Origin: Betaproteobacteria bacterium
GTDB lineage: Bacteria; Pseudomonadota; Gammaproteobacteria; Burkholderiales; SG8-39
NCBI GenBank assembly: GCA_029865405.1
Contig: JAOUGZ010000089.1
Location: forward strand, 1-8,518
Length of the DNA stretch: 8,518 nt
Direction of reading: 5' to 3'
The notes under the pieces were generated by a model. It was not told the DNA's origin, searched no databases, and saw nothing but the letters and a program-made list of their open reading frames with translations. Positions 1 to 8,518 of this stretch are shown one piece after another (positions within the stretch are counted from its first letter, which is position 1; every line of letters begins with the position of its first letter). The translations under genes and the position numbers were made by a program.

Positions 1-193
1 AGGGATGCCAGGCGAAGAACGCGGCGAGGCTCGCCTCGCCGCGCTCGAAGAAGGCGCCGGCGGTGAACGTGAGAAAGCCCGTGAGCAGCAGGAAGATCAC
101 CAGGAACACGTAGGCCACGGGCGAGGCGAAGTACGACCCAAGCTCGCGCTTGGCGATGGTGCGGATGGCGTGCCAGGCGCTCATGGCCTTCAT
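1..193 (-). CDS. ABC-2 type transporter permease, N-terminal part (runs off the left edge)
   Basis: This is the membrane subunit of an ABC-2 exporter; only the first 64 codons lie in the window. The protein begins MKAMSAWHAIRTIAKREL, an amphipathic cytoplasmic segment typical of ABC-2 permeases. After GSYFASPVAYV comes a hydrophobic first membrane helix at about residues 25-46 (VFLVIFLLLTGFLTF), then the start of an external loop. The ATG at 191-193 overlaps the TGA of the ATPase gene in an ATGA arrangement, so the two are almost certainly translated in coupling. The family resembles the permeases paired with GldA/NosF-like ATPases. The substrate cannot be told from this fragment. No stop or frameshift is seen in the visible part. 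Confidence 0.8.
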   Translation of the reverse strand, partial: MKAMSAWHAIRTIAKRELGSYFASPVAYVFLVIFLLLTGFLTFTAGAFFERGEASLAAFFAWHP

Positions 194-903
194 GACTTCA
201 CCGTGTCGGGGAGGGTAAGGCGGCGGAACACCTCGTCGAGCGGCCGGCCGAGCTCGTCCGGCGTGCCGCTCGCCACGATGCGGCCGCGGTCGATGATGAT
301 GGCGCGGGTGCAGACGGCGTCGACCTCCTCGAGGATGTGCGTGGAGAAGATGATGGACTTGGTCCTGCCGAGCTCGCGGATGAGGTTACGCACCTCGTGC
401 TTCTGGTTCGGGTCGAGGCCGTCGGTGGGCTCATCGAGGATCAGCACCTCGGGGTCGTGGATCAGCGCCTGCGCGAGGCAGGTGCGGTGCCGGTAACCCT
501 TGGACAGCGTGTCGATCGACTGGTGCAGCACCGAGCCGAGGAAGCACAGCTCGACGACGCGGCCGAGCGCCTTCTTGCGTGCGCCGCCCGCGAGGCCGCG
601 CATCTCTGCGGCGAAGCTGAGAAACCCGTGCACCGTCATGTCGGGGTAGGAAGGCGCGGCTTCCGGCAGGTAGCCGATCAGGCGCTTCACGGCGAGCGGC
701 GCCTCGGCGACGTCGTGGCCGCCGACCGACACGCGGCCGCTCGTCGGCGGGATGAAGCCGGTGATCATGCGCATGGTGGTCGACTTGCCGGCGCCGTTCG
801 GGCCGAGAAAGCCCAGCACCTCGCCGCGCTCGACGGCGAAGGAGACGCCGTCCACGGCGCGCTTCGCGCCGAACGCCTTCACCAGGTTCTCGATACGGAT
901 CAT
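190..903 (-). CDS. ABC transporter ATP-binding protein (GldA/NosF-like ABC-2 ATPase)
   Basis: This is the cytoplasmic ATPase of an ABC-2 type export system, 237 aa, a normal length for the family. Visible motifs are Walker A GPNGAGKST (residues 34-42), Walker B VLILDEPT (153-160), the D-loop GLDP (162-165) and the H-loop histidine at 189 (STH). Two positions differ from textbook ABC ATPases. The Q-loop position reads GYLPE (78-81), with Glu in place of Gln, and the signature reads LSKGYRHR (133-140) rather than LSGGQ. Both are common in the GldA-like branch, so the enzyme is probably active. Upstream of the ATG there is a modest purine-rich site (GGCAGGCGG). Its end overlaps the permease start by 4 bp, so the two subunits form one operon. 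The exported substrate is unknown. Confidence 0.9.
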   Translation of the reverse strand: MIRIENLVKAFGAKRAVDGVSFAVERGEVLGFLGPNGAGKSTTMRMITGFIPPTSGRVSVGGHDVAEAPLAVKRLIGYLPEAAPSYPDMTVHGFLSFAAEMRGLAGGARKKALGRVVELCFLGSVLHQSIDTLSKGYRHRTCLAQALIHDPEVLILDEPTDGLDPNQKHEVRNLIRELGRTKSIIFSTHILEEVDAVCTRAIIIDRGRIVASGTPDELGRPLDEVFRRLTLPDTVKS

Positions 904-993
904 TGCCGCCTGCCGCTCGCTTCAAAGGGGGCGCATTATCGCAAACAATCGCCCGTGCACTAGAATGCAGTCGCAAATTCCCGGAGGAAGACC
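904..993. promoter_or_regulatory. Divergent promoter region between the ABC module and tctC
   Basis: This 90-bp gap separates two divergent operons, so promoters for both must lie here or just inside the genes. On the plus strand TAGAAT (961-966) matches the sigma-70 -10 box at 5 of 6 positions, about 28 bp before the tctC ATG; no good -35 is visible. On the minus strand GATAAT (940 to 935) is preceded by TG one base further upstream (943-942), an extended -10 pattern, about 32 bp before the ATPase ATG. A ribosome-binding site GGAGGA precedes tctC at about 981-986. The -10 assignments are by eye only. Confidence 0.4.
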
Positions 994-1935
994 ATGCTCA
1001 AGCTCGGAAAGTTCCTGGCCGTATTGCTGTTCGCGGGCGCCGCGGCGGCGCAGCCCAACCTGAAGATCATGATCCCGGCCAACCCCGGGGGCGGCTGGGA
1101 CCAGACCGGGCGCAACCTGGCCGCCGCGATGCAGAGCGCGAAGCTCGTGTCCTCGGTGCAGTTCGAGAACAAGGGCGGCGCCGCGGGCACGATCGGCCTC
1201 GCGCAGTTCGTGAACGCCGCCAAGGGCGACCCCAACACCATGATGATCGGCGGCATGGTGATGATCGGCGGCATCCACCTCAACCAGTCGCCGGTGAACC
1301 TCGGCATGGTGACGCCGGTGGCGCGGCTGACGAGCGAGTGGGAGGTCATCGTGGTGCCCGCGGGCTCGCCCCACAAGTCGATGGCCGACCTGGTGAAAGC
1401 GTTCAAGGCCAACCCCGGCGCCGTGTCCTGGGGCGGCGGCTCGGCGGGCGGCACCGACCATATCCTGGTCGGCCTGATCGCCAAGCAGGTCGGGGTCGAC
1501 CCGGTGAAGATCAACTACGTGCCGTTCAAGGGCGGCGGCGAGGCGATCGCGGCGATCGTCGGCGGCCACGTCACCGCCGGGGTGTCGGGCGTGGGCGAGT
1601 TCGCCGAGCAGATCAAGGGCGGGCGCATGCGCGCGCTCGGCGTCTCGGCGCCCGAGGCAGTGGACGGCGTTCCGTCGCTGAAGTCGCAGGGCATCGACGT
1701 CGAACTGGGCAACTGGCGCGGCATCTTCGCCGCGCCCGGGATCAGCGGCGCGCAGCGCGACGCGCTGGTGAAGCTGGTGAAGGACGCGACCGAAACCGCG
1801 GCGTGGAAGGAAACGCTCGCCAGGCTCGGCTGGACCGGCGTGTTCCTCGGCGGCGATCAGTACGCGAAGTTCCTCGAAGAGGACACCCGGCGCATCGCGG
1901 GCATCATCGACTCGCTCGGCATCAAGCGCAAGTAG
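994..1935 (+). CDS. tctC: TTT-family periplasmic solute-binding protein (TctC/Bug)
   Basis: This is the extracytoplasmic binding subunit of a tripartite tricarboxylate transporter, which delivers a carboxylated solute to TctAB. The protein has 313 aa, usual for the family. It starts with a Sec signal peptide (MLKLGKFLAVLLFAGAAAA, likely cleaved before Q20). Family hallmarks follow: IPANPGGGWDQTGR (residues 27-40), which contributes to the ligand carboxylate loop, and NKGGAAGTIG (59-68). The ATG has a good GGAGGA site 7 nt upstream. It is followed after 7 bp by tctB and then tctA, so this is a complete three-gene transporter rather than one of the many orphan Bug proteins of Betaproteobacteria. 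The ligand could be citrate, another di- or tricarboxylate, or an aromatic acid; the sequence does not decide. Confidence 0.92.
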   Translation: MLKLGKFLAVLLFAGAAAAQPNLKIMIPANPGGGWDQTGRNLAAAMQSAKLVSSVQFENKGGAAGTIGLAQFVNAAKGDPNTMMIGGMVMIGGIHLNQSPVNLGMVTPVARLTSEWEVIVVPAGSPHKSMADLVKAFKANPGAVSWGGGSAGGTDHILVGLIAKQVGVDPVKINYVPFKGGGEAIAAIVGGHVTAGVSGVGEFAEQIKGGRMRALGVSAPEAVDGVPSLKSQGIDVELGNWRGIFAAPGISGAQRDALVKLVKDATETAAWKETLARLGWTGVFLGGDQYAKFLEEDTRRIAGIIDSLGIKRK

Positions 1936-1942
1936 GCGCGGC

Positions 1943-2431
1943 GTGCGCCGCTCCGGCGCCCAGATCGCGCTCTCGCTCGGGGTGCTCGCGCTCGGCGCGG
2001 GCATCGCCGTCGGCACGTCGTACCTGCCGTCGCAGGGCGGCTACGCGCGCATCGGCCCGAACTTCATCCCGGCGGTGGTGGCGTTCGGCCTCATCGTCTC
2101 GGGCGCCTTTCTCCTGTACGAGGCGCTGACCGGCGGCTGGCGCAGCATGCCCGAGCCGGCCGAGCGCACCGAGCACGCGCTGCACTGGGGCGCCTTCGCC
2201 TGGATCAGCGCCGGCCTCATCGCGCACATGGCGCTCATGCAGTGGGCCGGGTTCGTGCTCGCGGGCGCGCTGCTCTTCACCTGCGTGGCGCGCGGCTTCG
2301 GCAGCGCGCGCTGGCTGCGCGATGCGGCCATCGGCCTGGCGATCGCGCTCGGCGTGTTCCTGTTCTTCGTGCGCGTCCTGAACGTGAGCCTGCCGGGCGG
2401 CTGGCTCAAGCCCCTGATCGGCGGGCTGTAG
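1943..2431 (+). CDS. tctB: TTT transporter small membrane subunit (TctB)
   Basis: This is the small, poorly conserved membrane subunit of the transporter, 162 aa, typical of TctB. Hydrophobic segments lie at about residues 7-25, 41-60, 83-117 (probably two adjacent helices) and 126-145. The first loop has the family-like GPNFIPAVVAFGL stretch (39-51), matching the GPxxxP motif after the first helix of TctB proteins. The start is a GTG 7 bp after tctC; no ATG fits, and the ribosome-binding site is weak, which suggests coupling to tctC translation. Its TAG stop directly abuts the tctA ATG with no intervening base. Identification rests on topology, size and position between tctC and tctA more than on sequence identity. 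Confidence 0.85.
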   Translation: MRRSGAQIALSLGVLALGAGIAVGTSYLPSQGGYARIGPNFIPAVVAFGLIVSGAFLLYEALTGGWRSMPEPAERTEHALHWGAFAWISAGLIAHMALMQWAGFVLAGALLFTCVARGFGSARWLRDAAIGLAIALGVFLFFVRVLNVSLPGGWLKPLIGGL

Positions 2432-3931
2432 ATGGAGGCTTTCGCCGGCCTGCTGCAGGGCTTCGACGTCGCGCTGAAGCCGATCAACCTGCTGTGGGGC
2501 TTCATCGGCGTGACGCTCGGCACCTTCGTCGGCGTGCTGCCGGGCGTCGGGCCGGCGCTCACGGTGGCAATGCTGCTGCCGCTCACCGCGCAGCTCGATC
2601 CGACCGGCGCGCTCATCATGTTCGCCGGCATCTACTACGGTGCGATGTTCGGCGGCTCGACCACCACCATCCTGCTCAACACGCCGGGCGAGTCCGCCTC
2701 GATCGCCACCGCGCTCGAAGGCAACAAGATGGCGAAGGCGGGGCGCGCGGGCCCGGCGCTCGCCACCTGCGCGCTCGGCTCGTTCGTCGCGGGCACCATC
2801 GCCGTCGTGCTGCTCACGCTGCTCGCACCCGTCGTGGTGGAGGTGGCGCTCAAGTTCGGCCCGGCGGAGTACTTCGCGCTGATGGTGTTCGCGTTCACCA
2901 CGGTGGCCGCGGTGCTCGGCGCCTCGACCACGCGCGGCCTGGCGAGCCTGTTCGTCGGCCTGATGCTGGGGCTGGTCGGCATCGACAGCCAGACCGGCCA
3001 GCCGCGCTTTGCCTTCGGCGTGCCCGAGCTGCTCGACGGCATCGACGTGGTGGTGCTGGCGGTGGGCCTGTTCGCGGTCGGCGAGACGCTCTACGTCGCC
3101 GCCTACACCAGCCGCCTGCCCGAGACGCTCGAGAAGATGAGCGGCTCGATATGGATGTCGGTGCAGGACTGGAAGCGCTCCTGGCCAGCTTGGCTGCGCG
3201 CCACCGCCATCGGTTTTCCGTTCGGCTCGATCCCGGCGGGCGGCGCGGAGATCCCGACGTTCCTCTCGTACTCGCTCGAGAAGAAGCTGAGCAAGCATCC
3301 GGAGGAGTTCGGCAGCGGCGCGATCGAGGGCGTCGCCGGTCCGGAAGCGGCGAACAACGCCTCCGCCACCGGCGTGCTCGTGCCGCTGCTCACGCTCGGG
3401 ATTCCCACGTCAGCCACCGCGGCGATCCTGCTGACCGCGTTCCAGAACTACGGCATCCAGCCCGGGCCACTGCTCTTTCAGATCCAGCCGGATCTGGTGT
3501 GGGGCCTCATCGCCAGCATGTACGTCGGCAACGTGATCCTGCTGGTGCTGAACCTGCCGCTGATCGGCATCTGGGTGAAGGTGCTCACCATCCCGCGGCC
3601 GGCGCTCTACGCCGGCATCCTCGTCTTCGCCACGCTCGGGGCGTACAGCCTGCACCAGTCGTGGGTCGACCTGGCGACGCTCTATGTCTTCGGGCTGCTC
3701 GGCTTCGTCATGCGGCGCTTCGACATCCCGGTGGCGCCGGCGGTGATCGGCCTGATCCTCGGGCCGCTTGCGGAAACGCAATTCCGCCGCGCGCTCTCCA
3801 TCAGCCAGGGCGATGCGAGCGTGTTCGTCACGCAGCCGATCTCGGCGACGTTCCTCGCCGTGACTGCGCTGCTGGTGATCGTGCCGTGGCTGGTGCGCCG
3901 GCGGCGCCGGCGCACCAAAGCCGCAGCCTAG
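2432..3931 (+). CDS. tctA: TTT transporter large membrane subunit (TctA)
   Basis: This is the large channel-forming permease of the TTT system, 499 aa and full length, driven by an ion gradient in known members. The two family repeats are both intact. In the first half, [19 protein letters not shown] (residues 34-52) is followed by [20 protein letters not shown] (68-87). In the second half, [15 protein letters not shown] (263-277) is followed by [12 protein letters not shown] (323-334). About ten or more hydrophobic segments are spread over the protein. The ATG directly follows the tctB stop. The cytoplasmic tail ends with six consecutive arginines encoded by a strong inverted repeat (3891-3917). 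The stop codon abuts the stop of the converging lipoprotein gene, giving TAGCTA. Confidence 0.93.
3891..3917. terminator. Strong GC hairpin at the 3' end of tctA, candidate bidirectional transcription barrier
   Basis: Two perfect 13-base arms (TGGTGCGCCGGCG at 3891-3903 and its reverse complement at 3905-3917) flank a single central base. In RNA the inner pairs open to leave roughly a 10-12 bp GC stem. It sits in the last codons of tctA, about 15 bp before the abutting stop codons of tctA and the converging lipoprotein gene. It could therefore act on transcripts from both sides. There is no U-tract in either direction, so an ordinary intrinsic terminator is not proven; it could equally block 3' exonucleases. 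Confidence 0.45.
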
Positions 3932-4384
3932 CTACGGGCGCAGATAGGCGTAACCCTCGCGCTGCTGCAGACGCGCGATCTCCGCCACGCCGGAGGGCAC
4001 GAGGGTGACCTCGGGCAGGAAGTCCTTGGCGTCCTGCTTGGTACGCTGGAGCGTGATCTCGCACAGGTCGAACTTCACGCCGCGCTCCTTCAGCGTCTCG
4101 ACCGGGACATTGAAGGGGTTCCCGTTCTTGTCGCGCGCGCCCTTCTTCAGGAAGCCGATGCCCTTCGAGTGCGTCACCACGACGATCTTTGCCTTGGGAT
4201 TGACCGCGAGGTGGTTGTTGATGTTGCGCAGCGCGTCGACCGCCTGATCGTCGCCTTCGTTCACGTGGTAGATCACCTTGTCCTCGGCGACGGTGGCCTT
4301 GCGGTCCATGCCCATCGTGCCGCAGCCCGACAACGTTGCCGCACCTACCGCTCCCGCCAGTGCCAGTCCATAAAGCGTCCTCAT
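3932..4384 (-). CDS. DsrE/F-like (COG1416-type) lipoprotein
   Basis: This is a 150-aa protein made of a lipoprotein signal and one small alpha/beta domain. The signal (MRTLYGLALAGAVGAATLSG) ends in the lipobox LSGC with Cys21; the next residue is Gly, so the outer membrane is likely. From about residue 35 the sequence follows the DsrE/DsrF-like COG1416 pattern. It has VIYHV, NNHL, VVVTHSKGIGFL, GVKFDLC with a lone cysteine at 108, then LPEVTLVPSGVAEIARLQ and a terminal GYAYLRP. DsrE-type proteins handle persulfide sulfur or sit in sulfur-oxidation loci; the activity here is inferred. A GGAGGG site precedes the ATG. The gene is divergent from the ECF sigma gene, whose anti-sigma partner carries a paralogous copy of this domain, and converges on tctA with no spacer. 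Confidence 0.8.
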   Translation of the reverse strand: MRTLYGLALAGAVGAATLSGCGTMGMDRKATVAEDKVIYHVNEGDDQAVDALRNINNHLAVNPKAKIVVVTHSKGIGFLKKGARDKNGNPFNVPVETLKERGVKFDLCEITLQRTKQDAKDFLPEVTLVPSGVAEIARLQQREGYAYLRP

Positions 4385-4515
4385 CCTTCCCTCCTTCCAG
4401 GTTATGGCGGGATTCAGTCCCCGCTGCCATCCGTACCGGCGCGCGCGCCGGAATATTCCCGGGGCGGCCCTGGAATAGAATCGTCGCAGGCGCGGTAATT
4501 GGGGGAGATGGGACC
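4385..4515. promoter_or_regulatory. Divergent control region of the DsrE-like lipoprotein and the ECF sigma gene
   Basis: This 131-bp region must hold promoters in both directions. It contains a perfect 10-bp palindrome GGAATATTCC (4450-4459), which gives a GGAATA hexamer on each strand, and a second GGAATA at 4472-4477. GGAA-type hexamers are typical -35 elements of ECF sigma factors, so autoregulation is plausible. An alternative plus-strand sigma-70 -10 box TAGAAT lies at 4476-4481. The ribosome-binding site of the sigma gene is the G-rich stretch at 4501-4507. Part of the region (4437-4449) is GC-only and uninformative. Confidence 0.45.
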
Positions 4516-5076
4516 TTGTCCGACGACGAGAAGCGCGCGCGGTTCGAGCGCCTGGTGCTGCCGCACCTCGACGCCGCGTACAGCCTCGCGACCTGGCTGG
4601 TGCGCGACGACGCCCAGGCCGAGGAAGCGGTGCAGGAAGCCTGCCTGCGCGCCTTCCGCTACTTCGATGGCCTGCGCGGCGACGAGGCGCGGCCGTGGCT
4701 CCTCGGCATCGTGCGCAATACCTGCTACACGTTGCTGCAGCGCGCCCGCCAGGACGGCGCGCCGCTGCCGTTCGACGAAGAGGGCTGCGGCGAGGACGCC
4801 GTGGCCGCCGGGGCGGTCGTCAGCTTTCCGCTCAACCCGGAGGCGGCGGCGATTCGCGAGGCCGACCGGGAGAGCGTGCGCGGCGCCCTGCGCGCGCTGC
4901 CGGTCGAGTTCCGCGAGGCCGTGGTCCTGCGCGAGATCCACGGCTTCAGCTATCGCGAGATCGCAGCCGCGTGCGAAGTGCCCATCGGCACCGTCATGTC
5001 TCGCATCGCGCGCGGCCGCCGCCTGCTGCAGCACGCGCTCGGCGCGCGCGCCGAGACCAAGGACACCGGCACATGA
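4516..5076 (+). CDS. ECF-type (sigma-70 family, group IV) RNA polymerase sigma factor
   Basis: This alternative sigma factor has 186 aa from the chosen start. The sigma-2 region covers about residues 10-76, with WLVRDDAQAEEAVQEACLRA in the core-binding part and RPWLLGIVRNTCY at its end. The sigma-4 region covers about 117-172: RALPVEFREAVVLREIHGFS, then the helix-turn-helix YREIAAACEVPIGTVMSRIARG. There is no sigma-3, as expected for ECF factors. I chose the TTG at 4516 because a G-rich ribosome-binding site precedes it and the encoded start (LSDDEKRARFE) fits the family. In-frame ATG codons further upstream (4336) would run back through the control region into the divergent gene. The stop overlaps the anti-sigma start as ATGA, so the two are co-translated. 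The target regulon is not shown; sox genes are the obvious candidates. Confidence 0.9.
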   Translation: MSDDEKRARFERLVLPHLDAAYSLATWLVRDDAQAEEAVQEACLRAFRYFDGLRGDEARPWLLGIVRNTCYTLLQRARQDGAPLPFDEEGCGEDAVAAGAVVSFPLNPEAAAIREADRESVRGALRALPVEFREAVVLREIHGFSYREIAAACEVPIGTVMSRIARGRRLLQHALGARAETKDTGT

Positions 5077-5774
5077 ACTGTCCTGACGCCGTCCGCCTCA
5101 TGAACGCGTACGTCGACGAAGAGCTCGACGCCGCCAGCGTGCTCGCGCTGGAGGCGCACTTGCGTGGCTGCGCGCGTTGCCGCGCGCGCGCAGACAGCCT
5201 GCACGCGCTTCGCTCGGGCGTGCAGCGCCATACCGAATTTCGCATGGCGCCGACGTCGCTGCGCGATAAGGTGCAGGCGCGACTCGGGCACCTGGAATCC
5301 GTGCCGGCGGGCGCGACGCGCAGGCGCGTGGCGATGGGCGCGGCGGCGCTGGCGGTGGTGGCGCTCGCGGCCTGGACACTGCGCGGCACGCTCGAGCCGG
5401 CGCCCGCGAACGTAGCGCGCGGCACGGGCAAAGTCGTCTACCACGTATCCAGCAGCCAGAATGCCGGCGCCGCGCTGCGCACCCTGCGCAACCACCTCGA
5501 GGCCTCGCCGGAAACGAAAGTCGTGGTCGTGGCGCATAACGAGGGCGTCGATTTCCTGCTGCGCGGCGCACGCGATGAGTCGGGCCAGCTCTTCGCCACG
5601 GCCGTGCGGCAGTTCAAGGACCGCGGCGTGGACTTCCGCGTCTGCAACAACACGCTGGTGCGCCGCAGGATCGACGGCGGCGGCATCCTGCCCGAAGCGA
5701 CCCTGGTACCTTCCGGGATCGCCGAGATCAGCCGGCTGCAGGAGCGCGAGGGCTACACTTACATGCGCATGTAA
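5073..5774 (+). CDS. Zinc-type transmembrane anti-sigma factor fused to a periplasmic DsrE-like domain
   Basis: This 233-aa protein probably holds the neighbouring sigma factor inactive. Residues 1-45 form a zinc-binding anti-sigma domain with HLRGCARC (H29, C33, C36, the HxxxCxxC motif) and C3 as a likely fourth ligand. One membrane helix follows at about 86-103 (VAMGAAALAVVALAAW), after a basic RRR that keeps the N-terminus inside. Residues 119-233 would lie in the periplasm and are a DsrE/COG1416-like domain: VVYHV, RNHL, VVVVAHNEGVDFL, GVDFRVC with Cys191, LPEATLVPSGIAEISRLQ and GYTYMRM. By hand, 47 of the last 91 residues are identical to the divergent lipoprotein with no gap, including the cysteine. 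It overlaps the sigma gene by 4 bp and lies directly upstream of sox. Sensing of a sulfur compound or thiol redox state is an inference. Confidence 0.85.
   Translation: MNCPDAVRLMNAYVDEELDAASVLALEAHLRGCARCRARADSLHALRSGVQRHTEFRMAPTSLRDKVQARLGHLESVPAGATRRRVAMGAAALAVVALAAWTLRGTLEPAPANVARGTGKVVYHVSSSQNAGAALRTLRNHLEASPETKVVVVAHNEGVDFLLRGARDESGQLFATAVRQFKDRGVDFRVCNNTLVRRRIDGGGILPEATLVPSGIAEISRLQEREGYTYMRM
5759..5774. repeat. 16-bp perfect palindrome over the anti-sigma stop codon
   Basis: TTACATGCGCATGTAA reads the same on both strands. It encodes the last residues of the anti-sigma factor and includes its TAA stop. It lies about 160 bp before the soxY start, at the upstream edge of the sox promoter region. 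It could be a dimeric regulator site; as an RNA hairpin it would have few usable pairs. A chance origin through the repeated ATG codons is possible. Confidence 0.4.
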
Positions 5775-5934
5775 TTGCGCGCTGCAGTTGAATTAGCTGT
5801 CGTTATGGGTCGAATCAAATTTCCATGAGGCCCCGAAGGTCATTCGGCTTGTGCGCCGCAGGGGAATTTGAGTAGGCTAGCCAATGGAGCCCAGGATTTC
5901 CTACTACACATCGAATCGGGCACGAGGAGGAGGC
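5775..5934 (+). promoter_or_regulatory. Promoter/leader region of the sox operon
   Basis: This is the largest wholly intergenic stretch in the window and is visibly more AT-rich than its flanks, so a sox promoter here is likely. Two weak candidates are TTGAAT (5788-5793) with TCGAAT 16 bp on (5810-5815), and TTGTGC (5849-5854) with TAGGCT 18 bp on (5873-5878). An imperfect inverted repeat pairs CAAATTTCC (5816-5824) with GGAATTTG (end of the arm at 5862-5870) across 37 bp, and GGCTAGCC (5875-5882) is an 8-bp palindrome. A strong ribosome-binding site GAGGAGGAGG (5924-5933) precedes soxY. Confidence 0.45.
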
Positions 5935-6399
5935 ATGCAACAAACTCGCAGATCCGTCATCAAGGCAGGGGGCGCGCTCGGGCTGCTCGCGTTAGCCGGC
6001 ACCGCCCTGCTCAAGCCCGGCCGCGCGCACGCGGCCTGGAACCAGAGCGCTTTCGAGGCGAAATCCGCCATCGACGCCATGAAGGCGCTCGGCATGGGCA
6101 ATGCCGAAGAGAGCAAGGACATCGTCATCCGCGCCCCCGACATCGCCGAGAACGGCGCGGTGGTGCCGATCGACGTCACCAGCAACATCCCCGGCACGAC
6201 GAGCATTTCCGTGTTCATCGAGAAGAACCCGTTTCCGTACACGGGCACCTTCGACTTCGCGGCGGGCTCGGTGCCCTTCGTGCACCTGCGCGCGAAGATG
6301 GGCGAGACCAGCCCGGTGCGTGTGGTCGTGGCCGCGGGCGGCAAGCACTACACCACCGCCAAGGAAGTGAAGGTCACTATCGGCGGCTGCGGCGGCTGA
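5935..6399 (+). CDS. soxY: SoxY, thiosulfate-oxidation sulfur carrier subunit
   Basis: SoxY is the periplasmic carrier that holds sulfur intermediates covalently on a C-terminal cysteine while the other Sox enzymes act on it. The protein has 154 aa. It begins with a Tat signal peptide: twin arginines at 5-6 in TRRSVIKAGG, a hydrophobic stretch, and likely cleavage after AHA at 33. This fits the known Tat export of SoxYZ. The C-terminus reads VKVTIGGCGG, the hallmark swinging-arm GGCGG with Cys152. I chose the ATG at 5935 because GAGGAGGAGG lies immediately upstream and the Tat motif then sits at the N-terminus. An in-frame ATG at 5884 would add 17 residues with no ribosome-binding site. It is the first gene of soxYZAX, 160 bp after the anti-sigma gene and 13 bp before soxZ. 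Confidence 0.95.
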   Translation: MQQTRRSVIKAGGALGLLALAGTALLKPGRAHAAWNQSAFEAKSAIDAMKALGMGNAEESKDIVIRAPDIAENGAVVPIDVTSNIPGTTSISVFIEKNPFPYTGTFDFAAGSVPFVHLRAKMGETSPVRVVVAAGGKHYTTAKEVKVTIGGCGG

Positions 6400-6412
6400 G
6401 GAGAACGAGACC

Positions 6413-6730
6413 ATGGCAGACCCGATGAAGATCCGCGCCACCGTGGAAGGCGACGTCACCGACGTGCGCGTGCTGATGGCGCATCCGATGGAAACCGGCC
6501 AGCGCAGCCAGGGCGGCAAGAAGGTGCCGCTGCATTTCATCCAGAACATCACCGCGCAGCTGAACGGCAAGACGGTGTTCAGCGCCGACATCAGCCAGGC
6601 GATCTCGCGCAACCCGGTGTTCGCCTTCAAGGTGAAGGGCGCAAAGGCCGGCGACAAGATCACGGTGATCTGGAAGGACAACAAGGGCGAATCGCGCACG
6701 GACGAGACGACGGTCCGCGGCGGTTCCTGA
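6413..6730 (+). CDS. soxZ: SoxZ, partner subunit of the SoxYZ carrier
   Basis: SoxZ is the small beta-sandwich partner of SoxY in the thiosulfate-oxidation carrier complex. The protein has 105 aa, normal for the family. Recognisable stretches are MKIRATVEGDVTDVRVLMAH near the start, then METGQR, KKVPLHFIQNI and FAFKVKGAKAGDKITVIW. There is no signal peptide, as expected, since SoxZ is exported folded with SoxY through the Tat system. There is no cysteine. The gene lies 13 bp after soxY with GAGGAGAAC before its ATG, and 54 bp before soxA. Confidence 0.95.
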   Translation: MADPMKIRATVEGDVTDVRVLMAHPMETGQRSQGGKKVPLHFIQNITAQLNGKTVFSADISQAISRNPVFAFKVKGAKAGDKITVIWKDNKGESRTDETTVRGGS

Positions 6731-6740
6731 GCTGACGCGC

Positions 6741-6759
6741 CGGGGCCGCAGAAGCCCCG
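6741..6759 (+). other. Small GC hairpin between soxZ and soxA
   Basis: CGGGGC (6741-6746) and GCCCCG (6754-6759) form a 6-bp stem with a 7-base loop in the 54-bp gap between soxZ and soxA. No run of T follows, so it is unlikely to end transcription fully. It may protect the upstream soxYZ message from 3' decay, which would help explain how carrier and cytochrome subunits are made in different amounts. The role is inferred. Confidence 0.35.
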
Positions 6760-6784
6760 CCGGATTGAACTGGAGGAGGTGAAG

Positions 6785-7600
6785 ATGAGACAAGCGCTCA
6801 TGCGGGGTCTTGGTGCGGCAGTCGCCGCGGCGTCGTTGCCGCTGGCGATGGCGCAGACCGAGGATCCGGTTGCCGCGGACTTCGACAAGTTCCGGGCGAT
6901 CATGGAAGAGGCCAATCCGGCGGAATTGTTCGATGCAAAAGGCGAGCAGTTGTGGAAGACGCCGGGTGGGCCGAAGAAGGCTTCGCTCGAAAAGTGCGAC
7001 CTCGGGCTCGGGCCCGGCGTGGTGAAGGGCGCCTACGCGCAGATGCCGCGCTACTTCGCCGATGTCGACCGCGTGATGGACGCCGAGGCGCGCATCGTGC
7101 ACTGCATGATCACGCTGCAGGGATTCAAGTACGAGGACCTGGCGAAGAAGCCCTTCAGCAGCGCGACCGCCACGCCCGACCCGGTGTCGATCACCACGTA
7201 CGTGGCCGCAAACTCCGCGGGAATGAAATTCGCGCCGCCGCAGTCGCACCCGAAGGAGAAGGCGGCCTACGCGGCCGGCAAGGAGGTTTTCTTCTATCGC
7301 GCCGGGGCGTTCGATTTCTCCTGCGCGAGCTGCCACGGCGTGGACGGCCAGCGTATCCGCACGCAGCCGCTGCCCAACTTCACCAAGCCGGAGCAGGCGA
7401 TCCGCGCGGTGCAGGGCTGGCCGGGCTACCGCATGACCGGCGGCGTGATGCACACGTTGCAATGGCGCCTGAACGACTGCTACCGCCAGCAGCGCTTCCC
7501 CGAGCCGGGCTATACCTCGGAGATGCTGAGCGCGCTGCTCACCTATCTCACCGTCAACGCCCAGGGCCAGGAGTACAAGGGCCCCGGTATCAAGCGCTAG
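6785..7600 (+). CDS. soxA: SoxA, c-type cytochrome subunit of SoxAX (monoheme type)
   Basis: SoxA with SoxX forms the periplasmic cytochrome that oxidatively couples thiosulfate to the SoxY cysteine. From the ATG at 6785 the protein has 271 aa with a Sec signal peptide, likely cleaved after AMA at 23. Only one heme motif is present, CASCH (C180, C183, H184). The N-terminal half has single cysteines at 71 (EKCDLG) and 107 (IVHCMI) instead of a CxxCH, as in monoheme SoxA proteins where a disulfide replaces the first heme. The active-site heme-ligand cysteine is C232 in NDCYRQQRFPEP, fully conserved. The ATG was preferred over the GTG at 6779, which falls inside the ribosome-binding site GGAGGAGGT. 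It is followed 10 bp later by soxX. Confidence 0.93.
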   Translation: MRQALMRGLGAAVAAASLPLAMAQTEDPVAADFDKFRAIMEEANPAELFDAKGEQLWKTPGGPKKASLEKCDLGLGPGVVKGAYAQMPRYFADVDRVMDAEARIVHCMITLQGFKYEDLAKKPFSSATATPDPVSITTYVAANSAGMKFAPPQSHPKEKAAYAAGKEVFFYRAGAFDFSCASCHGVDGQRIRTQPLPNFTKPEQAIRAVQGWPGYRMTGGVMHTLQWRLNDCYRQQRFPEPGYTSEMLSALLTYLTVNAQGQEYKGPGIKR

Positions 7601-7610
7601 GAGGCATGCC

Positions 7611-8216
7611 ATGAAGATCGGTACCGCAGTAATCCTGGCGGCCGCCACGGCGATTCTTGCCGCCTGCGCGGCCCTGCAGTCCAGCCCCCGCGACGAGGCG
7701 TTGGCCCTGATGCAGCGCGACTTTCACGCCCAGGGCATCGCCGGCATGGACCGGCTGAAAGAGGACCCCGTCCAGGCTGCGTGCAACAAGTACAACGACA
7801 ACCCGCCGGCGGATCTGGCCAAGAAGCTGCAGGGCGAGCAGTATGCCGGCGTCAAGTGGCCGGCGGACGGCAAGCTCCTCGGCGACTGGAAATCCGGCGA
7901 GAAGATCGCGCAGAACGGCCGCGGCATGGCCTGGAGCGACAAGGGTGGCGTCGGCGGCAGCTGCTACAACTGCCACCAGATCGACCCGGCGACGACGGCG
8001 TTCGGCACCATCGGGCCGAGCCTGAGCCAGTTCGCGAAGCTGCGCGGCTACGGCACGGACATCCAGCGCTACGCCTACTCCAAGATCTACAACGCCAAGG
8101 CGTACAGCATCTGCTCGCAGATGCCGCGCTTCGGCCACGCCGGCGCGCTCACCGAGCAGCAGATGAAGGACATTACGGCGCTGCTGATGGACCCGGCCTC
8201 GCCGGTCAACCGGTAA
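7611..8216 (+). CDS. soxX: SoxX, c-type cytochrome subunit of SoxAX, with lipoprotein-type signal
   Basis: SoxX is the electron-accepting partner of SoxA. The protein has 201 aa and a single class I c-type heme motif, CYNCH (C118, C121, H122), followed by GTIGPSLSQF. The likely distal ligand is Met171 in SQMPRFG. Before the heme domain lies a roughly 90-residue extension, so this resembles the longer SoxX paired with monoheme SoxA. The signal ends in LAAC (L16-C19), a lipobox, so membrane anchoring is possible. C58 and C168 are two further cysteines that could pair. AGGAG precedes the ATG, 10 bp after the soxA stop. The last 11 bp overlap the end of soxB on the opposite strand. Confidence 0.92.
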   Translation: MKIGTAVILAAATAILAACAALQSSPRDEALALMQRDFHAQGIAGMDRLKEDPVQAACNKYNDNPPADLAKKLQGEQYAGVKWPADGKLLGDWKSGEKIAQNGRGMAWSDKGGVGGSCYNCHQIDPATTAFGTIGPSLSQFAKLRGYGTDIQRYAYSKIYNAKAYSICSQMPRFGHAGALTEQQMKDITALLMDPASPVNR

Positions 8217-8518
8217 GGCGCGGCACGCTGGGCGTCAAAGGGGCGATCGCGCGCCGCGCGCGCAGGTAGCGCGCGGCAAGTTCCCACACCGGCTCGCCGC
8301 TCGCCCCTTCGGCGACCGGCGCCCAGCCGGCCACCTTGTAGCGCTTCGTCGCCTCGAGCGGACGGTCCTGCAACCGCATGTCGGAGATGCGCGCGCCGAT
8401 GTCGGCGCGCGGATTGCAGGCATAGGTCATCCCGCCCACCCGCACCATGTCGCCGCCCTGCTGGAGGTAGGCATCCGGATTGAAGGCGTTGTCCGCGATG
8501 TCTTCCAGGATCGCCTTG
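8206..8518 (-). CDS. soxB: SoxB C-terminus, dimanganese sulfate thiol esterase (runs off the right edge)
   Basis: SoxB is the periplasmic hydrolase that releases sulfate from the SoxY-bound thiosulfate adduct; it belongs to the 5'-nucleotidase family. Only the last 103 residues are in the window. They begin with KAILEDIADNAFNPDAY, followed by QQGGDMVRVGGMTYACNP, then GARISDMRL, YKVAGWAPVAEG and GEPVWELAARYLR, all close to the conserved C-terminal SoxB pattern. The catalytic metal-binding N-terminal domain lies outside, so activity cannot be judged. The gene converges on soxX rather than following it on the same strand, and its TGA (8206-8208) lies inside soxX. Confidence 0.92.
   Translation of the reverse strand, partial: KAILEDIADNAFNPDAYLQQGGDMVRVGGMTYACNPRADIGARISDMRLQDRPLEATKRYKVAGWAPVAEGASGEPVWELAARYLRARRAIAPLTPSVPRLTG
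8253..8277. terminator. GC hairpin just past the soxX stop, inside soxB
   Basis: GCCGCGCGC (8253-8261) and GCGCGCGGC (8269-8277) form a perfect 9-bp stem with a 7-base loop, 37 bp after the soxX stop on the plus strand. Nothing else between soxX and soxB could end the sox transcript within the window. There is no U-tract, and the region is rich in GC alternation, so chance pairing is a real alternative. Confidence 0.3.

Follow-up and report, generated by a model that had tools for sequence, protein, structure and literature searches.

An anti-sigma factor with a predicted periplasmic DsrE domain beside sox genes: a candidate sensor of reactive sulfur

The sensing of inorganic sulfur by sulfur-oxidizing bacteria is poorly known, and an ArsR-type DNA-binding repressor has been proposed for it, going by the portion of the report considered here (PMC10451225). 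In the same portion, SoxR is described as sensing sulfane sulfur via cysteine modification (PMC10451225), and part of another report presents SoxT1B as the signal unit of SoxR in Hyphomicrobium (PMC11582611). SoxR and sHdrR, both ArsR-type repressors of sulfur-oxidation genes, would have sox control in common with the system described below; however, as far as the compared parts of these reports go, they combine a DNA-binding repressor with a transporter-like signal protein (PMC10451225, PMC11582611), whereas in the present locus the DsrE fold is part of an anti-sigma factor in the membrane.

Another point of comparison is provided by ECF26-type pairs (Sinorhizobium meliloti RpoE1/RpoE4 and Starkeya novella sigE), which likewise lie beside sulfur-oxidation genes in the excerpts consulted (PMC3511301, PMC6527743). 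According to these, RpoE1/RpoE4 are activated on thiosulfate and taurine metabolism and control sulfite oxidation (PMC3511301), and the S. meliloti pair controls its own operon, as is predicted for the pair reported here (PMC3511301, PMC6527743). The ECF26 promoter element GGAAT at −35 fits the present locus, but its −10 element reads CGTC instead of GGTA (PMC6527743); moreover, the described ECF26 target is sulfite dehydrogenase rather than Sox or DsrE, and the compared portions of the descriptions mention no DsrE domain (PMC3511301, PMC6527743). The class I zinc anti-sigma factors RsiW, RslA, ChrR, and RsrA share with the present one a zf-HC2 domain and an ECF sigma gene directly upstream, but differ in the C-terminal part, which is here a DsrE domain. 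RsiW also has one membrane helix, as does the protein studied here. Fold and cysteine position are in turn common to DsrE/TusD and MTH1491/ST0148-type proteins; unlike DsrE/TusD, which are cytoplasmic, the domains described here either follow an anti-sigma domain and a membrane helix in one fused protein or belong to an envelope lipoprotein. No described anti-sigma family with a DsrE sensor was found in the open-access literature, judging from the search listings.

The anti-sigma factor in question is encoded in an 8,518-nucleotide stretch of DNA from a Betaproteobacteria bacterium (contig JAOUGZ010000089.1), hereafter the window. Its gene (5073–5774, plus strand; 233 aa) overlaps by ATGA with that of an ECF sigma factor (4516–5076, plus strand; 186 aa, TTG start; Pfam Sigma70_r2 and r4_2, TIGR02937 over cut-off). 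It was confirmed that one and the same protein comprises a zinc-type anti-sigma domain (zf-HC2, residues 3–37 with C3, H29, C33, and C36; 39.9 bits vs. a Pfam cut-off of 22.2), a membrane helix (residues about 82–106), and a predicted periplasmic DsrE domain (residues 119–233) that contains Cys191. The DsrE-like C-terminus, which a sequence-only reading of this DNA had placed at these residues, is borne out by the PF02635 profile (34.2 bits, and 39.4 bits for the lipoprotein described below, vs. a cut-off of 22.7), by a structure model, and by fold matches. Its suggested periplasmic location likewise stands as a predicted topology, as 96 of 115 full-length fusions have more K/R residues before the helix than after it (equal numbers in 14, fewer in 5). 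The H-x3-C-x2-C zinc motif is present in all 115 fusions, and so is a single cysteine in the last 118 residues (the window's protein included); the same 118-residue test found exactly one cysteine in 119 of the 120 listed free DsrE proteins. In three MAFFT modes, the cysteine of fusions and free proteins shares its column with the DsrE/TusD cysteine (Cys in 125 of 126 rows; reference sequences were TusD/DsrE-model matches from genomes G001 and G674), and when the lipoproteins are aligned by profile with MTH1491 and ST0148, it again falls at the DsrE position. Comparison of the lipoproteins with TusD/DsrE by hhalign gave no usable match and did not confirm the column in this way, and TIGR03012, the TusD/DsrE equivalog, matched neither DsrE protein up to E=1. 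The lone cysteine noted earlier in both proteins (C191 and C108) is accordingly conserved and aligned with that of DsrE/TusD, and Cys191 is the candidate sensing residue.

Divergently from the sigma gene, the window encodes a free DsrE-domain protein (3932–4384, minus strand; 150 aa; Pfam DsrE E=7.7e-10) with the lipobox LSGC at positions 18–21 (Cys21, +2 Gly), the DsrE domain at about 36–150, and Cys108. It matches MTH1491 among PDB sequences (E=5.9e-13), and in its model the order of elements equals that of the anti-sigma DsrE domain except for two helices. A loose lipobox with G, A, or S at +2 recurs in 110 of 120 listed relatives. Thus, the earlier description of this gene as a lipoprotein with the anti-sigma factor's own type of C-terminal domain holds, and its hand count for the final 91 residues, 47 identities, proved exact (52 %; shuffled sequences gave a mean of 5.9 and a maximum of 16 in 2000 for the same residues).

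On the far side of this gene, tctC and tctA with a tctB-like open reading frame in between (994–3931) lie directly before the sigma/anti-sigma module and represent a tripartite tricarboxylate transporter; an ABC ATPase gene occupies 190–903 (minus strand). Downstream, soxY (probable start ATG 5935, 5935–6399; TIGR04488, scored on the longer open reading frame from 5884), soxZ (6413–6730; TIGR04490), soxA (6779–7600; TIGR04484), and soxX (7611–8216; TIGR04485) are all on the plus strand and over their cut-offs, and the C-terminal end of a convergent soxB (8206–8518, minus strand) leaves the window. This fragment covers positions 453–554 of the 556 of TIGR04486 and scores under the full-length cut-off (E=1.7e-37). 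The soxY gene is the first one 3′ of the anti-sigma gene, on the same strand and after a gap of 160 bp in which a terminator scan found no terminator, and soxYZAX may be read from the sigma promoter.

The fusion recurs, together with its free neighbor, beyond the window. A protein search returned 558 homologues, and both Pfam domains were present in 111 of the best 120 (the window's own counted). A single-query contig scan gave one locus (L001), which became the center for whole-genome searches; these detected full-length fusions in 6 of 74 genomes of the family of G001, in 7 of 399 genomes of an order sample (two already counted in the family), and in 1 of 369 genomes of a class sample (G001 again). 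Since at most seven candidates per genome were scored in the order and class searches, fusions may be missed in these samples. Viral contigs yielded no relative. Altogether, 11 fusion genomes and the window make 12 loci, in all of which the sigma gene adjoins the anti-sigma gene, and 11 of which have a free DsrE gene at a distance of up to about 4 kb, bearing out the expected recurrence with such a neighbor. In the same 11 loci, the gene divergent to sigma is of DsrE type: five belong to the type seen in the window (the window itself, G001, G371, G674, and G530; the signal peptide is a plain one in the last two), and six are of a second type (called by similarity in G372, G370, G488, and G452, by Pfam in G568, and by eye in G378). 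In G424, the divergent gene encodes a nucleotidase related to SoxB (180.5 bits against a SoxB-model cut-off of 550). SoxB-related 5′-nucleotidases below the SoxB cut-off were seen directly divergent from sigma at L063:1931–3700 and, behind a small DsrE gene, at L158:2456–4186.

The region between sigma and dsrE carries a divergent ECF-type promoter pair of the pattern GGAATA-N16-RGTH, which was read from seven loci and then applied to all 12 fusion loci. In the window, exact GGAATA-N16-GGTA matches are predicted as promoters of the lipoprotein gene (4434–4459, minus strand) and of the sigma/anti-sigma operon (4472–4497, plus strand; 18 bp before the sigma start). Strict sites precede the sigma gene in 10 of 12 loci, 12–20 bp before the start used, and the divergent gene in 11. 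The 174 kb analyzed contain these 21 strict sites and no others, each within a sigma intergenic region, compared to a mean of 0.78 and a maximum of 3 in 50 shuffles that preserve composition in 200-bp blocks but not dinucleotides. In the five loci outside the pattern reading, 7 of 10 sides carry a site. Ten of the 12 loci have both a DsrE-type divergent gene and a divergent site, the exceptions being G488 (no divergent site) and G424 (no DsrE-type divergent gene). Because of this divergent pair, control of the free DsrE gene by the sigma factor is predicted, which would require that the sigma factor indeed uses these promoters. A genome-wide regulon derived from the exact motif was dropped as the counts were not clearly above a backward-pattern control (20 vs. 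11 in six fusion genomes, 12 vs. 6 in the remaining five fusion genomes, and 17 vs. 10 in six other genomes).

With moderate confidence, we favor as the most likely reading that the anti-sigma factor is a transmembrane sensor of reactive sulfur and governs periplasmic sulfur carriers as well as, in part of the lineages, Sox. It builds on the architecture, fold, conserved cysteine, recurrence with a free DsrE, promoter-like pairs, and some sox sites as seen in sequences and model; the architecture is well supported and the regulatory wiring moderately so, while the signal chemistry is only proposed. In the resting state, the cytoplasmic zinc-type domain would hold the sigma factor. The single Cys191 might then be reached by reactive sulfur, for which sulfane sulfur (persulfide, polysulfide, or sulfur derived from thiosulfate) is the most likely candidate, or else a sulfur-loaded free DsrE protein might dock on the anti-sigma DsrE domain, upon which the anti-sigma factor would presumably let go or be cut. 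Once freed, the sigma factor would drive transcription of its own operon, of the lipoprotein gene on the opposite strand, and, in certain lineages, of sox operons. At the envelope, the lipoprotein may serve as a sulfur carrier or buffer, and it probably feeds back on its anti-sigma twin, presumably by direct contact; such feedback is at least as likely as upstream signaling, because, going by the promoter sites, the lipoprotein is in the first place predicted to be under sigma control. If true, sensing would be placed where Sox works, one fold would tie sulfur-carrier supply to sulfur sensing, and bacteria would have a new way to sense sulfur.

The same arrangement could also reflect docking without sulfur chemistry, that is, the free DsrE protein binds the anti-sigma domain as a hetero-oligomer and tunes its stability, with envelope stress or the supply of free DsrE as the true signal. 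DsrE-fold proteins are known as oligomers, and the 11 divergent DsrE-type genes, 10 of them with a strict site, as well as the finding that neighbors from several free lineages adjoin the fusion, speak in favor of this explanation. However, the cysteine is invariant in the fusions examined, which is hard to explain by pure docking, and a search of G424, one of the fusion genomes, with its query being the fusion revealed no free relative. We therefore regard it as unlikely.

In G674, the divergent site heads dsrE-soxY-soxZ-soxXA-soxB-sulfur transporter on one strand, with SoxY, SoxZ, SoxX, and SoxB over their cut-offs and SoxA just under (105.3 vs. 110). At L156:8845–14652, a sox operon headed by dsrE encodes a fused SoxX-SoxA protein together with a transporter of the Sulf_transp (YeeE) type, and a similar fused cytochrome was recognized by eye in G424 (L242). 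In G371 and G424, the sox operon is located on a different contig from the module and has a sigma-type site before soxY. Matrices trained without the genome being scored gave 30.8 (G424) and 15.2 (G371) upstream of sox, and at most 2.5 for the remaining 27 of 29 regions, a gap that was judged after seeing the scores, with shuffles keeping base composition only. High scores were thus obtained for 2 of 9 regions from fusion genomes (window included) and 0 of 20 from genomes in which no full-length fusion was found. The scan covers the 395 bp before soxY and reaches the true promoter only of operons that begin with this gene. Within this range, no sigma-type site was detected in five other fusion genomes that have sox (G001, G530, G568, G488, and G452), which speaks against a tight link to Sox, and the window's soxY has none of its own (matrix score −4.0). 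G371 holds four exact sites genome-wide, i.e., two at the module, one at sox, and one elsewhere.

Free DsrE genes are additionally found within sox clusters. At least two sox genes lie near the free DsrE gene in 10 of 40 further loci (taken roughly in listing order), with dsrE between soxZ and soxA in 8 of these 10. The order soxZ-dsrE-soxA inside a sox operon was observed at L164, L170, L171, L182, L183, and L189, and further at L191, L206, L213, L215, and L217. At L080, L081, L095, and L097, the free dsrE comes after soxB and a metallohydrolase gene, whose product is SoxH-related but below cut-off at L080. Nothing on DsrE lipoproteins in sox clusters was found in the open-access literature, as judged from listings; the sensor reading would suggest a role for them. 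In a separate case, L214 (G498) encodes SoxYZAX 72–77 % identical to those of the window, and soxB is followed by a DsrE lipoprotein gene; no sigma match was found within the 11.7 kb examined.

These findings bear on the possibility that Cys191 responds to general thiol or oxidative stress (hypochlorite, metals, electrophiles) and that its association with sulfur oxidation merely reflects coinciding habitats. SoxB was found in 8 of 11 fusion genomes and remained undetected in three (G370, G372, and G378), and most fusion loci adjoin non-sox genes such as acylphosphatase, helicase, or dnaE (named by eye), which speaks for this explanation. What renders it rather improbable are the sigma-type sites at sox in G424 and G371, the sox operon as divergent target in G674, and the free DsrE genes within sox clusters. 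As a SoxB match is present in any case in 60 of the 74 genomes of the family, SoxB is not enriched with the fusion, and a tight dependence of the fusion on SoxB was dropped, with only 8 of 11 fusion genomes having it.

A second, distant anti-sigma-DsrE class was encountered at 13 loci (L088, L089, L090, L091, L092, L093, L162, L180, L187, L193, L203, L210, and L212), its sigma factors sharing 28–39 % identity with first-class ones in the compared pairs. Nine of its anti-sigma factors were examined, and all have a hydrophobic segment, a DsrE-like end with one cysteine, and no zinc motif. The cysteine shares the alignment column of the first-class/TusD cysteine; the DsrE assignment rests on this position and on the alignment because Pfam support is weak (DsrE sub-threshold in three of six, none in the other three). 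Paired divergent GGAATA-N16-CGTC sites are present in 6 of 7 intergenic regions examined, by raw count, and absent from that of L203; their −10 element is close to the sulfite-sigma consensus GGAAT/CGTC given in the consulted part of a published description (PMC6527743). Of the 13 loci, 8 were chosen for a free DsrE gene and 5 for the anti-sigma factor; such a gene is present within 4 kb in 10 of all 13 and in 2 of those 5. A single origin of both fusion classes was not rejected (AU p=0.31).

The second class also weighs against sensing at the cytoplasmic zinc site in the manner of RsrA/ChrR, with the DsrE domain as anchor or relic. The window's protein does have C3/H29/C33/C36, and the RsrA model reaches 42.3 bits, though below its cut-off of 62.5; the good conservation of the DsrE domain in the fusions, cysteine included, and the retention of a DsrE-like end in a class without the zinc motif leave this explanation very improbable.

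Taken further, the sensor reading could define a new one-component class of transmembrane sulfur sensor, in which periplasmic sulfane sulfur is read by the anti-sigma DsrE domain and turns on envelope DsrE carriers and, in part of the lineages, Sox. Two or more widely diverged classes would belong to it, in many cases accompanied by a free DsrE partner and by a matched pair of ECF promoters in divergent orientation, and both DsrE proteins would communicate by sulfur transfer or mixed oligomers. This wider proposal is tentative, and we would stop short of calling it probable. New here are the divergent promoter pair, the sigma-type sites at sox, the free DsrE genes in sox clusters, and the second class; should the proposal be true, the promoter candidates GGAATA-N16-GGTA and one candidate cysteine would make for a testable system.

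As to the origin of the two domains, the fusion DsrE domains form one clade (SH-aLRT 99; bootstrap 100/SH-aLRT 99 in a second tree), and the free proteins encoded next to the fusions are dispersed over the trees (7 and 6 changes for 9 rows), with the finer branching unsure because the alignment has only 119 columns. Fusions and neighbors as one clade were rejected by the AU test (p=0.0006), a grouping chosen after seeing the tree. A recent duplication inside the signaling module, as proposed in the sequence-only reading, by which the anti-sigma factor took its C-terminus from the adjoining lipoprotein, would fit the 52 % identity and the adjacency, but is rejected under the model used, since the window's two domains are not sisters (AU p=0.0003), the fusions form one clade and the neighbors are scattered, and it can practically be dismissed.

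Free DsrE genes were furthermore seen as tandem pairs (L165, L186, L198, L199, L200, L201, and L204) and adjoining complex-I/Hyf-like membrane genes (L064, L065, L066, L067, L071, and L073; the same neighborhood at L157, L159, and L160). One member of this Hyf-like set was confirmed by Pfam and the others were assigned by eye, and it occurs beside free DsrE in genomes with and without the fusion.
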